NCBI RefSeq assembly: GCF_007994735.1
Contig: NZ_VOIL01000001.1
Coordinates: 558,001 to 622,000 of the forward strand
Length of the DNA stretch: 64,000 bases
Source of the DNA: Nesterenkonia populi
GTDB taxonomy: Bacteria > Actinomycetota > Actinomycetes > Actinomycetales > Micrococcaceae
Direction of reading: 5' to 3'
Numbering within the stretch: position 1 is the first letter of the stretch; every line of letters starts with the position of its first letter. The notes below the pieces were generated by a model. The model saw nothing but the letters and a program-made list of their open reading frames with translations, made no database searches and had not been told where the DNA came from. This document shows positions 1-64,000 of the stretch, piece by piece. The position numbers and the translations under genes were made by a program.

Positions 1-179
1 ACGTTGACCTTCACGACGTCGATCTTGCCCTCGTTCTCGTTGGCCAGCTCTTCGAGAATGGGCGAGAGGGCGCGGCAGGGGCCGCACCATTCGGCCCAGA
101 AGTCGACCAGAACGGGCTTGTCGTTCTGGAGGACCGCGGTCTCGAAGCTGGAATCGGTGACTGTCTGCAGCTCTGACAT
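1..179 (-). CDS. trxA: Thioredoxin, 3' part cut by window edge
   Basis: Small cytoplasmic disulfide reductase that takes electrons from thioredoxin reductase and passes them to target proteins. The first 59 residues are visible and contain the active-site motif WCGPC in the context [14 protein letters not shown], typical of the thioredoxin fold. Start is the ATG at 179, preceded by an AAAGGA ribosome site 8 nt upstream. It lies 14 nt after trxB on the same strand, so the two are almost certainly cotranscribed. The C-terminal half is outside the window. Identification is secure. Confidence 0.96.
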
Positions 180-193
180 GTTGTGTTCCTTTC

Positions 194-1171
194 TTAGGAG
201 GTTTCTGCCAGCTGGGGGGTGGTGGGCAGGCGAGAGGCGAGGTACTGCTCGACGTCGAGAGCGGCGGCGCAGCCGGAGCCCGCGGCTGTGACGGCCTGCC
301 GGTAGTGAGGGTCAAGGACGTCACCGGCGGCGAAGACTCCGGGCAGTGAGGTCCGGGAGGAGCGGTCGTCGACGTTCACGGTTCCGTCCTCGGTGAGCTC
401 GACCTGGTCGGCGAAGAGTCCGGTGCGCGGATCGTGTCCGATGGCCACGAAGAGGCCGGTGACGTCCAGGGTGGACTCTTCGCCGGTCTCGGTGTTGCGC
501 AGGGCCAGCTGATTGAGCTTGCCGTCACCGTCGACGCGGGTGACTTCATGGTTCCAGATGAAGTCGATCTTCTCGTTGGCGTGGGCGCGATCGGCCATGA
601 TCTGGGACGCGCGAAGGGAGTCGCGGCGGTGGATGACGGTGACTTTGGATGCGAATTTGGTGAGGAAGGTGGCTTCTTCCATGGCGGAGTCGCCGCCGCC
701 GACGACCGCGATGTGCTGCTCGCGGAAGAAGAACCCGTCGCAGGTGGCGCACCAACTGACTCCGTGGCCGGACAGCTCCTTCTCACCGGGAACGCCGAGC
801 TCGCGGTAGGCGGAGCCGGTGGCGAGGATCACGGCGCGCGTATGAAGGGTTTCGCCGGAGCCGGTGATGATGGCCTTGATGTCGCCTTCGAGCTTGAGCT
901 CGGCGGCGTCCTCATGGCGGATGTCTGCGCCGAAGCGGCGGGCCTGGGCTTCCATGTTCATCATCAGGTCGGGGCCCATGATGCCCTCGGGGAAGCCCGG
1001 GAAGTTCTCAACCTCAGTGGTGTTCATGAGCTCACCGCCGGCGGTGACTGATCCGGCGAGCACCACGGGGTTCAGGTTGGCGCGGGCAGTGTAGATGGCG
1101 GCCGTGTAGCCGGCAGGCCCGGATCCGACGATGACGACGTCGTGCACCTGGTTGGGAGTCTGGTCAGTCAC
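194..1171 (-). CDS. trxB: Thioredoxin-disulfide reductase
   Basis: FAD flavoprotein of 325 residues, the normal family length, that reduces thioredoxin with NADPH. Seen: N-terminal FAD-binding GSGPAG at about residue 16, redox-active CATC (Cys141 and Cys144) in [16 protein letters not shown]-binding [12 protein letters not shown] after it, and a C-terminal [11 protein letters not shown] motif. Start is GTG at 1171 with GAAGGA upstream; this is a leadered gene. Its partner trxA follows directly. The pair beside murJ is the conserved actinobacterial near-origin arrangement. Confidence 0.97.
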
Positions 1172-1289
1172 GCTGTGTGTCCTTCGTGGTGGTCGTGGAA
1201 TGCCATTGAGTCAACAGTTCTTTCTGTGGAGCCTATTCCATCTGGGGCGTGTGCGGGCAGGGGTGTGACCCCCCGCGCCGCGCGAGGGC

Positions 1290-1309
1290 CTCAGCCCTGC
1301 AGGGCTGAG
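1290..1309. terminator. Perfect stem-loop at end of kinase-like gene
   Basis: CTCAGCCC-TGCA-GGGCTGAG is an 8-bp perfect stem with a tetraloop and includes the stop codon of the minus-strand gene. No T-run follows on the minus strand, so termination is only a possibility; it could instead protect the 3' end or attenuate readthrough into trxB. Confidence 0.4.
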
Positions 1310-2511
1310 AAGATGATGATGGCGGCAAGGATCAGGAGGAGGACGAGGACGCCGGCGGAGATCATCTGTGCGGGGGTGAGCTTAGCTGCACGGTCCGGGG
1401 CGCTGTCTGTGCTCTCGGCGGGGGCGGAGCCAGCTCGGCGGGGGCGGGGCCCGCCGTTGCTGCGGCTGCCGGCAGAGGGGAAGCTGGTAGGGCTCCCCTT
1501 GGGGGCGGAGGTGATGAGACTGGTGAAGCTGCTCGGCTCGGCGTCGCCCATGGTGGGGCTGTCATGGTCCAGGCCGGTGGGCGCTGCGGTGCGGCTGTAG
1601 CCGGGGTCCGGCTTCTCCGGCGGGTTGTCGATGACCTCTTCGCCTTCGGCGACGAGCTCATCGACTCTCAGGGAGGCATCGGCTGCCGGAGAGGCAGAGG
1701 GCAGGGCTGTCATCGCTTGGGATGGGGCATCTTCGACGAAAGTGCCTGCCGCCTCCTCATCACGGCTGTCATCACCTTCTGCGTCATTTGAGGATGTCAG
1801 CGCGGAAGTCTCTGCGGCTCCGACGTTCTGAGGGCGGAAGGCTGCCTCGAGGGTCTCGTCGGTGTCCTTCTCCGCAGGAGCTTCGACCTCATCCAGGTCG
1901 GAGAGGAGTCCCAGCTCGGGAACGAAGGCCTTCTCCGCAGCAGCGGCTTCCGCGGCCGTCGGTGCGGGGCCTGCTTTGTCCAGGAACGAAGGCCGACGGC
2001 GGGGACTGTGCTCCCGGCCCTGGCGGCCCTCTCCGCGCCGCAGACGCTTCTTCGCCCACCCCGGCGCCGGGGCGTTGGGAGACTCGTGCAGACGAGCGTA
2101 GTACTCGGCGTCGTCCTCGTAGGTCTGCGGCTGCATCTCACGGGACTGGCCGAAGATCTCCGACCCCAGAGAGTCCGTGAAGTAGGGCTCCACGAAGGGG
2201 GCCGCATCCGGGACCACCAGATCCAGCAGCTGGTTGGGGTCCACGAGGGTGGAGATCAGATAGGTGCGGTCCTCGGCCAGTCCGAGGTCCAGGACCTCCA
2301 CCTCGGAGTCGCGCTCACCGGCGGCCAGCTCACGGGCGGAGGTGGCGACCTGCTTAGCGTTCGAGCGGGAGGCCAGCAGCACTGAGACTTCGCGGCCCAG
2401 CGCCTCGTCGGTGGCCTGGAAGACGATGTCCTGGTCCGCGGAGGTCACCACGTGGTGAGTGATGCGGTAGCGGCCGCCGACCACATCGCGGACGCCGAAG
2501 GGCTTCGCCAC
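1291..2511 (-). CDS. Tail-anchored protein with degenerate kinase-like N-lobe
   Basis: Roughly 406 residues. The N-terminus (GGRYRITHHV...VFQATDEALGREVSVLL) looks like the first strands of a Ser/Thr-kinase N-lobe, but no HRD or DFG motif follows; the middle is acidic, Pro/Ser/Ala-rich and low-complexity; one hydrophobic helix (LVLLLILAAIIIFSAL) ends the protein. In many actinobacteria a kinase or pseudokinase-like protein lies next to or is fused to MurJ and is thought to link lipid II flipping to Ser/Thr phosphorylation; a similar role here is inference. GTG at 2511 has AAGGAG five bases upstream and is preferred; an in-frame ATG at 2541 has no good ribosome site. It follows murJ by about 70 nt in the same direction. 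Confidence 0.75.
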   Translation of the reverse strand: MAKPFGVRDVVGGRYRITHHVVTSADQDIVFQATDEALGREVSVLLASRSNAKQVATSARELAAGERDSEVEVLDLGLAEDRTYLISTLVDPNQLLDLVVPDAAPFVEPYFTDSLGSEIFGQSREMQPQTYEDDAEYYARLHESPNAPAPGWAKKRLRRGEGRQGREHSPRRRPSFLDKAGPAPTAAEAAAAEKAFVPELGLLSDLDEVEAPAEKDTDETLEAAFRPQNVGAAETSALTSSNDAEGDDSRDEEAAGTFVEDAPSQAMTALPSASPAADASLRVDELVAEGEEVIDNPPEKPDPGYSRTAAPTGLDHDSPTMGDAEPSSFTSLITSAPKGSPTSFPSAGSRSNGGPRPRRAGSAPAESTDSAPDRAAKLTPAQMISAGVLVLLLILAAIIIFSALQG

Positions 2512-2583
2512 GGACACTCCTTGGACTAGCGGGACGGACATCAGAACAGCCTGAAAACCTTAGCGTACCGCCCTGGGACGCTC

Positions 2584-4287
2584 CTACAGCCGAACCAGGC
2601 GGCGAGCTGCCGGCACCCGGCGGCCGATGGGCTCCATGAACTCATGGAATTCGCGCACCCGCAGCACCCGCAGCACCGCGATGTACACCACGGCCATCAC
2701 TGACCCGGAGATCAAAAGGGTGACGGCGGCGGTGAGGATGCTGTCGTAGGCGAATCCGAAGGTGTAGGCGCCCATCGCCCACGCCGCCAGCCCGCCGGCG
2801 AGCCCGGCGGCGACGGCGGCCCAGCCGGAGCTCACGTAGGCCGTGATGATGCTGGGCAGGCCGAAGCTGCCCCAGCGGCGCGCGGCCAGCACGTGGAAGC
2901 AGCCGTAGCGCATCACGTTCATCGCGCCCCAGACGGCGACGACCACGTAGGGCATGGACTCGTAGGGAACAACCAGCAGTGCGGCATGGGCGGTGACCTG
3001 CCCGAAGGCCATAGTGACCAGCGTCACTTTCAAGGGGGTCTTGGCGTCCTCAGCGGCGTAGAAGGTCCGCATCATATACAGGGAGGCGGAGCGGAAGGGC
3101 AGCACCACCGCGAACAGGATGAGCAGCTGCCCGATGGCCGCTGCCGCCATGTCAGCGTCTGCCGCGGCGCCGGCGAACAGCCGCCCCAGGACCCCGGCCA
3201 GCACCACGAACGCGATGGTGGAGAACATGATGGGGATCGCGAAGATCCGCAGGCCCCGGTTCATCACCTCACGCGCCTCATCCACCCGGCCCTCGCCCAT
3301 CGCGTCGGACATCTGGTTGAACAGCACCGTCGCAATCGAGAGCACGAACACTGAGTGCGGCAGCAGCACGATGAGCTCAGCAATATTGGCCGCATACTCG
3401 CCGGGCACCGAGGCGCCGTCCTCGCCCATCTCCTCACGGGCCGCCGTCGCGCCTGAGATCAGACGGATGTGGATGATGTTGGAGACGTTGCCGATCGTCA
3501 TCGTCAGCAGCGTCCATGCGGCGATCCGGCCAGTGGCGCCCAGCCCCATGCCCCGCACCCCGAACTTGGGGCGCAGCGTCAGGCCCAGCCGGCTCAGCGG
3601 CCAGATGAGGATCGCGGCCTGTGCGGCGATGCCCAGGGTGTGGCCGCCCGCGAGAATCACCGTCTGGGTGGTGGTCCACTCCGCCATCCCGTCGTCCCCG
3701 GCCTGATGCTGGCCGAACGCCACGATGTAGCCGATCAGCATGGTGATCGCCACCAGGTTGTTCAGCACCGGCGCCCACATGTACCAGCCGAACTTCGCGT
3801 TCGCGTTGAGGATCTGGCCGATCACCGCGTACACCCCGTAGAAGAACACCTGCGGCAGCGTCCACAGGGCGAACGAGGTGCCCAGGGCCAGCATCGGCTC
3901 GCTCCACCCCAGGGTCAGCAGCCGCAGGATCGGGTAGGCGCACACCGTCAGCACCGCGGTGCAGACGAACATCACCACGACGCTCAGCGTCAGCAGCCGG
4001 GAAGTGTAGTCCGCGCCCTGATCCGGCTTCTTCGCTGCCTTGATCAGCTGCGGCACCAGCACCATGTTGAACATGCCGCCCACCAGCAGCAGGTAGACCG
4101 AGTTCGGAATGGTGTTGGCCCGCTCAAAGATGTCGACGATCAGCGTGGTGCCGCCGATCGCAACCGCAAGCAGCATGCTGCGGAGGAACCCGAGCACACG
4201 CGAGACCATAGTGCCGGCCGCCATGATGGTCGACGCCGCAGCGACCCCGTTCTTCGGGGCGTGGGCAGGAGGGGAGGGTTGGCTCAT
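2584..4287 (-). CDS. murJ: Lipid II flippase MurJ
   Basis: Integral membrane protein of 567 residues of the MOP superfamily that moves lipid II across the cytoplasmic membrane for peptidoglycan synthesis. The N-terminus carries the family signature (GTMVSRVLGFLRSMLLA and NTIPNSVYLLLVGGMFNMVLVPQL) followed by about 14 hydrophobic segments. The protein ends soon after the last helix, so the cytoplasmic pseudokinase domain fused to mycobacterial MviN is absent; the separate downstream gene may supply that function. ATG at 4287 is 8 nt after a TATAGT hexamer with no ribosome site. The NUDIX gene ends only 20 nt upstream. Confidence 0.93.
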   Translation of the reverse strand: MSQPSPPAHAPKNGVAAASTIMAAGTMVSRVLGFLRSMLLAVAIGGTTLIVDIFERANTIPNSVYLLLVGGMFNMVLVPQLIKAAKKPDQGADYTSRLLTLSVVVMFVCTAVLTVCAYPILRLLTLGWSEPMLALGTSFALWTLPQVFFYGVYAVIGQILNANAKFGWYMWAPVLNNLVAITMLIGYIVAFGQHQAGDDGMAEWTTTQTVILAGGHTLGIAAQAAILIWPLSRLGLTLRPKFGVRGMGLGATGRIAAWTLLTMTIGNVSNIIHIRLISGATAAREEMGEDGASVPGEYAANIAELIVLLPHSVFVLSIATVLFNQMSDAMGEGRVDEAREVMNRGLRIFAIPIMFSTIAFVVLAGVLGRLFAGAAADADMAAAAIGQLLILFAVVLPFRSASLYMMRTFYAAEDAKTPLKVTLVTMAFGQVTAHAALLVVPYESMPYVVVAVWGAMNVMRYGCFHVLAARRWGSFGLPSIITAYVSSGWAAVAAGLAGGLAAWAMGAYTFGFAYDSILTAAVTLLISGSVMAVVYIAVLRVLRVREFHEFMEPIGRRVPAARRLVRL

Positions 4288-4295
4288 CGGAGCCG

Positions 4296-4301
4296 ACTAT
4301 A
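4296..4301 (-). promoter_or_regulatory. -10 box of murJ (leaderless)
   Basis: TATAGT followed by 8 nt and the ATG of murJ; lies between the NUDIX stop codon and murJ, so murJ can be transcribed separately from the upstream gene. Confidence 0.55.
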
Positions 4302-4307
4302 GGCCAC

Positions 4308-4865
4308 TCAGACGGTGTCGCTGATGACCTGCTTGGCCGCGCCCACGATCCGCCGCTCGTTCGGGAACGAGAGCCGCCGGTCCAGCTCGTCAAGGTTCAC
4401 CCAGGCGACGTCCACCGCCTCGTGGTCCGGGTCCTTCTCGATGGTGAGCTCGCCGCCCACTGCCTCCATCAGGAAATGGTGGACCGTCTTATGCACCCGA
4501 TGGCTGGGCACGGTGAACCAGTACTCGATGGAGCCCAGCGACGTCAGGATGGAGCCTTCGATCCCCGTCTCCTCGGCCACTTCCCGCAGGGCCGCCTGCT
4601 CGTAGTCCTCGGCGCCCTCCGGGTGGCCTTTGGGCAGGCACCATTCGAGCCGCCCGCCCCGGTTGTACCGGGCGATGATCGCCGCTTCGAACCCACGGGA
4701 GGCCGGCCGGATCACCACTCCGCCGGCGCTGACCTCCTCCACGGTGGGCATCTGGCCGGACTGGCGGGCGCGCGCGGGACCCTGCTGATAGGTGGCCGCC
4801 CGGCGGGCGCCCATCGAGACAGTCAGGGGGGTCTGCGCTTCACCTCCCGCGTCGGCCGTAGTCAT
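4308..4865 (-). CDS. NUDIX hydrolase (MutT4-like position)
   Basis: Protein of 185 residues with a complete Nudix box at residues 80-102 (G-x5-E-x7-REVAEETGI), the Mg-dependent site that cleaves nucleoside diphosphates linked to another moiety. About 45 extra residues precede the fold and look disordered. It is divergent from the CCA-adding enzyme and followed by murJ, the same arrangement as mutT4 (Rv3908) in mycobacteria; that orthology is inferred from context. The real start is ATG at 4865, 7 nt after TAAGGT; the much longer open frame that continues upstream is the antisense of the cca gene. Confidence 0.9.
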   Translation of the reverse strand: MTTADAGGEAQTPLTVSMGARRAATYQQGPARARQSGQMPTVEEVSAGGVVIRPASRGFEAAIIARYNRGGRLEWCLPKGHPEGAEDYEQAALREVAEETGIEGSILTSLGSIEYWFTVPSHRVHKTVHHFLMEAVGGELTIEKDPDHEAVDVAWVNLDELDRRLSFPNERRIVGAAKQVISDTV

Positions 4866-4872
4866 ACTCTCT

Positions 4873-4878
4873 ACCTTA
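4873..4878 (-). promoter_or_regulatory. -10 box of NUDIX gene (leaderless)
   Basis: TAAGGT followed by 7 nt and the ATG; no separate Shine-Dalgarno is present, and this spacing decides the start at 4865. Confidence 0.55.
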
Positions 4879-5023
4879 ACCGTGGGCCGTTTCACGAGGA
4901 TTGCTTCTGAGCCGGGGAGCGCAGCAGGCGACGTCTGCTCATGCACGAGGCCGCTTCGCGGCTCGAAGACAAGGAATCCTCCGACGTCGAATGCCGCGCG
5001 CCGTGATGCCCTGTGCGCACCCC

Positions 5024-5029
5024 TAGACT
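5024..5029 (+). promoter_or_regulatory. -10 box of cca
   Basis: TAGACT with 10 nt to the ATG at 5040, giving a leader of only a few bases. It lies inside the longer frame that begins at GTG 5013 and therefore argues against that start. Confidence 0.5.
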
Positions 5030-5039
5030 GTTCTGCATC

Positions 5040-6476
5040 ATGGTTGATCTTCCCCAGGGATTCCCGGACGGTGCGCGCCTGCCGGATGCTGCTGCTGCTC
5101 TCGGCGATCGGTTTGAGGCCGCCGGTTTCGAGCTGTCGCTGGTGGGCGGCCCGGTGCGGGACCTGTTCCTGGGTCGGCTCTCGCCTGACCTGGACTTCAC
5201 CACAGACGCGCAGCCGGACCAGATTCTCAGGATCGTGCGCCCTTGGGCGGATGCGGTGTGGGAGATCGGCCGGGACTTCGGCACCATCGGCCTGCGGAAG
5301 TCCGACGCGGAGGGTGACTACCAGCTCGAGGTCACCACGTACCGGGCTGAGGCCTATGACTCGGGCTCCCGGAAGCCGGAGGTCCGATTCGGCAAGGATC
5401 TCGGCGATGACCTGGTCCGCCGTGACTTCACCGTCAACGCGATGGCGCTGCGCCTTCCCTCCCTGGAGCTGGTGGATCCGCACGGGGGCGTGCGGGACCT
5501 GGTGGGCAGGCAGCTGCGCACTCCGGCGACCCCGGAGGAGTCCTTCTCGGATGACCCGCTGCGGATGATGCGTGCCGCACGGTTCGCCTCCCAGCTGAGC
5601 CTCGACGTCGCCCCGGAGGTGCGTGAGGCGATGACTCAGATGGCGGGGCGCCTGGAGATCGTCTCCGCCGAGCGCGTCCAGGCGGAGTTGGTGAAGCTCA
5701 TCAACGGGCAGTCGCCGCGGGCCGGGATCGACCTCATGGTCGACACCGGCCTCGCCGATATCGTGCTGCCGGAGGTCCCGGCCCTGAAGCGGCTGGATGA
5801 TGAGCACAACCGCCACAAAGACGTGTACCAGCATTCGCTGCAGGTGCTTGAGCAGGCCGCTGACCTTGAGACGGACGCCGAGGGCCCCGTCCCGGCGCCT
5901 GATTTCATCCTCCGGTTCGCGGCGCTGATGCACGATGCCGGCAAGCCTAAGACTCGTCGGTTCGAGCCGGGCGGGGCAGTCAGCTTCCGTCACCACGACG
6001 TCGTGGGCGCCAAGATGACCCGGAAGCGGATGCAGGCGCTGCGGTTCGACAAGGACAGCATCAGAGCCGTCACCAAGCTGGTGGAGCTGCACATGCGGTT
6101 CTACGGGTACGGCGAGCAGGAGTGGACCGACTCCGCCGTCCGCCGGTACGTCACGGACGCCGGGGATCAGCTGGAGCGGCTGCACCGGCTCACGCGCTCC
6201 GACGTCACCACCCGCAACCGGCGGAAGGCCAACCGGCTCGCCCACGCCTACGACGACCTCGAAGACCGGATCGCCGAGCTGAAGCAGAGGGAGGAGCTCT
6301 CCAAGATCCGCCCCCACCTCGACGGCGAACAGATCATGGAGATCCTCGGCATTCCCCCCGGGCCCAGCGTCGGCAAGGCGTACAAGTTCCTCCTGGACCA
6401 CCGGATGGAGCACGGCCCCATGGAGCACGACGACGCCGTCGCCCTCCTGAAGGATTGGGCCCGCAAGAGCCTGTGA
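5040..6476 (+). CDS. cca: CCA tRNA nucleotidyltransferase
   Basis: Adds or repairs the 3' CCA of tRNAs. The 478-residue protein has the class II nucleotidyltransferase head (LVGGPVRDLFLGR, then DLDF metal-binding aspartates), an RRDFTVNAMAL motif, an RNA-binding region, and a C-terminal HD domain (HKDVYQHSLQVLEQ and LMHDAGKPKTR). Start chosen at ATG 5040 because a -10-like TAGACT lies just upstream; GTG 5013 would extend it by nine unsupported residues. Divergent from the NUDIX gene, as in other actinobacterial origins. Its TGA overlaps the next start codon (ATGA-type). Confidence 0.95.
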   Translation: MVDLPQGFPDGARLPDAAAALGDRFEAAGFELSLVGGPVRDLFLGRLSPDLDFTTDAQPDQILRIVRPWADAVWEIGRDFGTIGLRKSDAEGDYQLEVTTYRAEAYDSGSRKPEVRFGKDLGDDLVRRDFTVNAMALRLPSLELVDPHGGVRDLVGRQLRTPATPEESFSDDPLRMMRAARFASQLSLDVAPEVREAMTQMAGRLEIVSAERVQAELVKLINGQSPRAGIDLMVDTGLADIVLPEVPALKRLDDEHNRHKDVYQHSLQVLEQAADLETDAEGPVPAPDFILRFAALMHDAGKPKTRRFEPGGAVSFRHHDVVGAKMTRKRMQALRFDKDSIRAVTKLVELHMRFYGYGEQEWTDSAVRRYVTDAGDQLERLHRLTRSDVTTRNRRKANRLAHAYDDLEDRIAELKQREELSKIRPHLDGEQIMEILGIPPGPSVGKAYKFLLDHRMEHGPMEHDDAVALLKDWARKSL

Positions 6477-7843
6477 TGCAGCGACCCGCTCCGATCTCTC
6501 GCACGGACCCGGTGGTGCGGCTGCTCTCCGACCGGGCGGGAGGCCCGGCGGGACGGCGCATGGGGCCCCGGAGGGAAGGCTTCTGGACGCTGCCGCGGGT
6601 GCTCCTGGCCCTCACCGCGGTGGGGGTCCTGCTGTCGGCGCTGTCCATGCAGCACTGCCGGGCGAACGGCTGGGGCGGAGTGGAGGTCTACCACTACGGC
6701 TGCTATTCGGATGTGGCCGCGCTGTGGAGCGGCCGGGACTTTGCCGAGTCCCCATGGGCGCCGTTCCTTGAGGACCTGAGCACCTTCGAGTACCCGGTGC
6801 TGACCATGCTGCTGGCCTCCTTGGCCGCCAGCGTGACGCACGGGCTGGATGGTCTCACCGACGGCTACTGGGAGCACCGCACCGGGCTGCTGTTCTGGGA
6901 CGTCACGTTCCTCACCGCTGCGCTGTGCTGGTTCGCCCTGGTGCTGGTGACGATGCGGGCGGCCCGCCACAGGCCCTGGGACGCGGCGATCGTTGCGCTC
7001 TCCCCAGCGATCATCTTCGGCATCGGGATCAACTGGGACATCTATCCCGCCCTGGCGCTCGCCGGGGCGATCCTTCTCGCTCAGCGGCAGCGGTGGGCCT
7101 GGGCGGGCCTGCTGATCGGCGTTGGGGCCTCCTTCAAGCTCTACCCCCTATTCATGCTCGGCGCGCTCTTCACCCTTGCGGTGCGCAGGCAGCTGCGGAA
7201 GGACGATGCCGCCGCAGCTCACCCGGAGGACGCCCCGGACCTGGCCAGCCTGGTGAGGTTCACGGCGGCGGGGGCGGCCGCCTGGGCCGTGCTGAACGTT
7301 CCGGCGATGCTGATCAGCTGGGAGTCCTGGGTCAGGTTCTACGAGTTCTCCTCCGAACGCGGAGCTGGGTATTCGAGCATCTGGCACGTGTGGCAGACCC
7401 TGGCCGAGCAGGGCCCGGACGCCGACACGGTGTCCACTCTCAGCTTCCTGCTGTTCCTGGCCTGCTGCGCGGCGGTGTTCGTGCTGGGGATGACCGCCCC
7501 GGTGCCGCCGCGGATGGTGCAGCTGCTGTTCCTGATCGTCGCCGCGTTCTGCATCGCCAACAAGGTGTATTCGCCGCAGTTCATGCTGTGGCTTGCCCCG
7601 CTCATCGTGCTGGCCGCACCCCGTATGCGGGACGTGATCATCTGGCATGCGGTGCAGCTGCTGCACTTCTGGGCGATCTGGATGCATCTGGCGAACATCA
7701 TCGGCGACGCCGAGCCGCAGCACAGCTTCGACGAGAGCCTCTACGTCATCGCTGCGGCGGCGCACATGCTCAGCACCCTGTACATCTGCGCACAGGTCAT
7801 CTGGGACATGCACCGCCCGTCCCGCGACATCGTCCGCGTCTGA
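6476..7843 (+). CDS. GT87/DUF2029-type membrane glycosyltransferase
   Basis: Polytopic membrane protein of 455 residues starting at ATG 6476, overlapping the cca stop codon by one base. About ten hydrophobic helices are visible, with the segment INWDIYPALALAGA and, after a further helix, GVGASFKLYPLFMLGAL, which resembles the GT87 family (alpha-mannopyranosyltransferases that use polyprenyl-phosphate mannose on the outer face). The family builds cell-envelope mannans and lipoglycans in actinobacteria; the exact acceptor cannot be read from sequence. Translational coupling to cca implies one operon. Confidence 0.8.
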   Translation: MQRPAPISRTDPVVRLLSDRAGGPAGRRMGPRREGFWTLPRVLLALTAVGVLLSALSMQHCRANGWGGVEVYHYGCYSDVAALWSGRDFAESPWAPFLEDLSTFEYPVLTMLLASLAASVTHGLDGLTDGYWEHRTGLLFWDVTFLTAALCWFALVLVTMRAARHRPWDAAIVALSPAIIFGIGINWDIYPALALAGAILLAQRQRWAWAGLLIGVGASFKLYPLFMLGALFTLAVRRQLRKDDAAAAHPEDAPDLASLVRFTAAGAAAWAVLNVPAMLISWESWVRFYEFSSERGAGYSSIWHVWQTLAEQGPDADTVSTLSFLLFLACCAAVFVLGMTAPVPPRMVQLLFLIVAAFCIANKVYSPQFMLWLAPLIVLAAPRMRDVIIWHAVQLLHFWAIWMHLANIIGDAEPQHSFDESLYVIAAAAHMLSTLYICAQVIWDMHRPSRDIVRV

Positions 7844-7931
7844 AGAGATGCCTTCGGCCTCGTGTATGTCCTCGCCAGGCACCTGGGCGCTGCTCATCCT
7901 TGCGACGGATGCAGCGACCGGGCGATCCCAG

Positions 7932-7937
7932 TAGGTT
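7932..7937 (+). promoter_or_regulatory. -10 box of DUF418 gene (leaderless)
   Basis: TAGGTT, 6 nt, then ATG 7944. No ribosome site is present. Confidence 0.55.
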
Positions 7938-7943
7938 TTGGGC

Positions 7944-9233
7944 ATGAGCGCGGAGCATGAAGAGAGTCAGAACGGAGCACCCACGAGCGCACAGGCCCAC
8001 ACGGCGCCGGCGTCGTCGGCCTCTCCCGTCCGGCTGCATGCGGTGGATGCGCTGCGGGCGTTGGCGCTGCTGGGGATCATCTCCGTGAACGTGTGGTTCT
8101 TCGCCCGCCCTGACACCATCGTCGGAGCCCTCACCGGGGAATTGGACACTGCTCAGCCCACCGGCGCCGACCAGGTCGTCCGCTTCACCTCCAGCCTGCT
8201 GTTCGAGGGCAAGTCGTATGTGGTCTTCAGCTTCCTGTTCGGGCTGAGCTTTGTGCTCGCCTGGGCGCGCGCCGCCGAGACGGGGGCCTCCGAGGCCCGG
8301 CGCTCGCTGCGCCGCTCCGCGGCGCTGATCGTGCTGGGCGCGCTGCACGGGATCTTCCTCTTCTTCGGCGACATCCTGCTCGCCTACGGGATCCTCGGGA
8401 TGCTTCTGCTCGCCGTCCGCCGGATCAGCGCGAAGCCGGCACTGATCATCGCAGGCTGCCTCTATGCGCTGGTGATGGCAGTGGTGCTGGGCAGCGCCGC
8501 CCTCATGGCCATGATGGACGCGGCCGCCGGCGGGGACGCCATGGGCGGCGGGTTCGACTTCGGGCTGAGCGCCGAGGACGTCACCGAGGCGTACACCGGA
8601 TCCATCGGCTCCTATCTGCTGTACCAGCTCATCGCCTGGATCGTCATGGTCTTCAACATTCTGCTCGGGCAGGGTCCCCTCGCCTTCGCCGCGTTCCTTG
8701 TGGGCCTGGTGGTCGGCCGCGCACGGCTGATCGAGCGGCTGCTGGCGGGCGAGTTCGCCACCGGGCGTCTGCTGGCGATGGCGCTGCCGGCACTGGCATT
8801 CGGGCTGCTGGTCAGCGGGCTCGGCTCGTGGCTGGCGTGGGGGCCGCCGGGCACGGCCGGACACGACGGCGGCGCCTGGGCGATGATGGGTCAGGCTCTC
8901 GCCCTCGCGGCCGGGCCGATCCAGTCCTTCGGATACGTGGTGGTGCTGCTGCTGGCGTTCCGCTCCGGAGCATTCGACTGGCTGGTGAGGCTCCTGGCTC
9001 CCGCAGGGCGCATGTCTCTGACGAACTATCTGCTGCAGTCGCTGGTGCTGATGCTGATCTTCGCCGCTCCCGGCCTGGGCCTGGCAGGTCAGCTCGAGGC
9101 GGGCGCCGTCGGCGGAATCGTCCTTGCCCTCTGGGCGGCCCAGCTGCTGGTCTCCCACCTGTGGTTCGCGAAGTTCAAGCGAGGCCCGCTGGAGGCCCCC
9201 GTCCGGGCGTGGACGTATAGGGAGAAGGCGTAG
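7944..9233 (+). CDS. DUF418 family membrane protein (YeiB-like)
   Basis: Protein of 429 residues. A Ser/Ala/Thr-rich N-terminal tail of about 30 residues is followed by LHAVDALRALALLGIISVN, the hallmark N-terminal helix of the YeiB/DUF418 family, and some ten transmembrane helices; the C-terminal DUF418 half contains PAGRMSLTNYLLQS. The family belongs to the acyltransferase-3-like membrane superfamily and its biochemical role is unknown. It stands as a single gene after the glycosyltransferase. Confidence 0.85.
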   Translation: MSAEHEESQNGAPTSAQAHTAPASSASPVRLHAVDALRALALLGIISVNVWFFARPDTIVGALTGELDTAQPTGADQVVRFTSSLLFEGKSYVVFSFLFGLSFVLAWARAAETGASEARRSLRRSAALIVLGALHGIFLFFGDILLAYGILGMLLLAVRRISAKPALIIAGCLYALVMAVVLGSAALMAMMDAAAGGDAMGGGFDFGLSAEDVTEAYTGSIGSYLLYQLIAWIVMVFNILLGQGPLAFAAFLVGLVVGRARLIERLLAGEFATGRLLAMALPALAFGLLVSGLGSWLAWGPPGTAGHDGGAWAMMGQALALAAGPIQSFGYVVVLLLAFRSGAFDWLVRLLAPAGRMSLTNYLLQSLVLMLIFAAPGLGLAGQLEAGAVGGIVLALWAAQLLVSHLWFAKFKRGPLEAPVRAWTYREKA

Positions 9234-9313
9234 CTTTGCTTTGGAGCGGGCCACCACCGGGTTCATGTGATCGAGATCAGCGGGCCTGAGATCAGCCCTG
9301 AGAGGGATGTGCT

Positions 9314-9324
9314 CCCCCTGGGGG
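9314..9324. promoter_or_regulatory. Palindrome in promoter of ABC/two-component operon
   Basis: CCCCC-T-GGGGG, extending imperfectly outward (GCTCCCCCTGGGGGCGG), lies 6 nt upstream of the -10 hexamer of the ABC transporter operon. A G/C-block palindrome at this position is a plausible target of the NarL-type regulator encoded in the same operon; that assignment is inference. Confidence 0.4.
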
Positions 9325-9330
9325 CGGACC

Positions 9331-9336
9331 TAGTGT
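9331..9336 (+). promoter_or_regulatory. -10 box of ABC operon (leaderless)
   Basis: TAGTGT, 7 nt, then GTG 9344. This selects GTG 9344 over the in-frame GTG at 9335, which would lie within the promoter. Confidence 0.55.
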
Positions 9337-9343
9337 GGTTGCC

Positions 9344-10255
9344 GTGATCACAGCCGAGAACCTCACCAAGACCTACGGGGCCACCACCGCGGTGGACGGG
9401 ATCAGCTTCGCCCTGCAGCCCGGGCAGGTCACCGGCTTCCTGGGGCCCAACGGGTCCGGGAAGTCCACCACCATGCGGATGGCGGTCGGCCTGGACCGGC
9501 CCACGTCCGGCTCCATCACCGTCTGCGGGATGGAGTATGCGCGCCACCCAGCCCCCATCCGCAATGTGGGCGCGGTGCTCGACGCCGGCGCCGCCCATCC
9601 CGGCCGCACCGGCCGCGGGCACCTGAAGGCCCTCGCCGCCCCCTGCCGAATCCCCGCGGGCCGGGTCGAGGAGGTCATCGAGCTGACGGGCATGGGGCCG
9701 GCGGCGAACAAGCGGATCAGGCAGTACTCGCTGGGGATGAGCCAGCGCCTCGGGATCGCCGCCGCGCTCCTCGGGGACCCGGCGGCACTGGTCTTGGACG
9801 AGCCGGTCAACGGGCTGGACCCGGAAGGGGTCCGTTGGGTGCGGCAGCTCTGCCGGCAGTTCGCCGCCGAAGGGCGCACCGTGTTCGTCTCCTCCCACCT
9901 GATGAGCGAGATGGCCCAGACCGCCGACCACCTGATCGTGCTCGGCCGCGGTCGGATCCTCGCCGACGCACCCATGGGCGAGCTCATCAGCGACGGCGCG
10001 GAGCAGCGCACCCTCGTCCGTGCCGAGGAGGCCGCGACGCTGATGAACGCGCTCAGCGGCGAAGGCGTCACCCTGACATCCCTCGACACCGAGACCTTCG
10101 AGGTCAGCGGCGTCTGCCCCCGCATCATCGGCCGCCGCGCCCTGGACACCGGGGTGGTGCTCCACGAGCTCACCCCGCAGGAGACCTCGCTGGAGGACTC
10201 CTACATGAGGCTGACCGGAGAGCACGTCGAATACCGTTCAGGAGGAGCCGGATGA
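9344..10255 (+). CDS. ABC transporter ATP-binding protein
   Basis: ATPase subunit of 303 residues for an ABC-2 type exporter. Seen: Walker A GPNGSGKST, signature YSLGMSQRLGIAAALL, Walker B ALVLDEPVNGLDPEG, and a switch-His region (VFVSSHLMSEMAQ). The C-terminal about 90 residues form the accessory domain usual in DrrA/BcrA-like ATPases. The stop overlaps the permease start (ATGA). Linked to a sensor kinase and response regulator, an arrangement typical of antibiotic- or lipid-stress-responsive exporters. The substrate is unknown. Confidence 0.93.
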   Translation: MITAENLTKTYGATTAVDGISFALQPGQVTGFLGPNGSGKSTTMRMAVGLDRPTSGSITVCGMEYARHPAPIRNVGAVLDAGAAHPGRTGRGHLKALAAPCRIPAGRVEEVIELTGMGPAANKRIRQYSLGMSQRLGIAAALLGDPAALVLDEPVNGLDPEGVRWVRQLCRQFAAEGRTVFVSSHLMSEMAQTADHLIVLGRGRILADAPMGELISDGAEQRTLVRAEEAATLMNALSGEGVTLTSLDTETFEVSGVCPRIIGRRALDTGVVLHELTPQETSLEDSYMRLTGEHVEYRSGGAG

Positions 10256-11106
10256 GCCCCCACCGCACAGCCCGCGGCGTCCACGAGCCCGTCCGGCCCT
10301 TCACCCCTGATCCGGATCTGCCGGGGCTGACCTTCGGCGGGGCGCTGGTCTCCGAGCTGCGCAAGCTTGCCGCCCTGCGCACCGCGTGGTGGCTCACCGG
10401 CATCTCCGTCGGCCTGAGCGTGCTGCTGGCCGCGGCCGTCTCCTGGAGCTTCACCGGCGCGGCCGCCGAGGCCGAACTCGGCCACCCCAGCGACATCGCT
10501 GACGGCGCGATGGCCGGCACCTACTTCGCGATGATCCTGCTCGGTGCGCTCGCCGTCATCGCGGTCACCACCGAATACTCGACCGGCTCGATCCGCTCCG
10601 CCCTGACCGCGGTGCCCCGCAGGGGGATGCTCGCCGCCGCCAAACTGGTGGCGGTGCTGCTGATGACCGCGGCCGCCGCGGCCGTCATCGTCGGGATCAG
10701 CCACCTGACTGCGGCACTGATCACCGAGCAGCTGGGCGTCCTCGACGTCGTCGCCGACGGCACCGTGCCGATCATCTACGGGGCCAGCTGGCTGGCGATG
10801 ATCATCACCGCGGCCCTCGGGTTCGGACTGGGCCTGCTGCTGCGCTCCTCCGCCGGCGGGATTGTGGTGCTGGCGGTGCTGCTGTTCGTGATCGACCTGG
10901 CGCTGGCAGTGATGTATGGGGTCACCCAGGCTGACTGGGTGCAGTCGCTCTCCGAGTGGCACTACATGTTCTTCCTCAACGAGTTCGTCCGCCTCGGCGA
11001 CGAGCACCGTGAGGTGGGCAGGCCGGTCGCGATGCTCGGCATGCTCGTCTGGGCGGTCGTCCCGACCATCGCCGGCTGGATCCGATTCCTCCGCGCCGAT
11101 GCCTGA
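10252..11106 (+). CDS. ABC-2 type transporter permease
   Basis: Membrane partner (284 residues) of the preceding ATPase. An N-terminal cytoplasmic stretch ends in LVSELRKLAALRTAWWLTG, the amphipathic entry of ABC-2 permeases, followed by six hydrophobic segments. ATG at 10252 overlaps the ATPase stop and has AGGAGGAG upstream, so translation is coupled. The kinase gene follows after 11 nt. Confidence 0.88.
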   Translation: MSPHRTARGVHEPVRPFTPDPDLPGLTFGGALVSELRKLAALRTAWWLTGISVGLSVLLAAAVSWSFTGAAAEAELGHPSDIADGAMAGTYFAMILLGALAVIAVTTEYSTGSIRSALTAVPRRGMLAAAKLVAVLLMTAAAAAVIVGISHLTAALITEQLGVLDVVADGTVPIIYGASWLAMIITAALGFGLGLLLRSSAGGIVVLAVLLFVIDLALAVMYGVTQADWVQSLSEWHYMFFLNEFVRLGDEHREVGRPVAMLGMLVWAVVPTIAGWIRFLRADA

Positions 11107-11117
11107 TACTGGAGCCC

Positions 11118-12494
11118 ATGCCAGAGTCTGAGCGGCCGCCGCCGTCTCCCACCAGCGGGTTCGAGGAGCTCGCCCTCGTCCGGCGGCCCGGCATCCGCGG
11201 GTGGTTCCGACGCCACCCCCGGTGCATGAACGCCGCCGTCGTCGGGATCTACCTCTTCATCTCACTGTGGACCCTTCCGACCGCCGCCCTGGACATGGGG
11301 CAGAGCGCCTGGTGGCTGCTGCCCGGGCACCTGCTCATCGCCGCGCTGCTCTGCTTCCGGCACCGGTGGCCGCTGCTGGTGCTTCTCGCGGCTGGGCTGA
11401 CGGAGGCGGCGATGCTGGCCTTCTACCCCTGGAACGGCACCCAGATGCTCAGCGTCTGGTTCGCCGCCTACTGCATCGGCCTGCATCGTGGCCTGATCTG
11501 GGCGGTGGGCACCGGTGTGCCGGTCACGGTGTTCGGCTACGCCAGCTACGTCCGGCTGGACGCCTGGACTGCTGAGCACGGTCCGAGCTTCTGGCTGACC
11601 GATGTGTACATGGCGCCGACCGAGAACGTCATGGGTCTCGGAGCCGTCATCGTGGTGGTCCAGCTGTTCTCCACCGGCATCGCGGGAGCCATCGGCTCCG
11701 CGGTCCGCACCTCCCGCCGGCACGAGCAGGAGATGCTCGAGTGGGCCTCCCGCAGCCATGAGCTTGCGCAGGCGGCGGAGCGCAACCGGATCGCCCGGGA
11801 GATGCACGACGTCGTCGCCCATTCGCTGTCGGTGATGATCAGCCTGGCCGACGGGGCCAAAGTGGTCAGCCGCCGCGACCCCGGACGCGCCGAGGAGGTC
11901 CTCACTGAGCTGTCCTCCACCGGCCGAACCGCGCTGGCAGACATGCGGCGCGTCATCGGAGTGCTGAAGAAGGGGGAGGACGTCGGTGAGGCCCGCCGGC
12001 CCATGCGCGAGTCCCTCGAGGAGCTCTACGAAGGATTTCGGCAGGCCGGGCTGCCCCTGCGGGTACGCACCTCCGGTCCGCCGCTGCCGGAGGATGCCGC
12101 ATTCGGGCTCACGGTGCACCGCATCATCCAGGAATCGCTGACCAACGTGCTGCGATACGGGCGGCAGGTCACCGACGTCGAAGCCGCCGTCGAACATCTC
12201 CCCGGCACCACCGAGGAGGAATGGCAGCGCCTCGCCGAGGACGGATACAGCCAGAAGGAGGCCGAAGCGCTGGGGCTTGCCGGCCCGGCCCAGGTCATCA
12301 TCAGCATCACGGACGACGGCATTGTCGCCGACGCCGACGGTCCCCGCTCCTCGGTAGGATCCGGGTTGGGGATCCGCGGCATGCAGGAGCGCGCCGGGTT
12401 CTACAACGGGTCCGTGTGGGCCGGGCCCGGCAAGTACCGCGGGTGGACCGTCCGGGCGGTCCTCGAACCGCCCCAGAGGAGGAGAGACGCATGA
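11118..12494 (+). CDS. Sensor histidine kinase (DesK/NarL-system type)
   Basis: Membrane kinase of 458 residues. Four to five hydrophobic segments occupy about residues 37-200 without a large extracellular domain. The HisKA_3 dimerisation box AERNRIAREMHDVVAHSLS places the phospho-acceptor histidine at about residue 230. The ATP-binding domain shows QESLTNVLRYG (N-box) and GSGLGIRGMQERA (G-box). About 40 residues (LPGTTEEEWQRLAEDGYSQKEAEALG) interrupt the ATPase domain between N- and G-boxes, longer than usual. GGAG precedes ATG 11118; the stop overlaps the regulator's ATG. Expected to sense a membrane or ligand state connected with the exporter. Confidence 0.92.
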   Translation: MPESERPPPSPTSGFEELALVRRPGIRGWFRRHPRCMNAAVVGIYLFISLWTLPTAALDMGQSAWWLLPGHLLIAALLCFRHRWPLLVLLAAGLTEAAMLAFYPWNGTQMLSVWFAAYCIGLHRGLIWAVGTGVPVTVFGYASYVRLDAWTAEHGPSFWLTDVYMAPTENVMGLGAVIVVVQLFSTGIAGAIGSAVRTSRRHEQEMLEWASRSHELAQAAERNRIAREMHDVVAHSLSVMISLADGAKVVSRRDPGRAEEVLTELSSTGRTALADMRRVIGVLKKGEDVGEARRPMRESLEELYEGFRQAGLPLRVRTSGPPLPEDAAFGLTVHRIIQESLTNVLRYGRQVTDVEAAVEHLPGTTEEEWQRLAEDGYSQKEAEALGLAGPAQVIISITDDGIVADADGPRSSVGSGLGIRGMQERAGFYNGSVWAGPGKYRGWTVRAVLEPPQRRRDA

Positions 12495-13240
12495 GCATCA
12501 GAGTCGCGCTCGTGGACGACCAGCACCTGCTGCGAATGGGGTTCCGGCTGATCCTCGAAGGCGAGGAGGACCTGCAGGTGGTGGGGGAGGCGGCCGACGG
12601 CGCCGAAGCCCTCGAACTGCTCGGCCAGCTCGGAGGGGAGATCCCCGACGTGGTGCTCATGGACGTGCGCATGCCCCGGATGGACGGAATCGAAGCCACC
12701 GCCAGAGTGGTCGAGCAGCACCCCGACACCAAGGTCATCATCCTCACCACCTTCGACCTCGACGAGTACGCGTTCTCCGGGCTGCAGGCCGGGGCCAGCG
12801 CGTTCCTCCTCAAAGACGTGGAGCCCGCCGCCCTGGTGGAGGCGGTGCGGACCGTCGCCAACGGGGACGCCGTCGTGGCCCCACGCATCACCCAGCGCCT
12901 CCTCGAGGTCTATCTCCGCAGAGGGCAGCCCGACGCCGCAGCGGCCGCGCCCGTCCGCAGAGAGCCCGCGGCCGAGCCTGATCAAGCGGCGCCCTGCGGG
13001 GAGGACATCGCCCGCGCCCTCAACGACGGCGTCCCCCGTGAGCCGCTCACCCAGCGGGAGACCGAGGTGCTCTTCGCCGTCGCCGAAGGGCTCTCCAACG
13101 CGGAGATCGCCGGCCGGCTCTTCCTCTCCGAAGCCACCGTGAAGACCCACGTGCGCCGCATTCTCACCAAGCTTCAGCTGCGTGACCGGGTCCAGGCGGT
13201 CGTGTACGTCTATCAAGCCGGCCTCCTCAGCGCTGAGTAG
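12491..13240 (+). CDS. NarL/FixJ-family response regulator
   Basis: Regulator of 249 residues. The receiver domain carries the phospho-acceptor Asp58 in VVLMDVRMPRMDGIEA plus the conserved TT/K positions (ILTTFDLDEYAF, LLKDVEPAAL). A Pro/Ala-rich linker of about 45 residues leads to a LuxR-type HTH (LTQRETEVLFAVAEGLSNAEIAG...VKTHVRRILTKL). Translation is coupled to the kinase by ATGA. Its TAG stop is also the first three bases of the next gene's -10 hexamer. Confidence 0.94.
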   Translation: MSIRVALVDDQHLLRMGFRLILEGEEDLQVVGEAADGAEALELLGQLGGEIPDVVLMDVRMPRMDGIEATARVVEQHPDTKVIILTTFDLDEYAFSGLQAGASAFLLKDVEPAALVEAVRTVANGDAVVAPRITQRLLEVYLRRGQPDAAAAAPVRREPAAEPDQAAPCGEDIARALNDGVPREPLTQRETEVLFAVAEGLSNAEIAGRLFLSEATVKTHVRRILTKLQLRDRVQAVVYVYQAGLLSAE

Positions 13241-13243
13241 GCT
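13238..13243 (+). promoter_or_regulatory. -10 box of M18 aminopeptidase (leaderless), overlapping a stop codon
   Basis: TAGGCT, 7 nt, then ATG 13251. The TAG of the hexamer is the stop codon of the response regulator. Confidence 0.6.
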
Positions 13244-13250
13244 GGTCACC

Positions 13251-14537
13251 ATGACGATGAGCGCTGACCAGCTGGTGGCTGACCTCGGAGAGTTCGTGAC
13301 GGCCTCGCCGTCCTCCTACCACGCTGCCGAGGAGACCGCCCGGCGGCTCGCAGCAGCCGGATACACACAGCTCGGCGAGCACCAGGACTGGGGCCGGATG
13401 CGGCCCGGCGGGAAGTATGTGGTGGTCCGCGACGGCGCCGTCATCGCCTGGGCCGTGCCCGGGGACGCCGTCCCCACGGCCCCGGTGCGGATCCTCGGCG
13501 CCCACACCGACTCCCCCGGGTTCAAGCTCAAGCCCGCCCCCACCGTCGCCAGGCACGGATGGGTCCAGGCCGGGGTTGAGGTCTACGGGGGCCCGCTGCT
13601 GAACTCCTGGCTGGACAGGGAGCTGCGCCTCGCCGGCCGGATGGTCTTCAGCGACGGCAGCGAACGCACCGTCGACACCGGCCCGGTTGCCCGCATCCCC
13701 CAGCTCGCCATCCACCTGGACCGGCAGGTCAACGACGGCCTCAAGCTCGGCAAGCAGCAGCACACCCAGCCGATCCTCGCGCTCGCCGCCGACGGGGCGA
13801 CCGACGTTCTGGACATGATCGCCCGCTCCGCCGGCATGAGCGGCGAGGAGGTGGACGGGTACGACATTGTGGTCGCCGACGCCCAGGCGCCCGCCCGGTT
13901 CGGGGCACGGGAGGAGTTCCTCGCCTCCGGCCGGCTGGACAACCTCTCCTCCGTGCACGCTGGGCTGGCGGCCCTCGAGCAGCTCGCCGGGCGGAGCCTC
14001 ACCGGTGCCATCCCGATGCTGGCCGCCTTTGACCACGAGGAGGTCGGCTCCGGCTCCCGCTCCGGCGCGGCCGGCCCGTTCCTGGAAGAGGTGCTGGACC
14101 GGATCTACGCCGGGCTGGGCGCCGCCCCGGACGAGCGGGCCCGGGCGATGCACAGCTCCTGGCACGTCAGCTCCGACGCCGGCCATGCAGTGCACCCCAA
14201 CTACCCGGAGCGGCATGACCCGGCCAATCGTCCTCTGCTCAACGGGGGCCCGCTGCTGAAGATCAACGCCAACCAGCGCTACACCACCGACGCCCGCGGC
14301 ACCGCCATGTGGGCCCGCACCTGCCGGGACGCAGGCGTCCCGTTCCAGGAGTTCGTCTCCAGCAACGACGTTCCCTGCGGCTCCACCATCGGCCCGATCA
14401 CCGCAACCCGCCTGGGCATCAGCACCGTCGACGTCGGCATCCCCCTGCTCAGCATGCACTCAGCCCGCGAGATGTGCGGAGCCGAGGACATCGCGCACCT
14501 CCGCGATGCCGTCAGCAGTTTTTTCAGCGGGGCCTGA
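13251..14537 (+). CDS. M18 family aminopeptidase
   Basis: Cytoplasmic dizinc aminopeptidase of 428 residues that removes N-terminal (often acidic) residues. Visible metal-site motifs are GAHTDSPGFKLKP, DNLSSVHAGL, FDHEEVGSGSRSGA (catalytic Glu and Zn ligand) and the C-terminal SMHSAREMCGAED. Length matches the family. Start at ATG 13251 is fixed by the adjacent -10 box. It is the last gene before the ribosomal protein operon and is monocistronic as far as can be seen. Confidence 0.93.
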   Translation: MTMSADQLVADLGEFVTASPSSYHAAEETARRLAAAGYTQLGEHQDWGRMRPGGKYVVVRDGAVIAWAVPGDAVPTAPVRILGAHTDSPGFKLKPAPTVARHGWVQAGVEVYGGPLLNSWLDRELRLAGRMVFSDGSERTVDTGPVARIPQLAIHLDRQVNDGLKLGKQQHTQPILALAADGATDVLDMIARSAGMSGEEVDGYDIVVADAQAPARFGAREEFLASGRLDNLSSVHAGLAALEQLAGRSLTGAIPMLAAFDHEEVGSGSRSGAAGPFLEEVLDRIYAGLGAAPDERARAMHSSWHVSSDAGHAVHPNYPERHDPANRPLLNGGPLLKINANQRYTTDARGTAMWARTCRDAGVPFQEFVSSNDVPCGSTIGPITATRLGISTVDVGIPLLSMHSAREMCGAEDIAHLRDAVSSFFSGA

Positions 14538-14543
14538 GTGCCG

Positions 14544-14549
14544 TAAGAT
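14544..14549 (+). promoter_or_regulatory. -10 box of rpsF operon
   Basis: TAAGAT lies 7 nt after the aminopeptidase stop. Transcription from here would give a leader of roughly 85-90 nt that contains two hairpins before the AAGGAGGTG site of rpsF. Confidence 0.5.
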
Positions 14550-14558
14550 AGCTGAGTT

Positions 14559-14576
14559 GTGCGCTTCAGAGCGCAC
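14559..14576 (+). promoter_or_regulatory. rpsF leader hairpin 1
   Basis: GTGCGCT-TCAG-AGCGCAC, a perfect 7-bp stem with a 4-nt loop, a few bases from the predicted mRNA 5' end. No U-run follows, so it is not a conventional terminator. Confidence 0.55.
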
Positions 14577-14594
14577 GAACGCATCGAACCTCCT

Positions 14595-14613
14595 GTGACG
14601 GAAGTCCCGTCAC
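14595..14613 (+). promoter_or_regulatory. rpsF leader hairpin 2
   Basis: GTGACGG-AAGTC-CCGTCAC, a perfect 7-bp stem with a 5-nt loop, about 10 nt before the AAGGAGGTG ribosome site. rpsF leaders in several phyla carry an S6:S18-binding hairpin with a conserved CCG; a CCG is present here, but equivalence is not established. Confidence 0.55.
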
Positions 14614-14641
14614 CGCAAGACCGAAGGAGGTGGGTTCACAC

Positions 14642-14941
14642 ATGCGTCACTACGAACTGATGGTGATCGTCGACCCCGAGGTTGACGAGCGCACCGTTGA
14701 GCCGACTCTGGGCAAGTACATGGAGCTCGTGAAGAAGAACGAGGGCACCGTGGACAAGATTGATGTCTGGGGCCGTCGCCAGCTCGCCTACGAGATCGAC
14801 AAGAAGACTGAGGGCATCTACGCCGTCGTCGACTTCCACTCCAACCCTGAGACGGCCAAGGAGCTTGACCGTCTGCTGCGCCTGAACGAGACCATCGTGC
14901 GCACCAAGATCACCCGTCCCGAAGAGATGAAGATCGCCTGA
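14642..14941 (+). CDS. rpsF: 30S ribosomal protein bS6
   Basis: Protein of 99 residues in the small-subunit platform, binding S18 and 16S rRNA. The sequence [16 protein letters not shown] and the later [21 protein letters not shown] are characteristic. Start is ATG 14642 behind AAGGAGGTG; a GTG at 14630 is in frame but lies on the ribosome site. First gene of the conserved rpsF-ssb-rpsR-rplI operon. Confidence 0.98.
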
Positions 14942-15007
14942 CGATCTTCGTGGCTCTCCGCCGCTGGTACTCAACCGAATTCGGATACATCACTCTGAGG
15001 AGAAATC

Positions 15008-15580
15008 ATGGCCAATGAAACCATCATCACCGTCGTCGGGAACCTGACTGCTGACCCGGAGCTGCGCTTCACCCCTTCGGGTGCGGCCGTCTCCAACTTT
15101 GTCATCGCTTCCACTCCCCGGTACTTCGACCGCCAGGCCAACGAGTTCAAGGACGGCGAGACTCTGTTCGTCCGCTGCTCGCTGTGGCGCGAGGCGGCGG
15201 AGAATGCCGCGGAGTCGCTGACCAAGGGAACCCGTGTGGTCGCCCAGGGCCGCCTGAAGGCCCGCTCCTTCCAGACCAAGGAGGGCGAGAACCGGACCAG
15301 CTGGGAGCTCGACGTCGATGAGATCGGGCCTTCGCTGCGCTTCGCCACCATGCAGGTCAACCGTCAGCCGGGAGGCGGCGGCAACCGCGGCGGCGGCGGT
15401 GGCGGCTTCGGAGGCGGTCCCTCCGGAGGCTTCGGCGGCGACTCCTACGGCGGCGGCCAGCAGAGCTCCGGCAGCTGGGGCTCCGGCCCGGGGGGCGGGC
15501 AGCAGCCCGACCCATGGGGCGGCCAGCCCTCCACCGGAGGCGGCTGGGAGACCCCCAGCAACGACGAACCACCATTCTGA
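15008..15580 (+). CDS. ssb: Single-stranded DNA-binding protein
   Basis: OB-fold protein of 190 residues that coats single-stranded DNA in replication and repair. The N-terminal 110 residues show the OB core ([33 protein letters not shown], then [30 protein letters not shown]). A long Gly-rich linker follows, and the tail SNDEPPF is the acidic tip that recruits partner proteins. GAGGAG precedes the ATG. Its place between rpsF and rpsR is conserved. Confidence 0.98.
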
Positions 15581-15640
15581 TCAATCACCATCCCGCGCCC
15601 ACCCGGGCTGCGGGCTCCATCAAGGAAAAGGAGCACCACG

Positions 15641-15886
15641 ATGGCTGGCAAGGCTGACACCAAGAAGCCCATCAAGCCGAAGGCGAACCCGCTCAAGGCT
15701 GCTGACATCACCCACATCGACTACAAGGACACCGCTCTGCTGCGGAAGTTCATCTCCGACCGGGGCAAGATCCGTGCTCGCCGCGTCACCGGCGTGAGCG
15801 TGCAGGAGCAGCGCAAGATCGCGCAGGCCATCAAGAACGCCCGCGAGATGGCCCTGCTGCCCTACGCCGGCGCAGGCCGCGGCTGA
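15641..15886 (+). CDS. rpsR: 30S ribosomal protein bS18
   Basis: Protein of 81 residues with the conserved block [27 protein letters not shown], the rRNA- and S6-binding core. It has no cysteine, so it is the zinc-free form. AAGGAG precedes the ATG. Operon member between ssb and rplI. Confidence 0.98.
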
Positions 15887-15915
15887 GTCCGACTGAGGAA
15901 GGAAAGGAACAACCA

Positions 15916-16371
15916 ATGGCAAAGCTCATCCTGACTCAGGAAGTGACCGGACTCGGCGCCGCAGGCGACGTCGTGGAGGTCAAGGACGGCTACGCGCGCA
16001 ACTACCTGCTGCCCCGCGGCTACGCGATGACGTGGTCCAAGGGCGGCGAGAAGGACGTGGAGCGCCTTCGCGCAGCACGTCAGGCCCGCGAGATCGCCAC
16101 TGTTGAGGAGGCCCAGGCCCTGGCTGAGAAGCTGCAGGCCAACCCCGTCAGCATCCAGGTGAAGACCGGCGAGTCCGGCCGCCTGTTCGGCACCGTGGGT
16201 CCTGCTCAGATCGCTGAGGCTGTGGAGGCCGCAGGCCTCGGCAGCATCGACAAGCGCACGGTGGAGATCCCCGAGCGGATCAAGGCCACCGGAAGCTACG
16301 CCGCCACGGTGAAGCTGCACGCTGATGTGACCGCGGCACTGGATCTGAATGTGATCCCCGCCGGCAAGTAG
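15916..16371 (+). CDS. rplI: 50S ribosomal protein bL9
   Basis: Elongated ribosomal protein of 151 residues. The N-terminal domain shows [35 protein letters not shown], the L9 signature; the long connecting helix and C-terminal rRNA-binding domain follow at normal length. Last gene of the rpsF operon; convergent with the condensation-domain gene, with a long inverted repeat between them. Confidence 0.98.
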
Positions 16372-16386
16372 GCGTCACCCCGCAGC

Positions 16387-16434
16387 CAGGGCCCCGGGCC
16401 GGGCTTCCGTCAGGGAGCCTGCTCCGGGGCCCTG
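16387..16434. terminator. Inverted repeat between rplI and the convergent gene
   Basis: CAGGGCCCCGG (16387-16397) and CCGGGGCCCTG (16424-16434) form a perfect 11-bp stem with a 26-nt loop spanning the 3' ends of the two convergent genes. There is no T-run; a bidirectional, GC-rich termination structure is plausible. Confidence 0.5.
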
Positions 16435-17897
16435 CTGCGTCCGGCGGGCTTCCGCATCCCTTCCAGGGGGCCGCGGAGCCCGTAGACGAGTCCGGCCAGC
16501 CAGGTGCGCATGGCCCGGCGGGCCTGCCGGGTGTCCGGGTAGCGGCACCGCAGGTGCATCCCCGATTCGTTGATGACGAACCACACCATGACCCCGTCGG
16601 TGCGGATCATCGCAGAGACGTGCTGGGGATGCAGGTCCTCCGGCACGTTCACCGGCAGCTTCCGGTGGTCCAACCAGGACATCGCGAACATCCCAGGGTC
16701 CTGCGGCATGCCCCCGTAGGGCCGCATGATCGGCGCGAGCGGGTGGGAGCCCAGGCGCACGGCCTCCTTCACCGCCGCATAGCAGGCATGATAATCCGGG
16801 TCTGCGGATTCGATCACCGAATTGGTGATGAACCAGCCCACCGCGTCATACCAGCGCGCATCATAGCGGGAGTGGACCGGGAACACGGCCCGGAGCGGCT
16901 CGCCGACCAGCTCGTGCGCGAGCTTGGTCATGACGGAGACGGCGACGGCGATCAGCCGTACGCCCTTCTCCTTGGCGTGGGCCTCCACGTCGGCGAGCTC
17001 CTCGGCGTCGAAGACATCCCGCACCTCCACCACCTCGGGGGCCGGGGAGGAGCCCCCGAGGTCCAGGGGAAAGGTCGGCATGGCTCCGCCGCCGGAGTCC
17101 AGGATCTCCCGCCAGCGTGCCACGATCTCAGCCGGAGGGAACGGCCGGGCCTCCAGGGCCGCCGAGTGCACCGAGAAGGACTCCGCCGGGGGCAGCGCCT
17201 CCCCGGGGGAGCGGCCGGCGAGCAGGTCCTCCACAGCGGCCGAGAGGTCTCGCATCAGCACCAGCAGGCTCCACGCGTCCACATGGGAATGGTCGGAGCC
17301 GATGACGACCTGGGGCGGGCCGCCGTCGGCGGTCTCCTCGATCAGGCAGAGCCGGTGGGAGGGTCGGGCGAATGGGTCGCAGACTGCGTCGAAGTGGGAG
17401 CGGAGAGCGCTCCGGATCTCTTCGGCGGTCAGCGACGGCACCTGCTGGACAGCGATGCCCGCAGCGTCGTGATGGCCTGTGCGCTCGGGCTGCGGGGGCA
17501 GAGGCTCAGCGGGGCTGAGCGGCTCCCAGGCCCCGCCGAGAACCTCCACAGGGGTGAGCTCCAACTCTGTGTCCGGGCCCCCGCAGACCGGGCTGGCGTC
17601 GTCGCGCCTCTTGGAGGGGGCGCCCGGCTGCTTCCAGCCGAAGACGCTCCGCAGGGCGCCGTGCCGAGCGATCACCGCATGCCAGGCCTCCGCGACCGTC
17701 TCCCGGGAGGCATGCACCGGAAGCCGGAACGCCGCCGCCATCCAGGACCCCGGGCGGGAGCCGAAGCTGACGTGCCGGTCTTGGTCGAACGATACCGGAA
17801 TCCGCTGCCCGGGCTCTGCGGCCTCCTGCACGGTCAGGCTGTAGCTGAGCAGCCGACCGGCCTGCACGTGCATCTGGGAGACATTGGTGAGCCGCAT
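16410..17897 (-). CDS. Stand-alone condensation-domain (HxxxD) acyltransferase-like protein
   Basis: Protein of 495 residues with the fold of NRPS condensation domains and Pap acyltransferases. The active-site motif appears as HSHVDAW in VVIGSDHSHVDAWSLLVLMRDL (second His-x-x-x-Asp retained, first position Ser in place of the common HH). A DAVGWFITN segment matches the later latch/DFG-like region. No carrier or adenylation domains are adjacent, so it probably acts as a free acyl- or aminoacyl-transferase; its substrate is unknown. ATG 17897 is 7 nt after TAGACT. Divergent from an alpha/beta hydrolase gene, which may act in the same pathway. Confidence 0.8.
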   Translation of the reverse strand: MRLTNVSQMHVQAGRLLSYSLTVQEAAEPGQRIPVSFDQDRHVSFGSRPGSWMAAAFRLPVHASRETVAEAWHAVIARHGALRSVFGWKQPGAPSKRRDDASPVCGGPDTELELTPVEVLGGAWEPLSPAEPLPPQPERTGHHDAAGIAVQQVPSLTAEEIRSALRSHFDAVCDPFARPSHRLCLIEETADGGPPQVVIGSDHSHVDAWSLLVLMRDLSAAVEDLLAGRSPGEALPPAESFSVHSAALEARPFPPAEIVARWREILDSGGGAMPTFPLDLGGSSPAPEVVEVRDVFDAEELADVEAHAKEKGVRLIAVAVSVMTKLAHELVGEPLRAVFPVHSRYDARWYDAVGWFITNSVIESADPDYHACYAAVKEAVRLGSHPLAPIMRPYGGMPQDPGMFAMSWLDHRKLPVNVPEDLHPQHVSAMIRTDGVMVWFVINESGMHLRCRYPDTRQARRAMRTWLAGLVYGLRGPLEGMRKPAGRSRAPEQAP

Positions 17898-17904
17898 GAG
17901 GCGT

Positions 17905-17910
17905 AGTCTA
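17905..17910 (-). promoter_or_regulatory. -10 box of condensation-domain gene (leaderless)
   Basis: TAGACT, 7 nt, then ATG 17897. Confidence 0.6.
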
Positions 17911-17912
17911 GG

Positions 17913-17924
17913 TTTCAGCTGAAA
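17913..17924. promoter_or_regulatory. Palindrome upstream of condensation-domain gene
   Basis: TTTCAGCTGAAA is a perfect 12-bp palindrome in the spacer just upstream of the -10 box. Two direct copies of CGCCGGTT (17933-17940 and 17948-17955) follow in the divergent interval. It looks like an operator; the regulator is unknown. Confidence 0.4.
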
Positions 17925-17969
17925 ACCGAAAGCGCCGGTTGTATGAACGCCGGTTTAACAGATGAGCAA

Positions 17970-17982
17970 GAGGTGACCTCTC
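17970..17982. promoter_or_regulatory. Palindrome before hydrolase start
   Basis: AGAGGT-G-ACCTCT ends 4 nt before the GTG of the hydrolase. It could be an operator or an RNA hairpin that limits initiation; no other ribosome site is evident. Confidence 0.35.
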
Positions 17983-17986
17983 ACCC

Positions 17987-18796
17987 GTGGCAGCAGCCGA
18001 GATCGCCGCACTCCGCACTGAAGGCGCATCCCTCGCCTACGAGCTCACCGGGCCGGACGCCCCCGAGGCTCCCTTTTTTGTGCAGATGCACGGGCTCACC
18101 TCCTCCGCCTGGCGGGAGCACCGCGCCGGCCTGGACATGACCGCCGGGCTGCCGGGGGACTTCCGGGTGCTGCGCTACGACGCGCGCGGCCACGGCTCCT
18201 CCACCGGCAGGCCCTTCCCCTACGACTACCTCTGGCCGCACCTCGCGGATGATCTGCTCGGGCTGCTCGACACCCTCGCTCCCGGGCAGAAGGTCCATGC
18301 CGCTGGGCCGTCGATGGGCACTGCCACGCTGCTCTACGCGGCTCTTCGAGATCCCGAGCGGTTCCGGACTCTGACGCTGATGGTGCCGCCCACCGCCTGG
18401 GAGACCCGGGTCGCCCAGGGGGAGTCCTACCGGGCCTCAGCGGATCTCGTGGAGAAGAAGGGCATCGGTGCGTTCGTCCGCGTGGGCGAGGACGTGCTGC
18501 CCCCGCCGGCACTGGCTGACCGCCCCAAGGAGCGGGTGCCCGCCGTCAGCCAGGAGCTGCTGCCCTCGATCTTCAGGGGAGCGGCGATGACGGACCTCCC
18601 GGCGCTGGAAGAGATCAGCACGATCAGCATCCCTGTGCAGATTCTGGCCTGGGCGGATGACCACGCGCACCCCGTCTCCACCGCGCAGAAGCTGCACGCG
18701 GCGATTCCGGGATGTCAGCTGCGCATCGCGGAGACCCCGGAGGACCTGCAGACATGGCCGGTGACCACCGCCGGCTTCCTCGCCCAGCATTCCTAG
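17987..18796 (+). CDS. Alpha/beta-fold hydrolase
   Basis: Soluble hydrolase of 269 residues. The nucleophile elbow is GPSMGTAT (GxSxG, Ser nucleophile); an oxyanion-type MHGLTSSAWREH and a RYDARGHGSS strand precede it, and a catalytic Asp (WADDHAHP) is visible. The usual C-terminal His is not obvious in the last 30 residues (AETPEDLQTWPVTTAGF). Start is GTG 17987. Most similar in layout to 3-oxoadipate enol-lactonase-like enzymes, but the substrate cannot be assigned. Divergent from the condensation-domain gene. Confidence 0.83.
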   Translation: MAAAEIAALRTEGASLAYELTGPDAPEAPFFVQMHGLTSSAWREHRAGLDMTAGLPGDFRVLRYDARGHGSSTGRPFPYDYLWPHLADDLLGLLDTLAPGQKVHAAGPSMGTATLLYAALRDPERFRTLTLMVPPTAWETRVAQGESYRASADLVEKKGIGAFVRVGEDVLPPPALADRPKERVPAVSQELLPSIFRGAAMTDLPALEEISTISIPVQILAWADDHAHPVSTAQKLHAAIPGCQLRIAETPEDLQTWPVTTAGFLAQHS

Positions 18797-19387
18797 GGGC
18801 GAGGGGGCGGACCGCCGAGCCGGGCCCTCGCGAGAGGCCGTACCAGCAGGATCGCACCGCGAAGGTCCGATCCTCTTCCCTGTGCCGGCGGCCCAGCGAT
18901 CCGTCGACGCGGATGCACGCTGAAGGAATCTCCAGCCAATACCCGCGCCGTCTGTTGCTCCCATCAAAGCGGGACGATCAACACTCTAGAGCGGCTGTGA
19001 GGGCCGGAGCAATAGCTCTGTCCACCGGGGTTGTGGATTACTTGTGAAGTATGCGGCGTGTTCTGTGCACTACCTGAGGGAAAGGTTGTGGATAGAATGT
19101 GGAAGCTCGTGGATGCAATGGTCTGACCTGGGGTTTTACAGCGACACGCTTGTGGGGAGAACTTTTTTCAGGAGCGGTTTCCGTCCGTGAGCGGCGCTTG
19201 CTGTTAGCCGCACAGGCGTGTATAAGCGGTGCTGCGGCAGCGTCTCTGAGGCATTTTCCACAGGTTATCCCCACCCTGGTGATAATCCGCACAGCGGAGT
19301 CTGGGGATAACTGCCCAGGTCAGGCCGTCCATGAGGGAGGACCACAGGGAGTCGTGTCTCTTTCAAATTTGAACTACCCTGGTGCGT
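18797..19387. other. 590-bp non-coding region with DnaA-box-like repeats
   Basis: No credible gene on either strand. The second half (19016-19310) is AT-richer than its surroundings and contains many 9-mers close to the DnaA box TTATCCACA. One-mismatch matches are 19032-19040 (minus strand, TAATCCACA), 19087-19095 (minus strand, CTATCCACA), 19254-19262 (TTTTCCACA), 19265-19273 (TTATCCCCA) and 19302-19310 (minus strand, TTATCCCCA); weaker ones lie at 19018, 19099, 19108 and 19150. The chromosome origin is expected further left, beyond trxA. Confidence 0.6.
19375..19380 (+). promoter_or_regulatory. -10 box of luciferase-like gene (leaderless)
   Basis: TACCCT, 7 nt, then ATG 19388; preceded by AAATTTGAAC. 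Selects ATG 19388 over the GTG six bases earlier. Confidence 0.5.
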
Positions 19388-20503
19388 ATGCAGTTCGGAA
19401 TCTTCTCCATCGGCGACGTCACGCCCGACCCCACCACCGGCAGGGTGCCCTCGGAGCACGAGCGTATCGAGGCGACGGTGGCCATTGCCAAGAAGGCCGA
19501 GGAGGTGGGCCTGGACGTCTTCGCGATCGGCCAGCACCACAACCCGCCCTTCGTCGCACCCGCCAATCCCCCGATCTTTATGGCGCACCTGGCCGCCCAG
19601 ACCGAACGGCTGCTGTTCTCCACCGCGACCACCCTCATCACCACGACCGACCCTGTGCGGCTGGCCGAGGACTACGCCTACGTGCAGCATCTCACCGGCG
19701 GACGGGTCGACCTGACGCTCGGCCGAGGCAACACCGGGCCGGTCTACCCCTGGTTCGGCAAGGACATCCGGGCGGGCATCCCTCTTGCCGTCGAGAACTA
19801 CTCGCTGCTGCACAAGCTCTGGCGTGAGGAGAGCGTCGACTGGAAGGGCCGGTTCCGCACTTCGCTGGAAGGCTTCACCGCCACTCCTCGGCCCCTGGAC
19901 GGCACTCCGCCGTTCGTCTGGCACGGCTCCATCCGCTCTCCGGAGATCGCCGAGCAGGCGGCCTACTACGGCGACGGCTTCTTCCACAACAACATCTTCT
20001 GGAACAAGGAGCACACCGGGCGGCTCATCGACCTGTACCGCCAGCGGTACGAGCACTACGGCCACGGCCCCGCCGAGCAGGCCATCGTAGGCCTCGGCGG
20101 CCAGGTGTTCATGCGGTCCACTAAGGAGGAGGCGGTCCGCGAGTTCCGCCCCTACTTCGACAACGCGCCGGTCTACGGCGGCGGGCCCAGCCTCGAGGAG
20201 TTCTCCCGACACACCCCGCTGACCGTGGGCACCCCGCAGGACGTCATTGAGCGCACGCTGACCTTCAGCGAGTACGCCGGGCACTACCAGCGGCAGCTGT
20301 TCCTCATCGACCACGCCGGCCTGCCCCTGAAGACCGTCCTGGAGCAGATCGACATGCTCGGCGAGCAGGTGGTGCCTGTGCTGCGGGAGGAGTTCGCCGC
20401 GCAGCAGCCGGCCTCCACTCCTGCTGCCCCGACTCATGAGCTGATGGTCAAGCGCCGTCAGGAAGGCCGTGACCCTGTTCCTGGGGGTCGCGGGAACAGG
20501 TGA
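19388..20503 (+). CDS. Luciferase-like flavin-dependent monooxygenase (LLM) 1
   Basis: TIM-barrel flavoenzyme of 371 residues. The N-terminus MQFGIFSIGDVTPDP, the AIGQHHNPPF segment (equivalent of the LLM GEHH motif) and HLTGGRVDLTLGRGNTGPVYPWFG are diagnostic of the LLM class; the closest family by eye is the CE1758-type FMN-dependent group. No flavin reductase is adjacent. It lies between the DnaA-box-like region and a small membrane gene upstream of dnaB. A hairpin (CCTGTTCC...GGAACAGG, 20474-20500) covers its last codons. Substrate unknown. Confidence 0.87.
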   Translation: MQFGIFSIGDVTPDPTTGRVPSEHERIEATVAIAKKAEEVGLDVFAIGQHHNPPFVAPANPPIFMAHLAAQTERLLFSTATTLITTTDPVRLAEDYAYVQHLTGGRVDLTLGRGNTGPVYPWFGKDIRAGIPLAVENYSLLHKLWREESVDWKGRFRTSLEGFTATPRPLDGTPPFVWHGSIRSPEIAEQAAYYGDGFFHNNIFWNKEHTGRLIDLYRQRYEHYGHGPAEQAIVGLGGQVFMRSTKEEAVREFRPYFDNAPVYGGGPSLEEFSRHTPLTVGTPQDVIERTLTFSEYAGHYQRQLFLIDHAGLPLKTVLEQIDMLGEQVVPVLREEFAAQQPASTPAAPTHELMVKRRQEGRDPVPGGRGNR

Positions 20504-20673
20504 CGGGCGTCGCCGCGCAGCCATGACCCCCTGACATCCGCACTCCCCCGTTCGTCCAGGTTCGGCGCGGATCAGAGGTGAAGTTTTACCTTGTGCTCAG
20601 GGCGCTCTCAGTGTTGGTGCTTACAGTTCTATAGCAGTAATGATCCCAACCCGCCATCAGAGCGGAGGCTGAT

Positions 20674-20880
20674 ATGACGTTCCAGGAGTCTGAGAAGGGC
20701 GAGACCCGTTTCGCGCTCCGTCCGGAGCAGGACCAGGAGATCGACGAGGGGCGGAGCCGTCCCTCATCCGATGATGACCTCGGCTTCTCCGCATCCAACC
20801 GGGCCGTCGGCATCACGCTCGCCGTCGGAGTAGGCCTGATGATTCTCGTGCTCATGCTGCCCTACATCAGCGGAGTGTGA
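20674..20880 (+). CDS. Small single-pass membrane protein upstream of dnaB
   Basis: Protein of 68 residues. The first 45 are charged and polar; one hydrophobic helix follows (ITLAVGVGLMILVLMLPYI). The start ATG has GGAGG five bases upstream. The gap to the dnaB start is 28 nt but dnaB has its own -10 box. Not recognised as a known family; the good ribosome site and consistent codon use support it as real. Confidence 0.65.
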   Translation: MTFQESEKGETRFALRPEQDQEIDEGRSRPSSDDDLGFSASNRAVGITLAVGVGLMILVLMLPYISGV

Positions 20881-20896
20881 CCCCCTCGATCTCCCG

Positions 20897-20902
20897 TACG
20901 CT
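20897..20902 (+). promoter_or_regulatory. -10 box of dnaB (leaderless)
   Basis: TACGCT, 6 nt, then GTG 20909; no Shine-Dalgarno. Confidence 0.5.
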
Positions 20903-20908
20903 GGTGCG

Positions 20909-22270
20909 GTGAGCATCGACACCTACGACCCCTCCACCGGCGCGGGCCACGAGTCCCGTATCCCCCCGCAGGATGTCGTCGCCGAGCAGTCGGTGCTCGG
21001 CGGGATGCTTCTGGACAAGGACGCGATCGCCGACGTCGTCGAGATCCTCCGCGGGACGGACTTCTACCGCCCTGCCCACGAGATGATCTACGAAGCGGTC
21101 ATCGACCTCTACGGCCGCGGCGAGCCCGCCGATGTCGTCACCGTCAATGACGAGCTCTCCAAGAAGCAGCAGCTGCAGCGGGTGGGCGGCCCCACCTACC
21201 TGCACAACATTGCCCAGACCGTCCCCACCTCCGCCAACGCAAGCTTCTACGCGGAGATCGTCCGCGAACGGGCCATGCTCCGTCGCCTGGTGGAGGCCGG
21301 CACCAAGATCGTCCAGCTCGGCCACACCGCCGACGGCGAGGTTGAGGCGATCGTCAATGAGGCTCAGGCGGAGATCTACTCCGTTGCTGAGAACCGGCAG
21401 TCCGCCGACTACGTCTCCCTCTCCGATGTGCTCGCTCCCACCATCGACGAGATCGAGACCAACGCCGCCCACGACGGCTCCCTCACGGGCATTCCCACCG
21501 GGTTCCGGGAGCTCGATGAGCTCACCCACGGGTTCCACGGCGGCCAGATGATCGTCGTGGCCGCCCGTCCGGCCATGGGCAAATCGACGCTGGCCCTGGA
21601 CTTCGCCCGGTCCGCCGCGGTCAACAACCACATGCCCACTGCGTTCTTCTCCCTCGAGATGGGCCGCACGGAGATCGCCTCCCGCCTGCTCTCGGCCGAG
21701 TCCCGGGTGCTCTTCGGGGATCTTCGCAAAGGAAACCTGAAGGACGAGGACTGGGAGAAGATCTCCCAGGCTGTGGACAAGCTCGACAACGTGCCCCTGT
21801 ACATCGACGACAGCCCCAACATGAGCCTGATGGAGATCCGTGCCAAATGCCGGCGCCTCAAGCAGCGCAACGGGCTGAAGTTCGTGGTGCTCGACTACCT
21901 GCAGCTTCTCTCATCCGGCAAACGCGTCGAATCCCGCCAGCAGGAGGTCAGCGAGTTCTCCCGCACCCTGAAGCTCCTGGCCAAGGAGATCGACGTCCCC
22001 ATCGTCGCGCTCTCCCAGCTGAACCGAGGATCCGAGCAGCGCCCTGACAAGAAGCCCCAGGTCAGCGATCTGCGCGAATCGGGGTCCATCGAGCAGGACG
22101 CCGACATGGTTCTGCTGCTGCACCGCCCCGAGGTCTATGACAAAGAGACCGAGCGCGCCGGGGAAGCTGACATCATCGTCGCTAAGAACCGAAACGGCCC
22201 CACCCGGGACATCGTCGTCGCCTTCCAGGGCCACTATGCGAGGTTCCAGGATATGGCGAGGGACTTCTAG
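20909..22270 (+). CDS. dnaB: Replicative DNA helicase DnaB
   Basis: Hexameric helicase of 453 residues that unwinds DNA at the replication fork. N-terminal primase-interacting domain (IPPQDVVAEQSVLGGMLLD), then the RecA-type core with Walker A AARPAMGKST, FFSLEMGRTEIASRLL, Walker B FVVLDYLQLLSS, and LRESGSIEQDADMVLLLHR. No intein interrupts it, unlike many actinobacterial copies. GTG start set by the adjacent -10 box. Stop followed by a strong hairpin. Confidence 0.98.
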   Translation: MSIDTYDPSTGAGHESRIPPQDVVAEQSVLGGMLLDKDAIADVVEILRGTDFYRPAHEMIYEAVIDLYGRGEPADVVTVNDELSKKQQLQRVGGPTYLHNIAQTVPTSANASFYAEIVRERAMLRRLVEAGTKIVQLGHTADGEVEAIVNEAQAEIYSVAENRQSADYVSLSDVLAPTIDEIETNAAHDGSLTGIPTGFRELDELTHGFHGGQMIVVAARPAMGKSTLALDFARSAAVNNHMPTAFFSLEMGRTEIASRLLSAESRVLFGDLRKGNLKDEDWEKISQAVDKLDNVPLYIDDSPNMSLMEIRAKCRRLKQRNGLKFVVLDYLQLLSSGKRVESRQQEVSEFSRTLKLLAKEIDVPIVALSQLNRGSEQRPDKKPQVSDLRESGSIEQDADMVLLLHRPEVYDKETERAGEADIIVAKNRNGPTRDIVVAFQGHYARFQDMARDF

Positions 22271-22290
22271 GGCCTGAGGCCCGAAGGGCG

Positions 22291-22317
22291 ACGCCTCGGC
22301 AGCCGGCCGAGAGGCGT
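22291..22317. terminator. Hairpin after dnaB
   Basis: ACGCCTCGGC pairs with GCC-GA-GAGGCGT (10 bp with a 2-nt bulge, 5-nt loop). It lies between the convergent dnaB and the Lys-rich membrane gene. No T-run. Confidence 0.5.
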
Positions 22318-22333
22318 GCGCGATGCCGGCAGA

Positions 22334-22798
22334 TTACAGGGCGGCCAGTATCTGGTCGAGGAAGAGGAAGCCGGCGGTGCCGTAGATCAGGCCGATCCAG
22401 AGGGAATGGGTCAGGCTTCGCCAGAACTGGCCGGTGGCGATCAGCAGTCCGAATGCCCACGGCAGGCACGCCAGCACGTACCCTCCGGCCACGAACCACA
22501 GGCCGATGAACTCCTGCACCGAGAGCATGTACACCCCCATGCCGAGGGTGAAGATCATCGTCGACTCGAACAGCAGCGCGGCGATCAGCAGCGCGGTCAC
22601 CACCGCCCACAGCCGGCGGGCCCATTTCCAGCGCTGCTCCTGACGGCGCAGCTGCTCCTCCCGCTGCTTCCGCGGCACTGAGGAGGGCTTCCGCTGAGCG
22701 CCCTTGGCTGCGGCGCATGTGCCGGCTGGCCGCTTCTTGGACGCCGGCTTCCTCTTCGCGGGGGATTTCTTCTTGGACGAGGGTTTCTTGCTGCTCAT
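22334..22798 (-). CDS. Membrane protein with Lys/Ala-rich, histone-H1-like N-terminus
   Basis: Protein of 154 residues. The first 60 are extremely basic (SSKKKSPAKRKPASKKRP and similar, with K/P/A repeats like the tails of HupB or histone H1); residues 62-154 form three to four transmembrane helices. A basic tail on a membrane protein could bind DNA, RNA or acidic lipids; no function is known. ATG 22798 lies 9 nt after TAGGCT. galK ends 12 nt upstream on the same strand. Confidence 0.7.
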   Translation of the reverse strand: MSSKKPSSKKKSPAKRKPASKKRPAGTCAAAKGAQRKPSSVPRKQREEQLRRQEQRWKWARRLWAVVTALLIAALLFESTMIFTLGMGVYMLSVQEFIGLWFVAGGYVLACLPWAFGLLIATGQFWRSLTHSLWIGLIYGTAGFLFLDQILAAL

Positions 22799-22807
22799 CT
22801 CGTCTCC

Positions 22808-22813
22808 AGCCTA
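22808..22813 (-). promoter_or_regulatory. -10 box of Lys-rich membrane gene
   Basis: TAGGCT, 9 nt, then ATG 22798. It overlaps the final codon and stop of galK. Confidence 0.45.
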
Positions 22814-24160
22814 CGCGGCGGGCCAAAGGGCCCGGGCCGGGCCGCTGGGGGTGACGTTGACGAAGCGGATCCCCGCGTCCAGTCGGCTGACCGCCGCTGT
22901 GAGGGCGTCCACGGCGGCATCGGGGGCGAGGATCAGCACGCTGCCGCCGAACCCGCCGCCGATCAGCCGGGCACCCTGCGCGCCTGCCCCCAGGGCGGTC
23001 TTCACCACCCGGTCGGCCAGGGGGAAGCTGACCTGTGCGTACTGCCGCATGCTGCTGTGCCCGGCGGTCATTACCTCGCCGAGCTCCTCGGCCGTCTCGG
23101 TGACCCCGTGGCACTCCCCGGCGAAGTGATGGTGCAGCTTCTCGGACCGGGCGATCTCCGTCAGTGCGTGCTTGAGCCGCCGTCGGCAGTCTTCCGTCGG
23201 CCGGCCGAAGATCTCCTGCTTTCCCTCAGCGAGCTCGTCGAAGCGGGCCAGGGCGTCGTCGACCTCTGCCTTGCGAGCGCGGGGACCGAGGACGTCGCGC
23301 AGCCGTGAGACGCCCAGCAGCTCTGCCGCCGCCTCGGAGTCCGCCCGCCGGGAGCCGAACTCTCCGTCGGAGAGCGCGTGGGGGGTGTCGGTGTCCGCGG
23401 CGATCAGCCGATGTCCGCGCAGCAGAAACCCGATCGCCACCTGCTGGACGGTGAGGTCTCGGCAGTCCAGGGACAGCACCATGTCCTCGGCCGCGCGCAT
23501 CGAGGTGGTCTGGTCCAGCCCCCCGGTGCCTGCTCCCACCACCTCCACTTCGGCGCGCATGCAGGCTGCGGCGATCTCCGCCCGGTGGGAGTCCGTGAGC
23601 GCGTCAGTGAGCAGGGTGCCGGGGTTCTCATGTCCCAGGGCGGAGCCCAGCCCGACGAACGCCAGGGCGGCCGCGCACTCCAGCGCCGCGGATGAGGAGA
23701 GCCCGCCGCCCACCGGCAGGGTCGAGCGGATCAGCAGGTCCGCTCCGAATCCCTCCGGGAGCCGCAGATCCTCGCTCTCTGCCTGCTGCAGCGCCCACAG
23801 CACCCCGGAGACGTACCGGGTCCAGCCCGGAAGCTCGTCCGGGGCCTGGGCGGCCTTGGGGCTTATGGTGGAGATCGCGACGTCGTAGGCCCCCTGATCC
23901 AGGGAGGCCTCCAGGGTGCGCACGCGCAGCACCCCGTCGGTGCGGGGGCGGGCTGCTGCATAGGTGCCGTGGGGCAGGGCCATTGGCAGGCAGCGGCCCC
24001 CGTGAAAATCGATGTGCTCCCCGTTGAGGTTCGCCCGGCCCGGTGCGAACCAGACCCCTGCGGGGTCCGCGCCGAACTCCTCGCTGAAACGTGCTCGGAG
24101 ATTCTCTGCGATGGCGGCAGGCTCTCCCGCGGAGAGCCACCTGGGCTGGGCGTCAGTCAT
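22811..24160 (-). CDS. galK: Galactokinase
   Basis: GHMP-family kinase (449 residues) that makes galactose 1-phosphate from galactose and ATP in the Leloir pathway. Three family motifs are present: GRANLNGEHIDFHGG (sugar site; usually GRVNLIGEH), LPVGGGLSSSAALECA (ATP loop) and IGGGFGGSVLIL. ATG 24160 is preferred because TTGACC and CACAAT promoter-like boxes lie directly upstream, and the alternative GTG 24178 would fall inside them. No galT or galE is next to it, so specificity within the GHMP galactokinase group rests on motifs alone. Confidence 0.88.
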   Translation of the reverse strand: MTDAQPRWLSAGEPAAIAENLRARFSEEFGADPAGVWFAPGRANLNGEHIDFHGGRCLPMALPHGTYAAARPRTDGVLRVRTLEASLDQGAYDVAISTISPKAAQAPDELPGWTRYVSGVLWALQQAESEDLRLPEGFGADLLIRSTLPVGGGLSSSAALECAAALAFVGLGSALGHENPGTLLTDALTDSHRAEIAAACMRAEVEVVGAGTGGLDQTTSMRAAEDMVLSLDCRDLTVQQVAIGFLLRGHRLIAADTDTPHALSDGEFGSRRADSEAAAELLGVSRLRDVLGPRARKAEVDDALARFDELAEGKQEIFGRPTEDCRRRLKHALTEIARSEKLHHHFAGECHGVTETAEELGEVMTAGHSSMRQYAQVSFPLADRVVKTALGAGAQGARLIGGGFGGSVLILAPDAAVDALTAAVSRLDAGIRFVNVTPSGPARALWPAA

Positions 24161-24293
24161 CGGGAGCAATTGTGCCACCCTGGGCCGCAGGTCAACGTCC
24201 GCCTCAGACTCCCCGGATCCCCTGGAACATCTGGGCCGGGTGTGATGCTCTAGGAGACGGACACCCGTTCGATGACTCTTCTAGGAGGACACC

Positions 24294-24719
24294 ATGGCAG
24301 TTGACGTGAAGTACACCGCAGAGGCTCTTGCCACCGGCGGCGGCCGCGAGGGCCAGGCCAAGACCAAGGACGGGGCCCTGGACTTCACCCTTGCCCCGCC
24401 GAAGGAGATGGGCGGCTCCGGCGAGGGCGTGAATCCTGAGCAGCTCTTCGCCGCCGGCTGGTCGGCCTGCTTCCTCGGCGCGATGAAGAAAGTGGCCGGG
24501 GACGACTACGACACCACGGACGCCTCCATCGGTGTGAAGGTCAGCATCGGCGGCGACGACGACGGCGGGGTCGCCCTCGCCGCTGAGATTGAGGTGGTCC
24601 TGCCGCACCTGGAGCAGGCCGCCGCCGAGGAGCTGGCTGAGAAAGCTCACGCCTTCTGCCCCTACTCCAAGGCCACCCGCGGCAACATCGACGTGAAGGT
24701 CAGCGTCGACCAGGACTGA
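24294..24719 (+). CDS. ohr: Organic hydroperoxide resistance protein (Ohr)
   Basis: Thiol peroxidase of the OsmC/Ohr family, 141 residues. The catalytic cysteines are Cys59 (GWSACFLGAM) and Cys122 (AHAFCPYSKATRGN), and the catalytic Arg18 is in TGGGREGQ; the ATRGN tail motif marks Ohr rather than OsmC. Strong AGGAGG site before ATG 24294. No ohrR is adjacent. A second, partial copy of the last 54 nt of this gene occurs at 25707-25757. Confidence 0.95.
   Translation: MAVDVKYTAEALATGGGREGQAKTKDGALDFTLAPPKEMGGSGEGVNPEQLFAAGWSACFLGAMKKVAGDDYDTTDASIGVKVSIGGDDDGGVALAAEIEVVLPHLEQAAAEELAEKAHAFCPYSKATRGNIDVKVSVDQD
24666..24719 (+). repeat. ohr 3' end, copy 1 of diverged direct repeat
   Basis: The last 54 nt of ohr, including its TGA. 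Over 51 aligned bases 48 match the copy at 25707-25757; that copy lacks 3 nt. Confidence 0.8.
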
Positions 24720-24989
24720 TTACCGGAATGACGGGGAGGCAGCGGGTTGATCCTTGCCTCGGCAGTGGCGAGAGGAGCCTGCTGACTTTCCCCGAGCAGT
24801 GGCAGGTCTGTGCCACATGTGCGGCCCCGCGTGCAGCAAAGAGGTTCTGAACCGCTGCGCGTGGGGCTTCATCTGCATCGGTAGATGTGCAGAGTGGTGG
24901 CCGGCTTTGCGCGTCGCATGCTTACACCAGTGCCGAGAAGCCGCCCGAGGGGCAGGGCTCGTGGTGCCCGGGTTTTCAGCATTTCGTCT

Positions 24990-25562
24990 TCACCGAAGCT
25001 TGTACATCCGCACGACGAAGAAGACCATACTTGCGACGAGGACGGCCGTGCCTACGTGGACAAGGACGATGTTCTCGTTGCCCAAGAGCCAGGGAAGATA
25101 CAGGCCCGTGCTCATCACGGTGAGAGCTGCTGTCACCCAAACCAGCATCTGCACGGCGTTGCGATACTGACGCTGAGCGTTGTCTTTGCTGAGTTCGAAC
25201 GGGAAATTGAAGATTTTCGGGAAGCGGGTCAGTACAGCCGTGCCGATGACGATCGGTAGGAGCGTCAGGGCTATGAGGACCACTGTGCTGCGTGATCCGT
25301 ACGAGACCGTGCCGCTGAGCGACCAGTGGATGGGTACTTCCTCTGGCATGGAAGGCACCTGGAGCAGCGTATAGGCGCTGATCAGCACCGCGACGGCAAC
25401 CGAAGCTGTCAGCAGGCTCCGGTGGAAGACATCCAGGGTGAAGTCTGGTTCTGGACGGGACGCCATCGAGGGAAAAGTGAGGGGACGTTCTTCTTTTCTG
25501 AAGGCTTGTCCCTGTGATGGGGCTTCGCTCCGGCCTGTCCCACCGCGCTGCTCCTCTGCCAT
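24990..25562 (-). CDS. DUF1648-type membrane protein
   Basis: Protein of 190 residues. A polar N-terminus (about 45 residues) leads to four hydrophobic segments; PEEVPIHWSLSGTVSYGSRSTVVLI between the first two matches the DUF1648/SdpI-like signature (P-x-H-W-x-x-x-G). SdpI-type proteins act as immunity or signalling proteins for toxins; that role is not demonstrated here. GGGGG precedes ATG 25562; an ATG at 25466 is an alternative. It sits, in reverse orientation, between the two ohr 3' copies, and 270 bp upstream of 24990 hold no gene. Confidence 0.72.
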   Translation of the reverse strand: MAEEQRGGTGRSEAPSQGQAFRKEERPLTFPSMASRPEPDFTLDVFHRSLLTASVAVAVLISAYTLLQVPSMPEEVPIHWSLSGTVSYGSRSTVVLIALTLLPIVIGTAVLTRFPKIFNFPFELSKDNAQRQYRNAVQMLVWVTAALTVMSTGLYLPWLLGNENIVLVHVGTAVLVASMVFFVVRMYKLR

Positions 25563-25706
25563 GCCGCCCCCTCAGCGCCGTAGTGTCCTTGGAGGCCATC
25601 CTTGCAGAACCTCCACCACGGCTGCTGGGGAACGCAGGAGGGTTACGTCCGGCGCGGGTGTCCCACCCCCGCCAAGTGTCTGCCTGAACAAGGGTCCTCT
25701 CCATGC

Positions 25707-25757
25707 TTCAAGGCCACCCGCAACATCGGCGTGAAGGTCAGCGTCGCCCAGGACTGA
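25707..25757 (+). pseudogene. ohr C-terminal fragment, copy 2 of direct repeat
   Basis: Encodes FKATRNIGVKVSVAQD and a TGA, compared with SKATRGNIDVKVSVDQD of ohr. The frame is kept through a 3-nt deletion. No start or catalytic region is present. Remnant of a duplicated or replaced ohr. Confidence 0.75.
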
Positions 25758-25785
25758 GCCCCCTGAGCGTGTGGGACGGTCGTGC

Positions 25786-26295
25786 TCAGGCGTACTGGCC
25801 GGCGGCGATGAGGATGAACACGAGGAGCCCGAGGATCACGAGCAGGTAGAGGATTCCCAGCGCCAGGGAGATCCACCCCATCACCACACCTGGGGCGCCG
25901 TTTGCGCCGCCGCGGTTGGCTTTGCGGCCCTGCCAGACGCCCAGCCAGCCGAGCACGAGGGACACCGGGCCGGTGATCCACAGGAACGGGGAGATGACCA
26001 CGGCGTTGACCAGACCGATAATGCCCAGCACCAGACCGGCGGTCTCGTTCCCCTTTCCCGGCGGCTGCTGCTGATAGCCGTAGCCGGACCCGGGCGCGGG
26101 GCCGTCCGCGTAGGGATAGTCGCCCTGCGGAGAGCCGGGGTGCCCGTACCCGGGATGCTGAGCGTAGGTCTGCTGCGGGTAGGCGGGGTAGCCGCCAGGC
26201 TGAGCCGGACTCTGAGGTGCTTGAGGGTAGTGCCCCTGATTGGACTGCTCGTAGTCGGGGCGAGGGTGATCGGCGTCGTCAGATCCCTGTGTCAC
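25786..26295 (-). CDS. DUF4190-type membrane protein with Tyr/Pro/Gln-rich tail
   Basis: Protein of 169 residues. The first 80 are low-complexity (HYPQAPQSPAQPGGYP, YGYQQQPP); two or three hydrophobic segments follow with the DUF4190 pattern NETAGLVLGIIGL...ISPFLWITGPVSLVLGWLGVWQGRKA. Start is GTG 26295 with AAGGAG upstream. Similar in layout to the next upstream gene; the two are probably diverged paralogues. Function unknown. Confidence 0.8.
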   Translation of the reverse strand: MTQGSDDADHPRPDYEQSNQGHYPQAPQSPAQPGGYPAYPQQTYAQHPGYGHPGSPQGDYPYADGPAPGSGYGYQQQPPGKGNETAGLVLGIIGLVNAVVISPFLWITGPVSLVLGWLGVWQGRKANRGGANGAPGVVMGWISLALGILYLLVILGLLVFILIAAGQYA

Positions 26296-26364
26296 AGGGG
26301 GCTCCTTCCAGAGAGCGTACGTTCCCCGTGCGTCGAGGTGAGAGGCGCAAGGGCTGCGGCGGCG

Positions 26365-26715
26365 TCAGGGCGCGGTGGTCATGAAGCCGACGAGGGCGAG
26401 AAGCACGAACAGAACCGCGATGGCAGCGAAGGCCACGCCGATCCAGCCTGTGACCCGGCCAGCGGTCTGCACGCCGGAGACGTTGCCGGCCCTGCGTGCC
26501 ACGCTGGCCTGCCAGACCGCCAGGGGGCCGAAGACGATCGGCAGCAGCAGGATGCCCAGAATTCCGAAGACCAGGGAGAGGGTGGCGTTCTGCTGGCCCG
26601 GCTGCTCACCGCCCTGCGGCGCCTGGCCGTAATGGCCTGCGGGGTAAGGGCTCTCGGCGGCGTTCGGCTCAGCGGGCTGGCCGTAAGGACCGTTGTTCTG
26701 AGTCGGTTCAGTCAT
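26365..26715 (-). CDS. DUF4190-type membrane protein
   Basis: Protein of 116 residues with a Pro/Gly/Gln-rich N-terminus of 43 residues and the DUF4190 hydrophobic unit ATLSLVFGILGILLLPIVFGPLAVWQASVARRAG, then a second helix pair. ATG 26715 is 7 nt after TAGAGT. Tandem with a longer homologue downstream. Function unknown. Confidence 0.8.
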   Translation of the reverse strand: MTEPTQNNGPYGQPAEPNAAESPYPAGHYGQAPQGGEQPGQQNATLSLVFGILGILLLPIVFGPLAVWQASVARRAGNVSGVQTAGRVTGWIGVAFAAIAVLFVLLALVGFMTTAP

Positions 26716-26722
26716 ACCGATT

Positions 26723-26728
26723 ACTCTA
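26723..26728 (-). promoter_or_regulatory. -10 box of DUF4190 gene (leaderless)
   Basis: TAGAGT, 7 nt, then ATG 26715. Confidence 0.55.
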
Positions 26729-26761
26729 TGCCTGATTTCCTGAATGTCCCCTGAAAGCCAT

Positions 26762-27715
26762 TCAGCCCTTGCGGGCGCGGAGCTCCTCGACCATCTGGGG
26801 GAGGACGTCGTTGAGGTCCCCGACGACGCCGTAGTCGGCGATCTCGAACACCGGGGCATCCTCGTCCTTATTGATCGCCACGATCACATCAGCAGTCTGC
26901 ATGCCCGCCTTCTGCTGGATGGCTCCCGAGATGCCCACCGAGATGTACAGCTGCGGGGAGACGGTCACACCGGTCTGGCCCACCTGCGCGGAGTGGTGGA
27001 CCCACCCGGCGTCGGTCGCCGCGCGAGAGGCGCCGATGGCGGCACCCAGCTCATCAGCGAGCTCCTCCACCAGGGTCAGGTCGCCGTCCACACCCCGACC
27101 AGCGGCGACGACGACGCGCGCCTCAGCGAGCGGGGGCCTCCCTGACTTGGGCAGTTCGGCCGTCTCCAGCACCTCAAAGCCGGGAGCAGGCTTCACCGGC
27201 AGGGCGGTCACCTCCGGGGCTGCGCCGCCCTCCAGCAGAGCCTCCACAATATTGGGCTTCACCGTGGCGATCAGCGGCCCCTCCGCAGCCCGGGAGACCG
27301 TGGTGCGCTCACCGGCCAGCACCGACTTGGTGACGGTGCCGTCCGTATCGAGCCCCGTGGCGGAGGTGATCAGGCCGGCATCCAGCCGCACCGCAAGGCG
27401 GGCCAGAGCGTCCACCGCGTCCGGAGTGTCCGTCCCCAGGATCACTGAGGCGCCGGACTCCTTGACCGCGGTCTCCAGCAGATCCACCAGGGCCACGTCG
27501 GGCGGGAGAATCTCGCCCTCGCCCACGTACACCTCACGGACGCCCTTGATGCTCAGCGGTCCGGCCGCGGCCTCCGCCGAGGCGCCGGAGACCACGGAGA
27601 CATCGCCCAGGCGCTCCGCGATGGTCAGCAGCTCCGCCTGCGCGCCCGTGAGGGACTCGTTCACACGGTCCAGGAGCACCAGGACCTGGCTGATTCCGGA
27701 AGTGGCCATGCTCAT
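26762..27715 (-). CDS. etfA: Electron transfer flavoprotein subunit alpha
   Basis: FAD-carrying subunit (317 residues) of ETF, which takes electrons from acyl-CoA dehydrogenases. The C-terminal FAD-binding signature is clear: [20 protein letters not shown], then [16 protein letters not shown] and [24 protein letters not shown]. The start ATG overlaps the etfB stop (ATGA), so the two subunits are made in a coupled manner. An acyl-CoA dehydrogenase is encoded nearby on the opposite strand. Confidence 0.96.
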
Positions 27716-28527
27716 ACCAGACGCTCCTTCGCGAGATAGTCCACGATCTTCTTCCCGCCCGCGCCGTCGTCAGTGACGACCTGACCAGCCGGCCGGGCCG
27801 CACGCTGCCGCACGTTCACAAGCTCCACCTTCGGGACCGTCTCAGCCGGCGCGAGCCCCACATCAGCCAGGTCGAAAGCAGACACCGGCTTCTTCTTGGC
27901 AGCCATGATCGCCTTGAAGTTCGGATAGCGCGGGTCATTGGCCTGGTCAGTGACCGAGACGACGGCGGGCAGAGCGACGTCGAGCTTCTGGATCGCCCCG
28001 CCGCTGATCCGGCTGACAACCAGGTGCTCGGCCTGCAGGCCGATCTCCACCGCCTGGGTCAGGGCCGGGATGCCGAGGCGCTCGCCGATCTGGGCAGGAA
28101 CGGCACCGGACTCGCCGTCCTCAGAAGCCATGCCAGTCAGCACCAGCCACTCGGCGTCGTCGTCGCTCTCGAAATCTGCTTGGTCGCGCACCGTGCGGAC
28201 CAGTGCGGCAGCCGCCGCGGAGGTGGCCCAGACGTCCGCCCCGGCCAGAGCGTCATCGGTCAGCCGGAATCCATCGTCAGCGCCGAGCTGCAGCGCCTTC
28301 TTCAGCGCGGCCGAGGCGCCCTCGGGGCCCACGGTGACAGCGGAGACCCGCACCTCACGGTCCGTCAGCGACTCCTTGATCTGCAGAGCCGCCTCGAGGG
28401 GGTACTCATCCAGCTCACCGAGGATCCCCTCGGAGCGGTCCAGGCGGTTCTCCTGCGTGAAGCGGCGCTCCAGCTGGGAGTCGGGCACCCATTTGACCAG
28501 GGTGATGATGTGAAGCGGTGCCGGCAT
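27712..28527 (-). CDS. etfB: Electron transfer flavoprotein subunit beta
   Basis: AMP-binding subunit (271 residues) of ETF. N-terminal [12 protein letters not shown], the ETF-beta signature region [44 protein letters not shown], and normal length. Start ATG 28527 with AAAGGACCTC upstream. Divergent from the CoA-ester lyase gene; only about 98 bp separate the starts. Confidence 0.96.
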
Positions 28528-28612
28528 GAGGTCCTTTCAGTCCAGGTATCCGCAGCGTTCCAGAATCGCCCTCCAGTTTCGCACGATCCGCGCCGCCCGG
28601 GCAGGGGCGGCG

Positions 28613-28618
28613 TAATGT
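28613..28618 (+). promoter_or_regulatory. -10 box of CoA-ester lyase gene (leaderless)
   Basis: TAATGT, 7 nt, then ATG 28626. Confidence 0.5.
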
Positions 28619-28625
28619 AGGACGC

Positions 28626-29525
28626 ATGGCAGCTTTCACGCTCGGTCCGGCCCTCCTCTTCTGCCCTGCTGACCGCCCCGAACGGTTCGCCAAAGCCGCC
28701 GCCCGCGCTGACGCCGTGATCCTCGACCTGGAGGACGCCGTCCTGCTCGAGCACAAGGCCCATGCCCGGGAGAACCTCACCCAGACCCTGAACTGGGAGG
28801 ACGAGCTCACCCCTGAGAGCACCATCGTGCGGATCAACGGGGCGGCCTCCGGGGAGCAGGCCGAGGATGCCGCCGCCGTGGCCGGCACCGAGGTCCGATG
28901 GGTGATCGCGCCGAAGGCGGAGGACCCCGCCGAGCTCGACGACCTCGCCGCCCGCCTGCCCGGCGTGGGGCTCATCCCTCAGATCGAGACGCCCCGCGGC
29001 GTGCTGGAGGCCGCCCGGCTGGCCGCCCACCCCTCCGTCGTCGCCCTCTTCTGGGGCACCGAGGATCTCATCGCCGGGCTCGGAGGGGCCGGGGCCCGCC
29101 GCGCAGACGGCGCCTGCCTGCCAGTGATCCGGCACGCCCGCAGCCAGCTTCTCCTGACCGCCGGGGCCTACGGGATCCCCGCCGTCGACACGATCTTCAC
29201 CAGCCTGAAGGACGTCGCCCGGCTCAGGCAGGAGACCGCCGATGCCGTCGCCGAAGGGTTCATCGCCAAAGCCTGCATCCACCCCCAGCAGGTCCCCACG
29301 ATCCGGTCCGCCTACGCCCCCGAGCCCGCACAGGTGGAATGGGCGAAGGCCCTGCTGGTGGAGTTCGCCGTCCACGCCGGCATCCCAGCAGACGACGCCC
29401 CCATGGCCGACCCGGCCCGCAGCGGCGCCTTCCGCTTTCGCTCCGAGATGGTGGACGCCCCCGTCATCGCCCAGGCCCAACGCGTGATCCAGCGACACGA
29501 GGCGGCGCTGAGCACACCCGGCTGA
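28626..29525 (+). CDS. HpcH/HpaI-type CoA-ester lyase (CitE-like)
   Basis: TIM-barrel Mg-dependent lyase of 299 residues, related to citrate lyase beta subunit and malyl/citramalyl-CoA lyases. Motifs: LLFCPADRPERFAKA, AVILDLEDAVLLEHKAHAREN (metal-binding Asp/Glu), VIRINGAASGEQAEDAAAV, LIPQIETPRGVLEAARLA and KACIHPQQVPTIRSAY. It lies 16 nt before an acyl-CoA dehydrogenase and opposite etfBA, so a role in acyl-CoA breakdown is likely; the substrate is not determinable. Confidence 0.87.
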   Translation: MAAFTLGPALLFCPADRPERFAKAAARADAVILDLEDAVLLEHKAHARENLTQTLNWEDELTPESTIVRINGAASGEQAEDAAAVAGTEVRWVIAPKAEDPAELDDLAARLPGVGLIPQIETPRGVLEAARLAAHPSVVALFWGTEDLIAGLGGAGARRADGACLPVIRHARSQLLLTAGAYGIPAVDTIFTSLKDVARLRQETADAVAEGFIAKACIHPQQVPTIRSAYAPEPAQVEWAKALLVEFAVHAGIPADDAPMADPARSGAFRFRSEMVDAPVIAQAQRVIQRHEAALSTPG

Positions 29526-29528
29526 GCG

Positions 29529-29534
29529 TAGACT
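29529..29534 (+). promoter_or_regulatory. -10 box of acyl-CoA dehydrogenase gene (leaderless)
   Basis: TAGACT, 7 nt, then ATG 29542; shortly after the CoA-lyase stop codon, so the dehydrogenase can be transcribed alone. Confidence 0.6.
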
Positions 29535-29541
29535 CACCGTT

Positions 29542-30681
29542 ATGTTCAACGGGTTCTATGAGGAGCTCCACGAGGAGTTCCGTGAGGTTGTCCGCGAGTT
29601 CGTGACCCGCGAGGTCGCCCCGAACTATCAGGAGTGGGACGCCGCGCACATGATGCCCCGCTCGCTGTGGGAAGCGGCAGCGGAGAACGGGCTGCTGGGA
29701 CTGGCGGTGCCGGAGGAGCACGGCGGGATGGACCTGTCCGACTACCGGTTCCGAATGATCATTGACGAGGAGCTCGCCCGGGCCGACTGCCTGGCCGCAG
29801 GACTCGCCTTCCACCTGCACGACGACTGGGTGCTGCCCGCGGTGCTGCAGTTCGGCACCGAGGAGCAGAAGGAGGCGTGGCTGCCCCGGTTCATGGATGC
29901 CAGCCTGATCACCTCGGTGGCCTTCACCGAGCCTGGTGCCGGCTCCGACCTGCGCGGCATCCGCACCAAGGCGGTCAAGAATGACGACGGCTCGTGGACC
30001 CTGAACGGGCAGAAGACCTTCATCGGCAACGGCATCAGCGGCGACGCGGCCCTGGTGCTCGCCCGCACCGGGGACTCCTACTCGCTGTTCCTGGTGGAGA
30101 AGAGGGACAACCCCGGGTATCAGCCCGGCCGGCAGCTGGACAAGATGGGGCTGAAGGCCTCGGACACCGCCGAGCTGTTCTTCTCGGATGTGAACATCCC
30201 CGCCGGGAACCTCATCGGGGAGGAGGGCCGCGGCCTGGAGTACGCCAAGGCGGTGCTGCCGCAGGGCCGGCTCGCGCTCTCAGCCGCTGCCGTGGTCGTC
30301 ACGGACACTGTGCTGACTTCCACGCTGCAGTATGTGAAGGACCGGGAGGCGTTCGGCCAGCCGATCGCCGGGTTCCAGCACACCCGCTTCCAGCTGGCGG
30401 AGATCGCCGCCCAGCTGGAGGCCGCCCAGCGGATGCTGGCTGCCGCTGTGGAGCAGCACAACGACGGCGGCCTGGACCAGATCACGGCCGCGAAGCTGAA
30501 GCTCCACACCTCGGAGTTCACCAAGCAGGCTGTGGACACCTGTCTGCAGCTCCACGGCGGCTACGGCTACATTCTCGAGTATCCGGTGGCCCAGGCGTTC
30601 CTGGCGGTCCGCCTGATGACGATCTTCGGCGGCACCAGCGAGGTCCTCAAGGAGACCATCGCCAAAGACCTCCTCAGCTGA
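29542..30681 (+). CDS. Acyl-CoA dehydrogenase
   Basis: FAD enzyme of 379 residues that makes the 2,3-double bond in an acyl-CoA and passes electrons to ETF. Seen: VAFTEPGAGSDLRGIRT (flavin/substrate loop), FIGNGISGDAALVLART, a DREAFGQPIAGFQHTRFQLAE signature, CLQLHGGYGYILEYPVAQ, and the catalytic base Glu367 in IFGGTSEVLKE. Chain-length specificity cannot be read. The neighbouring etfBA and CoA-lyase genes support a degradative locus. Ends 6 nt before the convergent M20 gene. Confidence 0.95.
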   Translation: MFNGFYEELHEEFREVVREFVTREVAPNYQEWDAAHMMPRSLWEAAAENGLLGLAVPEEHGGMDLSDYRFRMIIDEELARADCLAAGLAFHLHDDWVLPAVLQFGTEEQKEAWLPRFMDASLITSVAFTEPGAGSDLRGIRTKAVKNDDGSWTLNGQKTFIGNGISGDAALVLARTGDSYSLFLVEKRDNPGYQPGRQLDKMGLKASDTAELFFSDVNIPAGNLIGEEGRGLEYAKAVLPQGRLALSAAAVVVTDTVLTSTLQYVKDREAFGQPIAGFQHTRFQLAEIAAQLEAAQRMLAAAVEQHNDGGLDQITAAKLKLHTSEFTKQAVDTCLQLHGGYGYILEYPVAQAFLAVRLMTIFGGTSEVLKETIAKDLLS

Positions 30682-30687
30682 GAAGTC

Positions 30688-31854
30688 TCATAGATTCTCG
30701 GCGATGAGGGCCGCCAGCAGGGCGGTCCGGGGGGCGATGTATGCGGTCAGGGCGTGCTCATGCTCGGCGTGGGCGCCGTCGCCGACCGCCCCCATCCCGT
30801 CCAGAGTGGGGATGCCGGCCGCGGCGGTGAAATTGCCGTCCGAGGCGCCGCCGACCTCGCGCCCGGCGGGAGCCTCGATGCCCAGCTGCCCGGCGAGCCG
30901 CTCCGCCTGACGGAAAAGGCCCTCACCGGCGGTGCGCTCCATGGGAGGACGGTTGATGCCGCCGGTGACCTCAACCCGGGTGCCCTCCACCGGGCTGGTG
31001 AGCTCACGGATCTGCCGGTCGGTGCGCTCCTGCTCGGCGATGCTGGTGGCCCGGCCGTCCACCGCGACGGTCGCCACGTCAGGGACCGTGTTCGTCGTAG
31101 TGCCCGCGGCCATGACCGTGGGGGTCACCGTGGTGCCGACCGCCGGGTCGCCGAGCGCCTCAATGGCAGGGAGCAGCTGTCCCAGGGCGATGCCGGCGTT
31201 GATGCCCTTCTCCGGGTCCAGCCCGGCATGGGCGGCACGCCCGTGGACGTGCACCTGCCAGTCCGCGGTGCCCTTCCGGGCGATCTTCAGGTCCCCACGC
31301 TCACCGATCGCGCCCTCCATCACGAAGGCCGCCCGGGCATTCCTCCCCTCCTCAAGGAGCAGCCGCCTGCCCGTGGCGGAGCCGACCTCCTCGTCCCCGG
31401 TCACCACAATGGACAGTCCGGTGAGGTCCTGCCCGGCCTCGTGCAGAAGGGCGGCGGCATGGAGGGACATCACGACGCCGGTGAGCATGTCGAAGACGCC
31501 GGGGCCGCGCATCACACCGTCAGTGCGGGTGAACGGCTTCCGAGCAAGCGTGCCGATCGGCCACACGGTGTCCTGGTGGTTGACCAGAAGCACGCACGGG
31601 TCCGCCGAGCCGAACCTGATGCGAACGTTCGTCACGCCGTCGTGCACCAGGGCTTCGGCGTCCACCCCGTAGGCGTCGAGCTCGAGCCGCTCCGAGGCCA
31701 GGGCGACCACCTCGGCGGCGCCGCGGGCCACGGCGTCGTAGTCGTTCGAGGGGCTCTCCGCCTCGACCAGCCGCTGAACGTCAGCGATCATCGTCTCCAG
31801 CCGCGCCTCAGCGGCGGCGAGCAGGGCCGGTGTTGCCATGTCAGGGTCAGTCAT
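30688..31854 (-). CDS. M20 family metallopeptidase (glutamate carboxypeptidase-like)
   Basis: Dizinc peptidase of 388 residues. Metal-site motifs: LLVNHQDTVWPIG (HxD, with Gln between), MRGPGVFDMLTG, VVTGDEEVGSATG (catalytic Glu-Glu), and HAEHEHA near the C-terminus; a dimerisation domain with GRAAHAGLDPEKGINA lies in the middle. The pattern is closest to CPG2-like carboxypeptidases. Start is ATG 31854, 7 nt after TAGGCT; the upstream in-frame extension crosses the promoter. Convergent with the acyl-CoA dehydrogenase. Confidence 0.92.
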   Translation of the reverse strand: MTDPDMATPALLAAAEARLETMIADVQRLVEAESPSNDYDAVARGAAEVVALASERLELDAYGVDAEALVHDGVTNVRIRFGSADPCVLLVNHQDTVWPIGTLARKPFTRTDGVMRGPGVFDMLTGVVMSLHAAALLHEAGQDLTGLSIVVTGDEEVGSATGRRLLLEEGRNARAAFVMEGAIGERGDLKIARKGTADWQVHVHGRAAHAGLDPEKGINAGIALGQLLPAIEALGDPAVGTTVTPTVMAAGTTTNTVPDVATVAVDGRATSIAEQERTDRQIRELTSPVEGTRVEVTGGINRPPMERTAGEGLFRQAERLAGQLGIEAPAGREVGGASDGNFTAAAGIPTLDGMGAVGDGAHAEHEHALTAYIAPRTALLAALIAENL

Positions 31855-31861
31855 GCGGACC

Positions 31862-31867
31862 AGCCTA
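31862..31867 (-). promoter_or_regulatory. -10 box of M20 peptidase gene (leaderless)
   Basis: TAGGCT, 7 nt, then ATG 31854. Confidence 0.6.
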
Positions 31868-31893
31868 TCGGGGCGTTCAGCCAGTGTTGGGTG

Positions 31894-31899
31894 TATAAG
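31894..31899 (+). promoter_or_regulatory. -10-like box of sugar transporter gene
   Basis: TATAAG in the context TGTATAAGT, about 50 nt before the transporter start; this gene has a leader and an AAGGA ribosome site, unlike its leaderless neighbour. Confidence 0.4.
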
Positions 31900-31949
31900 T
31901 GGTGCCCAAGAACGTGTGATGCGCATGACGACGGAAGGACGATCGAGAG

Positions 31950-33479
31950 ATGCCTGACCCTGCCGAGCACGACCGACAGAAGCCGCTGCGGCCCCGTGCG
32001 GCCTCAGCGGCGAAGAAGTCCACGTGGCTCATCTACGTCTTCGGAGCCCTGGGTGGGCTGAACTGGGGGTATGACACCGGCGTCATCTCTGCGGCCCTGC
32101 TCTACCTGCGTGAGGACCTCGATGTCGGTGCCTGGATCGAAGGGACCCTGGTCGCCGCGCTGATGATCGGCGCGGTCGTGGGGGCCGCCGTCGGCGGGTA
32201 CTTCTCCGACAAGTACGGACGCCGGGCCGTGCTCTGGGCCACCGCCGTGGTGTTCATCATCGGCCCGGTGGGCATGGCGCTCTCCCCGGAGTGGATCACC
32301 CTGACCGTCTTCCGGTTCGTCACCGGCATCGGCGCCGGCCTGGCCGCGCTCATCCTTCCCGTCTACCTCTCCGAGCTGTCACCGGCCCGGCTGCGCGGAC
32401 GGACGACGGCGCTCTACGCGCTGGCGATCGGCGTGGGCCAGTTCCTCGGGTTCGTGATCGGGCTGGCCTTCGCAGGTGACATCAGCGCCGGCGAGGTGGA
32501 CGGCTGGCGGTGGATGCTCGGCCTGTCCGTGGTGCCGTCGCTGCTGTTCGCCGCCGGGCTGCTGTTCGTCTGGGAGACCCCGCGCTGGCTGGTGCAGAAG
32601 GGCCGCGAGGACGAGGCTTGGGAGATTCTCCACTACGACCGCGACGCCGCCGAGGCCGAACGGGAGATGCTCGAGATCAGAACCACCATCGAAGCCGAGC
32701 GCACCGCTGGGCGCACCGTGCGGGAGGCGCTCACGCAGCCGTGGGTGAAGCCCGCCCTGCTCATCGGATTGGGCCTGGCGTTCTACAACCAGTTCATGGG
32801 CATCAACACGGTGGTCTACTACACCCCCACCGTGCTGCAGACGGTCGGCTTCAGCGCGGAGGACGCCGTCGCCTCCAACCTGATCGTCGGCATCACCCAC
32901 ATCCTGGCGGTCATCTTCGCGATCGCCATGGCGGACAGGCTCGGCCGCCGTCCCCTGCTGCTGATCGGCGCGGCCGGCGCGATGGTCTCCCTGGCGGTGC
33001 TGGGCATCGCCGGGCTGACCATGCTGCCCGGCGAGGAGGAGCTGGAGGCTATGGAGGCGGCCGGGCAGACCCCCGAGGCCGGCGCGGTCGGAGTCATCAC
33101 CCTGGTCTGCATCACCCTGTACATCTTCATGTTCCAGGCCTCCTGGGGCTCCATCGTCTGGGTGATGCTCGGGGAGATCTTCCCGTTGGGGGTGCGTGCG
33201 GCTGCCATGTGCTTGGCGACGACGGCGCTCTGGGCGGCCAACGCCGTCGTGGCGTTCGGGTTCCCGCCGCTGCTGGATGCCTTCGGTGTCGGCTGGGTCT
33301 TCCTCGGCCTGGCGGTCTCCACGCTGACGGGCCTGATCTTCTGCTGGGTGAAGGTCCCGGAGACCAAGGGCCGCAGCCTCGAGGAGATCGAGGCCGGCTT
33401 CCGGCAGACCGGCAGCCTGGCCGTGGTCCCCGGCACCAAGCGCGTGGTGCAGTGGGAGACCGACCGGCCCCGGGACTAG
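31950..33479 (+). CDS. Sugar porter MFS transporter
   Basis: Twelve-helix transporter of 509 residues of the sugar porter family, moving a hexose or pentose with protons. Motifs: GYDTGVISAALLYL in helix 1, DKYGRRAVL after helix 2, RFVTGIGAGLAALILPVYLSELSPARLRGR, FYNQFMGINTVVYYTP (QxxxGxN sugar site) and PETKGRSLEEIE at the C-terminus. AAGGA precedes ATG 31950. Its stop codon overlaps the stop of the convergent HAD-GH65 gene by 3 nt, suggesting a shared disaccharide or glucose-use function. Confidence 0.93.
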   Translation: MPDPAEHDRQKPLRPRAASAAKKSTWLIYVFGALGGLNWGYDTGVISAALLYLREDLDVGAWIEGTLVAALMIGAVVGAAVGGYFSDKYGRRAVLWATAVVFIIGPVGMALSPEWITLTVFRFVTGIGAGLAALILPVYLSELSPARLRGRTTALYALAIGVGQFLGFVIGLAFAGDISAGEVDGWRWMLGLSVVPSLLFAAGLLFVWETPRWLVQKGREDEAWEILHYDRDAAEAEREMLEIRTTIEAERTAGRTVREALTQPWVKPALLIGLGLAFYNQFMGINTVVYYTPTVLQTVGFSAEDAVASNLIVGITHILAVIFAIAMADRLGRRPLLLIGAAGAMVSLAVLGIAGLTMLPGEEELEAMEAAGQTPEAGAVGVITLVCITLYIFMFQASWGSIVWVMLGEIFPLGVRAAAMCLATTALWAANAVVAFGFPPLLDAFGVGWVFLGLAVSTLTGLIFCWVKVPETKGRSLEEIEAGFRQTGSLAVVPGTKRVVQWETDRPRD

Positions 33480-36400
33480 ACGCTGACCCTCCGCCGCTCG
33501 TACTCACGGGCCTGGTGCTGCAGCGGTACGGTCCAGACCTCCCCGGGCTCCAGACACTTGTGCTGCCCCTCCACATTGACGTCGATCGGCTCCGCTGAGC
33601 CCTCCGAGAGGTTCAGGGTGACCTGCTCGTGGTCGATGCGGACCAGGATCGGTTGGTTGCGGTACCGGATCCGGAAGCAGACCTCGGGCACTTCGTCCGG
33701 CAGCAGCGGGTGCAGCCAGAGCGCATCCGAGCGGGTCTCCACGCCGCCGTAGCAGCGGATCACCATGTCCACGGTGCCGGCCATCGCCCCCATGTGGATG
33801 CCTTCGCGGACGGTGCCGCCCTGGGTGTCGGCGATGTCGGCCTCCAGAGCCTCCTTGAACAGGTTCCAGGATCCGGCGCGGTCGAACCGTGCCGCCACCC
33901 AGCCGTGCACCAGCCGGGAGAGCGTTGACCCGTGGGAGGACCGGGCCAGGTAGTACTCGATGGTATGGCCGAAGTCGTCCATCGTCAGCTCGTAGCCCAT
34001 GTGCTTCAGCGCCCCGATGAGCTCCTGGGCGGAGAAGATGTAGCAGAGCATCAGGACGTCGGCCTGCTTGGAGAGCTTGTAATGGTTGGTGGCGTCGCCC
34101 TCGGCCTGCAGGATCAGGTCCAGGCGGCCGATGTTGCCGTACTTGGCGCGGTAGCCTTCCCAATCGAACTCGAGAAGATCCTCATACCCCTCGAACTGGC
34201 TGATCACACCGCCCTCATGGAAGTGGATGCGCAGCCGCTGGGAGACGTGGTCCCAGTTCTCGAGCTCGTCGTCGTAGATGTCCAGCCACTCGGAGAGCGG
34301 ATCGTCCCGGTCGTCGAGCTCACGGACCAGCTCAGCGCTGTGCCGGAGAACGAAGGAGGCGAGCACGTTGGTGTAGGCGTTGTTCCGCAGCCCCGAGCCG
34401 GGGGAGTCCGGGTAGCCGTCGTGGTACTCGTCGGGGCCCATGACCCCTTCGATGTCGTACCGGTCGGCCTCGGCGTCGTACGTCGCCATGGACACGAAGA
34501 ACCGGCTGATCTCCACGAGCATCTCCCCGCCGTAGTCGGAGAGGAACGTGTAGTCCTGGGTGACCTCGAAGTAGCGCAGCACCGAGTAGGCGATGGCGAG
34601 GGAGACGTGCCGCTGCCGGTGCGAGTTGTCCGGCATCCACTGCTGGGAGCGGGGATTCCACAGCTCGGCGGGGGTCTCCTCGCGGCCGTCGGAGCCGGCC
34701 TGCCACGGGTACATGGCACCCTCGTAGCCTTCTGCGCGGGCCATCTCCCGGGCCTCGTCCAGTCGCCGATACCGGTACATGAGCAGTCCGCGGGTCAGCT
34801 CGGGCCGGCGCAGGGTCAGCATCGGGTACATGAACATCTCGTCCCAGAACAGGTGGCCGCGGTACCCCTCGCCGTGGAGGCCGCGGGCGCCGAGGGAGGC
34901 GTCGAGGTCGTGGCGGGCCCCGTTGGCGGTCTGCAGCACGTGGAACGTGTGAAGGTTCAGGGCGAGCTGCTGGCGCTGGTTGGTGCCGGCCTCCTCCGCG
35001 TCGCTGCCGAGGGAGACGGCGAAGCGGTGCCAGAGCGCCCCCCACATCTCCTCCTGGTAGCTGAGGAGCTCCCGAAAGCTGGAGGCTCGCTGCACGCGTT
35101 TGACCGCGTTGTGCCAGACGGTGCTGATGGCGTGGTCGTGGGAGTTCGAGGCCGCGGCGATCTTCTCGATCCGCACCGGCACCCCGGCGTCCAGGTTCAG
35201 GGAGATGTCGTGGCCGGCCACCAGGTCTCCCTCCATGACAGGGCGGCGCATGGGGGTGGTCATCCCGGGGGTGGTCACGGAGGTGCGGGAGGCGACGGCG
35301 ATCTGCACCTTGGACTGGCTGGTCTGGGTCTCCAGCAGCACGGTCTCGCCGTCGACCTCGCGGGCGTCCACGGCCTCGAGGTGGTTTCCGGAGAGCTCCC
35401 GGTCCGCGGCGACGTTCCGGTTGGCGACCCGCCCGTCGATCATCGACCGGATGGCGACGCTGCCGGACCAGTTCTCCGCCTCGAGCTTGACCTCCATGCA
35501 GCCGAGATGGACGTTGGCCAGAGACTGGAACTGCCGGATGGTGACTTTGGTGCGGCGGCCGTGGAGGTCCTGGTAGCGGGCCACGCGGGTGTGGAGGCCG
35601 CGGCGCATGTCGACCTCCTGGAAGTAGTCGATCAGCTCAGGGGACCCGGGCAGCAGCGGGCTGCCCGCCTCCGGGGTGATCTCAAGGAAGGTCCAGTTGG
35701 GGATGTTGACCATGTGCTCGGTCTCCACGGTCTTCCCCATGATGTCGGTCTTCAGCCGGTTGAAGACTCCCGCCATGTAGTTGCCGGGGTAGTGGGCGGC
35801 GTCGGCTGATGTGCCGGGGTAGGAGCCGCGGGTGCCCCAGTAGCCGTTGGCGGTGGTGGTCAGCGTCTCGCGGGTGGGCTCCTCCTTGGGGTCGAAGCTG
35901 TCGTAGCGAAGCACCCATGTGGGGTCGAAGGGCCGGGTGGTGCGGGTCTCCAGCTTCGCCGCGGCGAGGTCCCTGACCACGATATCGGCCCCGCCCTCCT
36001 TGAGGCGCTTGGGGTCATCGCCCCGGTTGAGGCCCACCACCATGCCGAAGTTCCCGGCCCGTCCGGCCTGAACCCCGGAGACTGCGTCCTCGACCACGAT
36101 GGCGTCCTGCGGCTCCACGCCCAGCAGCACGGAGGCATGCAGGAACATGTCGGGGGCCGGCTTTCCGGGGAGCCCCAGCTGGGCGATGTCGGAGCCGTCC
36201 ACGATGACGTCGAAGGACTCCAGCAGCCCGGCGCGGCGCAGCACCTCACGCCCGTTGCGGGAGCTGGTGGCCAGGGCGATCGGGATCTCATCCCTCCGCA
36301 GCCGGTCGATGAGGGTGACAGTGGTGCTGAAGGTCTCCACGCCGTCGCGGTCCATCACGGTCTCGAAGTGCCCCTGTTTGCGGGCGGCGAGGCTGTGGAC

Positions 36401-36715
36401 GGTCAGCGAGTCCGGGGAGTCGCCGGGGCGGCCGTCGGGAACCTCGAGGCCGCGGGCGGCCAGCAGACTGCGCACCCCGTCCTCGCGGGGCCGGCCGTCC
36501 ACATAGTTGAGGTAGTCCTCGTCGGTGAACTCCGGCTGCGGGGCCCCGGCGATCTCGGCCAGTGCGGCGTCGAACAGCTCCTTCCACGCCTTGGAGTGCA
36601 CGCCGGCGGTGTCGGTGACCACGCCGTCCATGTCAAAGATGACGGCGCGGAAGTGGCGCAGTGCGTGCCGCTTGGCCTCGGCGCTGTGGCGGAAGGGGTT
36701 CTCGAAGGGGTGCAT
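33476..36715 (-). CDS. Bifunctional HAD phosphatase/phosphomutase - GH65 glycoside phosphorylase fusion
   Basis: Protein of 1079 residues with two enzymes in one chain. Residues 22-265 are a HAD domain of beta-phosphoglucomutase type: nucleophile Asp28 and Asp30 in VIFDMDGVVTDTAGVHSKAW, ALATSSRNG, and VVEDAVSGVQAG. Residues about 275-1060 are a GH65 (alpha/alpha)6 enzyme: catalytic acid Glu763 in MGPDEYHDGYPDSP, HLFWDEMFMYPML, MYPWQAGSDGREE and the phosphate-loop-like SSHGSTLSRLVHGW. GH65 enzymes phosphorolyse trehalose, maltose or kojibiose to beta-glucose 1-phosphate, which the HAD part would convert to glucose 6-phosphate. In M. tuberculosis the same two functions are separate neighbouring genes (Rv3400/Rv3401). 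The disaccharide is not known. ATG start; no strong ribosome site. Confidence 0.9.
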   Translation of the reverse strand: MHPFENPFRHSAEAKRHALRHFRAVIFDMDGVVTDTAGVHSKAWKELFDAALAEIAGAPQPEFTDEDYLNYVDGRPREDGVRSLLAARGLEVPDGRPGDSPDSLTVHSLAARKQGHFETVMDRDGVETFSTTVTLIDRLRRDEIPIALATSSRNGREVLRRAGLLESFDVIVDGSDIAQLGLPGKPAPDMFLHASVLLGVEPQDAIVVEDAVSGVQAGRAGNFGMVVGLNRGDDPKRLKEGGADIVVRDLAAAKLETRTTRPFDPTWVLRYDSFDPKEEPTRETLTTTANGYWGTRGSYPGTSADAAHYPGNYMAGVFNRLKTDIMGKTVETEHMVNIPNWTFLEITPEAGSPLLPGSPELIDYFQEVDMRRGLHTRVARYQDLHGRRTKVTIRQFQSLANVHLGCMEVKLEAENWSGSVAIRSMIDGRVANRNVAADRELSGNHLEAVDAREVDGETVLLETQTSQSKVQIAVASRTSVTTPGMTTPMRRPVMEGDLVAGHDISLNLDAGVPVRIEKIAAASNSHDHAISTVWHNAVKRVQRASSFRELLSYQEEMWGALWHRFAVSLGSDAEEAGTNQRQQLALNLHTFHVLQTANGARHDLDASLGARGLHGEGYRGHLFWDEMFMYPMLTLRRPELTRGLLMYRYRRLDEAREMARAEGYEGAMYPWQAGSDGREETPAELWNPRSQQWMPDNSHRQRHVSLAIAYSVLRYFEVTQDYTFLSDYGGEMLVEISRFFVSMATYDAEADRYDIEGVMGPDEYHDGYPDSPGSGLRNNAYTNVLASFVLRHSAELVRELDDRDDPLSEWLDIYDDELENWDHVSQRLRIHFHEGGVISQFEGYEDLLEFDWEGYRAKYGNIGRLDLILQAEGDATNHYKLSKQADVLMLCYIFSAQELIGALKHMGYELTMDDFGHTIEYYLARSSHGSTLSRLVHGWVAARFDRAGSWNLFKEALEADIADTQGGTVREGIHMGAMAGTVDMVIRCYGGVETRSDALWLHPLLPDEVPEVCFRIRYRNQPILVRIDHEQVTLNLSEGSAEPIDVNVEGQHKCLEPGEVWTVPLQHQAREYERRRVSV

Positions 36716-36752
36716 ATCAAGCCTCAGACGTCTGTGCGGATCGGGATCTGCT

Positions 36753-36769
36753 GTAAGTCAGGGTCTTAC
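36753..36769. promoter_or_regulatory. Inverted repeat upstream of HAD-GH65
   Basis: GTAAG and CTTAC flank a 7-nt centre, about 40 nt upstream of the HAD-GH65 start. Possible operator for sugar control; short and unproven. Confidence 0.3.
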
Positions 36770-36826
36770 TGCCTCCTCATCCTAAGCCTGAGTCCGCGAG
36801 GCCGCCGCGTGACGCGTGCTGCCGGG

Positions 36827-36832
36827 TAGAGT
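36827..36832 (+). promoter_or_regulatory. -10 box of thioesterase gene (leaderless)
   Basis: TAGAGT, 7 nt, then GTG 36840. It argues against the in-frame ATG-like start upstream. Confidence 0.6.
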
Positions 36833-36839
36833 CGTGGCT

Positions 36840-37778
36840 GTGGCGCGCCGATCCAACATTGAGCTGACCTTCCGGGAGGTCACCGGCACCTCCGGGAAGA
36901 AGAACGTCGCCGCGGGCACCGTGGTCGACTGGATCGACAAGACCGCCTACGCCTGCGCGGCGTCATGGACCCGCTCCCAGTGCGTGACCTCCTACGTGGG
37001 CAACATGCACTTCACCCGGCCGGTCCCCCGGGACACCCCGGTGCGGGTGCAGGCCCGGGTGGTGCACACCGGCCGCCGCAGCGTCCACATCCAGACCCGG
37101 GTGCTCTCCCGCGCGGAGGGGTCCTGGAAGGTCTGCACCGAGTGCTTCATGATCTACGTGGCCGTGGGGGAGGACGGCGAGCCCGTTGAGGTTGCCCCCT
37201 TTGAGCCCTCCACGGACCTGGAGATCCGGCGCGACGTCGACGCCGCCCGTCGGATGGACCACCGTCGGCAGATCGAGGAGCAGATCCGCGCTCTGCCCGA
37301 GTCCATGGGGGAGCCCGAGGCGCTGACCCTGCGGTTCGTCGCCGACACCGAGGAGCGCTACCCGGACGGGAAGGTCCGCGGCGGCGCGGTGATGAAGTGG
37401 ATCGACCTCGCCGCTGAGATCTGCGCCGAACGCTACAGCGGCCACCGGGTCACCTCAGTGCTCACCGGCGGGGTCCGGTTCTACCGGCCCATCACCGTGG
37501 GCGACCTCGTGGAGGTGGACGCACGGCTGGTGCTCACCGGCACCAAATCGATGCACGTGCTCGTCCGGGTCCGCAGCGGGGACCGGACCGAACGCCGCCC
37601 GGAGGACGTCGCCTACGGGCTGCCGGTGATGGTCGCGCTCGACGAGAGCGGCGCGGCGATGCGCATCACCCGCTGGGAGCCCATCTCGGATGAGGACTAC
37701 GCCGTCGCTGAGAAGGCCCGCCGCATCCGGGACCTGCGCAACGCGACGCTGCTGACGCCCTCCCCGGACCCGGTGTGA
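36840..37778 (+). CDS. Double-hotdog acyl-CoA thioesterase
   Basis: Protein of 312 residues with two hotdog domains in tandem. Domain 1: GTVVDWIDKTAYACAAS and VGNMHFTRPVPRDTPVRVQARVVHTGRRSVHIQTRV. Domain 2: GGAVMKWIDLAAEICAER and LTGGVRFYRPITVGDLVEVDARLVLTGTKSMHVLVRV. The repeat pattern is that of BACH/ACOT7-type thioesterases, which hydrolyse acyl-CoA to free acid and CoA in the cytoplasm. The catalytic Asp of both domains (D in WID) is kept. Monocistronic, leaderless GTG start. Confidence 0.9.
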   Translation: MARRSNIELTFREVTGTSGKKNVAAGTVVDWIDKTAYACAASWTRSQCVTSYVGNMHFTRPVPRDTPVRVQARVVHTGRRSVHIQTRVLSRAEGSWKVCTECFMIYVAVGEDGEPVEVAPFEPSTDLEIRRDVDAARRMDHRRQIEEQIRALPESMGEPEALTLRFVADTEERYPDGKVRGGAVMKWIDLAAEICAERYSGHRVTSVLTGGVRFYRPITVGDLVEVDARLVLTGTKSMHVLVRVRSGDRTERRPEDVAYGLPVMVALDESGAAMRITRWEPISDEDYAVAEKARRIRDLRNATLLTPSPDPV

Positions 37779-37827
37779 GCCGCTGATCTCCGCCCTGAGG
37801 CTGAGTACGACGTCGTGCCTGTCCCGT

Positions 37828-37833
37828 TAGGCT
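37828..37833 (+). promoter_or_regulatory. -10 box of CPBP gene (leaderless)
   Basis: TAGGCT, 7 nt, then GTG 37841. Confidence 0.6.
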
Positions 37834-37840
37834 GACCAGC

Positions 37841-38887
37841 GTGAATGAGCAGCAGGCACCCGAACCGCACACCCCCGGCCCCTACGGGGCGCAGCCCGGC
37901 TCGGGCTGGCAGGCCCCAGGTCCGGACGGCCAGTCGGATCCCTACGGCCAGGCCGGCCGGTACGGGCAGCCCGCGCCCCAGCAGGCACCGGGCCAATATC
38001 CGCCGGGACAGCCCCAGAACACCGAGGGCACCCGGGGGGGCACGGAGCGGCATTCGGTCAAGCACCCGGCCAAGGGGTTCCCTGCCCGCCTGTGGGGACA
38101 GCCGGACTCAGACCCGGGCCGGCTCTCCTGGTGGGACCTGCTGACCGCGGTCCCGTACTTCGGGTTCTTCCTGATCGGCACCACGCTGCTGACCCTGCTG
38201 GCACAGGCCTCCGGCCTGGACGCCGCCGGCGGCGTAGAGCTCACCGATGAGGACTGGATGGGGGAGTTCATCCTCAACGCCGTGATCTTCGGGATCCTGC
38301 TCGCGCTGATCCTGCCGCTGAACGCCAAGGCGCTGATCCGCAGCTTCCGGGTGTTCACCCACAGCGCCCTGGCATGGCTGAAGCTGCTGGCCGTGCCCGG
38401 GCTGTGGTTGGTGACCATCCTCTGCAACCTGCTGATCACGGTGCTGATCTTCGTGATCTTCGGGGAGGAGCCCACCGTCTCGGAGAACCAGGCCGGCCTG
38501 GAGGAGATGATGCAGGTGGTGCCGTTCTGGGCCGCACTGCTGCTCTTCGGGATCGTGGTGCCCTACATCGAGGAGTACTTCTTCCGGCACCAGCTGGTGG
38601 GCAAGCTCTCCACGGTGCTGAACATCTGGGTGTGCGCGGCGATCTCGATCCTGATCTTCGCCGGGGTGCACGTCACCGCGGAGCTGATGACCGGGGATGC
38701 GGTGCTCATCATGACCTCCCTGTTCACCTACCTGACCATGTCGGTGATCATGACCCTTGCGTACATCTTCAGCGGCAGGTCGCTGGCGTTCGCCTGGTTC
38801 GTGCACGCGTTCAACAACATCGTCGCCGTGTGCAGCATGTACTTCCTGATGCCCTACATGGACGATCTCGCCCTGATCATCCTCTGA
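37841..38887 (+). CDS. CPBP family intramembrane metalloprotease (CAAX/Abi)
   Basis: Membrane protein of 348 residues. A Gln/Pro/Gly-rich cytoplasmic tail of about 85 residues precedes seven to eight transmembrane helices. The proposed active site motifs are all present: IEEYFFRHQL (EExxxR), FAGVHV, and VHAFNNIVA (HxxxN). Such proteins are glutamate-type intramembrane proteases, used in prenyl-protein processing in eukaryotes and often in bacteriocin self-immunity in bacteria; the role here is unknown. The MATE gene starts 1 nt after its stop. Confidence 0.88.
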   Translation: MNEQQAPEPHTPGPYGAQPGSGWQAPGPDGQSDPYGQAGRYGQPAPQQAPGQYPPGQPQNTEGTRGGTERHSVKHPAKGFPARLWGQPDSDPGRLSWWDLLTAVPYFGFFLIGTTLLTLLAQASGLDAAGGVELTDEDWMGEFILNAVIFGILLALILPLNAKALIRSFRVFTHSALAWLKLLAVPGLWLVTILCNLLITVLIFVIFGEEPTVSENQAGLEEMMQVVPFWAALLLFGIVVPYIEEYFFRHQLVGKLSTVLNIWVCAAISILIFAGVHVTAELMTGDAVLIMTSLFTYLTMSVIMTLAYIFSGRSLAFAWFVHAFNNIVAVCSMYFLMPYMDDLALIIL

Positions 38888-38888
38888 C

Positions 38889-40271
38889 ATGACAGCCGCA
38901 GAGCGCGACGGCGCTTCAGGCGAGCCGGACGCCGCGGACTCGCCCAGGGATCCGCGCCCAGTCCATCGGCAGATACTCAGCCTGGCTGTCCCCGCCCTGG
39001 GGGCGCTGGTGGCGGAGCCGCTGTTCCTGCTGGCCGACACCGCGATCATCGGACGGCTCGGCACCGAGCCCCTGGCGGGCGCGGCGCTGGGCATCACAGT
39101 GATGCAGACGGTGGTGGGGCTGATGATCTTCCTCGCCTACTCCACCACTCCCGCGGTCGCCCGGTTCCTGGGCGCGGGCAGGCTGGCCAAAGCGCTGGCA
39201 GCAGGGCGCGACGGCGTCTGGCTGGCCCTGCTCCTGGGGATGGTCCTGGCGCTGGCCGGCGCCGCGTTCGGCCCCGAGCTGCTGCGGGCGATGGGCGCCG
39301 AAGGTGCTGTCCATGAGTACGCCTGGGCGTATCTGCTGTGGTCGCTGCCGGGCCTGCCGGCCATGCTGCTGGTCTTCGCAGCTGTGGGAACCCTGCGCGG
39401 CCTCCAGGACACCAAGACCCCGCTGGTGGTCGCCGCGGTCGGGTTCACCGGCAACGCGGTGCTGAACCTGAGCCTGGTCCACCCGCTGGATCTGGGGGTC
39501 GCCGGCGCCGCGCTGGGCACCTCGATCGCCCAGTGGGGGATGGCGGTCGCGTACCTGGTGATGCTCGCCCCGCGGCTGCGCGCCCGGGGGGTGGCGCTTG
39601 CCCCGGACCCGATGGGACTGCGCAGCTCCTTTGCGGTGGGCGGCTGGATGTTCCTGCGCACCCTGGCGCTGCGCGCCGCGATCTTCGCCACGGTGCTGGT
39701 GGCCACGGACTTGGGCCCGGAGGTCCTGGCCGCGCACCAGGTGGCTTTCGTGGTGTTCTCCACCATGGCGTTCGCCCTGGATGCGCTCGCGATCGCAGCT
39801 CAGGCGCTCATCGGCCGGGAGATGGGGGGTGCGCGCAAGGAGGAGGCTCGCCGGATGACCCGGCTGATGATCCTCTGGTCGCTGGGCTTCGGGATGGTCA
39901 CCGGTACGCTGGTGGCGGCTGCCGCGCCTTGGGCGCCGGCGCTGTTCACCCCGGATGAGCAGGTGGCTGCGGGGATCACCGCCGCCCTGCTTGTTCTGGC
40001 CGCAGCGCAGCCGCTGGCAGGCTTCGTGTTCATCCTCGACGGCGTCCTCATGGGAGCCGGCGACGTCCCCTACCTCGCGCTCGCCGGCCTGGTGAACCTC
40101 GGCATCTATCTGCCCGCCCTGTGGTGGGCCGCTCAGCAGGGACGCACGGGCACGACGGCGATTCTGTGGCTCTGGCTGGCGTTCGCCGTCGTGTTCATGG
40201 GCGGCCGCGCCCTGACCCTGGGCCTGCGCATCCGAACGGAGACCTGGATGCGCCTCGGCGAAACCCGCTGA
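38889..40271 (+). CDS. MATE family efflux transporter (DinF-like)
   Basis: Twelve-helix antiporter of 460 residues that exports cationic drugs or metabolites using a Na+ or H+ gradient. N-terminal LSLAVPALGALVAEPLFLLADTAIIGRLGTEPLAG is a DinF-subgroup MATE signature; helix 7 region SSFAVGGWMFLRTLALRAA and helix 8 AAHQVAFVVFS also fit. Start follows the CPBP stop by one base, so the two are co-translated. A protease/exporter pair could form a processing-export unit, but that is speculation. Confidence 0.92.
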   Translation: MTAAERDGASGEPDAADSPRDPRPVHRQILSLAVPALGALVAEPLFLLADTAIIGRLGTEPLAGAALGITVMQTVVGLMIFLAYSTTPAVARFLGAGRLAKALAAGRDGVWLALLLGMVLALAGAAFGPELLRAMGAEGAVHEYAWAYLLWSLPGLPAMLLVFAAVGTLRGLQDTKTPLVVAAVGFTGNAVLNLSLVHPLDLGVAGAALGTSIAQWGMAVAYLVMLAPRLRARGVALAPDPMGLRSSFAVGGWMFLRTLALRAAIFATVLVATDLGPEVLAAHQVAFVVFSTMAFALDALAIAAQALIGREMGGARKEEARRMTRLMILWSLGFGMVTGTLVAAAAPWAPALFTPDEQVAAGITAALLVLAAAQPLAGFVFILDGVLMGAGDVPYLALAGLVNLGIYLPALWWAAQQGRTGTTAILWLWLAFAVVFMGGRALTLGLRIRTETWMRLGETR

Positions 40272-40278
40272 GCGGGCG

Positions 40279-40284
40279 TAGACT
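40279..40284 (+). promoter_or_regulatory. -10 box of 196-residue membrane protein gene (leaderless)
   Basis: TAGACT, 7 nt, then GTG 40292. Confidence 0.6.
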
Positions 40285-40291
40285 CCTGGCC

Positions 40292-40882
40292 GTGTCCGTG
40301 ACCAAAGTTCCTGCTGAGACCGCCGCCGCGCTCCAGCGGCCCGTCTGGCTCCGCGCCGGATTCACCGCCGCGTTCGGCGCCTTCGCCACCTTCTGGACCG
40401 GCAACGCGGAGCTTGCCGGGCTCTGGGGCGAGAACGCCTTCGTCGTCGGCAAAGTCGTCATGGCCGCGTTCTTCGTCCTCGCCTCCTCCATGGTGTGGGA
40501 GTACGGCAAGAACGAGAACGTGCCGGAGAAGCTGCGGACGGCACTGGCAGCCGGGGCCGCGCTCTGGGCGCTCAGCGGCGTCGTCGTCATCTTTATGACG
40601 AGCAGCGTCGCCGTCGCCGTCGCCGCCGGCATCGGACTTCTCAGCATGGGCGCAGCTGAGCTCATCGGCGGCATCCGGGTGCGCCACGAGTTCGTCCCCG
40701 CCCGCGACCACATCACCGTCGGCACGGTCACCGCGCTCACCGGCGTCGCCCTGTTCATCTGGCACGGCCCCGACCTTCATGCCGTTGCCGGCACCGCCGG
40801 AATGGGAATGATCCTCGCCGCGGCGCTGCTGCTCATCAGCGCTGCGGGCCTCACTCATGAGGCGCGGCAGGCGAAGGCCTGA
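40292..40882 (+). CDS. Membrane protein of unknown function
   Basis: Protein of 196 residues with six predicted hydrophobic segments and short loops (for example TAAFGAFATFWTG, VVMAAFFVLASSMVWEYG, VTALTGVALFIWHG). No recognisable domain. GTG start fixed by the adjacent -10 box. Located between the MATE exporter and another small membrane protein, all on the plus strand. Confidence 0.7.
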   Translation: MSVTKVPAETAAALQRPVWLRAGFTAAFGAFATFWTGNAELAGLWGENAFVVGKVVMAAFFVLASSMVWEYGKNENVPEKLRTALAAGAALWALSGVVVIFMTSSVAVAVAAGIGLLSMGAAELIGGIRVRHEFVPARDHITVGTVTALTGVALFIWHGPDLHAVAGTAGMGMILAAALLLISAAGLTHEARQAKA

Positions 40883-40919
40883 GGCGCACTGCCGCGAGGC
40901 GAGCCGTTGATGTCTCGCG

Positions 40920-40925
40920 TAGAAT
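40920..40925 (+). promoter_or_regulatory. -10 box of 139-residue membrane protein gene
   Basis: TAGAAT, about 38 nt before GTG 40964, leaving a short leader. CGCGAG and CTCGCG flank the upstream region (40893-40918). Confidence 0.4.
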
Positions 40926-40963
40926 AGTGTGGCCCCAGAACCCCGTCCGATTGGAACCTGCAC

Positions 40964-41383
40964 GTGCCCGATGACCAGAACCGGCGGCGCTCCCTGCTTC
41001 AGTCGGTGAAGGCTCCCCTGATCTTCTCGGCGGTGCTGGGGGCAGTTGCGGCCGCAGTGGTGTTCATGGCCACCTCGGGCGGCACTGACAATCCTCGGGT
41101 CCAGCAGGGTGTGGGGGAGGCCGGCGGCCTCAATGCACCCATCAACTTGGCGCTCATCGCCTTCGGCATCGCGTTCATCGTTGCGCTGCTGCTGGTCTCC
41201 ATGCTGCAGCTCGCCTCCCGGGAGAACCCGGAGGAGCTCAGGCAGGGCTCTGGGGTGAATCTGAACTCAGAGGAGCTCTACAGGCAGCAGGTTGCTGAGC
41301 GGCGTGAGAAGGAGCGCCGCAAGAAGCAGGAGGAGGCCCGCCGCGAGCACGGCGAGCCCCCCTACGGCCGCGACGCCGAGTAG
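40964..41383 (+). CDS. Two-helix membrane protein with charged C-terminal tail
   Basis: Protein of 139 residues. Two transmembrane helices (LIFSAVLGAVAAAVVFMATS and INLALIAFGIAFIVALLLVSML) are followed by a highly charged helix rich in Arg, Lys and Glu (LYRQQVAERREKERRKKQEEARREHG) likely to be coiled coil. Unknown function. Convergent with the CGNR regulator 14 nt downstream. Confidence 0.7.
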   Translation: MPDDQNRRRSLLQSVKAPLIFSAVLGAVAAAVVFMATSGGTDNPRVQQGVGEAGGLNAPINLALIAFGIAFIVALLLVSMLQLASRENPEELRQGSGVNLNSEELYRQQVAERREKERRKKQEEARREHGEPPYGRDAE

Positions 41384-41397
41384 CGCCGCCGCCCCCT

Positions 41398-42195
41398 TCA
41401 TTTCTTCTTCGACTTCTTCTCTGCCTTGGCGCGCGCATCCATCAGCTCGCTGCGCATCTGGTCGCGGAACTCTTTGGCCGCCACCGCCGACTCCGAGGTC
41501 GGCTGCTCGATGGCCGCGGCCTTCTCTGCCGAGGACGGCTTGTTCAGCTTCCGCTCCCGGCGAGGCTCCTCCTCATTCTGCGGGGGAGCGGCGTCGCTGC
41601 GGCCGTTCTTTCGGGCCGCAGCCTGCCGGGCCCGGTAGGCCCGGACGTGCGCACGGTTGGCGCAGTTGCCGAAGTCGCAGAACAGTTTGGAGCGGTTCCT
41701 GGTCAGATCGATGATCGCGGCGTCGCAGTCCTCGCCCTTGCAGGTCCGCAGACGGCTGGTCTCCTCCTCCACCACCAGGTGCGCCAGCCCCGCCGCGATG
41801 GTGGCGGTCATGACGTCGCCGAGCTTCTTCGAGACCGGGATCGGCGCCTGCCGGAAGGGAGGCTTGTCCCTGCCGGGGTCGTCGACCTTTTCCAGGCGGG
41901 TGCCCACCCCGGCGAGCAGCTCATTGATCTGCTCCGCCGGCTGGCTCCCGGTCACGGGGGCCTGGTTCCAGATCTGCCGCAGGGCGGTCCGCAGCCCTTG
42001 GACCTTCTCCAGCTGAGGTCGGTCCACCGTGGAGGTGGGCCAGTCCAGGCCGGCGTCCTGCCGGCCCGCGTAAGTCCTCAGGCCTTCCACCGTGGTGAGG
42101 GTGTCGGGTGCCTGCTGGTTGCTTCTGAGGCCCGCCTCAGTGTTGATCAGATCGGCAGCCGCGGTCAGTGCGCGGTTGATCTCCGGGTTGAACAT
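41398..42195 (-). CDS. CGNR zinc-finger transcription factor
   Basis: Protein of 265 residues. The N-terminal about 150 residues match the ABATE stress-regulator domain (FNPEINRALTAAADLINTE). The C-terminal CGNR finger follows: RTCKGEDCDAAIIDLTRNRSKLFCDFGNCANRAHVRAYRARQ, with four cysteines for zinc and the NR recognition segment. A basic, K/R-rich tail (KKKS-type) ends it. Start ATG 42195 is set by AGGAGAGG; the longer frame upstream is unsupported. Target genes unknown; the 240 bp upstream to the next gene hold no gene. Confidence 0.88.
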   Translation of the reverse strand: MFNPEINRALTAAADLINTEAGLRSNQQAPDTLTTVEGLRTYAGRQDAGLDWPTSTVDRPQLEKVQGLRTALRQIWNQAPVTGSQPAEQINELLAGVGTRLEKVDDPGRDKPPFRQAPIPVSKKLGDVMTATIAAGLAHLVVEEETSRLRTCKGEDCDAAIIDLTRNRSKLFCDFGNCANRAHVRAYRARQAAARKNGRSDAAPPQNEEEPRRERKLNKPSSAEKAAAIEQPTSESAVAAKEFRDQMRSELMDARAKAEKKSKKK

Positions 42196-42436
42196 GCAGC
42201 CTCTCCTGCCCATGTCACGTGACCGGCCTGGTACGGCAGTACGGTCACTCGGTGCAACTGAAAAGCGTCCGCGGACAGGTAACGGCCGTCCGGTGCAGAC
42301 GCTTGTGCTCCACAGTGTAGCCGCAAAGCATCGCACCTGGTCAGAGCCACGTGGCCGGCCCCAAGGGCGCGCATGCCGTGCACGTCCTTCGGCCGGCTGC
42401 TGAGGAGCCGCGTTTTCGGGATGAGGGCCGGGAGGG

Positions 42437-42919
42437 TCATATGCCTTCCGGGAAGAGGCCCCGCATCCGCACCAGGGAGGCCTGCATGTTCGCGGCGTTC
42501 TCCTTGAGCACTCCGGCGGCCTTCAGCGCTGCCCGCGCCGGCGGCAGCTGCCGGGAGGTGTCGAAGGTCTCGGTGACGATGACGCCGCCCTCGGCGGGCT
42601 CGATCTCCCACCGCCATCGGTGCCCGGTCGGTTGGCGCCACTCCACCGTCCGGTTCCGCTCCGCGCGGGTGACCCGCAGCGGCAGCCGGTACGGGACCCC
42701 GAACTTGCGCATATGCACGCTGAACTTCGTGCCCTCAGCGAGCTCGTGCGGGCCGATCGCCTGGGACTTCACCGTCCCGGAGCCGTCAAACTCGTGGTGC
42801 CGGTGCGGGTTCGCCACGAGCGCCCACACCTCCTCGGGTGAGGCCGGGACGAAGGCCCGGAACCCCACGGCGTGCGGGCCGGCATCCACCGGCTGAGGTG
42901 CGACGATGTCATCCTTCAT
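42437..42919 (-). CDS. SRPBCC (START-like) family protein
   Basis: Protein of 160 residues with the helix-grip fold: N-terminal FVPASPEEVWALVANPHRHHEFDGSG is typical of polyketide cyclase/dehydrase-like SRPBCC proteins that hold hydrophobic ligands. ATG 42919 lies 7 nt after TAGTCT. The C-terminal half of the Clp_N fusion at 45918-46907 is a distant relative with the same IPASAEEVFALVSDP opening. Ligand unknown. Confidence 0.83.
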   Translation of the reverse strand: MKDDIVAPQPVDAGPHAVGFRAFVPASPEEVWALVANPHRHHEFDGSGTVKSQAIGPHELAEGTKFSVHMRKFGVPYRLPLRVTRAERNRTVEWRQPTGHRWRWEIEPAEGGVIVTETFDTSRQLPPARAALKAAGVLKENAANMQASLVRMRGLFPEGI

Positions 42920-42926
42920 GTTTGTG

Positions 42927-42932
42927 AGACTA
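42927..42932 (-). promoter_or_regulatory. -10 box of SRPBCC gene (leaderless)
   Basis: TAGTCT, 7 nt, then ATG 42919. Confidence 0.6.
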
Positions 42933-42966
42933 CCCTCACACTTCGACCCGGCGGTAGGGCCGGAAT

Positions 42967-42972
42967 GATAAT
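42967..42972 (+). promoter_or_regulatory. -10 box of DUF998-like gene
   Basis: GATAAT, 6 nt to GTG 42979 or 9 nt to ATG 42982. Confidence 0.5.
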
Positions 42973-42978
42973 TGTTGA

Positions 42979-44241
42979 GTGATGAGCTCCTTCGGCACCC
43001 AAGGCAGAGCCAGGCAGCTGGCCGCCCGTGCGGCTGCTGAGGAGGCTGCCCACCCCGCTCAGACCACCGCGGCCCAGGCGGAGTCCCAGGCCCGGCTGCA
43101 GATCCTCATCGAGTCCCGGGCGATCTGGTCTCTGCTCTTCGGCGGGATGATCGGTCTTGTCGTGGGGTTCCTGGTCTTCCCAGGGGAGCGGCCCGCCCTG
43201 GCCGGCAACGATGACATGTCCATCCAGTTCTACGGGGCCGTGGTCGGAGGGGTGACCGCCGGGATGGCGTTCGTCGTCGGCTGGTCGCTGAACACCCGGA
43301 TGGCGAACCTGTGGATCGGGCAGCGGCCCGCCCTGCGGCAGCTGATGGACACCGTCTCGCTGACCGTGGTGCACAGCTCCATCGCGGTGATGGCATCGTT
43401 GGGGATCTTCCGGGTGTTCCAGGAGGCGTTCATCGGCCTGACCGTGGACCATATCGCCGGGTCCGTGCTCGTGGCCCTGGTCGGCGCGGTCAGCGCCTAC
43501 TTCAGCTTCAACTCCGGGGCCCGCATCACCGCCTTCACCCTCTCGACGATCCTGGCGATCTTCATGGCCAGCGGCATCCTGATCTCGACCCTCTTCGCCG
43601 AGAATCCCTACTGGTGGCACGTGATGTTCTCCGAGCTGGGCACCGGGCAGGCCGGAACCACCAGCTTCTGGACGTTCAACACCACGCTGGTGGTCTCTGG
43701 GGTGATCATCACCACCCTCACTGCGTTCATCACCCGAGACCTGCACGTCTGGGCAGACGCCGCCCGGGCGAAGGTCGGCAGGAGGCTGGCGGAGCGGCGA
43801 CGCCGCGCCAAGGAGGGCAGCGGGAAGGTCCCTCTGCGCGCCCGGGTCTCGATCCGCCTCGACGGGCACTTCTGGACCCCGAGGATCGGCATCGTGCGCA
43901 TCTGCATGATCGGGATGGGGGTCTGCCTGGCGGGGGTGGGGCTGATCCCGATCAGCCTGCACCACGACGGGCACGTGGTCGCCACCGCCGGGTTCGCGCT
44001 CTTCTTCCTCGTGCTGCTGCTCGGCATGCCGTACTGGCTGCCCGGGTTTCCCCGCTCCTTCTACCTGTTCAGCTACATCGAGGCGGCCGCGCTGATCTTC
44101 TCCTTCGTCCTCTGGATTCCGCTGGACTACTGGAACCTCACCTCCATGGAGCTGGTGGCCGCCGCGATCCTGTTCAGCTGGCTGGTGGTGTTCATCCGGA
44201 ACATCGCCGCCCAGGTGGAGCGGGTGAGGACCGTAGGGTAG
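42979..44241 (+). CDS. Polytopic membrane protein, DUF998-like
   Basis: Protein of about 420 residues. An Ala/Gln-rich cytoplasmic N-terminus (45 residues) precedes about ten transmembrane helices, with a basic loop in the middle (ARAKVGRRLAERRRRAKEG). Segments such as NPYWWHVMFSELGTGQ and SFWTFNTTLVVSGVIITTL resemble DUF998 membrane proteins. No catalytic motif. Start either GTG 42979 or ATG 42982. The next gene begins 4 nt after its stop but has its own -10 hexamer. Confidence 0.7.
   Translation: MMSSFGTQGRARQLAARAAAEEAAHPAQTTAAQAESQARLQILIESRAIWSLLFGGMIGLVVGFLVFPGERPALAGNDDMSIQFYGAVVGGVTAGMAFVVGWSLNTRMANLWIGQRPALRQLMDTVSLTVVHSSIAVMASLGIFRVFQEAFIGLTVDHIAGSVLVALVGAVSAYFSFNSGARITAFTLSTILAIFMASGILISTLFAENPYWWHVMFSELGTGQAGTTSFWTFNTTLVVSGVIITTLTAFITRDLHVWADAARAKVGRRLAERRRRAKEGSGKVPLRARVSIRLDGHFWTPRIGIVRICMIGMGVCLAGVGLIPISLHHDGHVVATAGFALFFLVLLLGMPYWLPGFPRSFYLFSYIEAAALIFSFVLWIPLDYWNLTSMELVAAAILFSWLVVFIRNIAAQVERVRTVG
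44234..44239 (+). promoter_or_regulatory. -10 box of FAD oxidoreductase gene (leaderless)
   Basis: TAGGGT, 6 nt, then ATG 44246; it lies at the very end of the upstream gene. Confidence 0.45.
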
Positions 44242-44245
44242 GCCT

Positions 44246-45877
44246 ATGAGGTGGCGCGCGGCAGTGGTGGGGTCCGGTCCCAACGGCCTGGTGGCCGCCA
44301 ACCGGCTCGCCCAGGCAGGCGCCCAGGTGACCGTCTTCGAGACGGCGGAGGCGCCCGGGGGAGCGCTGCGGTCGGCCGAGCTGTTCGGCGCCGGGCTGGT
44401 GAGCGATCTCGGCGCCAGCGTGCACCCGCTGACCATCGCCTCACCCGCATACGACGCCGTCCTGGACACCGCCCCGGACTGGGCTCATCCGCGCATTCCC
44501 GCTGTGCACGGGATCGACGGCGGCTGCCCGCCCGCGGTGCTTCACGCCTCCCTGGAGGAGACCGCTGCCGGGCTGGGCGCTGATGGCCCCCGGTGGGAGG
44601 CGCTGATGGGTCCGCTGGTGCGGCACTGGGATGACGTCCGCAAAAGCGTGTTCGCCCCGCCGAGCCGTCCCTTCGCCTACCAGTACGAGGATGCTGCGTG
44701 CCTCAGCGCCGACGCCGCCCTCTCACAGCGGCTGCGGCGCTCCTCCTTCGCGCCGCTCAGCGGGGCAGCGGGCGCGCTGGGGCGCACCCACGCCCTGGCT
44801 CAGCTGGGGCTGCGCGGGGCACTGCCCGCCCGTGCTCTGGACCGGCTCTTCTCCGAGGAGCGCACCCGGGCCCTGTTCGCCGGCTTGGCCGGGCATTCCG
44901 CCTCCCCCCTGAGCCGAACGATGACCTCGGCGTTCGGGGTGATCTTCGGGGCGGCCGCCCACGCCGGCGGCTGGCCGGTGCTGCGCGGCGGGTCCCAGCA
45001 GCTGGTGGATTCCCTGGTGGAGGCAATCACCGCTCGCGGCGGCCGGGTTGAGAGCGGGTTCATGGTGGAGTCGATGGTCGAGGCGCGGCTGCCTGCCGGG
45101 CGAATGGGCACTCGCAAGGACCTCCGGCGCCGGGGCTGGAAGCTGGCGGGCACCAGCGGCAGTCTGCAGCGCACTGCCGAGGAGGTCTACGACGTGGTGG
45201 TTCTGGACCTCACCCCCGCGCAGATGCTGCGCATGGACGGGCTCGATCTCCCCGGCTGGCTGCGCCGGCGGTTCAGCCGGTGGGACTACGGGCCCGCCGT
45301 TGTGAAGGTCGACTACCTGCTGAACGGCCCCGTCCCCTGGAAGCACCAGGAGATGGCGAATGCCGGCACCGTGCATCTGGGCGGCACGGCCTCCCAGATT
45401 GCCGCGGCAGAGTCAGCGGTCGGCCGCGGGGTGCTCCCCGGGCGTCCGTACGTGCTCATGGCTCAGACCGGTGCCGCTGATGAGGCCCGCACTCCGGATC
45501 ACCGGCAGACCATGTGGGCCTACGCGCATGTGCCGCAGGGGCTGGATGCCTCCGGAGCACGGCGGGCTGTGCGGCTGATTGAGGAGGAGATCGCTCGGCA
45601 GGCGCCCGAGTTCAGGGACGTGGTCCTGGAGCGGAAGGTATGGGGGCCGGAGGAGCTGGAGGCGTGGAACCCGAATCTGGTGGGCGGAACCATCAGCGGC
45701 GGCCTGCCGACGCTGAGCCAGATGGTGGCCCGTCCTCGTCCGGTGATTCCTTATGCGGCGGGGCCTGACGGGGTGTACATGTGCTCCTCCTCGACTCCGC
45801 CGGGAGGCGGCGCCCATGGGATGGGAGGCTACAACGCGGCGATCAGCATCCTGAAGGATCTCGAGCTCCAGGATTAG
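44246..45877 (+). CDS. Phytoene-desaturase-like NAD(P)/FAD oxidoreductase
   Basis: Flavoprotein of 543 residues. The N-terminal dinucleotide fold VVGSGPNGLVAANRLAQAGAQVTVFETAEAPGGALRS and the C-terminal PGGGAHGMGGYNAA match the CrtI/PYROXD2-type oxidoreductases. No other carotenoid genes are near, so it is more likely a PYROXD2-like enzyme than a real phytoene desaturase. Substrate unknown. Convergent with the Clp_N fusion gene. Confidence 0.87.
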   Translation: MRWRAAVVGSGPNGLVAANRLAQAGAQVTVFETAEAPGGALRSAELFGAGLVSDLGASVHPLTIASPAYDAVLDTAPDWAHPRIPAVHGIDGGCPPAVLHASLEETAAGLGADGPRWEALMGPLVRHWDDVRKSVFAPPSRPFAYQYEDAACLSADAALSQRLRRSSFAPLSGAAGALGRTHALAQLGLRGALPARALDRLFSEERTRALFAGLAGHSASPLSRTMTSAFGVIFGAAAHAGGWPVLRGGSQQLVDSLVEAITARGGRVESGFMVESMVEARLPAGRMGTRKDLRRRGWKLAGTSGSLQRTAEEVYDVVVLDLTPAQMLRMDGLDLPGWLRRRFSRWDYGPAVVKVDYLLNGPVPWKHQEMANAGTVHLGGTASQIAAAESAVGRGVLPGRPYVLMAQTGAADEARTPDHRQTMWAYAHVPQGLDASGARRAVRLIEEEIARQAPEFRDVVLERKVWGPEELEAWNPNLVGGTISGGLPTLSQMVARPRPVIPYAAGPDGVYMCSSSTPPGGGAHGMGGYNAAISILKDLELQD

Positions 45878-45917
45878 GGGCCGGCTGGCCTCCTGAGAGT
45901 TCGGACTGGTCCTGGGC

Positions 45918-46907
45918 TCAGCGGAAGTTGAGGCTGATCTGGGTGGAGAGGTGAGCGGCCTGCACCCAGAGGAGCGGCTGCAGGCCGGGTCGCACAGCGG
46001 TGCCGACGAGGCGGCGGAGCCGGTGGGCATCTCGCGGGTAGGTCACGGTGAACCGCATATGGGTGCCGCCGTCCGTGGGCCAGAGGCGGATCGCGCGGCA
46101 GTGGGGCTTGCTGACGGAATTGCCGGGGAAGCTCACTCGCCACACGACCCGGTGGGGCTCCGCGGCATCCATCAGTTCGAAGACCTGGCGGCGTTTCTCC
46201 TCGGAGGGCGTCCGGGGCTTGCCGTTCGGCCATGCGGCCGGGAGGAGTGCCTCCCATGTCTGTTTGCCTGTGTGCTCGACGTCGGACCCTGCGGTGTCCC
46301 AGTCTGGGATGCGCTCGGGGTCTGAGACGAGCGCGAAGACTTCTTCCGCAGAGGCGGGGATGAAGGTGTCTTTGGTGACGCTGAGCTGGGACGGCTTCCG
46401 GTCAGGCTGGCGAGAGGCCGACCGGGACTCAATCTCTGCGAGGCGTTCTCGGCCCTCGTCGGCATTCGTCCCGAGCCGTTCGAGCACGGCGGCGATGAAC
46501 CCGCTGGGCTCCTCCAGGAGCTCGCGGAGAACGTCGGCAGCGTTCCCCTGCTTCCGCTGTCTGCTGCGGCGGCCCTTGCCTGCGCCTTGGAACGTGCGCT
46601 TGGCGTTCTCGCTCCAGTCAAAGTGGGCCTTGGCCTCGTAGAGGGTGATGCGGCCGATGGGCTGCTGCACGTCATTCACCCCGATGCTGCTCATCTGATG
46701 GGCGTGCTGCTCCTCGATGGCCTTCCGTGCGGCGTCGAGGGTGATGCCTAGGGAGCGGAGCGCCTGGCCGGCGGGCTGCTCGTTGAGGAGGACGGCAAGG
46801 AACAGGTGCTCGATGTCGATCTTCTTCCGTCCCCATCGGGAGGCCTCCTCCGCAGAGGTGAGGCTGAGCGCGTAGGCGGTGGAGAGTGCTTCGGCGGTTC
46901 TGCTCAT
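45918..46907 (-). CDS. Clp N-domain fused to SRPBCC domain
   Basis: Protein of 329 residues with an unusual architecture. Residues 1-150 are a double Clp repeat like the substrate/adaptor-binding N-domain of ClpA/ClpC (AYALSLTSAEEASRWGRKKIDIEHLFLAVLLNEQPAGQALRSLG, then NAADVLRELLEEPSGFIAAVLERLG), without any AAA+ ATPase part. Residues about 180-329 are an SRPBCC ligand-binding fold (FIPASAEEVFALVSDPERIPDWD...HMRFTVTYPRD). It could be an adaptor that couples ligand sensing to protein handling; this is inference. The start overlaps the stop of the HTH gene (ATGA), so the two proteins are made together. Confidence 0.85.
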   Translation of the reverse strand: MSRTAEALSTAYALSLTSAEEASRWGRKKIDIEHLFLAVLLNEQPAGQALRSLGITLDAARKAIEEQHAHQMSSIGVNDVQQPIGRITLYEAKAHFDWSENAKRTFQGAGKGRRSRQRKQGNAADVLRELLEEPSGFIAAVLERLGTNADEGRERLAEIESRSASRQPDRKPSQLSVTKDTFIPASAEEVFALVSDPERIPDWDTAGSDVEHTGKQTWEALLPAAWPNGKPRTPSEEKRRQVFELMDAAEPHRVVWRVSFPGNSVSKPHCRAIRLWPTDGGTHMRFTVTYPRDAHRLRRLVGTAVRPGLQPLLWVQAAHLSTQISLNFR

Positions 46908-47149
46908 GTGCGCCTCCTCGGCACGGGGATGGTCTGGTCGACGCGTTTGGCGTACTTCTTGTGGACGGCCTGTCGGCTCACGCCGAGGTGGTCGGCGATC
47001 TGCTGCCAGGTCATGCCGGCGCGTAGGGCTGCCTCCACCTGCTTCAGTTCGAGGGTGTCAGTGAGTCCCCGCAGCGACGCGACGGCGCGCAGTCCGGCTC
47101 GGGGGTCTGAGGTGTCGGCGGCAGCTTGCGCCGTCTCGGAAGAGCTCAC
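46904..47149 (-). CDS. Small helix-turn-helix regulator, partner of Clp_N-SRPBCC protein
   Basis: Protein of 81 residues. A single HTH occupies residues about 45-70 (LRAGMTWQQIADHLGVSRQAVHKKYAKRV). First gene of a two-gene operon. GTG 47149 is 6 nt after TAGGTT, with TTGACA 17 nt further upstream: a nearly ideal promoter in which both boxes carry a CAAC-N4-GTTG palindrome. Autoregulation by this protein is the simplest reading. The Clp_N partner may bind or destabilise it. Confidence 0.87.
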   Translation of the reverse strand: MSSSETAQAAADTSDPRAGLRAVASLRGLTDTLELKQVEAALRAGMTWQQIADHLGVSRQAVHKKYAKRVDQTIPVPRRRT

Positions 47150-47154
47150 AATGT

Positions 47155-47166
47155 CAACCTAAGTTG
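47155..47166. promoter_or_regulatory. Operator-like palindrome over -10 box
   Basis: CAAC-CTAA-GTTG, overlapping the TAGGTT -10 hexamer (47156-47161) of the HTH operon. Identical half-sites to the second copy at 47182-47193, 27 nt away centre to centre. Confidence 0.65.
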
Positions 47167-47184
47167 CTTCCCTTTGGTTGTCAA
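47156..47184 (-). promoter_or_regulatory. Promoter of HTH/Clp_N-SRPBCC operon
   Basis: TTGACA (47179-47184), 17-nt spacer, TAGGTT (47156-47161), then 6 nt to the GTG start. The best sigma-70-like promoter in the window. Confidence 0.75.
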
Positions 47185-47193
47185 CGATAGTTG
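47182..47193. promoter_or_regulatory. Operator-like palindrome over -35 box
   Basis: CAAC-GATA-GTTG, overlapping the TTGACA -35 hexamer. With the copy at 47155-47166 it forms a 17-nt direct repeat (AGCAACTnnnGTTGACA). Confidence 0.65.
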
Positions 47194-47658
47194 CTGCGTC
47201 GACGTTTTGGTAGGTTCAAGACCCGCAACTTGGTAGATTCAGCTCACCCTGCGCTGGCGGCACGGCTGGCCGGCGTGGACAAGCAGGGGCTGATCACCGG
47301 ACAGGGGAAGCGAGTGGGCCGAGGCGAGGAGACCTGGCTGGGAGCCCTGTTCGAGTCATTGGTCACCCAGTCCGTGCGCGTGTATGCCCAAGCGATGCAC
47401 AGTCAGGTCGGCCACCTGCGTACGCGGGGAGGAGAGCATGAGATTGACCTCATCGTGGAGAACCGGGATCATTCCGTGGCCGCGATTGAGGTGAAGCTGA
47501 AGGCAGAGGTGGGAGCAGGTGACGTCAAGCACCTGAACTGGCTGGAAGATCAGATCGGCGACCGCGTCCGGGACAAGATCATCATCACCACTGGGGAGCA
47601 CGCCTACCGGAGGGCGGGCGGCGTCGCAGTGGTGCCGCTGGCGCTGCTCGGCCCCTGA
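47191..47658 (+). pseudogene. Truncated DUF4143-type ATPase (C-terminal part only)
   Basis: About 155 residues matching the C-terminal half of AAA+/DUF4143 proteins: FKTRNLVDSAHPALAARLAG, the GEETWLGALFESLVTQSVRVYAQ core, and a PD-(D/E)xK-like EIDLIVENRDHSVAAIEVKLKAEVGAGDVKHLNWL. The N-terminal AAA+ ATPase domain (Walker A and B) is missing. The open frame begins at a TTG inside the operator of the divergent HTH gene with no ribosome site. Probably a decayed remnant left by a rearrangement at the HTH promoter. Confidence 0.75.
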
Positions 47659-47692
47659 TGCTGCCGCGCCGTCTCACCGTCGACATCAATGA

Positions 47693-48412
47693 TCACACTC
47701 CGTTGAGGGCGAGCATGGTGGCGACGGTGAGCATCGTCAGGCCGACGACGACGTCGATCACCACCCAGGTGCGGGGGCGGTTGAGCACTCCCGCCAGGGC
47801 GGAGCTGCCTGCACCGAGCACCGTGTGCCAGAGCACGGAGGCCAGCATCGCCCCAGCCGCGAACAGCCAGCGGCCGTCCCCGAAGCTGTTCGCCATCGTT
47901 CCCAGCACCACCAGGGTGTCCACCAGGGCATGGGGGTTCAGCAGGGACAGGGCCAGACCTGCTGCCGCCACCGCAGAGGCCCGTGACGTCGCCGGAGCCG
48001 CAGTGCGCTGAAGCGTCGCAGTGCCGCCCGACGGTCCAGCGTCGTATCCGTGCTTCTGGGCACTCACCGCCGGCATCTCCGAGGTCAGCGCCTCGTCCAC
48101 GGCGTCGCTGCGCTGGTCCTTCGCCCCTCGCCGAGCCTGCCAGGCGGAGCGGAACGACTTCACTGCGAACCAGGCGATGTAGGCGACGCCCACCCAGCGC
48201 AGCACCTCCAGGAGCCACGGGGCCGCCTCCAGAGCCACTCCTACGCCGACCACACCCAGGACGATGAGGACGATGTCGCCCACCAGGCATGCAGCCACCG
48301 CCAGCGGGACGCGGTCGCGCCGGAGCCCCTGCCGCAGCAGCCAGGCGCTCTGCGGGCCGATGGCGACGATCAGGGCCATTGTGGTAAGGAATCCGGTGAG
48401 CAGAATGGTCAT
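47693..48412 (-). CDS. lysE: LysE family amino-acid exporter
   Basis: Membrane protein of 239 residues, six hydrophobic segments, with the LysE opening GFLTTMALIVAIGPQSAWLLRQGLRRDRV, exporting lysine/arginine in Corynebacterium. The polar loop between helices 3 and 4 is long (about 50 residues). Real start ATG 48412 (AGGA upstream); the longer frame overlaps the argP promoter. Divergent from an argP/lysG homologue, the standard pair. Confidence 0.9.
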   Translation of the reverse strand: MTILLTGFLTTMALIVAIGPQSAWLLRQGLRRDRVPLAVAACLVGDIVLIVLGVVGVGVALEAAPWLLEVLRWVGVAYIAWFAVKSFRSAWQARRGAKDQRSDAVDEALTSEMPAVSAQKHGYDAGPSGGTATLQRTAAPATSRASAVAAAGLALSLLNPHALVDTLVVLGTMANSFGDGRWLFAAGAMLASVLWHTVLGAGSSALAGVLNRPRTWVVIDVVVGLTMLTVATMLALNGV

Positions 48413-48475
48413 GACGACTATCCTGCGCCGCCGTCGCCCATCCGCACCAGCGCAAAATTCTTCAGCATCTGAAGC

Positions 48476-48481
48476 TATGCT
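48476..48481 (+). promoter_or_regulatory. -10 box of argP (leaderless)
   Basis: TATGCT, 7 nt, then GTG 48489. Confidence 0.6.
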
Positions 48482-48488
48482 TAACAGC

Positions 48489-49379
48489 GTGAACACTGAT
48501 CATCTGCGTGCTTTCGTCACAGCGGTGGACGAGGGAACCTTCGGAGCCGCCGCGGACCTGCTGCGCATCTCCGGGTCCGCTCTCTCCCAGCGCATCAAGG
48601 CCCTCGAGCAGGAGGTGGGCCACGTTCTTCTCACCCGCACCGTCCCCGTACGGGCCACCGTCTCCGGGGAGCAGATGCTGCGCATCGCCCGGCAGACCCT
48701 CCTTCTGGAGGATGAGGCTCGTGCCGTCTTGGGGTTCCAATCGGCAGAGGCTCAGCCCGTCACCACTATCAGCATCGCCGTGAACGCGGACACCCTGGCC
48801 ACCTGGTTCATCCGAGTGCTGCAGGAGGCCGCCACCTGGGACGGAGTCGAGCTTCACCTGCACACCGAGGACCAGCAGCACACCCACGAGCTGCTGCGCA
48901 GCGGCACCGTCGCCGCCGCGGTCACCGACCACCCCACCCCCGTCTCCGGCTGCGTGTCCGAGCCGTTGGGCACCATGCGGTACTGGCCCGTCGCCTCAGC
49001 GGAGCTGCTGGACCGGCACCGGCGCGACGACGGCGCCGTCGACTGGGTGCGCGTCCCCCAGGTGGACTACAGCATTCGGGACAACACCCAGCGGGCCGCG
49101 CTCGCCGGCCTCGGGGTGGGCACCCCCGCGGTGACGCACCTGGTGCCGAGCGTGCAGGCCTACAACGCAGCCGTCGGGCACGGGCTGGGCTGGGGCACCA
49201 TCCCGGACACTATGCTCGCGGCGGGGGTGCGCGAGGGTACTCATCCGGACCTGCAGGTGATCCCGGAGCTCGCCCCGGAGGAGGTGCAGCTGCATTGGCA
49301 GCGGTGGTCCACCAGCACCGCGCATATGGAGCGGCTGACGGAGACGGTGCGGCGGGCCGCAAAAGTCCTTCAAATCTGA
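48489..49379 (+). CDS. argP: LysR-type regulator ArgP/LysG
   Basis: Activator of lysE that responds to basic amino acids, 296 residues. N-terminal winged HTH (VNTDHLRAFVTAVDEGTFGAAADLLRISGSALSQRIKALEQEVGHVLLTRT), then a LysR effector domain. The GTG start is set by the TATGCT box. Divergent from lysE with about 76 bp between starts, the interval that must hold the shared operator. Confidence 0.92.
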   Translation: MNTDHLRAFVTAVDEGTFGAAADLLRISGSALSQRIKALEQEVGHVLLTRTVPVRATVSGEQMLRIARQTLLLEDEARAVLGFQSAEAQPVTTISIAVNADTLATWFIRVLQEAATWDGVELHLHTEDQQHTHELLRSGTVAAAVTDHPTPVSGCVSEPLGTMRYWPVASAELLDRHRRDDGAVDWVRVPQVDYSIRDNTQRAALAGLGVGTPAVTHLVPSVQAYNAAVGHGLGWGTIPDTMLAAGVREGTHPDLQVIPELAPEEVQLHWQRWSTSTAHMERLTETVRRAAKVLQI

Positions 49380-49470
49380 AGGAATTCTCGGCGACGACGG
49401 GCGGTTGGCACAGGAGCGTGAGCCGGGGACCCGGCTCAGTGCGAAGCGATAAGACGGGAAGCGAGAGAAC

Positions 49471-50541
49471 GTGGCTATCAGCAGCGAGCGTCACACCGAC
49501 CAGTTCGAGTTCGGCATCCACACCTTCGGAGATGTCACCAGCACGCCGGACGGGTCCCGCACCCTGTCTCAGCCCGAGGTGCTCCGCAACATCCTCGAGG
49601 AGGCGAAGCTCGCCGACAGGGTCGGCATCGACGTCATCGGCATCGGTGAGCACCACCGGCCCGACTACGCGATCTCAGCGCCCGACGTCGTGCTCTCAGC
49701 TGTGGGCGCCGCCACTGAGCGGATCAAGCTGATCAGTGCTGTGACCGTGCTGTCCTCCGACGACCCGGTGCGGGTGTACCAGCGGTTCGCCACCATCGAC
49801 GGGATCACCGGCGGCCGCGCTGAGGTCTCTCTGGGGCGGGGCAGCTTCATCGAGTCCTACCCGCTGTTCGGCTACGACCTCTCCGACTACGAGCAGCTCT
49901 TCGAGGAGAAGGTCGACCTGTTCGCGAAGCTCCGCAGCGAAGGAAGGGTCACCTGGGAGGGTCGGACCCGCGCGGGCCTGAAGAACCAGGAGATCTACCC
50001 CAAGACCAACCATGAGAACGGCCTCCCCACCTGGATCGCCGTCGGGGGCACGCCCAACTCCGTGGTGCGGGCCGCCCGGCACGGCGTGGGCCTGGAGCTG
50101 GCCATCATCGGTGGAGCGCCGCCGAGGTTCGCTCCGATGGTGGACCTCTACTATCGCGCGCTGCAGGAGTTCGGCCACGGCCAGGACTTCCGGGTGGCCA
50201 GCCATTCACACGGCTTCGTCGCCGAGACGGACGAGAAGGCCAAGGAGATCTTCTACCCCTCCTGGGCCGAGACCATGGCGCAGCTGGGCCGCGAGCGCGG
50301 CTGGGGCAACGGCTACCCGGGCCGCGACCAGTTCGAGCAGGAGATCACCCACGGCGCGCTGTTCGTCGGCTCTCCGGAGACCGTCGCGGACAAGATCGTG
50401 AAGACCAAGGAGGCCCTGGGCATCACTCGCTTCGGCCTGAAGTACGGCAACGGCCCGCTGGCGCACGAACACATGATGGAAGCCATTGAGCTCTACGGCT
50501 CCAAGGTCAAGCCGTTGGTCCTGGAGAAGCTGGGCTCCTAG
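49471..50541 (+). CDS. Luciferase-like flavin-dependent monooxygenase (LLM) 2
   Basis: TIM-barrel flavoenzyme of 356 residues. FEFGIHTFGDVTSTPDG, IGIGEHHRPDYAISAPDVVLSAVGAAT, ITGGRAEVSLGRGSFIESYPLFGYDL and LPTWIAVGGTPNSVVRAARHG are LLM-class motifs; by eye the closest is the Atu2307-type group. Start GTG 49471 with AAGCGAGAG upstream. No flavin reductase or regulator is next to it. About 90 bp separate it from argP. Substrate unknown. Confidence 0.87.
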   Translation: MAISSERHTDQFEFGIHTFGDVTSTPDGSRTLSQPEVLRNILEEAKLADRVGIDVIGIGEHHRPDYAISAPDVVLSAVGAATERIKLISAVTVLSSDDPVRVYQRFATIDGITGGRAEVSLGRGSFIESYPLFGYDLSDYEQLFEEKVDLFAKLRSEGRVTWEGRTRAGLKNQEIYPKTNHENGLPTWIAVGGTPNSVVRAARHGVGLELAIIGGAPPRFAPMVDLYYRALQEFGHGQDFRVASHSHGFVAETDEKAKEIFYPSWAETMAQLGRERGWGNGYPGRDQFEQEITHGALFVGSPETVADKIVKTKEALGITRFGLKYGNGPLAHEHMMEAIELYGSKVKPLVLEKLGS

Positions 50542-50595
50542 CGAAGGTTCAGCGTACGGCGACGGTCCGGTCAGGCTGCTATCAGACTTTCGTCG

Positions 50596-50601
50596 TATAT
50601 T
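50596..50601 (+). promoter_or_regulatory. -10 box of 373-residue protein gene (leaderless)
   Basis: TATATT, 7 nt, then GTG 50609; rules out the long upstream extension that overlaps LLM 2. Confidence 0.6.
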
Positions 50602-50608
50602 CCTGGGC

Positions 50609-51730
50609 GTGTTTTCCTCCCAGCGCGAAAAGCATGGTCCTCACGGCGGGCACGGCAACCAGGGACAGGGTGACGTGCGCCAGCCCGAAGACGACTCGCG
50701 CCGGAAGATAGCGATCTATTCGGACCCGGGCCGCACGTCGCTGATCATGCGCAAGATCCTTGATGAGCCGAACCGGGACTGGGCGCGCCATTCAGCTGTG
50801 GCGCATGAGCAGGCGCTGATCCCGCTGCGCACCGACGGCACCCTGGACCTGGACCAGGCCCTGCAGTGGGCGCGAAACTCTGAGGCCGACATCACCATTG
50901 TGGTCACGGAGGTGCCCAGAACGGCAGGGCGGCGCTCCAAGACCACGGAGCTGCACTTCGCGGAGAAGCTCGCCGTCATTTCGCTGCCGGCCCTGGGACC
51001 GATCGGCTGCCGGGGAGGGCTGCGGGTACAGATCAACGGCGCTGTTCGTGCTCTGATCTACGATACGGCCGAGGAGGCCCGCACCAAAGGGGGCCTGCTG
51101 AACGAGGTTCGCGACCAGCAGGGGCACGAGACCGTCTACGTGAACCCGCGTCTGCCTGTGCCCAGCCGTGTCTGGATGCTGATGGGCATGGTGGTCGCCA
51201 ATGAGCCGCTGTGGTCCATGCCGAAGCTCTCCGGCGTCTTCGCAGCCGCCGTGGCCACCGGTGCCTTCGGCGTGTTCTTCTCCACGATCTGGGAGATGTC
51301 CAATGCCTTGCCGTGGTGGCGCCTCATGCTCGCCAGCCTCATATCGGTGGCGGCGGTTGTGACGTGGCTGATCGTGTCGAACAGGCTGTGGGACCGGCCC
51401 GCTGACCTGGGCGGTCGCCGCGAGGCGATGCTCTACAACATATCCACCATTGTCAGCCTGGTGGTCTCGGTGGCCACGCTGTACGCCATCCTCTTCTTCA
51501 CCATCCTGGCGATGGGACTGATGCTCATCGACCCGGACTTCCTGGCCGCCACAGTGGAGAACGCTGACGGCGAGTTCAGAAATTATGTGGATATCGCCTG
51601 GATGGCTGCTTCGATGGGCACCGTGGCCGGCGCGTTCGGCTCGAACTTCGATGACAATGTTGTGGTCAGGAATCTCACTCAGGGCTCTCGGGAGGCCCAG
51701 CGCTACCCGCGGGACGAGGAGCAGAGCTAG
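50609..51730 (+). CDS. Unknown protein: Rossmann-like cytoplasmic domain plus four helices
   Basis: Protein of 373 residues. Residues 1-35 are His/Gly/Gln-rich (HGPHGGHGNQGQGD). Residues 38-200 look like a soluble alpha/beta domain (RKIAIYSDPGRTSLIMRKIL, ADITIVVTEVPRTAGRRS, KLAVISLPALG). Residues 210-350 hold four transmembrane helices, and the C-terminus (FGSNFDDNVVVRNLTQGSRE) is cytoplasmic. I do not recognise the family. Codon use is normal. Stands alone with a leaderless start; convergent with the small-export protein gene 10 nt downstream. Confidence 0.7.
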   Translation: MFSSQREKHGPHGGHGNQGQGDVRQPEDDSRRKIAIYSDPGRTSLIMRKILDEPNRDWARHSAVAHEQALIPLRTDGTLDLDQALQWARNSEADITIVVTEVPRTAGRRSKTTELHFAEKLAVISLPALGPIGCRGGLRVQINGAVRALIYDTAEEARTKGGLLNEVRDQQGHETVYVNPRLPVPSRVWMLMGMVVANEPLWSMPKLSGVFAAAVATGAFGVFFSTIWEMSNALPWWRLMLASLISVAAVVTWLIVSNRLWDRPADLGGRREAMLYNISTIVSLVVSVATLYAILFFTILAMGLMLIDPDFLAATVENADGEFRNYVDIAWMAASMGTVAGAFGSNFDDNVVVRNLTQGSREAQRYPRDEEQS

Positions 51731-51740
51731 GGTCAGTGCA

Positions 51741-52274
51741 TCAGGACACCAAGCTGACGATGCCGGCGCCGAGCGCCCAGCCGAGCACAGCCCAAAGGAT
51801 CACCGAGATGAGCATCCAGAGCATCACGGCATTCCGGCTGGCGCCGAACCCGACCATCAGCGGAGCCGTGAACTGGCTGGGGAGCGCGAAGGGGCCGAGC
51901 AGCGCGACCGCGGGCACCCCGAACCGATCGAAGATCCGCTTCACCCGCTGCTTCTTCTTGGACAGCTCCTCCTCCGGGGCGGGCTCGCCCACTGCCTGGC
52001 CACGGATCCACTGGGCCATGTAGACCAGCCCGAAGAGCACCAGCATGTTTCCGATGACGGCGCTCGGCAGCAGCAGCCACAGCGGCATCCCGCCGAGCGC
52101 GCCGAGGAACGCGCCCCCATAGGCCTCCAGGAATGGGACGGCGCTGACGACCATCACCATCAGCCACTGCACGAGTCCGTGGAGGCTCTCGACCCACTCC
52201 TGCATGGGTGCGTAGGGGTTCTCCTGGGCGGCAGCAGCGAAGTTCGCGACGAGTGTGCTCAACATGCCCATCAT
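51741..52274 (-). CDS. Small multi-drug export family protein
   Basis: Membrane protein of about 177 residues with four to five helices. VVSAVPFLEAYGGAFLGALGGMP and RFGVPAVALLGPFALPSQFTAPLMVGFGAS match the Sm_multidrug_ex family (Pfam PF06695), whose transport activity is poorly tested. Three ATG codons (52274, 52271, 52265) could start it; the first is taken, with modest certainty. Divergent from the UbiA gene. Confidence 0.75.
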   Translation of the reverse strand: MMGMLSTLVANFAAAAQENPYAPMQEWVESLHGLVQWLMVMVVSAVPFLEAYGGAFLGALGGMPLWLLLPSAVIGNMLVLFGLVYMAQWIRGQAVGEPAPEEELSKKKQRVKRIFDRFGVPAVALLGPFALPSQFTAPLMVGFGASRNAVMLWMLISVILWAVLGWALGAGIVSLVS

Positions 52275-52351
52275 TCTTGCGGAGTAGACGCGCGGAATCG
52301 TCATCCCTGGGGAGCATCTTCGCACTGAGGATGCTGGGCCGCCGGCGATGG

Positions 52352-52357
52352 CAGACT
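52352..52357 (+). promoter_or_regulatory. -10 box of UbiA gene (leaderless)
   Basis: CAGACT, 7 nt, then ATG 52365. Confidence 0.4.
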
Positions 52358-52364
52358 GGCGCGT

Positions 52365-53222
52365 ATGAGAAGCACCTCCATGTCAGCACTGGGCGCGCTG
52401 TGGAAGTCGTCCCATCCCGGGCCCACACTGGTGGTGACGGCTCTGGCCGGCCTGCTTGCGCTCAGCGCAGAGCTGGAGCTCTGGCGTGGTGCTCTGCTGA
52501 CAGCGGCAGTATTCTTCGGGCAGCTCTCGGTGGGACTGTCCAATGACGCATTGGACGCCGAGCGGGACCGTGCGGTGCAGCGCAGCGACAAGCCCATTGC
52601 CCGGGGCGACATCAGCGTGCGCGCCGCCTGGGCTGCCACGTGGGCCTGCTTGGGAGCCGCCCTGCTTCTGTCGGCTCCGCTGGGGGCAGGCCTGCTGACT
52701 GCCCATGCTGCTGCTCTGGCTTCCGCGTGGGCGTACAACGCCGGGCTGAAAGCTACAGCACTGTCCGTGCTGCCCTACATGGTGACGTTCGGAATCTTCC
52801 CCTCGCTGCCGGTTCTGGCAGATGAGCCGGCTCAGTGGGCCGGCGTGTGGGTGTGGTGCACCGGGGCTGCGCTGGGCATCGCACTGCATTTCACCAACGT
52901 TCTGCCTGATCTGGAGGACGATGCTCGCACGGGCATCCGCGGTCTGCCGCACCGCCTCGGCGGGCAGATTTCAGCCCTGGGTGCGTCCGCGGCCGTGGTG
53001 GTGGGGGCCGCGGCCGCCACGCTCGGGCCGGCGCAATGGCGGGCGGCTGAGGTGCCTGCTGTTTCCTGGCTCCTCTTCGGTGCGGTGGTGGTGCTCGCCG
53101 CGTTCACCGTCGCAGCCGGCAGGGGAGCCCGTTCGGGGCGGCTGCAGTTTCGCCTGGTGATGCTCGCCGCTCTGATCCTGGCAGTTCAGCTGGTGCTCTC
53201 AGGAGGCTCCCTGACGGCCTAG
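52365..53222 (+). CDS. UbiA-type prenyltransferase
   Basis: Membrane aromatic prenyltransferase of 285 residues with about eight helices. Both Mg-diphosphate sites are present: NDALDAERD at residues 60-68 (NDxxDxxxD) and DLEDDARTG from residue 182. It probably attaches a prenyl chain to an aromatic hydroquinone or phenol. It is convergent with a type III PKS-methyltransferase-flavin monooxygenase operon, and these four activities are the set reported for the Actinoplanes missouriensis agq cluster (alkyl-dihydrogeranyl-methoxyhydroquinones). A menA role is less likely because no menaquinone genes are nearby. Confidence 0.87.
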   Translation: MRSTSMSALGALWKSSHPGPTLVVTALAGLLALSAELELWRGALLTAAVFFGQLSVGLSNDALDAERDRAVQRSDKPIARGDISVRAAWAATWACLGAALLLSAPLGAGLLTAHAAALASAWAYNAGLKATALSVLPYMVTFGIFPSLPVLADEPAQWAGVWVWCTGAALGIALHFTNVLPDLEDDARTGIRGLPHRLGGQISALGASAAVVVGAAAATLGPAQWRAAEVPAVSWLLFGAVVVLAAFTVAAGRGARSGRLQFRLVMLAALILAVQLVLSGGSLTA

Positions 53223-53257
53223 AGCGGGCCTTGGCGTGCGGTGCGCCGGGCGTTGGT

Positions 53258-54370
53258 TCAGGCGTCGAGGTCCAGCCCCATGGCATAGGCGTGGGTGAAG
53301 AGCCGACGAGCCCCGGGGCCCAGCATCGCCGTGACCAGTCCCTGGCGTGCATGGTGGGTCAGCGGCGAGGCGCTCCGGCCGAGCCGCGTGTTGACGCCGG
53401 CGAGCGCCGCCGCCCGTCGGGCCGAGCGCAGCCGGGTCCGCTCCCAGGTCTGCAGCTCAGCCTCCGGGGCCGAGCCGGTGCGTGCCCATTGGGCCAGAGG
53501 GGGCGCAAGCGAGGCGGCGTCGAGCAGGCCGAGGTTCATCCCTTGGCCGCCGATGGGGCTGACCTCGTGCGCGGCATCCCCGATGACGAAGAGCCGGTTG
53601 TTCCGCATGCGCGGGGCGATGAATCGTCGGACGCCGAACTCTCGCACCTGGACGGCTTCGTCCTCCGCCTGTCCCTGCAGGGCGTCCGCCATTCGCGCTG
53701 CCCGGGCTGCGGGGTCCGGGGAGCTGTTCGGCGGGTCCCACGCGACGAACCGTCTGCGACGGCCTGGCAGCGGGAAGGACTCGAGCACTCCGCGTGCTTC
53801 CAGGTGGATCACGGCAGTCGTCTCATCGGAGGACTCGCCGACGTGGGCGTCGGTCATCAGGTAGCGGTCCGGGTAGTGGTGCGCTTCAGGCTCAGCGAAG
53901 ACCAGCCGCCGCGAGCGGGCGCCGCCGGCCAGCACCACCAGCGGGGCGCTGCGCTCTCCGGAGTCAGTGCAGACGATGACTCCGTCGTGCCGGGGGCGGA
54001 GCTGATGGACCGTCGCTCCGCGTTCGGGCGGGGGTGCGACTGCGCTGAGCGCCTCCTCGGTGGACTCTTGGGGCAGGGTCGCCACGAAGGGGAAGCGTCG
54101 GTTCAGCGCGTCGAAGCGCACGGTTCCCAGCACGCGTCCCTGCACCTGGGCTTGGCCGGCTCTGACCCGCAGCGCCTGATCCAGGATTCGGGCTGTGAGA
54201 CCTGAGGCTTCCAGCGCGGCGAGCGCGGGTGAGTGAATGCCGATGGCCCTGCTGCCGGGACCGGGCTGCGGGCGCTGCTCGAGCAGGGTGACCTCCGCGC
54301 CCAGGCGGCGCAGCTCGGCGCTGATGAGGAGACCGACGGGCCCCGCGCCGATCACGATGACGTCAGGCAC
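53258..54370 (-). CDS. FAD-dependent aromatic monooxygenase (UbiH/PHBH type)
   Basis: Flavoprotein of 370 residues. GxGxxG at the N-terminus (DVIVIGAGPVGLLISAELRRLGAEVTLLEQ), the GD motif FVIGDAAHEVSPIGGQGMNLGLLDA, and length mark the class A hydroxylases. It would hydroxylate the resorcinol ring, giving a hydroquinone. GTG 54370 overlaps the methyltransferase stop by 8 nt. Third gene of the PKS operon. Confidence 0.9.
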   Translation of the reverse strand: MPDVIVIGAGPVGLLISAELRRLGAEVTLLEQRPQPGPGSRAIGIHSPALAALEASGLTARILDQALRVRAGQAQVQGRVLGTVRFDALNRRFPFVATLPQESTEEALSAVAPPPERGATVHQLRPRHDGVIVCTDSGERSAPLVVLAGGARSRRLVFAEPEAHHYPDRYLMTDAHVGESSDETTAVIHLEARGVLESFPLPGRRRRFVAWDPPNSSPDPAARAARMADALQGQAEDEAVQVREFGVRRFIAPRMRNNRLFVIGDAAHEVSPIGGQGMNLGLLDAASLAPPLAQWARTGSAPEAELQTWERTRLRSARRAAALAGVNTRLGRSASPLTHHARQGLVTAMLGPGARRLFTHAYAMGLDLDA

Positions 54371-55067
54371 CGCCGGGGGCCTCTGCCAGCACGCGGAAGG
54401 GGGCTGCAGATGTGACTGTCCACGGATCTGCCAGGGCGCTGCTGAGCTCGGGGGCCGTGTAGCTGCGCCGAATGGAGCGCAGCCCGTCGGTCTTCAGGAA
54501 GGTTCCTGGGCTCACGGGAGTCACCCCGATGGCGTAGAGGCGGTATGCGAGCCGGCTGCGGGCGATGTCGTTGTGCAGCACCAGTCCGGAGGCGAGCATC
54601 CGGGAGGCGTGGGCGAAGCTCTTCAGCTCAGGTGACGGGATGTGGTGGATGACGTGGTTGGTGATCACCAGGTCGAAGGTTTCGCCGCTGCGGCGCAGGG
54701 TCTCGGCATCTGTGCAGAGGAACCTCACGTGGGCCGGTCCCTTCCTGGTGGCGGCGCGGTGGGCGCGCGGGTCGGGGTCAGCACCGGTCCACTCGACGGT
54801 CAGGCGGTCTTTGGCCACCAGCTGTGAGAGGCGTCGGAGGACGTCACCGCCGCCGGAGCCGAGGTCCAGCACGCGGGCGGGCCGCTGCAGGCTGGACAGG
54901 AACGGCCGCACGTGTGACGCGTAGATGCTGTCCCATCCGGAGACGGCGCGGTTGACGAGGCCGAATCGTCGGAATGTGGCGTCCAGGCGGCGCGGGTCGC
55001 ACTGCGGGTCATCCATGAGCTCCTGCAGGTTTTCGTCCCGCTCGGCCAGGGGCTTTCTCATGCTCAT
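54363..55067 (-). CDS. Class I SAM-dependent methyltransferase
   Basis: Protein of 234 residues. SAM-binding motif VLDLGSGGGDVLRRLS, then TGADPDPRAH and DLVITNHVIHHI. Start ATG 55067 overlaps the PKS stop (ATGA); the long upstream frame is antisense noise within the PKS gene. Likely O-methylates a phenolic product of the PKS; C-methylation is not excluded. Confidence 0.88.
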   Translation of the reverse strand: MSMRKPLAERDENLQELMDDPQCDPRRLDATFRRFGLVNRAVSGWDSIYASHVRPFLSSLQRPARVLDLGSGGGDVLRRLSQLVAKDRLTVEWTGADPDPRAHRAATRKGPAHVRFLCTDAETLRRSGETFDLVITNHVIHHIPSPELKSFAHASRMLASGLVLHNDIARSRLAYRLYAIGVTPVSPGTFLKTDGLRSIRRSYTAPELSSALADPWTVTSAAPFRVLAEAPGGA

Positions 55068-56146
55068 GTCACCGTGTGCAGCAGCGCCGATTCCACGGTG
55101 AGCCCGGGTCCGAAGGCGAGAGCGGCGATCGGTGCTCGGGGGGCAGGGTCCTGCATGATGCGCCGGAGGATGAACAGAATGGTGGCGCTGGACATGTTTC
55201 CGTAGTCGCTCAGCACCGCACGGGAGGGCTGCAGAGCATCGGGGCTGAGCTCGAGCCCCTTTTCGACACGGTCCAGGACGCTCCGGCCTCCGGGGTGGAC
55301 GGCCCATGTCTGCGGCGCCTCCGCGGAGCCGACCAGCCTGTCGACTGCCGCGCGTATTTCACGGCCGATGATCCGGGGGACCTCTGCTGAGAGCCTCATG
55401 TCGAAGCCCTGGTCGCCGATGGTCCAGACCATGTCGGCCTCGCCCTCCTCGGTGAGGGCTGTGGCGAAATGGTCCATCGACAGTCCGCCGCTGCGTCCTC
55501 GGCTGGTGTCTGCGGTGACGACGGCGGCGGCTGCTCCGTCGGCGAAGACGGAGGCGGCAACGATCTGTTCTGGGTCGCTGCTGCTGCGTATGTGCAGGGA
55601 GCAGAGCTCGACGCTGACGATGAGCACGACCGCCCCGGGGTGGGAGTCGGTGATCTGCGCGGCCTGGCGCAGGGCGGGGATGGCTGCCGCGCAGCCCATG
55701 AAGCCCAGATGGCTTCTCTCGACGGACGTGGGCAGGCCCAGGTCGCGGATCAGATGGTAGTCGATGCCGGGGGCGAAGAAGCCCGTGCAGGAGACGGTGA
55801 TCAGGTGCGTGATGTCGGCTTCGCCGATGCGGGCTTCCTGCAGCGCGCTGTGCGCGGCTTCTCGCGCCAGCGGCGGGGCCTGCCGGCGGTACATCTCGTT
55901 GCGCGTTCCGGTGCCGGGGGTGAGCAGCTCGCCGCTGTCGCGGGTGAAGATATCGTCTGCTTCGCCGTGCAGGCCGGGCAGGACGGTGTGCCGGCTGCTG
56001 ATGGCGGCGGCGTCGAAGGCTGCGGTGATCAGGCGCCGGGTCAGGGGAGCTGCGTCGGGCTGGTCCGCGAAGAAGGCGCGCAGCTTCTCTTGGGGGACGG
56101 CTGCGCCGGGTACGGCGGTGCCGATGGAGACGATGCGCGCAGTCAT
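55064..56146 (-). CDS. Type III polyketide synthase (alkylresorcinol-synthase-like)
   Basis: Homodimeric chalcone-synthase-fold enzyme, 360 residues. The catalytic triad is complete: Cys152 (LGFMGCAAAIPALRQAA), His284 (WAVHPGGRSVLD) and Asn317 (YGNMSSATILF). Bacterial enzymes of this type extend a fatty acyl-CoA with malonyl-CoA and cyclise it to alkylresorcinols or pyrones. The downstream methyltransferase and hydroxylase, both overlapping, and the convergent UbiA gene argue for an alkylresorcinol that is hydroxylated, methylated and prenylated. Starter-chain length cannot be read. Confidence 0.93.
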   Translation of the reverse strand: MTARIVSIGTAVPGAAVPQEKLRAFFADQPDAAPLTRRLITAAFDAAAISSRHTVLPGLHGEADDIFTRDSGELLTPGTGTRNEMYRRQAPPLAREAAHSALQEARIGEADITHLITVSCTGFFAPGIDYHLIRDLGLPTSVERSHLGFMGCAAAIPALRQAAQITDSHPGAVVLIVSVELCSLHIRSSSDPEQIVAASVFADGAAAAVVTADTSRGRSGGLSMDHFATALTEEGEADMVWTIGDQGFDMRLSAEVPRIIGREIRAAVDRLVGSAEAPQTWAVHPGGRSVLDRVEKGLELSPDALQPSRAVLSDYGNMSSATILFILRRIMQDPAPRAPIAALAFGPGLTVESALLHTVT

Positions 56147-56283
56147 AGGCCCACTACATCACGAGATCCGGGCGTTTCCCACCGGTGATTTTCGCACCAT
56201 GCTCCGGGAGCGCCCTGTAATCTCGTTCTTGGAAAGATCAGGAGGCTGCGGGTCTCCTGCCCCTACACATGTTGGAGAAGGTC

Positions 56284-56682
56284 ATGAAGCTTTCAACCTT
56301 GGCGCTGCGCACTGTTCCCGGAGCCTTCATTCTGAACGCGGGGATCGGCAAGCTGAAGCTGGACGCAGAGTCTGCGGCCGGGCTGCAGGGCATGGCGGCC
56401 ACCGGAGTCCCCGCTGTGAAGAACCTGCCGCCGGAGAAGTTCGGCAAGGCGCTGGCATATGGGGAGATCGCATTGGGCGCGGCGCTGCTCACTCCCCTGG
56501 TCAGCAACCGTCTGGCCGGGCTTGCTCTGGGAGGGTTTTCGGCCGGCATGCTCAGCATGTACTTTCGCAACGACGCCATGACCGAGGCTGATGGTGTCAG
56601 GCCTTCCCAGGACGGCACCCCGCTGGCCAAGGATGCGTGGCTGGCCGCGATCGCCGTCGCCCTCATCACCCGCAAGGACTGA
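56284..56682 (+). CDS. DoxX-like small membrane protein
   Basis: Protein of 132 residues. MKLSTLALRTVPGAFILNAGIGKLKLD opens it, followed by hydrophobic stretches (ALAYGEIALGAALLTPLV, LAGLALGGFSAGMLSMYF). Start ATG 56284 has GGAG six bases upstream; the in-frame ATG 56269 has no such site. CAGGAG...CTCCTG (56239-56259) could form a hairpin in the leader. Function unknown. The next gene lies 71 nt downstream. Confidence 0.75.
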   Translation: MKLSTLALRTVPGAFILNAGIGKLKLDAESAAGLQGMAATGVPAVKNLPPEKFGKALAYGEIALGAALLTPLVSNRLAGLALGGFSAGMLSMYFRNDAMTEADGVRPSQDGTPLAKDAWLAAIAVALITRKD

Positions 56683-56753
56683 TCACCGGGCCTCGCTGTG
56701 TTCAGTGAGGATCAGCAGACAGCGCTGGCTTCTTCGAGGAAAGGTGTCGAGTG

Positions 56754-57686
56754 ATGCGCACAGAGCAGCAGGCCCTGAAGCTCTCTCTTGCGGGGGTTCT
56801 GCTCGTCTCAGCATTGGGCATCGGGTTCGGCCTGTTCTCCGGCTCGTTCGCGATCCTGTTCGACGGTGTCTTCTCCTTGGTCGACGCCGTGATGTCGATC
56901 GTCTCGATCACGCTGGCTGGACTGATTGCCAAGTCGGCGTCCCATGAGCTGTCGAGACGAACCCATGATCGTTTCACCATGGGCTTCTGGCACTTTGAGC
57001 CCATCGTGCTGGCCGTCAACGCTCTGCTGATGATGTCGGTGGCCGCCTACGCGCTCTTCCAGGCGATCTCGGCGCTGCTGAGCGGCGGGCGCGATGTGGA
57101 GTTCGGCCCGGCCGTCGTCTACGCCGCGGTGGTGGTGGTGCTCACATTCGTCATCGGGCTCATTGAGCACCGCGCGAACAAGAAGCTCGATTCTGCCCTG
57201 GTCGCCATTGATGTGAAGGGCTGGATCATGGCAGGCGGAGTGACCAGCGCCCTGCTGATCGCGTTCCTGATCGGCGCGCTCATCCAGGGCACTGACGCGG
57301 AGTGGCTCATGCCCTACATCGACCCGGCAGTCCTAGGGGTTGTGGCGCTGATTCTTCTGCCGGTGCCCTTCTCGACGCTGCGCAGAGCCGTCGCGGAGAT
57401 CTCGTTGGTGACGCCGCCGGAGCTGAAGAGGCAGGCAGAGGCCGCCGCCGGCGGCGTCGCAGAGTCCTGCGGATTCCTGGACTACCGGGTCTACGCCGCT
57501 CAGCAGGGGCGCGCTCGCACCATCGATGTCGTCTACTACGTTCCGGAGGGCAAAGGCATGCGATCCCTGGAGGAATGGGACAGCATCCGGGATGAGACCA
57601 GGGCGCAGCTGAACGGCGATGATCCGCACAGCTGGATCACTGTCTCCTTCACCACCAAGACGCCCCCGCCGCAGCCACGGGGCTAG
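56754..57686 (+). CDS. Cation diffusion facilitator-family transporter
   Basis: Protein of 310 residues with six transmembrane helices and a C-terminal cytoplasmic domain. Helix 2 keeps the CDF metal-binding aspartates (FDGVFSLVDAVMSIVS), but helix 5 reads VAIDVKGWIMAGG and lacks the HxxxD usual for zinc transport. Metal specificity may therefore differ, or the protein may not move zinc. Start ATG 56754 (GTG 56751 is directly before it) with GGAAAGG upstream. Alternative: a CDF-like protein of unknown substrate. Confidence 0.85.
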   Translation: MRTEQQALKLSLAGVLLVSALGIGFGLFSGSFAILFDGVFSLVDAVMSIVSITLAGLIAKSASHELSRRTHDRFTMGFWHFEPIVLAVNALLMMSVAAYALFQAISALLSGGRDVEFGPAVVYAAVVVVLTFVIGLIEHRANKKLDSALVAIDVKGWIMAGGVTSALLIAFLIGALIQGTDAEWLMPYIDPAVLGVVALILLPVPFSTLRRAVAEISLVTPPELKRQAEAAAGGVAESCGFLDYRVYAAQQGRARTIDVVYYVPEGKGMRSLEEWDSIRDETRAQLNGDDPHSWITVSFTTKTPPPQPRG

Positions 57687-57730
57687 GCGCCTCGTTCGTT
57701 TCACCAGTCCTTCGACGCGGCCGCCGAGAT

Positions 57731-58381
57731 TCAATCACTGATTGCCTCGGCGATCGGGGTATCACCGCTGCGGAAGCTGATCGTACGCCGCTGAGCCGAT
57801 GTCTGGGCCAGCACGGTGGCCGCAACGGCCGCTGCGTCCCCACGCGATACATAGGTCTCCTGGGCAGGGAAGAGGATGAGGTCGATCATTCCAGTGGGCG
57901 CGTCTGAGGTGAGGTAGTCCGGAGCCAGGATCGTATAGTCCAGCTCGGTGGCGCGGAGGTGCTCCTCAGCAGCCTTCTTGGCCTCAATATAGGGATAGAA
58001 CGCCTCGTCCGGGGCGACTCCGTGTCCGGGCCGAGCACGCAGGTAGGAGACCAGAACAAAACGGTTCACACCCGCGGCCTGAGCGGCGTCCATGGTCCGG
58101 ATCGCCGCGTCGCGATCGACGGCATACGTGCGCTGTGCACTGCCGCCGCCGGCTCCTGCAGCCCAGACGACGGCGTCCTGCCCGCGGAGCAGCTCGGTGA
58201 TCTCTTGAAAATCCATGCTCTCAATGTCGCCCAGCTGAGCCTGCGCGCCCGTCTCAGCGACCTCGGATTCGTGATCGGGATTGCGGAACACGCCGGTGAC
58301 CTCGTCGCCGCGCTTCGCCAGCTGAGTCGCCAGCCGGAGCGCCACCCTTCCGTGTCCTCCAATGATGATGATCTTCGACAT
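57731..58381 (-). CDS. NAD(P)-binding (atypical SDR) protein
   Basis: Protein of 216 residues with a Rossmann fold: KIIIIGGHGRVALRLATQLAKRGDEVTGVFRNPDH, then DAVVWAAGAGG and FVLVSYLRA; YIEAKKAAEEHLRATELDYTILAPDYLT is the NmrA/NAD(P)H-binding family pattern. Such proteins sense or reduce with NAD(P)H; the substrate is unknown. AGAGGG precedes the ATG. Downstream of LLM 3 on the same strand, 109 bp between them. Confidence 0.85.
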   Translation of the reverse strand: MSKIIIIGGHGRVALRLATQLAKRGDEVTGVFRNPDHESEVAETGAQAQLGDIESMDFQEITELLRGQDAVVWAAGAGGGSAQRTYAVDRDAAIRTMDAAQAAGVNRFVLVSYLRARPGHGVAPDEAFYPYIEAKKAAEEHLRATELDYTILAPDYLTSDAPTGMIDLILFPAQETYVSRGDAAAVAATVLAQTSAQRRTISFRSGDTPIAEAISD

Positions 58382-58490
58382 ATGAGTCGCCCTCTCTTGC
58401 GATCTTCTCCTTCATGTCCCTCCGTGCTGCCAAGAGTCGGCAGAATGTTTGCCGAACCACGCGGCAGCAGGCCTGTCGCTCTATGCGACG

Positions 58491-59483
58491 CTACGCGCCA
58501 TCGACGACCTCCTTGAGGAGTTCGTAGGACCTCAGCCGGTCTTCATGCTCGTAGATGTAAGAGGTGAACATGACCTCGTCGATCTCGGCGGTGTCCAACA
58601 GACTGCCCAACTGCTCTTTGACGGTTGCCGGCGAACCCACGACGGCACCAGAGACTGAGCTGTGCACAGCCCTCACCTCCTGCTGCGTCATCTCGCGGGG
58701 AGGCTGAATCTCCACCGGACGGCCGCGTCCCAGAGCAAGGAAATGCTGCTCGGTGGAGGAGAACTGGAGCCTGGCCTCGCCGTCCGTCTCAGCGACCGAA
58801 AGGTTCAGGCCGAGCGTGACATAAGGCTCAGAGAGCACCTCGGAGGGCTGAAAGTTCTTGCGATACGTATCGATCGCCGGAAAGGTGAACCCAGGAGAGA
58901 AGTGGCCCGCAAATGAGAACGGCAGACCGAGCTGAGCAGCCAGCCCGGCGCTGAAGTCGCTGGAGCCCAGCAGCCACACCAGCGGATCCTGGCCGACAGC
59001 TGGAATGGCCTGGACCTGAGGACGTTGGCCGGTGCGTTCCGGAGTGAAGTAGCTGCGCAGTTCGTCGACCATGCCTTGGAAATCGTCCGAGGCGGAGCGA
59101 CGAAGAGCCTGGGCGGTTCTCCCGTCGGTTCCGGGGGCGCGGCCCAAGCCGAGATCGATCCGCCCTGGATAGAGGGACTCAAGGGTGCCGAACTGTTCAG
59201 CGATGATCAGCGGGGAATGATTGGGGAGCATGATCCCGCCGGATCCAACACGGAGCTTTCTGGTGCGCTCGGCGATCAGGCCGATCAGCACGGAAGTCGC
59301 GGCACTGGCGATCGGTGCCATGTTGTGATGCTCGGCGACCCAGTAGCGGTGGTACCCCCACTGATCGGCTCGTTCGGCCAGGTCGAGTGTGCTGCGGAGG
59401 GCGGCTCCCGGCGTCGTCCCTTCGCTGATCGTCGCCAAATCCAAGATTGAGACGGGAAGCTCGTTCACTGTTCTGACAGGCAC
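58491..59483 (-). CDS. Luciferase-like flavin-dependent monooxygenase (LLM) 3
   Basis: Flavoenzyme of 330 residues in the MsnO8/YhbW-like subgroup ([83 protein letters not shown]). Start GTG 59483 with AAGGAG upstream. Follows the ArsR regulator by about 100 bp on the same strand; its own promoter region has a CGAAATTTCG palindrome. Substrate unknown; could act on quinones or alkanals. Confidence 0.88.
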
Positions 59484-59525
59484 TGTGGGGCTCCTTCACC
59501 TATGAAGCGGAAGTTGTAGGTATTG

Positions 59526-59535
59526 CGAAATTTCG
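59526..59535. promoter_or_regulatory. Palindrome upstream of LLM 3
   Basis: CGAAATTTCG, perfect 10-bp palindrome, 43 nt upstream of the LLM 3 start and 50 nt after the ArsR stop. Its flank ATCGAAATTTCG shares ATCGA with the ArsR palindrome. Confidence 0.45.
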
Positions 59536-59587
59536 ATGTATAGGTGCGCTGCAGCTCCGGCTGTAGCAGGCAGATCCAGCATCAGCG

Positions 59588-59905
59588 CTAGAGCTCTCCC
59601 TCTATGAAGTCTGCGACCTCGCGCAGCCTCTCCTCATTGCGCCGGTAATAGGTCCACTGGCCGTGGCGCTCAGACAGGACGAGGCCCGCACGCTGGAGGA
59701 CATGCAGGTAGTGCGAGACGGTCGACTGAGACATGTCCGCCTTCTCCTGAATGTCGCGCACGCAGACCCCGCCGTTCTCCCGCACGTGGTCCGGGGCGTG
59801 CATCGCGGGCGCCGGAAAGTGCTCCCCTGGAACTCTGAGCCAGCGGAGTATGTCCAGACGGGTTTCATTTGCCAGCGCCTTGAAGACCTCTACTTGACCA
59901 GCCAT
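59588..59905 (-). CDS. ArsR-family winged-helix regulator
   Basis: Repressor-type protein of 105 residues: MAGQVEVFKALANETRLDILRWL, then GVCVRDIQEKADMSQSTVSHYLHVLQRAGLVLSERHGQWTYYRRN. No cysteine pair of the ArsR/SmtB metal box (CVCD) is seen; a single Cys is at GVCVRD, so a metal ligand is doubtful and a redox or organic signal is possible. ATG 59905 is 7 nt after TAGTCT. It probably represses itself and LLM 3. Confidence 0.9.
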   Translation of the reverse strand: MAGQVEVFKALANETRLDILRWLRVPGEHFPAPAMHAPDHVRENGGVCVRDIQEKADMSQSTVSHYLHVLQRAGLVLSERHGQWTYYRRNEERLREVADFIEGEL

Positions 59906-59912
59906 GGGCTCA

Positions 59913-59941
59913 AGACTAATCGAGGAACCTCGATATATCAA
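59913..59941 (-). promoter_or_regulatory. Promoter of arsR-like gene with operator in spacer
   Basis: TTGATA (59936-59941), 17-nt spacer, TAGTCT (59913-59918), 7 nt to ATG. The spacer is filled by a perfect 16-bp palindrome, ATCGAGGAACCTCGAT (59919-59934). Confidence 0.7.
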
Positions 59942-60152
59942 TGGTTGGATCAGGGATGACGAGGCGTCGCCTGGTCGCGGTCAGGGCATGCGCTTCTATT
60001 CGCCGCACACCCCGTCATGGCGAGTTCCACGTCGGATGCGCCCCCTGCGAACGATGCGGCGCCATGGGTGCGGCGGGAATACGAAGACGCTCAGTTCCGC
60101 CGCTGCCGAAATTCCTGTACGGCAACCGCTCAGAGGCGTTCAATGGGGACCC

Positions 60153-61544
60153 ATGAGCACTTTCGCAGTCATCAACCCGAACACCGGCAAGACTGAAGAG
60201 ACCTTCGACTCGGTGTCAGCCGAGCAGATCCCTTCCATCATCGACGAGGCAGACCGCGCCTTCCAGACATGGCGCTCCACGCCTGTCTCCGAGAGGGCCT
60301 CCGTCCTCAGATCGGCAGCGGAGATCATCGAGAACCGTGTGGATGAGCTCGCGAGCGTCATCGGTCGCGAGATGGGCAAACCGCACCAGCAGGGCGTGGC
60401 TGAGGCGAAGAAGGTCGCCTACACGCTGCGGTGGTATGCGGACAGCGGCCCATCATTCCTGGAGCCGACGGAGCTCCCCGAGGCGCAGGGCGCTGAGCGA
60501 ACCTATGTGAAGCACGATCCGCTCGGCGTGCTGCTGGGCATCATGCCCTGGAACTTCCCCTACAACCAGATCGCCCGGTTCGCGGTGCCCAACCTGCTGG
60601 TCGGCAATGCGGTGCTGATGAAGCAGGCGGCGATCTGCCCGGTCTCGTCCCAGACCTTCCAGGAGATCCTCGAGGAGGCTGGGCTGCCCCGAGGCGTCTA
60701 CACCAACATCTACCTCAACAGCAGCGACGCCGAGAAGGTCCTGGAGGACTTCCGGGTCAAAGGCGTATCCCTCACCGGCTCTGAGGCCGCCGGCGCATCG
60801 GTGGCCGGCATTGCGGCCAAGCACCTGAAGAAGTCGGTCCTGGAGCTGGGCGGCAATGACCCCGCCGTCGTGCTGGACACTGACGACGTCTCCGCATTGG
60901 CTCAGAAGCTGGTCACCCTGCGGCTGACCAACGCGGGTCAGGTCTGCACCTCACCCAAACGGCTCATCGTGGTTGAGGACCTCTACGAGGACTTCGTCGC
61001 CGCCGCCAAGGAGGCCGTGGAGAACACCGCCGTGGGACCTGCCGATGATCCCAGCACCGACATGGGGCCGCTGTCCTCCGAGGGTGCGCGCGACGAGGTG
61101 GTGGAGCGTGTCCAGCAGGCCGCAAAGGACGGGGCCACCCTGCACACCGGCGGCGAGAAGCTGGACCGTGACGGCTGGTTCATGTCACCGGCTCTGCTGA
61201 CTGACATCGACCTCGACAGCGACCTGGGCTGCAACGAGCTCTTCGGCCCCGCCGTCATGGTGTTCAAGGCCCATGACGAGGCGGAGGCTCTGCAGATCGC
61301 CAACAGCACCCAGTACGGGCTGATGGCCTCCGTGTGGACCCAGGACATGGAGCGCGGCCAGCGGTTCGCCGAGCAGATCGAGGCTGGCATGACGTTCGTG
61401 AACACGCACATGGACTCCAGCCCCGAGTTCCCGTTCGGCGGCATCAACAACTCCGGCTACGGCCGGGAGAACGCCCAGTGGGCGCTGCGCGAGTTCACCA
61501 ACGAGCGGCTCGTACGGTTGGCCGCTCACCCCACCGGCGAGTGA
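60153..61544 (+). CDS. Aldehyde dehydrogenase (succinate-semialdehyde type, GabD1-like)
   Basis: NAD(P)-dependent dehydrogenase of 463 residues. Catalytic Cys in NAGQVCTSPKR, catalytic Glu in LELGGNDPAV, cofactor region GIMPWNFPYNQIARFAVPNLLVGNAVLMK and VSLTGSEAAGASVA. The length and NPNTGKTEETF start fit GabD1-like enzymes. GGGGA precedes ATG 60153; the longer frame upstream to 59904 is unsupported. It is divergent from the ArsR gene by about 250 bp that hold no gene. Followed by a strong terminator. Confidence 0.92.
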   Translation: MSTFAVINPNTGKTEETFDSVSAEQIPSIIDEADRAFQTWRSTPVSERASVLRSAAEIIENRVDELASVIGREMGKPHQQGVAEAKKVAYTLRWYADSGPSFLEPTELPEAQGAERTYVKHDPLGVLLGIMPWNFPYNQIARFAVPNLLVGNAVLMKQAAICPVSSQTFQEILEEAGLPRGVYTNIYLNSSDAEKVLEDFRVKGVSLTGSEAAGASVAGIAAKHLKKSVLELGGNDPAVVLDTDDVSALAQKLVTLRLTNAGQVCTSPKRLIVVEDLYEDFVAAAKEAVENTAVGPADDPSTDMGPLSSEGARDEVVERVQQAAKDGATLHTGGEKLDRDGWFMSPALLTDIDLDSDLGCNELFGPAVMVFKAHDEAEALQIANSTQYGLMASVWTQDMERGQRFAEQIEAGMTFVNTHMDSSPEFPFGGINNSGYGRENAQWALREFTNERLVRLAAHPTGE

Positions 61545-61558
61545 CCACCTGCCGGTGA

Positions 61559-61600
61559 AAGAGGCGCGGCGCGGATCGTTTTCCGTGCCGCGCCTCTTTT
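61559..61600 (+). terminator. Rho-independent terminator after aldehyde dehydrogenase
   Basis: AAGAGGCGCGGC pairs with GCCGCGCCTCTT (12 bp), extended by GCGGA/TCCGT around a 6-nt loop, with a TTTT tail: the clearest intrinsic terminator in the window. It also lies after the siderophore-binding gene on the other strand. Confidence 0.85.
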
Positions 61601-61652
61601 CGTGCGCTCCGGCGCCTTCAGGGCGACCTGGGCTCTGTTGTCGAACAGCAAG

Positions 61653-62618
61653 CTAAGGCTGGCTGAGGATCTCCTCGACTTCGGCGATGATCTCCTGCGC
61701 CCCCAGTGGGCCGACGCCGGCAATCCAGACTTCGTGATCGACGTGATGGATCTCGCTGTCAGTCCCTTCCAACAGGTCCATGGTCCAGTCCGGCAGGTCC
61801 GGAGTGGTGGGGTCCGATGACACGAACACCCGGTCTGCGGCGAGGTCACCGACATTCTCCGAGGAGATCTCCAGGATGCCGTTGTCCTCCCAGTCCTGCT
61901 CGGGTATCTCGAAGCCGAGATCGGACAGAACATCGCCGGTAAAGGTGTCGGGACCGTAGAGGCGTACTGCTCCGGCCTCTCGTGGCCGGATGACCTGGGC
62001 TGTCAGACCTGCCAGATCCATGTCCTCCTTCACCTCAGCGGTGCGCTCGTCATAGTCGGCCAGCAGCGCATCGGCGGTGTCGGGAACCCCCAAGGCTTCC
62101 CCGACGGTGCGGATGCTGCTGCGCCAGTCTCCTCCCGGAGACTCGACGAACACCGTGGGCGCGATATCACTGAAGGTGTCATAGAGGTCCTCATGACGGG
62201 ATTTGGCACCGAGAATGAGATCCGGATCGAGGTCGGCGATCTGCTCCAGTGAAGGTTCGGTGATGCTGCCCACGCTGGCGATGTCCTGAACGTCTTCGCC
62301 CAGATAGTCGGGAAGCTCATCCGTATTGACGATGAGTGCTGCACCGGCGGGAACGACCCCGAGCGCCATGGCCGTATCCAGGAGGTTGATCTCCAGCACG
62401 ACCACGCGTTCTGGCTGGTCGGGGATTTCGGTGGAGCCCATGGCATGCTCGACCGTCTGCGCTTCCTCGATCCCTTCGGCCTGATCCTCACTCACCTCAT
62501 CCTGTTCAGAGCCCTCGGCGGCGCAACTCGTCAGCGCAAGCGAGGCGAGCGCAGCGAAGGCTGCAGCACTGGACCACATGCGGTGGCGCGGCGAGATGGG
62601 TGAGCGGTTCACGGTCAT
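61653..62618 (-). CDS. Iron-siderophore ABC transporter substrate-binding lipoprotein
   Basis: Lipoprotein of 321 residues. Signal peptide with lipobox LTSCAAEG; an acidic linker (EGSEQDEVSEDQAEGIEE), then the periplasmic-binding fold: PERVVVLEINLLDTAMALGVVPAG, EPSLEQIADLDPDLILGAKSR and the C-terminal DHEVWIAGVGPLGAQEIIAEVEEIL. AAAGGA precedes the ATG. Divergent from a siderophore-interacting protein and FecCD permease across an iron-box-like palindrome; these form one uptake system. Confidence 0.93.
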   Translation of the reverse strand: MTVNRSPISPRHRMWSSAAAFAALASLALTSCAAEGSEQDEVSEDQAEGIEEAQTVEHAMGSTEIPDQPERVVVLEINLLDTAMALGVVPAGAALIVNTDELPDYLGEDVQDIASVGSITEPSLEQIADLDPDLILGAKSRHEDLYDTFSDIAPTVFVESPGGDWRSSIRTVGEALGVPDTADALLADYDERTAEVKEDMDLAGLTAQVIRPREAGAVRLYGPDTFTGDVLSDLGFEIPEQDWEDNGILEISSENVGDLAADRVFVSSDPTTPDLPDWTMDLLEGTDSEIHHVDHEVWIAGVGPLGAQEIIAEVEEILSQP

Positions 62619-62692
62619 AAGTCCTTTCAGCAGTGACTGGCGGGAGCTCCCGCCGGCAAACGACGCTTATTACATCATGCGTTCAACAGGTA

Positions 62693-62712
62693 TTAGGCTT
62701 CGGTGAACCTAA
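62693..62712. promoter_or_regulatory. Iron-box-like palindrome (DtxR/IdeR type)
   Basis: TTAGGCT-TCGGTG-AACCTAA, inverted halves TTAGG(C/T)T. DtxR/IdeR boxes have the same TTAGGTT half-sites but a 5-nt centre (19 bp) rather than 6. Located between the divergent siderophore genes, about 75 bp from the binding-protein start. Likely iron-dependent control of both directions. Confidence 0.6.
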
Positions 62713-62864
62713 TGTTACGAACTGCCGCCGTTCGCCTCTCTTAGCCCTCCAGGGCACCTCGTTGAAGGACGCTTTGATGAAAATAAGAAACGCCCACATG
62801 CTGTTTTGTGTAGCATCACGGAGGTACAGCTGACTCCCGCTTCAGAGATCGAGAAGGACACCCC

Positions 62865-63695
62865 TTGGCCGAAAGCCGACGCACTCCCCTGAAACGTGAT
62901 GCCCGACGGGCCTTTGCCTGCCGAGTCGCGCAAGTCACTCAGCTGACCCCGCGGATGCGTCGGCTCACCTTGGAAGCACAAGAGTTCTGCGACTTTCAGA
63001 CGCTGGCCGCGGATGAGTACTTCGGCCTCATGATCCCTCGCTCCGGCACTTTGGAGCTGCCGTCCGAACACCCACCGCAGATTTCTCCCCGTGCCCTCGT
63101 CGCTCTCATCCCCGAAGAGCTGCGTCCAGACGTGCGGTGGTACACCGTCCGGCAGCACCGCCCCTCCGTGGGCCAGGTGGACGTCGATATGGTCCTTCAC
63201 GGTGAGGGAGAGGTCAGCGGGCCAGCTGGTCGCTGGGCCAGCAGGGCGCAGAGGGGCGACATCGTCGGCTTCTGCGAGTGCAAAGGTGTCTACGCACCCG
63301 AGGATTCGGTGAGGACTCAGCTGCTCATCGGTGACGAGACCTCCCTGCCAGCGCTGGCCGCACTGCTTGAGTCTGATGAGCCGGCACCTACGAGGGGTCG
63401 GCTGGACAGTCAGCACGTCACGGTGCATATCGAGGTCCCAAGCGATGATGAGATTCAGCAGATTCACACCGATGTTCCCATCCAGTGGCACGTGCGCAAT
63501 GAGGCGAGGCCAGGCTCGAGTCTGCTCAGGGACCTGGAGTGCGCTGACCTTCCGAATACGATTGACTACGCCTGGGTCTGCGCTGAGGCGTTGACCGTGA
63601 AGCTGGTTCGTCGACACCTGGTGAACGCCAGAGGAGTCGATAAGTCAAAGATCCTGTTTTCCGGGTATTGGAGACTCGGAGAAGCCCGACTGTGA
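62865..63695 (+). CDS. Siderophore-interacting protein (FAD-linked ferric reductase)
   Basis: Cytoplasmic flavoprotein of 276 residues that reduces ferric siderophores with NAD(P)H to free the iron. FAD-binding [45 protein letters not shown](P)-type domain, and the family C-terminus [12 protein letters not shown]. Start is TTG 62865 with AAGGA seven bases upstream; no ATG or GTG is better placed. The stop overlaps the permease GTG (GTGA). Confidence 0.92.
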
Positions 63696-64000
63696 CTGCT
63701 GGAGCCCTCCCAGGAACTCGGCACGGGCACCTGAAGAATCTCTCCATGTGGTTGGTGCTGGCCGCCGCACTGCTTGGCCTGTGCGTGGTCAGCGTAGCGG
63801 TGGGGGCCAGGGACATCCCTCTGGGCACGGTGATGGACGCTGTCCGTTCCATCACGGTTGAGACAGCGGCTGCTCCAGAGGAACTGATCATTCACCAGAC
63901 ACGAATCCCCAGAACCTTGGCGGGTCTCGTGGTCGGCGCGGCATTGGGCACTGCTGGGGCGCTGATCCAAGCATTGACGCGCAACCCCCTCGCAGACCCG
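63692..64000 (+). CDS. FecCD-family iron-siderophore permease, N-terminal part
   Basis: The first 103 residues reach the window edge. A hydrophobic first helix ([21 protein letters not shown]) is followed by [32 protein letters not shown], the FecCD/BtuC signature. GTG 63692 overlaps the stop of the preceding gene. Membrane partner for the binding protein at 61653-62618; the ATPase is presumably further right. Confidence 0.93.

Follow-up and report, generated by a model that had tools for sequence, protein, structure and literature searches.

A helix-turn-helix/Clp_N-SRPBCC gene pair of Nesterenkonia populi as a probable split relative of the mycobacterial ClpC2 operon

What does a Clp N-terminal (Clp_N) domain do when it is joined to a ligand-binding fold, has no AAA+ ATPase and is encoded directly behind a small helix-turn-helix (HTH) protein? 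The question is raised by two genes on the minus strand of a stretch of 64,000 nucleotides from Nesterenkonia populi, the whole of which is called the window here. Both SRPBCC and Clp_N domains also have non-sensing roles. The reading favored here, to which we assign a probability of roughly 0.6, is that the pair is a split relative of ClpC2 in which an HTH autorepressor works with a Clp_N-SRPBCC sensing partner, and in which a ligand lifts repression and is then sequestered.

The upstream gene (46904..47149, minus strand) has a GTG start and encodes a predicted repressor of 81 residues, with the HTH at about residues 38-68 and a C-terminal tail at 66-81. Its stop codon overlaps the start of the second gene (45918..46907, minus strand) in an ATGA at 46904..46907 on the same strand, an arrangement that suggests translational coupling. 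The 329-residue product of the second gene consists of a double Clp_N domain (PF02861, residues 3-165 or so) and an SRPBCC domain (Polyketide_cyc2, PF10604, about 175-329), each recognized both by its curated score and by its fold, which for the SRPBCC part is a helix-grip fold predicted to be of the small-molecule receptor type. No AAA+ family is among the five Pfam families that match this protein at E<=1, and the NCBIfam ClpB model aligns with the Clp_N part only (16.1 vs 1232.1 bits); absence of a family such as ClpS from the fold listing carries no weight. Identity to the Polyketide_cyc2 or START-like SRPBCC proteins of the PYR/PYL fold is low (16%), and a common fold does not mean a common ligand. 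Regulation by RNA was rejected, as no Rfam family reaches its gathering threshold within 45000-48000. Nearby, a separate stand-alone SRPBCC protein (42437-42919, minus strand) matches Polyketide_cyc2 with 38.6 bits and is weakly Rv0910-toxin-like (26.9 bits, cut-off 100), and a short open reading frame divergent from the HTH gene (47191-47658, plus strand) matches a DUF4143 protein over the C-terminal part alone and is probably a remnant.

A preliminary description of the locus had proposed a Clp_N domain fused to SRPBCC without an ATPase and coupled to an 81-residue HTH protein, all of which the Pfam and fold assignments and the ATGA overlap bear out, and the co-occurrence of the HTH and Clp_N genes that it wished to see in other genomes is real. 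An HTH alignment found 92 matches in 83 of the 396 genomes of a phylum sample (E<=1e-8); all 92 were examined, and 76 have Clp_N no more than 1.7 kb downstream on the same strand, while 16 do not. In a named sample, Clp_N is present at 79 of the best 80 of at least 540 loci, a selection that favors the window's class. The HMMs behind the count of 76 of 92 were built from sequences of this study, and scanning 62 and 44 of the proteins with Pfam, an independent library, gives the same result. An offset of -4 between the HTH stop and the start of the second gene is found in 66 of 79 named pairs and in 34 of the 73 phylum-sample pairs with an assigned start. A scan with the Clp_N-SRPBCC protein alone gave no relative, as none of the 45 stretches that fit a pattern was confirmed; the HTH alignment succeeded instead.

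The partners fall into two classes. Those of the SRPBCC class, to which the window belongs, have Clp_N followed by SRPBCC and are mostly 308-362 residues long; the 66 loci include 40 from Micrococcales, nine from Actinomycetales, four from Nocardiopsidaceae and four with other labels, one of them doubtful. Those of the Clp_N-only class mostly have 150-210 residues and a consensus start M-F-E-R-F. Only four of the 76 phylum-sample partners, one being the window's own, have a detected SRPBCC domain. Alignments were made of 62 of the 66 SRPBCC-class candidates (window included) and 44 of the 86 Clp_N-only candidates, with further alignments (A8, A5 and A6) of 28, 35 and 18 rows. By Pfam, all 62 of the former have Clp_N and 53 of them have Polyketide_cyc2, and all 44 of the latter have Clp_N. 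The stand-alone HTH + Clp_N pairs, found in streptomycetes, pseudonocardias, streptosporangia and others, have a homologous HTH, the same gene order and often the same overlap as the window pair.

Close relatives of the window protein are scattered. The search covered 98 genomes, 97 of them from relatives and one the window's own. Full-length relatives occur in G014, of the same genus, and in G042, G048 and G052, with shorter or more distant matches in further genomes; within the genus, one of 29 other genomes (G014) has a full-length match. Same-genus copies at G001:C9:24077-24707 (L007/L024) and on G025:C394 (L008) look broken or incomplete. Eight loci of relatives match over more than 160 residues (window left out), and at seven of them an HTH gene lies beside the Clp_N-SRPBCC gene; the eighth, L027, has none. 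That locus is listed in a genome, on contig C1 of G042, that also has two HTH + Clp_N-SRPBCC operons (L003 and L025), L027 being a third, distant Clp_N match. The HTH protein is better conserved than its partner, with 57-81% identity to the window HTH at seven loci against 23-39% for Clp_N-SRPBCC at six. Carriage by phages or plasmids was rejected, as Clp_N-SRPBCC had no tblastn match among 50,697 phage records (E<=0.01) or among 72,556 plasmid records (E<=0.001). A record titled Vibrio cholerae strain 35D (L056) holds the pair otherwise seen in actinobacteria; the locus has 62% G+C and the title is probably a mislabel or a contamination. In the literature searched, whose coverage left out most subscription journals and bioRxiv, there was no report of a bicistronic HTH + Clp_N(-SRPBCC) unit and none joining a Clp N-terminal domain, SRPBCC and a helix-turn-helix. 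A paper on Micrococcus luteus (PMC8467076) deals with ClpP/ClpX and another HTH protein and has no bearing on the window pair.

How the pair might be controlled is suggested by the DNA before the HTH gene, where two operator-like palindromes of the form GCAAC-n4-GTTGAC, the proximal GCAACTTAGGTTGAC (47153..47167, minus strand) and the distal GCAACTATCGTTGAC (47180..47194, minus strand), stand 27 bp apart. Reading of the sequence places a -35 element TTGACA (47179..47184, minus strand), of a pattern counted in relatives, over the distal copy and, after a 17-nt spacer, a -10 element TAGGTT (47156..47161, minus strand) over the proximal one. With 6 nt between the end of the -10 and the GTG start, the transcript is predicted to be leaderless.

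The layout recurs in relatives. All 69 SRPBCC-class rows have CAAC-n4-GTTG in the 170 nt upstream (shuffle mean 0.25, largest 2), and in 54 it occurs at least twice; the same arms with spacers of 2, 3 or 5-8 occur in only 0-2 rows. Among Clp_N-only rows the motif is upstream in 59 of 90, and a GTTGAC or GTCAAC half-site occurs one or more times in 84 of 90 (shuffle mean 8.7); the motif is found also in 9 of 20 rows without an assigned Clp_N gene, that is, 17 HTH loci without Clp_N and three with Clp_N but no assigned gene start. Rows were placed in classes by HMM hits or by the length of the protein; the window (L001) is among them, and one locus is counted twice (L009 = L111). At the loci with an assigned start codon, 65 of the SRPBCC class and 85 of the Clp_N-only class, a looser arm pattern gives palindrome copies 27-29 bp apart in 61 and 64, respectively, and a TTGAC/TAnnnT -35/-10 pair is found in 47 and 63. 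In the SRPBCC class the last copy of the looser pattern ends 4-6 nt before the start at 57 of 65 loci, and the -10 ends 6 or 7 nt before it at 45 of the 47 loci with a -35/-10 pair.

The exact 15-base GCAAC-n4-GTTGAC occurs in the window's own genome at these two sites only, in G398 and G407 at the equivalent operon only, and in G042 at its two HTH-Clp_N operons only; G014 and G052 have one and three extra exact sites. When one mismatch is allowed, the window genome has 8 matches vs 11 for the reversed control, and among the matches listed, which do not include sites of G048, such sites are no commoner than the control in six of seven genomes, the exception being G042 (11 vs 8, its second HTH-Clp_N operon included). 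A wider regulon was rejected on this comparison. The shorter GTCAAC-n4-GTTG matches the window genome exactly at a third site as well (485451-485464) and, with up to one mismatch, gives 32 matches vs 25 for the control. Autoregulation alone is the simplest reading of the operator sites.

The known system that this anatomy resembles is ClpC2, which is found in mycobacteria and in further actinobacteria (PMC10030653; PMC12913811). Mycobacterial ClpC2 is a Clp_N protein without an ATPase that binds cyclomarin A (Taylor et al. 2023, PMC10030653). As described there, ClpC2 represses its own promoter, described as leaderless, via CGTCAAC-n5-GTTGACG over the -35 and -10, an operator that lies one or two nt before the start and is repeated over -35/-10 in many species; cyclomarin A hinders DNA binding and releases repression, and ClpC2 soaks up the drug (PMC10030653). 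The response is narrow even in ClpC2, since ecumicin and ilamycin bind it without triggering it (PMC12913811).

Profile-profile alignment, in which each E-value is for one pairwise comparison, relates both parts of the window pair to this protein. The window-class HTH aligns with the N-terminal part of 18 ClpC2-type fusions (hhalign probability 97.1, E 5.6e-11, 48 columns), and the window-class Clp_N with that of the fusions (E 2.7e-9) and with stand-alone Clp_N (E 7.3e-20, 150 columns). At E<=0.001 the stand-alone HTH alignment finds matches in 102 of the 148 genomes examined from the class; of 20 weaker matches, hand-picked from those listed by reading-frame length (240-303 residues), 19 have an HTH and a double Clp_N in one chain, and 17 of these 19 fused proteins have GTCAAC-n5-GTTGAC just before the start. 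Judged by its sequence, the window operon is a split ClpC2-type operon that bears an SRPBCC domain. Like ClpC2, the pair has homologous HTH and Clp_N parts and no AAA+ module, and as sequence features a GTTGAC half-site, two tandem operator-like sites over -35/-10 and a leaderless-type start a few nt downstream. Unlike ClpC2, which is one polypeptide, the window HTH and Clp_N are two open reading frames that overlap by 4 bases; the spacer is n4 and not n5, with AGCAAC in place of the GTCAAC arm and the GTTGAC arm kept; and the window class has an added SRPBCC domain and an HTH tail of nearly fixed length. Autoregulation is shown for ClpC2 and would hold by analogy for the window operon; repression, drug-induced release and sequestration by ClpC2 have been tested by others, whereas the window operon is known from its anatomy alone.

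The comparison also bears on ClpC2 itself. Its DNA binding was placed in the Clp_N part, at R185 and R189 (PMC10030653). The main text of that paper makes no mention of an HTH and the main text of PMC12913811 likewise names none in ClpC2; an HTH region was noted in the paper on RelI (PMC13284704). In ClpC2 the counterpart of the HTH recognition helix, by alignment, comes after residue 72, and the crystallized fragment spans 4-72; against this solved fragment (8ada) the window-class HTH profile gives only E 0.36 and the stand-alone-class profile a weak E 0.0082, at which designed proteins score equally. R57 of the ClpC2 dimer salt bridge aligns with L42 of the window HTH, beside which is R43, and in the SRPBCC class there is no conservation at the position equivalent to R93. 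The HTH is supported as a DNA reader by the fact that in split operons a separate HTH protein accompanies nearly the same operator half-site, and the alignments suggest that DNA recognition by ClpC2 is done at least partly by its HTH.

In a tree of the Clp_N parts, all 62 SRPBCC-class proteins lie on one side of one branch (support 100/100), which fits a single gain, and SRPBCC was apparently gained once by the window's class. The 18 fused ClpC2-type proteins form one group (100/95), and the stand-alone proteins require three changes. Rows were cut at residue 175 and may include a few residues of the SRPBCC end; ten of 24 ClpC1 N-domains, taken from 30 loci, are in the tree, and the PF02861 survey, which gave mostly long ClpC-like frames, was used only for these domains. 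The HTH tail, whose anchor was located in 65 of 65 SRPBCC-class and 74 of 85 Clp_N-only proteins, is 13-18 residues long in every SRPBCC-class locus, measures 16 residues in 45 of them and has a PRR-like motif in 44; in stand-alone pairs it is 4-21 residues long among the 72 listed, with such a motif in 6. Kinship within the SRPBCC class may explain part of this pattern, and the tail is a candidate docking peptide for the Clp_N-SRPBCC partner. At one locus (L173, in G138, a genome with four HTH matches) the HTH and Clp_N matches share one frame beside n4-type operators, possibly an independent HTH-Clp_N fusion.

Is the ligand then that of ClpC2? Cyclomarin contacts F2, F80 and E89 in ClpC1 numbering (PMC10030653). 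These residues are found in 24, 24 and 24 of 24 ClpC1 N-domains, in 15, 14 and 17 of 18 ClpC2-type fusions and in 42, 40 and 34 of 44 stand-alone partners, which unlike the window protein are Clp_N only and keep the three contacts. In the 62 proteins of the SRPBCC class, the F2 position has F in 17 and L in 21, the F80 position F in 3 and W in 38, and the E89 position E in 6; the window protein has T4, W98 and Q107. It thus differs from the N-terminal domain of ClpC/ClpC1 in these drug-contact residues as well as in having no AAA+ module, and several second-repeat positions are missing or unlike in its class. With the contacts lost, the known ClpC2 ligand cannot simply be transferred, and this loss together with the added SRPBCC domain makes it probable that the ligand of the window operon is not cyclomarin. 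Ligand recognition has probably passed, in part or wholly, to the SRPBCC pocket.

At the loci without Clp_N whose downstream gene was identified, relatives of the HTH protein precede ABC exporters (L186, L189, L192), an NRPS-like gene of AMP-binding/PP-binding type (L071), a sirtuin (L196) and a PIN-domain gene (L197). Such variety is consistent with a small repressor that is paired with different effectors, of which some could plausibly serve in drug response. The exporter genes (PF00664 + PF00005; L186:1668-3563, L189:1798-3603, L192:3-1901) follow distant HTH relatives, and L189 and L192 have GTCAAC-type palindromes upstream. The L071 gene, from Ornithinimicrobium cavernae (L071:5308-9180), encodes a 1290-residue AMP-binding/PP-binding/hexapeptide protein and follows a close HTH relative that has two operator-like palindromes and no Clp_N.

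The working model is that the HTH protein, most likely as a dimer, would bind the two tandem palindromes over the -35 and -10 and keep the operon off. The co-translated Clp_N-SRPBCC protein would be the sensing partner, which contacts the HTH and binds the ligand; such a contact is suggested by ClpC2, whose Clp_N part is covalently joined to a homologous HTH. Ligand binding would relieve repression, the Clp_N-SRPBCC protein would then be made in quantity, and it would sequester the ligand as a ClpC2-like sponge that protects ClpC1 or another target.

Other explanations have to be weighed against this model. It is conceivable, if unlikely, that the Clp_N-SRPBCC protein senses proteotoxic stress by binding unfolded or damage-marked clients or Clp adaptors and not a small molecule, so that client load would pull it off the HTH and the operon would supply a holdase or a ClpC1 decoy. 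Core proteostasis genes are not known to be patchy within a genus, and the patchy distribution of this one speaks against such a role. The SRPBCC part has a weak similarity to AHSA1, which is Hsp90 co-chaperone-like (E 0.0012, below the cut-off; 40 of 62 SRPBCC-class members show it at E<=0.01), and a stress sensor would also suit the rise of ClpC2 mRNA, about twofold, on heat shock and the slowing of casein degradation by excess ClpC2 (PMC10030653). A toxin-antitoxin-like pair, with the HTH as a RelI-like antitoxin and Clp_N-SRPBCC as the toxin, is improbable. We know of no toxic activity of a Clp_N domain, 72 of the 76 phylum-sample partners are Clp_N proteins without a detected SRPBCC, and the reading was rejected on the score of the SRPBCC part, far below the model for Rv0910-type toxins (NCBIfam NF047960, 13.6 bits vs a cut-off of 100). 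What recommends it is that the HTH profile matches RelI, a related small HTH antitoxin of the RelS-RelI system (PDB 9sdc, E 3.5e-6), that some RelI homologs at least are regarded as descendants of ClpC2 (PMC13284704), and that the PIN-domain gene mentioned above follows one distant HTH relative (L197). The partner of RelI is a RelE-superfamily RNase (PMC13284704), whereas that of the window HTH is Clp_N-SRPBCC, with no adjacent RelS toxin gene.

One idea of the preliminary description, beside an anti-repressor module, was protein turnover, in which Clp_N tethers the HTH to the ClpC-ClpP protease and the ligand controls degradation of the repressor, and this we hold to be quite improbable. Clp_N domains can interact with adaptors, and the idea accords with the presence of the domain and the overlap of the genes, but the Clp_N-SRPBCC protein has no AAA+ module. 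A free Clp_N is the docking site of an unfoldase and not the unfoldase, and nothing points to degradation, which leaves the link to the Clp protease unsupported. ClpC2, the closest studied system, is described in PMC10030653 as acting by DNA release and sequestration and not by repressor degradation. Protease turnover was rejected as the main reading on the missing ATPase and this precedent; the more general idea of a ligand-controlled regulator acting by repression or anti-repression stands, its layout being that of ClpC2 (PMC10030653). That description did not include the two operators, the predicted leaderless and autoregulated promoter, the relation to ClpC2 or the larger HTH + Clp_N family without SRPBCC. 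A self-standing enzyme or carrier, whose SRPBCC domain turns over or carries a hydrophobic metabolite, with Clp_N for dimerization or as a scaffold and an HTH that just keeps expression low, is an explanation to which we give very little credence. SRPBCC domains include enzymes, and the convergent neighbor is weakly carotenoid-oxidoreductase-like (74.5 bits, far below the model cut-off); the stand-alone Clp_N partners under the same type of operator speak for Clp_N as the functional core.

The split, ligand-responsive relative of ClpC2 is the reading retained. Tentatively, and with odds somewhat against it, one can picture a family of two-protein, ligand-gated repressors derived by re-tooling of an ancestral HTH/Clp_N drug sensor, in which the Clp_N scaffold would dock on the HTH, perhaps via the class-specific HTH tail, and the added SRPBCC domain would be the new sensor. 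If true, actinobacteria would have a receptor-repressor pair whose sensor sequesters its own ligand. Drugs are directed at ClpC1, and the action of one that binds it is blunted in bacteria by ClpC2, a route that has been studied. The SRPBCC branch points to a ligand that the self-regulated promoter, used as a ready-made reporter, could help to find.
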